Source of the DNA: Candidatus Lindowiibacteriota bacterium
GTDB lineage: Bacteria > Lindowbacteria > 2-12-FULL-62-27
Length of the DNA stretch: 9,496 nt
NCBI GenBank assembly: GCA_023249255.1
Contig: JAHFCY010000122.1
Coordinates: 1 to 9,496, forward strand
Direction of reading: 5' to 3'
In this document: piece after piece, positions 1-9,496 of the stretch
Position numbering within the stretch: the stretch's first letter is position 1
How the letters are laid out: the number at the start of each line of letters is the position of its first letter
Notes under the pieces: model-generated
What the model was told of the DNA's origin: nothing
Databases searched by the model: none
What the model saw: the letters and a program-made list of their open reading frames with translations, nothing else
Translations under genes and position numbers: made by a program

Positions 1-832
1 CCATTCGCGCCGCCGTGGAAGATACCCGCAACGACTGAATCCGGTCCTTCGTCCGGTTCAGGGTTTCAACTACACCCTCGGCCACGTACTCCAGCCAATA
101 CGTCAAATCATCATCAAGTTCCCTGGCCTGCCGGATATTTTGGTAGTACCGAGCACGATCCTCCTCAAAAAATTCGTCCAGCGCGAACAAATGGTGCGTG
201 TCAAAGTCACGGGTATACAGAATCCACACCGCCAATCCCCGGGCCGCACGGCCATTTCCATCCGAAAACGGGTGAATGGACACCAGCCGATGATGTGCGA
301 CCGCGCTGACAACGATCGGATGAATCGACTTCGCTCGATTTCCGTTGATCCAAGATAAAAGCTCGCATGTTAGGGGCCGGGCAAATTTGGGCGCGGGCGG
401 TGTGTAGATCGTCCGGCCCTTGGAATCCACGACCCGATTGGGCCGACGCTTGTAGTGTCCAACCTTTTCCTCCGGCAGGATACCCCGGGTCAGAAGGTGA
501 TGGAGCCGCAGAACCGCCGCTTCGTCAATCGGCTTCCCGGTCTTTTTTGCCCATATCCATCTCATTGCCGCCAGATAGTTCAAAACCTCCCGCTTGGCAG
601 ACGCCTGCGCGCCAATCTCCTCCCCTCGCGCCAGCGCTTCCACCTCCGGCAAGGAAAGAGGATTGCCCTCGATCGACGTCGAAGAATGCGCAAGCCGCGC
701 GGCCGTATCCCTCTGCAGAATCGGCAGCCACGGCACATCCACGACCGCCTGACCTATCCAGCTCTTGATCTCGGAAGCCTGCGCGACGAGCCGCAACAGG
801 TCCGCAGATATCTCAAATTGAGGCGTATACAT
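1..832 (-). CDS. Fic family protein (AMPylase), C-terminus cut by the window edge
   Basis: Fic-domain enzymes usually transfer AMP from ATP to a hydroxyl side chain of a target protein. Translating the minus strand from the ATG at 832 gives 277 residues with no stop before the edge. The core motif HPFSDGNGR is at residues 187-195, a complete Fic active site (catalytic His187). An N-terminal motif of the (S/T)xxxE(G/N) type, Ser51-Glu55-Gly56, matches the inhibitory helix of autoinhibited Fic proteins of the N-terminal (class II) type. The N-terminal part resembles the Fic/DOC N-terminal domain. Relatives of this architecture often end in a winged helix, which would lie outside the window. I chose the ATG at 832 because a near-consensus promoter sits directly in front of it; an in-frame ATG at 874 lies upstream of that promoter. 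Family assignment is firm; the target protein is unknown. Confidence 0.93.
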   Translation of the reverse strand, partial: MYTPQFEISADLLRLVAQASEIKSWIGQAVVDVPWLPILQRDTAARLAHSSTSIEGNPLSLPEVEALARGEEIGAQASAKREVLNYLAAMRWIWAKKTGKPIDEAAVLRLHHLLTRGILPEEKVGHYKRRPNRVVDSKGRTIYTPPAPKFARPLTCELLSWINGNRAKSIHPIVVSAVAHHRLVSIHPFSDGNGRAARGLAVWILYTRDFDTHHLFALDEFFEEDRARYYQNIRQARELDDDLTYWLEYVAEGVVETLNRTKDRIQSLRVSSTAARM

Positions 833-841
833 GACGCCACG

Positions 842-870
842 AGGATACCGCCGGGCGCAGCGGGTGTCAA
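842..870 (-). promoter_or_regulatory. Sigma70-type promoter of the Fic gene, probably leaderless
   Basis: On the minus strand, TTGACA (plus positions 865-870) is followed after exactly 17 bases by TATCCT (842-847). This is a full-consensus -35 and a 4/6 -10 at ideal spacing. A start point about 7 bases beyond the -10 would fall within a few bases of the ATG at 832, and no Shine-Dalgarno sequence precedes that ATG. The mRNA may therefore be leaderless or nearly so. Seen directly as sequence; activity is inferred. Confidence 0.6.
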
Positions 871-899
871 TCATTTATGTAAAGCTTTCGTAAATGATT
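869..899. promoter_or_regulatory. Palindromic element, probable operator for the Fic gene
   Basis: AATCATTTA (869-877) and TAAATGATT (891-899) form a perfect 9-bp inverted repeat separated by 13 bases. The spacer contains a second small palindrome, AAAGCTTT (881-888). The element abuts and overlaps by two bases the -35 box of the Fic promoter, where a dimeric regulator would act. Fic proteins of this architecture often carry a C-terminal winged helix, so self-regulation is possible but not shown. There is no U-tract, so it does not look like a terminator. Confidence 0.55.
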
Positions 900-944
900 A
901 TGGAAAGCCGGTTTTTTTCCCAAGAATTTCGCGGCTTCCGGTTT

Positions 945-1166
945 TCACAGTAGGATTCCGTCCAGGATCTCCCCGTACGAGAGCACTTCTCCCAATGACC
1001 GGTACATCTTACAGCTCCGTTTGATCTTTTCATCGATTCTTTTTTCTTCATCCCGGCTTTTTGCCTCTCTTTTCATTTTTCGATAGAACTTCGCCAGCTC
1101 CACCACATGCCCCCAGTACGTCTTGCCGTTGATGACAACGGCGCCCGTTTCATGACCCGATTTCAT
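945..1166 (-). CDS. Small hypothetical protein, 73 residues
   Basis: I do not recognise this protein. It reads from an ATG at 1166 to a TGA. It is rich in Lys, Glu and Arg in the middle (about residues 25-52, probably helical) and ends in a hydrophobic stretch of the form GEILDGILL. There is no signal peptide, convincing membrane segment or Cys/His cluster. No good Shine-Dalgarno sequence precedes the ATG, and a stop lies two codons upstream, so the start cannot be much earlier. It lies 40 bases after the metallopeptidase gene on the same strand and may be the last gene of that run. The charged, protein-like composition argues for a real gene, but chance is not excluded. Confidence 0.45.
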   Translation of the reverse strand: MKSGHETGAVVINGKTYWGHVVELAKFYRKMKREAKSRDEEKRIDEKIKRSCKMYRSLGEVLSYGEILDGILL

Positions 1167-1206
1167 GGTCAGGCGGCGACGCTCTTACGGACTCGCTCTT
1201 TGCATT

Positions 1207-2937
1207 TCACGTTGACACACGGCAGACCGTTTTCGCCGGAAATTTCATTTTCTTTTTGTCAAACAGCATGGACGAATGCTGAATAGTCGCCGCTTTCAAA
1301 TGAGAAAGCATAACTTCTATTGGATCCGCTACGGTGAATCCACTCTCCGTCGCAAGTTTCGCGTCCCTCGGCCTGATCCACAATGCCACATCGCCCGATG
1401 TCGGCTCTTTGACGAGCCACCCTGGAACGGGGTTCGGGTCGCTGTCGGATTGCCGTGCCAGCAGTCTGTTCGGCATAAACTCAAATGACGCGATTTTGCA
1501 GTCTTTGATCAGAATCTGGTATTCATTGGGGCTTAATGCCGACCAGTTTCTGATCCTGACTCTCGGCAGGCGAATCCTGTTGATTTTCAGCATTGATGTT
1601 CTTAATTCTCCAATTTCACGGATAAGTTTGGATCCCCGTTGCCCGATGATAGACAGAAGATTATCGCCGAGCGTAATTTCCAGATCGTCGGGCAATGTCT
1701 GGATATCGCCGGCGCGTCGCGCTGTCACCTTATTTGACGAGCCGAGGGGGATAATCGCTTGGGATCTGTCTCCGTTCTTAAATCGTTCATTATGGGTTAG
1801 CGCAGTTGCGACATCGTGGTAATATTTCGGCGGAATCTCCCACCCGACATAGATCTTGAAGAGGCCGCGAGCCAGCCGATCATTTTCAAAAATGGGTGTG
1901 CATTGTCCCTTGATGGTTTCCAAGACTCTCTGCACTGCTGCCCCTTCGATTTTGACGGTAACAACAGGCGCATTGATTTTGTCACCGTCGTAGGCCAGCC
2001 CAATCAGAATACTCTTTTTGGAGTCGGTCATGGCCACATCCATGACAAGCGGCGCCTCCGGGACGATGTCCCAGAGTCGTCCCCGCCTCGCGAGCGTCCG
2101 AAGCCTTTGTTGAAGCGCGGGCCTACCTACCCCATAAAGAGATTTCAGCATTTTTTCGGCGCCTTTATGCTCGATCAGCACGCTCCGAACAAATCGGTGA
2201 AATCTGCCGGGGCCGAGACTATTGAGATAGGTCACCCCAACTCGCGAACTTTCATATAGCAGATGTGCCGCTCCCTTTTTGCGAAAACGCCAAAAACATT
2301 TCTTTGCAATAAGTCGGAGACGGGCGTTAAACTCTGTCGTCATGACGCGTTGATTCCTTTGATAGGACTTGTGGGTGCGTCGATACTGCAGTTTCTCCCA
2401 TTCTTCCTGGACCCAGCAGGCCAAGCCCTCGGCGAGCCAGTTTGGATAATTATGGACTGCCTTATGCGCCCAAAAACAATGGGCCAGTTCATGGACCGCA
2501 GCGTTTTTGTTCGAATATTTTTCCCAGTGTGCAGGATGGATATTCATGTATACGATGGGGCTGAATCCACTCACATGCGCTTCCGACGACTCGGATTTTT
2601 CATCCTCCTCCGCCAGAGGACTTGCCCACGCCGGAAAAATGGATTCCGGCACTTGCCATTTTGCGAGGAAAAGCCGGATTTTAGGAGGGATCGGCCAGCG
2701 GTAGCTGTGAAACCACCGAGTTATAAATATCATGGCTTCGAAAAAGTTGTTTAAAAGATCAGAGGGAACCTCCTTCAGGCTCGGCTGCCTATATACCTCG
2801 ACAGGTGGGCGCAGGGTGGAAACAAATGTCCCGTCTCGGACGTAATATTCGGGCACCCTGTTTTGTTTAGAGAATTTGCGCCACTTCCGAGTGTTCGGCA
2901 GAATCCGGACATATTTTCTCGAACTGTTGGATATCAT
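1207..2937 (-). CDS. Metallopeptidase-like protein with C-terminal FlhA-like domain
   Basis: 576 residues from the ATG at 2937. HELAH at 149-153 followed by WLAEG (Glu170) matches zinc peptidases of the gluzincin / peptidase-MA-like kind: two His plus a downstream Glu as zinc ligands and Glu150 as base. Residues about 415-565 resemble the first cytoplasmic part of FlhA/FHIPEP export-gate proteins. Landmarks are LEITLGDNLL, LPRVRIRN, SPNEYQILIK, FMPNRLLA and FTVADPIEVMLSHLKAA, each with a clear counterpart in FlhA in the same order. The FlhA membrane half is absent and no membrane segment is visible. The open frame extends upstream to 3147, but that part overlaps the preceding gene in another frame, so I trimmed it. 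A TTG at 2949, overlapping the preceding stop as TTGA, is an equally possible start; neither has a strong ribosome-binding site. Role unknown. Confidence 0.8.
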   Translation of the reverse strand: MISNSSRKYVRILPNTRKWRKFSKQNRVPEYYVRDGTFVSTLRPPVEVYRQPSLKEVPSDLLNNFFEAMIFITRWFHSYRWPIPPKIRLFLAKWQVPESIFPAWASPLAEEDEKSESSEAHVSGFSPIVYMNIHPAHWEKYSNKNAAVHELAHCFWAHKAVHNYPNWLAEGLACWVQEEWEKLQYRRTHKSYQRNQRVMTTEFNARLRLIAKKCFWRFRKKGAAHLLYESSRVGVTYLNSLGPGRFHRFVRSVLIEHKGAEKMLKSLYGVGRPALQQRLRTLARRGRLWDIVPEAPLVMDVAMTDSKKSILIGLAYDGDKINAPVVTVKIEGAAVQRVLETIKGQCTPIFENDRLARGLFKIYVGWEIPPKYYHDVATALTHNERFKNGDRSQAIIPLGSSNKVTARRAGDIQTLPDDLEITLGDNLLSIIGQRGSKLIREIGELRTSMLKINRIRLPRVRIRNWSALSPNEYQILIKDCKIASFEFMPNRLLARQSDSDPNPVPGWLVKEPTSGDVALWIRPRDAKLATESGFTVADPIEVMLSHLKAATIQHSSMLFDKKKMKFPAKTVCRVST

Positions 2938-2945
2938 TTTCGTGA

Positions 2946-3317
2946 TCAAAAAGCCCGACTCAACGTGGCATAGGTTTGAGTCAATATACCGGTCACATCG
3001 CCTTCGGTCATTTGAACAACCGCTCCAGCGCTCAAGACCTCCGAAATCTCGTGCGGCGTAAAATCGCAATAACATCGCAAAAGAATGACCTGTTGGTTTA
3101 CCACGGGCAAATTCCCGATTTCTTCCTTCAATCGCCGCTTGAGCCACTTCCGCGACAAAGACGTCATACTATCTACGGCTGTCACCGACCGACGGTGCAG
3201 CAAGGCGAGCAACGACACAATGACCCAGGCCAATGCGCCCAAAAATGCTCGTCGAGGGCCGCGTGTCGAAAATTTATTCGAAAGATTGTTTATGAGCATG
3301 AAAAATCCGTCTTCCAT
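2946..3317 (-). CDS. Small membrane protein with sigma-region-4-like C-terminus
   Basis: 123 residues from the ATG at 3317; an ATG at 3299 is also possible. Residues 25-40 (FLGALAWVIVSLLALL) form one hydrophobic segment with Arg on both sides, a probable membrane anchor. Residues about 64-122 resemble region 4 of extracytoplasmic-function sigma factors. They include the pattern LP....Q.VILLR, a first HTH helix TPHEISEVL, and a second helix starting TEGDVTGIL, with an insertion of about six residues between the helices. Region 2, which binds core RNA polymerase and the -10 element, is missing, so this is not a complete sigma factor. It could be a membrane-held regulator or a decayed sigma gene. 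Its stop lies about ten bases before the metallopeptidase start, implying co-transcription. Confidence 0.6.
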   Translation of the reverse strand: MEDGFFMLINNLSNKFSTRGPRRAFLGALAWVIVSLLALLHRRSVTAVDSMTSLSRKWLKRRLKEEIGNLPVVNQQVILLRCYCDFTPHEISEVLSAGAVVQMTEGDVTGILTQTYATLSRAF

Positions 3318-3401
3318 CTCCGCGCATCCCCATTCAGTTGTGTGACGGACTTCGCCCCCGTCACTCTCAATAAGCGGGCACTGTGAGTGAAATTCCGGCT
3401 T

Positions 3402-3989
3402 TCATGCCACATTTTCTTTATCGCTTGCTTTCACTGGAAATAAACGCCTGGCCATCGTCTCCGGCATATGTTTTTTGAATAGTTCTCCTAATGAAATGCC
3501 CTTGAAACGTTCATCCTCCACCCACTCGGCCGGAATGGTTTGGCCAAGCGGTATCCCCTCAATCCAAGCGACGTGGTCCATCAATTTATCCCCGGCGCCA
3601 AGCGGCCAGACAACACCGGCAAACCCGGCGCTTGAACCGGACAGCGCCATGAGTTTCGGCGCCTGGTCCAAACACCCGTCCTTGGGGGTTACCGTGTAAA
3701 ACCCAAGTGTCACGATCGTGTTGGCGCATTTCCGGAGGTAATCACGGGTCATCCGTTCGAAATCCAATAAACTCGATTGAACGACAAACAAATTATTGCT
3801 CGAAAAAGCCAAAACGCTTCGATGGTGCAATATCTCCATAAACGAGCAGTCGACAACGTTCACAAGATGCCAGAACAGAGTTCCCCACATCTGGTACGAG
3901 GCCAGATGCCTCATGACTATGAACACATCCATCATATTCCTGCCGTCTCTTTTCCGCGGTATATCCATTTTCATGATGATTTGGGACAT
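3402..3989 (-). CDS. Hypothetical protein, 195 residues, possibly MinD/CpaE-like remnant
   Basis: The start is well supported: AGGAGG (plus 3994-3999) lies about five bases before the ATG at 3989. I do not recognise the family with confidence. Residues 40-85 follow the pattern of a hydrophobic strand ending in Asp (HLVNVVDCSF), a helix, another strand (NLFVVQ) and an amphipathic helix. The stretch GVVWPLGAGDKLMDHV followed by GIPL is loosely like the C-terminal half of MinD/CpaE/FlhG-type ATPases. No Walker A loop is present, so ATP binding is not expected even if the fold is right. No signal peptide or membrane segment is clear. The gene precedes the sigma-like membrane protein by 84 bases on the same strand, and that next frame is the same reading frame. 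Confidence 0.65.
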   Translation of the reverse strand: MSQIIMKMDIPRKRDGRNMMDVFIVMRHLASYQMWGTLFWHLVNVVDCSFMEILHHRSVLAFSSNNLFVVQSSLLDFERMTRDYLRKCANTIVTLGFYTVTPKDGCLDQAPKLMALSGSSAGFAGVVWPLGAGDKLMDHVAWIEGIPLGQTIPAEWVEDERFKGISLGELFKKHMPETMARRLFPVKASDKENVA

Positions 3990-3993
3990 TTTA

Positions 3994-4000
3994 TCCTCCT
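3994..4000 (-). promoter_or_regulatory. Strong ribosome-binding site of the 195-residue gene
   Basis: On the minus strand AGGAGGA precedes ATAAAATG, giving near-ideal Shine-Dalgarno spacing. It fixes the start of the downstream gene at 3989 and is the best such signal in the minus-strand set. Confidence 0.7.
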
Positions 4001-4144
4001 GATCAGTTTTGTGACGGGGCGAACATCCTATTGGCCTGCCCTGATAATACTAAACGGGAGTTTTGCCATTTTTTCAGATTTTCATGCAAAATTTTCCCAT
4101 GTGTTTTTCACTCCTCCAGCCCCCTGACTATCTACCCAAGAAAC

Positions 4145-4348
4145 CTAGGTTCTTTGGGTGAACTCGGCGCTGGAGACCTTTTTCTCCAGATGAAGTTTGA
4201 GGTCCTCAATGGCTGTCTCAAAATCGTGTTTGAACACTGTGGAAATTATTTCATCACGGTCTGATCTTTGTCGTAATAGTCCGGGTAGTCCTATCTCGGT
4301 TCCATCCGCCCGGAACAGCCGGGCTTCCGACAATTGATAGAGCGGCAT
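4145..4348 (-). CDS. Short hypothetical ORF overlapping the zinc-ribbon gene
   Basis: The frame runs from an ATG at 4348 to a TAG, 67 residues, overlapping the end of the zinc-ribbon gene by 58 bases in a different frame. A TTG at 4372 is another possible start, with no good ribosome-binding site for either. The part beyond the overlap is protein-like, with a Lys/Glu-rich amphipathic helix (about DFETAIEDLKLHLEKKV) near the end. I do not recognise it. It could be a separate gene translated by coupling, or the true C-terminal half of the zinc-ribbon protein separated from it by a frameshift. The second reading is attractive because the helical tail begins almost exactly where the zinc-ribbon frame ends. 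Confidence 0.4.
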   Translation of the reverse strand: MPLYQLSEARLFRADGTEIGLPGLLRQRSDRDEIISTVFKHDFETAIEDLKLHLEKKVSSAEFTQRT

Positions 4349-4437
4349 CCCCGGCACATAACGTGCCCGCAACGATCACAAATATACAAATCAGACGGAT
4401 ACACACATGACTTGCAGTTCGGACAAATGGTCAACAT
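4291..4437 (-). CDS. Small Cys-rich zinc-ribbon protein, 48 residues
   Basis: This short gene starts at the ATG at 4437 behind GGAAAGGTGG, a good ribosome-binding site. The protein has nine Cys in 48 residues: CPNC at 5-8, Cys11, CDRC at 20-23, CRGC at 28-31, and Cys36 and Cys41 near the end. His25 could add a further ligand. Paired CxxC knuckles of this kind normally bind one or two structural zinc ions and serve in nucleic-acid or protein contacts; no specific family is recognised. It is the first gene of the minus-strand set and faces the plus-strand operon across about 150 bases. The frame ends at a TAG, but an overlapping frame continues to 4145, so the protein may be a truncated form of a longer one. 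Confidence 0.6.
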   Translation of the reverse strand: MLTICPNCKSCVYPSDLYICDRCGHVMCRGCRSINCRKPGCSGRMEPR

Positions 4438-4586
4438 CACCACCACCACCTTTCCGGATTTTTGTCGGCCGTACGACTGTCCTATCTAAACGGAAAAAAT
4501 CTCCTGTTTTCCAGCATTGATCGAAAAGTTTATTGTGAGATGGAGTGCCTCATGGTAAAAAACTTCGGGGGTAACGAGGTGATGGG
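4438..4586. promoter_or_regulatory. Divergent intergenic region between the two gene sets
   Basis: This stretch should hold the promoters of both operons. I see no convincing consensus pair for the minus set. On the plus strand, TTGTCG (4462-4467) with TCTAAA 17 bases later is a weak sigma70-like candidate. GAGGTGA (4576-4582) is the ribosome-binding site for the TTG start at 4587. A 30-codon frame from the ATG at 4540 runs across the TTG start, has no ribosome-binding site of its own at 4540, and is not annotated as a gene. Confidence 0.35.
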
Positions 4587-5906
4587 TTGGACAAGCGGCA
4601 AAATTTTCCGAATAGTGGAGACGGCAATATAATCGTAAATACACTCCGGCGATGGCTGGCGGATCATGCTCGCGAAAAAGCCACCCGGAATATTCCGACC
4701 GACGCCTACGAAGCCCTCCTCGATTGGGCAGTCGGCCGCCTTCGTGAAAAAATCCCTTTTAGCCGGGTGTCCCCGCGCCATGCCGAAGGTGCCGATGACG
4801 GCGGCCATGAATCACCCGATCTGCCATGGATGCCTGTATACGCGCCGGCCGTTTTTGACCGGATCGCCGATCCGACACTGGGCGATCCACCGACCGGTTC
4901 CGATTCCGAAGAGCGAGCCAAATTCTATAAACAATTCTACGCTGATTTCTATTTCACTCTTGCCGAACAGTTTTTTGAGGACCGTATTTTTCCGGATAAA
5001 TCCGAGTCCGATGACGGGCTTCCCCTGCGGAATGATTTCGTAGATCAGATCAAGGTCTGTCATGGCGACGCATCGCTCCGAACGCGTCTGAAACAAAGAA
5101 TCGACTGGTGGATCGGTGATGTATGCCGGAAGAAAAACGAGTCGTCAGACTACGGCAGACTTGGAATGAGGATCCATAAAGTGTTGTCGGCCGATCCGCA
5201 AACGTTCAAAAATATCCGAAAAGCCAACAATTGGTGGGACAGCATTTGGATATTGAACCATGGGACTCCGACAACCATGACCCAGGGCGACCGGCTATAC
5301 GTATTCAGAAAAAGGTGTGAAGACGTTGCGCCGACGACATTGGCAAAAATTACCGAAAAAACCGTCCGGCCGATGGTGATCGATATTCTTAAAGCGGTGG
5401 GGGAACCGGCTGCCGTGGCGGAATTGCAAGAGATGATTTCGGAAAAAACGGGAATTCTTAGAGATGAACCGCCTCTTTCCATCGCGGAGGATGCCACGCA
5501 CGATGAAGAGGCCGTCGATTTCGCGGGGTCGTCGGTCATTCCCGAGTCGGACATGCCCGCTGATTGTCTGGTTGATCAACCTCAAACCCCAACCCTTCAA
5601 ATCTGCGCCGCGGATTTTATCCGCATGACTGGCCTGCATCGCGACCGCGAATTCTTCGCCGCGGCTTTGCGCCTGATCCAAAGCGGCCTGACCCATAAAA
5701 AGGAGTTGATCCAAAAACTGATGGCAACGGAAAAAATGGGTGAGTCGACGGTTTACGTGAAGGTTAAAAAACTGGATGCGTTGTTTGAGTTTATTTGGAG
5801 GGACAAGGCCGACCGAAGGAATTTTGTGGATGAAATGATCCGACAATTGGAACCGGGGACTGAATTTCCGTTTATCAGGGAAGGAGGGCCAGATGAACAG
5901 CGATAG
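4587..5906 (+). CDS. Hypothetical protein, 439 residues, with sigma-like and HTH-like segments
   Basis: The start is a TTG at 4587, chosen because GAGGTGA ends a few bases before it and an in-frame stop lies at 4572-4574. No family is recognised with confidence. Residues about 108-200 are helical, and the stretch ASLRTRLKQRIDWWIGDVCR (162-181) resembles the end of sigma region 2 (the FRTWL...R...D..R pattern of ECF factors). Residues about 255-290 look like a small helical domain. After an acidic linker (290-330), residues about 340-402 contain a likely helix-turn-helix (SGLTHKKELIQKLM, then STVYVKVKKLDALF). A DNA-binding or sigma-like regulator of its own operon is a reasonable guess, not a demonstrated role. 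Its end overlaps the next gene by 14 bases, so the two are translationally coupled. Confidence 0.85.
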   Translation: MDKRQNFPNSGDGNIIVNTLRRWLADHAREKATRNIPTDAYEALLDWAVGRLREKIPFSRVSPRHAEGADDGGHESPDLPWMPVYAPAVFDRIADPTLGDPPTGSDSEERAKFYKQFYADFYFTLAEQFFEDRIFPDKSESDDGLPLRNDFVDQIKVCHGDASLRTRLKQRIDWWIGDVCRKKNESSDYGRLGMRIHKVLSADPQTFKNIRKANNWWDSIWILNHGTPTTMTQGDRLYVFRKRCEDVAPTTLAKITEKTVRPMVIDILKAVGEPAAVAELQEMISEKTGILRDEPPLSIAEDATHDEEAVDFAGSSVIPESDMPADCLVDQPQTPTLQICAADFIRMTGLHRDREFFAAALRLIQSGLTHKKELIQKLMATEKMGESTVYVKVKKLDALFEFIWRDKADRRNFVDEMIRQLEPGTEFPFIREGGPDEQR

Positions 5907-7452
5907 CCGGGATGGGTCCGCGCATGATTCGGCAAAATCTGATCGTCGTAAGGAAAGGAAACAGCGCATTTTGGATTATTTTGGAAAGCTGAATGAAGGC
6001 AAACAAAGGCCGGAACCCAAACCAGGCCAGATATGGGCCCTCACCGAGGAAGCCGGAATGCCGAATCCGGTCGTGTGTCTCATTGGAAAAATATCGGGGA
6101 ACGCGACGGCTGCCCTCAAATTAGCCGAAAAGGGATCGGCGCAGATGGCAACCGACCGCGACCTGATTCTGTCCGAAGACGAGTCCGACATCGACATGCC
6201 CATCATGGTCGAATGCTGGAATCGTCTGGAAGTCCACCCGCGATTTCTTTCCCACTGTCTCGGCACACTGCCTGACCACGTTCTATTCGAAATCAAACGC
6301 ATATCCGCCGCACACACGCAGGAAATCATCACGAATCCCGCCATTGGCCGAGTCGGCCTCCCCATCCGATATCCCGGAGACGTGAGGATCCGCTTTCAAG
6401 AGCAGGAACGTGCGTTTGTGAGTACGTTGCGGGTCGAGCAAGAACGAGATGGAGAGGTGCTTCAACTCGCGGCCACCACCGACACGGCCGCCGGCTCGGC
6501 GATCTCTGCGGAGGAGTCGGACGAATTCAGCCGGATGGCCGGGGTGGTCGGGATTTTGACTCTGGACCGCGCCGGTGATTTGCACATTCAGCGGCTGGTC
6601 TACGAAAAAGGCGCTCAACCGTCGACGGAGTGGGCGCGGAACACCAAACAGGGATTGAACGCCGCGTTGACCGCCGCGAACCTGACTTTGGAAAAAATCA
6701 AGGGCGCACGAGCGGGCGGTCACACCGATTTTTATACTGTTCCATGGGGCGAAACTGAGAATATGCCTGCCGATATCGAGGGCCGCTCGCTGACACTGGC
6801 CGCCAGCCTCTGCATTCTTTCCGCCGGAGTTGATCTTCCTCTCCCCGGCATCATCGCCGTCGGCGACCTCGAAATCACCGGCAAGGTCAAGTCCGTCAAA
6901 CTCGATGATCTCATAATCAAAATTGCGGGGCTGGCGAAATCGCCGGCTCTTCAAGAGATCAAATGTTTTTTCCTGCCCAAACCGAATGAAAACGCAGTTT
7001 CAACGGAACTCGCCAAATATCCGGCCTTGGCTCGCATCACGCGATATGTCGGCACCCTTAAAGAGGCTTTCGACGCGGTATCCTGCATTCCGCGTTCCGT
7101 ATCAGTCTCAAGGGAGTGTGAGGAATCTGAAGTCGTCTCGGTATCCCGTAGCCGGTACGACTCCTTCTGGGAGAAAATCAAACAGCAGGTGGAATCCGCC
7201 GTCGAAGAGTCCGCGCAAACCGGCGGGCCGGTCCACGTGGACGTAACCGATATCAAAAAATTCGGCGTGCGCGGGAAATGGAATGCCTGCGGTAAAGTCC
7301 CTCCGGTTCCCGGTAAGCAAGATGGGATGGCGCACGGCCGCTCGTTTCAGAGATTTTTCGACTATCTGGCCGCACGCCTTCCCTTCCGATACTCGATCAA
7401 TAATTCCGGCACAACGCTGACCATTGAGGTCATTTCCAAAACGCCCTCATGA
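5893..7452 (+). CDS. LonC-like (S16 protease fold) protein with a C-terminal domain shared with the next gene
   Basis: 519 residues from the ATG at 5893, behind AGGAGGG (5882-5888). After a charged N-terminus comes PGQIW (45-49) leading a beta-rich region to about residue 125. Residues about 210-395 look like the C-terminal proteolytic fold of Lon. EGRSLTLAASLCILSAGVDL (296-315) matches the serine helix, with Ser299 in the GxS position. GDLEITGKVKSVKLDDLI (325-342) matches the TGEITLRGRV...GGL element, and CFFLPKPNE (358-366) matches the VILPKEN strand. Lon's catalytic Lys aligns near Asp339, with Lys336 and Lys343 close by, so activity is uncertain. There is no AAA+ module; RadA and ChlI-type proteins also carry this fold without proteolysis. 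Residues 421-515 recur at the start of the next protein. The stop overlaps the next start as ATGA. Confidence 0.85.
   Translation: MNSDSRDGSAHDSAKSDRRKERKQRILDYFGKLNEGKQRPEPKPGQIWALTEEAGMPNPVVCLIGKISGNATAALKLAEKGSAQMATDRDLILSEDESDIDMPIMVECWNRLEVHPRFLSHCLGTLPDHVLFEIKRISAAHTQEIITNPAIGRVGLPIRYPGDVRIRFQEQERAFVSTLRVEQERDGEVLQLAATTDTAAGSAISAEESDEFSRMAGVVGILTLDRAGDLHIQRLVYEKGAQPSTEWARNTKQGLNAALTAANLTLEKIKGARAGGHTDFYTVPWGETENMPADIEGRSLTLAASLCILSAGVDLPLPGIIAVGDLEITGKVKSVKLDDLIIKIAGLAKSPALQEIKCFFLPKPNENAVSTELAKYPALARITRYVGTLKEAFDAVSCIPRSVSVSRECEESEVVSVSRSRYDSFWEKIKQQVESAVEESAQTGGPVHVDVTDIKKFGVRGKWNACGKVPPVPGKQDGMAHGRSFQRFFDYLAARLPFRYSINNSGTTLTIEVISKTPS
7153..7437 (+). repeat. First copy of a ~95-residue domain duplicated in adjacent genes
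   Basis: This segment encodes residues 421-515 of the LonC-like protein. Conserved positions shared with the copy at 7461-7733 are YD.FW, V.SAV..SA, a D...IKK block, KQ.(G/S)MAHG.SFQ..F.YL, and YS.N..GT.LT. The match is at protein level, diverged at DNA level, so the duplication or recruitment is old. Confidence 0.85.
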
Positions 7453-9496
7453 CAAGCCAGTACGATCCGTTCTGGATGGGTATGAAGACGGCGGTGGATA
7501 GTGCAGTGGTGAAGTCGGCCGATTGCGGTACGGGCGAAATCCTCGATATCTCCGCGATTAAAAAATGCAGCCAGAACGGAAGGCAGAGCTGGTGTACGAA
7601 GGGAATCATCCCCGCCCAGAAACAAAAAGACAGTATGGCACACGGCAAATCATTTCAGGCAGTTTTTTCCTATCTTTCGAAAAAATACCAAGTTGAATAT
7701 TCCGTCAATGCGATGGGAACAATCCTGACGCTCAAGGCGCATAAAGTCGGACAGCCTTCGCCGGTTTCGGAAAATCCCCGCCCGGTCAAGCCGATTGCCG
7801 AAGGTCTACGACACGACAATAGACCAATCCCTGATTCCGAACCGATTCCGAGCGTCTGTGAAATCATCGACGACATGCTGAACCAAGGGGTCCCCCTGTT
7901 TCTCCCCTGCCATCAACACCCGGGACGAGCGTTTTTCGACTCGAAAGGATTTTTTCTAAGTGAACCGGCAAAGGAGCAGTACCAGAGCATGGCGGATAGT
8001 CCCCACATTTATATCGCGTATCAGAAATCGAGGAACAATATTTATGTCGGAAAATCCAATCAGACAGGGGGCCGATGGAAACGAAGTCATTATTATCATC
8101 TGGGTACGCTTGCCCATGAACTCCTGCATACAAAAAAGGATGATGACCAGGACCACTCGCACTGGATACCCGCATGGTTTGATTTGCCGGATCACGAATG
8201 CACAGAAGGACGCTGCATCACCCTCAAAGAAGACGTCCTGATATCTTTTCGATGCTTTCAGGACACCTTCCTGGAGAAGATCGAATATGGACTGATCGCC
8301 GAGGCGCGAAAGCGGGGAATTGCGTGTTTGAACAGGAAAATCCACCCGCGGCAGTCAGAAAGATTTTTGGAAGACGACCGTCCAGAACCTTCTCATCGAG
8401 ACAGACGAAAACTTGTGGATGCCCTTGCCCGCGAAATCGACACAACCATGCCGTCCAGGCACTTGATTTGCGCTCCGACCGGTTCGGGGAAAAGCCATTA
8501 CGCAAAGAAATTCCTTGTCGATGGGCTGTCTCGCGGCGAAAGCGGCGTCTTTGCCGTGCCGTACAAAGCGCTCGGAGCCGAGGTGGCGGAAAGCCTCAGC
8601 AAGCTCGTGCATGAGAAATGCCCGGGGTTGGACTGCGTGGTCGGCGTGCAAACAGGCGACTACGAGCCGATCCCGCTGGGTAACATTCACAAACCCCTGC
8701 TTCTTATTTGCACATACGAAAAACTGGATGCCATGAGCCGGTGTGAAGACTTGCTCCAGATTTCGCGGTTTGCCCGAATCGTTATCGATGAAGCGCACAT
8801 GATGGTTGACACCGACCGTGGGCGGCGCCTTGAATCACTTCTTGCCCGACTGACCGCTCTCCAGAAATCGGTCCCTCGAATCACTCTCTATCTCAGCGCC
8901 ACAGTCGGCAACGCCGGTGAACTCGCGTCTTTTTTGGATGCCGGACTGCACGAATACGGAAACGAATACCGCCGTTCGACGCTGAAACTTCGCCTTGAAA
9001 TGGATGCAGACAGCGTCGACCTAGCTGCCCGATATGCGCGCGAAGGAAAGTATGTTCTCGTATTCAAACCCACGCGGAAGAAAGCGCTGGAGACGGCGCG
9101 CAACGTCGCGCTCCGAATGCCCGAGGATCCGGATCTCCTGGAGCGCTACAAAAAAATAGACTTGCCCGCGACAGAAAAACCCGCCAGTCTCGACTCCCTC
9201 ATCCTGCATCGCACCGCCTATCATCATGCCGGCCTGACGCCCCGTGTCCGCAGATTCATCGAGAACGAATACCGGGACGGTTCCATTCAGGTCGTCTCCG
9301 CCACATCCACGCTTTCGGCCGGTGTCAATCTCCCCGCCGATGTATGCATCATCGATCCGCCGCTCAAGCACAAGGATAACGACATGGTTTTTCTCTCGGC
9401 ATCCGATATGCTTCAGGCGCTGGGCCGCGCGGCCCGGACGGAGGGAACGGTCGGGACAGGAATTGTCGTCTGCCCATCCGCTCTGGCCACTAACGT
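7449..9496 (+). CDS. GIY-YIG nuclease fused to Ski2-like SF2 helicase, C-terminus cut by the window edge
   Basis: 682 residues are visible without a stop. Residues 1-95 repeat the C-terminal domain of the preceding protein. After a Pro-rich linker, residues about 185-300 form a GIY-YIG-like nuclease: HIYIAY (186-191), YVG (199-201), Arg209 and a candidate metal-binding Glu279 in ExxLI. The helicase part has motif I APTGSGKS (342-349), PYKALGAE for Ia, TYEKLDAM, DEAH (447-450), SAT (483-485), HHAGL (592-596), SATSTLSAGVNLP (617-629) and QALGRAAR (656-663). HHAGL and the TYEKLDAM element are typical of Ski2-like enzymes such as Hel308. Known helicases of this class unwind DNA or RNA 3'-to-5' using ATP; the substrate here is unknown. 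The ATGA overlap couples its translation to the LonC-like gene. A role in degrading foreign nucleic acid is inferred. Confidence 0.93.
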   Translation, partial: MTSQYDPFWMGMKTAVDSAVVKSADCGTGEILDISAIKKCSQNGRQSWCTKGIIPAQKQKDSMAHGKSFQAVFSYLSKKYQVEYSVNAMGTILTLKAHKVGQPSPVSENPRPVKPIAEGLRHDNRPIPDSEPIPSVCEIIDDMLNQGVPLFLPCHQHPGRAFFDSKGFFLSEPAKEQYQSMADSPHIYIAYQKSRNNIYVGKSNQTGGRWKRSHYYHLGTLAHELLHTKKDDDQDHSHWIPAWFDLPDHECTEGRCITLKEDVLISFRCFQDTFLEKIEYGLIAEARKRGIACLNRKIHPRQSERFLEDDRPEPSHRDRRKLVDALAREIDTTMPSRHLICAPTGSGKSHYAKKFLVDGLSRGESGVFAVPYKALGAEVAESLSKLVHEKCPGLDCVVGVQTGDYEPIPLGNIHKPLLLICTYEKLDAMSRCEDLLQISRFARIVIDEAHMMVDTDRGRRLESLLARLTALQKSVPRITLYLSATVGNAGELASFLDAGLHEYGNEYRRSTLKLRLEMDADSVDLAARYAREGKYVLVFKPTRKKALETARNVALRMPEDPDLLERYKKIDLPATEKPASLDSLILHRTAYHHAGLTPRVRRFIENEYRDGSIQVVSATSTLSAGVNLPADVCIIDPPLKHKDNDMVFLSASDMLQALGRAARTEGTVGTGIVVCPSALATN
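7461..7733 (+). repeat. Second copy of the ~95-residue domain
   Basis: This segment encodes about residues 5-95 of the GIY-YIG helicase. It begins YDPFW, has AIKK, continues through DSMAHGKSFQAVFSYL and ends YSVNAMGTILTLK, in the same order as the first copy. It has three Cys in its first half (residues 26, 41 and 49) where the other copy has only one, so a conserved metal site is unlikely. Confidence 0.85.

Follow-up and report, generated by a model that had tools for sequence, protein, structure and literature searches.

What might three overlapping genes for a sigma-like protein, a Lon-like peptidase and a nuclease-helicase be doing side by side in a Lindowbacteria genome, and which known system do they most resemble? 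We analysed the whole stretch of DNA that carries them (the window), which is an entire contig, C84, of 9,496 bases from an assembly (G000) of 3.35 Mb in 366 contigs. The reading we favour, with a probability of roughly 0.4, is that the cassette is a proteolytic transcription relay resembling Calp, equipped with a different sensor and with a DNA-processing payload.

Gene layout

The three genes, g1 (4587-5906), g2 (5893-7452) and g3 (7449 to the contig end), all have open frames. The earlier note had described them as coupled by a 14-base and an ATGA overlap, and the sequence agrees: g1 and g2 share the 14 bases 5893-5906, and g2 and g3 share an ATGA at 7449-7452. The features on which the following sections draw, with the evidence for each, are:

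4587..5906, + strand: g1, an all-helical sigma-like protein of 439 aa with a TTG start, in a CalpS-like position (homologues, ECF-sigma profile, low-confidence helical model)
4932..5147, + strand: sigma region 2-like stretch of g1, aa 116-187 (hhalign, ECF sigma profile columns 28-96)
5715..5804, + strand: sigma region 4-like helix-turn-helix (HTH) of g1, aa 377-406 (second co-linear hhalign match, weak alone)
5883..5888, + strand: strong Shine-Dalgarno sequence of g2, GGAGGG (sequence)
5893..7452, + strand: g2, a MazF-like domain, an AAA+-less Lon peptidase and DUF7664 in 519 aa (profile, fold)
6016..6300, + strand: PAGQIW/MazF-like domain of g2, aa ~42-136, CalpT-like (hhalign against MazF and against the N-terminal part of CalpT)
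6517..7092, + strand: Lon (S16) peptidase domain of g2, aa 209-400 (PDB profile matches, E 2e-6; fold Z 20.6; LonA profile)
6787..6789, + strand: codon of the predicted catalytic Ser299 of g2 (aligned to the Lon Ser, kept in relatives)
6919..6921, + strand: codon of the predicted catalytic Lys343 of g2 (aligned to the Lon Lys, kept in full-length relatives)
7150..7398, + strand: C-terminal DUF7664 copy of g2 (Pfam PF24701, above cut-off at E 9.3e-7)
7449..9496, + strand: g3, DUF7664, GIY-YIG and a Ski2/Hel308-like helicase, cut by the contig end (profiles)
7449..7739, + strand: DUF7664 at the N-terminus of g3 (Pfam E 0.018; 41% identical to the g2 copy)
8004..8339, + strand: GIY-YIG nuclease domain of g3, with Y188, Y199, R209, E279 and N295 (Pfam E 0.0018, below cut-off; residues)
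8415..9496, + strand: SF2 helicase core of g3, with Walker A K348 and DEAH 447-450 (profile matches)

Across an inferred join, g3 continues on contig C317 of the same assembly to base 1116, where a stop is reached, giving a protein of 1001 aa in all. The window end and the first 158 bases of C317 overlap, and the 3 positions at which they differ are all third codon bases. The next frame on C317 is YaaA/DUF6884-like; it overlaps the g3 end and is in turn ATGA-coupled to a frame of 210 aa. Further operon genes therefore probably follow g3, given this join, and with these two frames chained behind it the operon may comprise five genes. Both the contig end inside g3 and the double occurrence of DUF7664 had been missed in the earlier note.

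Domains of the three proteins

The Lon assignment is the firmest in the cassette. The second protein had been read as carrying a LonC-like module without AAA+, and this module is real: profiles match residues 209-400 to solved Lon peptidase domains (1xhk, E 2.3e-6), their predicted fold superposes on Lon (Z 20.6, rmsd 2.6 over 174 residues), and the match between the LonA profile and this domain has a probability of 97.8%. Ser299 and Lys343, the predicted catalytic dyad, are conserved across the five full-length Lindowbacteria Lon domains that were aligned. Pfam finds no AAA+ domain in g2, and at E<=1 neither Pfam nor PADLOC detects SAVED or CARF in it. A profile built from g2-type Lon domains recovers true Lon proteases from many other families.

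The N-terminal domain of g2 appears to be related to MazF. With profiles built from few sequences, for this domain as for g1, the matches are modest: the domain family scores 30.5 against MazF in hhalign over 91 columns, where the shuffle maximum is 23.2 and 0 of 400 shuffles score as high. The hhalign probability of this match is 46%, and its score falls to 18.4, which is chance level, when the sequence from the C41 locus of a second genome (G001, see below) is removed. Against the N-terminal part of CalpT the domain scores 25.1 (shuffle maximum 16.8, 0/200 as high). There is no Pfam PemK match in the domain, and a direct comparison of CalpT with MazF failed. The AlphaFold model of this domain is poor and its fold is not confidently predicted.

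For g1, the proposal of a sigma/HTH-like protein receives modest support. The ECF-sigma profile scores 27.2 against it in hhalign, above a shuffle maximum of 22.8 (0/600 as high), and the matches fall in order, region 2 and then, weakly, region 4. The region 4-like HTH lies within the best-modelled part of the AlphaFold model of g1, which is helical and of low confidence (pLDDT 43), too poor to decide the fold. A fold search with g1 returned nothing above Z 5 and is uninformative because the model is poor. Homologues of g1 are present in two further genomes of the phylum, G001 (36% identity, E 7e-65) and G002 (27%, E 1e-11).

The description of g3 as a GIY-YIG nuclease fused to a Ski2-like helicase also stands. 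The helicase part is solid, with matches to DEAD (3e-19), to PADLOC HamB-type models (3e-27) and to Hel308-type models (1e-33 to 1e-43). The GIY-YIG match (E 0.0018) is below the Pfam cut-off, but Y188, Y199, R209, E279 and N295 are all present, in a spacing that we take to be I-TevI-like. The two residues singled out earlier are correctly placed, Lys348 as the Walker A lysine of the helicase and Glu279 as the GIY-YIG glutamate. Relatives of g3 among 386 sampled genomes share the helicase core only, never the DUF7664/GIY-YIG part, and those in plasmids and phages are likewise confined to the helicase core.

DUF7664 links the second and third proteins. The two copies align with a local score of 184, compared with a maximum of 53 in 2000 shuffles, and the copy in g2 occupies the place of the CalpL sensor. 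Among the 386 sampled genomes the domain was found in one other genome, in two copies, each fused to an AGOG N-glycosylase/DNA lyase; none was found in plasmids. Because it is fused to a DNA glycosylase elsewhere, DUF7664 may have a DNA-linked role. If so, the domain would gain its first functional hypothesis, as a DNA-linked docking or sensing domain common to a protease, a nuclease-helicase and a DNA glycosylase.

Recurrence in Lindowbacteria

The earlier note had asked whether homologues of all three genes co-occur as a cassette. Among the three genomes of the phylum that were sampled (G000, G001 and G002, all incomplete assemblies), they do not. Relatives of g1 and of the g2 N-terminal domain co-occur in 3/3 genomes, outside the window adjoining separate Lon-like proteases, whereas the g3 helicase is present in 1/3, the window's own, and absent in the two other genera. 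A fixed trio of g1, g2 and g3 was rejected on this count. As judged from sequence, the recurring unit is sigma-like, MazF-like and Lon-like rather than a trio with the helicase.

The related loci differ in what follows the first two genes. In G001, the locus on contig C30 has relatives of g1 and of the g2 N-terminal domain and then two Lon genes in tandem, and a triad on contig C41 consists of a sigma70-ECF-like gene (E 5e-6, below cut-off), a gene related to the g2 N-terminal domain and a Lon-TPR-TM gene; when the sigma-like gene of this triad was compared directly with g1 by profile, no match was seen. In G002 (contig C133), the relatives of g1 and of the g2 N-terminal domain are followed by Lon-TPR-TM. 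The Lon relatives in these non-window triads match the PADLOC CARF-Lon/CRISPR-Lon models weakly. Since the C41 and C133 triads both adjoin Tad-pilus genes (TadE, secretin, CpaB and CpaF), the unit resembles a proteolytic switch of transcription with a general role. A three-gene block flanks the cassette in both G000 (on C317) and G001, with a relative orientation that differs between the two; this suggests an old site at which the downstream payload has changed.

The exact g1-g2-g3 architecture was not found elsewhere in the genome collection, the 386-genome sample, plasmids or phages. A broad spread was also not seen: matches to the g2 N-terminal domain were restricted to two Lindowbacteria contigs in a search of the genome collection with two peptide patterns, which is blind to distant relatives. 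Neither g1 nor g3 was seen in viral contigs, in a search that would find close relatives only. Phage or plasmid cargo was rejected as an origin, relatives of g2 being absent from plasmids, phages and viral contigs.

Proposed mechanism and alternatives

In the relay that we propose, the MazF-like N-terminal domain of g2 would keep the sigma-like g1 inactive. The nuclease-helicase g3 would engage an abnormal DNA state, such as phage DNA, stalled forks or lesions, and through the paired DUF7664 domains the g2 Lon peptidase would be recruited either to g3 or to this DNA. Once clustered, the Ser-Lys peptidase would become active and would then cut its own tether or that of its neighbour. The freed g1 would drive transcription of the operon, and g3 would meanwhile unwind and cut the DNA. 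We favour a relay of this kind because the sigma/T/Lon order is seen both in CalpL loci and in the Lindowbacteria loci, and because of the ECF-sigma likeness of g1, the MazF and CalpT likeness of the g2 N-terminal domain, and the dyad and fold of the Lon domain. Its DNA-sensing part draws on the presence of DUF7664 in both g2 and g3 and on the AGOG fusion elsewhere. From these observations we infer the anti-sigma role of g2, the cleavage event, the sensor or docking role of DUF7664, the DNA trigger and any defence role; anti-phage activity is a possible function of the cassette. We put forward more tentatively a specific form of the relay, CRISPR-independent and sensor-swapped, in which DUF7664 as a DNA-state sensor or docking domain would couple the nuclease-helicase to Lon-driven sigma release. 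If this is true, a single operon answers DNA damage or the entry of foreign DNA in two ways, by cleavage and by a transcription programme.

The same proteins could instead act on the cell's own DNA. The operon would then serve repair or a damage response, with the Hel308-like helicase and the GIY-YIG nuclease processing stalled forks or lesions, the Lon-like peptidase and the sigma-like protein providing damage-inducible control, and phage playing no part. Several observations point this way: the g3 helicase is closest to Hel308-type models, DUF7664 is joined elsewhere to an AGOG N-glycosylase/DNA lyase, the next frame on C317 resembles YaaA (a peroxide-stress protein) and DUF6884, and the same small gene block lies beside the cassette in two genera, as expected of a resident locus. 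The absence of g3 from two other genera would nevertheless be unusual for core repair, and the PADLOC HamB models match the helicase too (3e-27). We consider a repair operon possible but doubtful.

The coupling of g2 and g3 bears on two further explanations. Coupled protease and nuclease genes with a domain in common would suit a gated pair, for which there is precedent (PMC12799240), the Lon peptidase of g2 cleaving and activating g3 through the paired DUF7664 domains. However, no gating insertion was identified, the known examples are MBL nucleases with trypsin or caspase proteases, and the Lon-like partner occurs without g3 in two genomes; we regard direct activation of this kind as unlikely. 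That g2 and g3 are ATGA-coupled and each carry a DUF7664 copy also argues against a housekeeping sigma/anti-sigma/protease regulator that happens to lie upstream of an unrelated nuclease-helicase gene. That explanation, to which the triads beside TadE, secretin and CpaB/CpaF on G001:C41 and G002:C133 lend some weight, strikes us as similarly improbable.

Comparison with known systems

BREX had been named as an example of a known defence system with such domains, but it is not the closest one. BrxL shares a Lon-fold domain with g2, and a sigma-HTH-like part has been reported in it (PMC12839542). But BrxL carries an MCM AAA+ and no Ser-Lys dyad (PMC12839542), whereas in g2 the dyad is present and AAA+ is missing. 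Moreover, PglZ, BrxC and PglX are not among the genes scanned in the window and on C317, and BREX was rejected on these grounds.

Hachiman (HamAB), like g3, pairs a Ski2-like helicase with a nuclease, but the nuclease in g3 is a fused GIY-YIG, and DUF7664 and the Lon partner are additional. The HamB models cover only the helicase core of g3 and are outscored by the Hel308 models. HamA (DUF1837) was not seen among the genes scanned in the window and on the neighbouring C317, and Hachiman proper was rejected for this reason. In the gated pairs of Hachiman, AVAST and canu loci, it is trypsin-like or caspase-like proteases that switch on the pro-nucleases (PMC12799240). HamMAB, Avs and canu resemble g2 and g3 in encoding a protease and a nuclease together, but combine trypsin or caspase with an MBL nuclease rather than Lon with a GIY-YIG-helicase.

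The closest known system appears, by gene order and modestly by sequence, to be the sigma/anti-sigma/Lon relay of Calp. That the cassette matched no nameable system holds for its exact architecture. In Calp, CalpL activated by cA4 cleaves the anti-sigma CalpT, and the sigma CalpS is released (PMC11417357, PMC12751052). CalpL loci found with the PADLOC CRISPR-Lon model have the gene order sigma, T, Lon, and in one of them (L121) the Lon protein carries SAVED (E 1e-18) and Cas10 is adjacent. The cassette presents its sigma-like, MazF-like and AAA+-less Lon parts, the last with a Ser-Lys dyad, in the same order, and CalpT itself is reportedly a MazF homologue.

The cassette also differs from Calp. 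CalpT and CalpL are separate proteins, but their counterparts in the window are fused in one chain; the CalpL sensor is SAVED/CARF, and g2 carries DUF7664 there instead; and the window operon includes a nuclease-helicase payload. Homology of g1 to CalpS is not demonstrable, since the direct comparison (16.0) does not rise above chance (shuffle maximum 16.3). The g2-type Lon profile scores 85 with LonA and 40 with CalpL, and with g2 closer to LonA the common gene order may be convergence. Nothing over cut-off was found for Cas10 palm2 in the three phylum genomes, which are incomplete assemblies, and the Cas10-palm matches below cut-off are probably GGDEF domains. On this analysis the cassette resembles Calp in outline yet would be a variant outside Calp, not a member. 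If that is true, the sigma/anti-sigma/Lon relay is a portable signalling module, which can take other inputs, such as DNA state, and drive other outputs, such as pili and nuclease-helicases.

Probable coding constraint and domain relatives of g3

The end of the window, which cuts the helicase gene g3, overlaps the first bases of L022, the locus of its inferred continuation (window 9339-9496; L022 1-158). The two sequences differ at three sites, all third codon positions, and encode the same protein; these differences therefore likely reflect strain variation within the sample and coding constraint on the helicase gene. Among the genomes sampled, the helicase core closest to that of g3 belongs to an unrelated genome, G333, where a divergent HNH_2 nuclease gene adjoins it. 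DUF7664, common to g2 and g3, is fused to an AGOG DNA glycosylase in two copies within a single genome.

L079 5273-9013: Ski2-like helicase with SWIM-like zinc motif, and neighbouring HNH_2 gene
L077 124-1296 (-): DUF7664-AGOG fusion
L078 8346-9575 (-): DUF7664-AGOG fusion

Other frames in the window

Window 2-874 (-): Fic/DOC-family protein closely resembling SoFic, cut by the contig start
Window 1207-3147 (-): 646-aa frame
Window 2946-3317 (-): small sigma-70 region 4-like frame, just upstream of the 646-aa frame

In the 646-aa frame, a region with a zinc-peptidase-like HELAH motif is fused to soluble portions matching FlhB-C (E 1e-9) and FlhA (E 1e-21), which lack the membrane segments of FlhB/FlhA. 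The Fic/DOC-family protein is matched by the PADLOC SoFic model (2e-46).

Sigma-like and Lon-like loci in Lindowbacteria

L013 10719-14893 (-): sigma-like/T-like/Lon-TPR-TM triad
L014 8100-11853 (-): sigma-like/T-like/Lon-TPR-TM triad
L112 (G001:C30 161351-161557): short frame resembling sigma region 4, directly upstream of the homologue of g1 in G001
L015 7585-8934: broken Lon-like gene, contig C76 of the window's own genome
L012 9155-11202: two tandem Lon-like genes

Both triads directly adjoin Tad (Flp) pilus genes and could possibly constitute a protease-controlled switch for pili; they come from two Lindowbacteria genomes other than the window's. The broken gene lies divergent from an ordinary PemK/MazF gene. 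The second tandem gene carries a membrane segment and an uncharacterised C-terminal domain, and the locus gives a weak match to the PADLOC CARF-Lon model.
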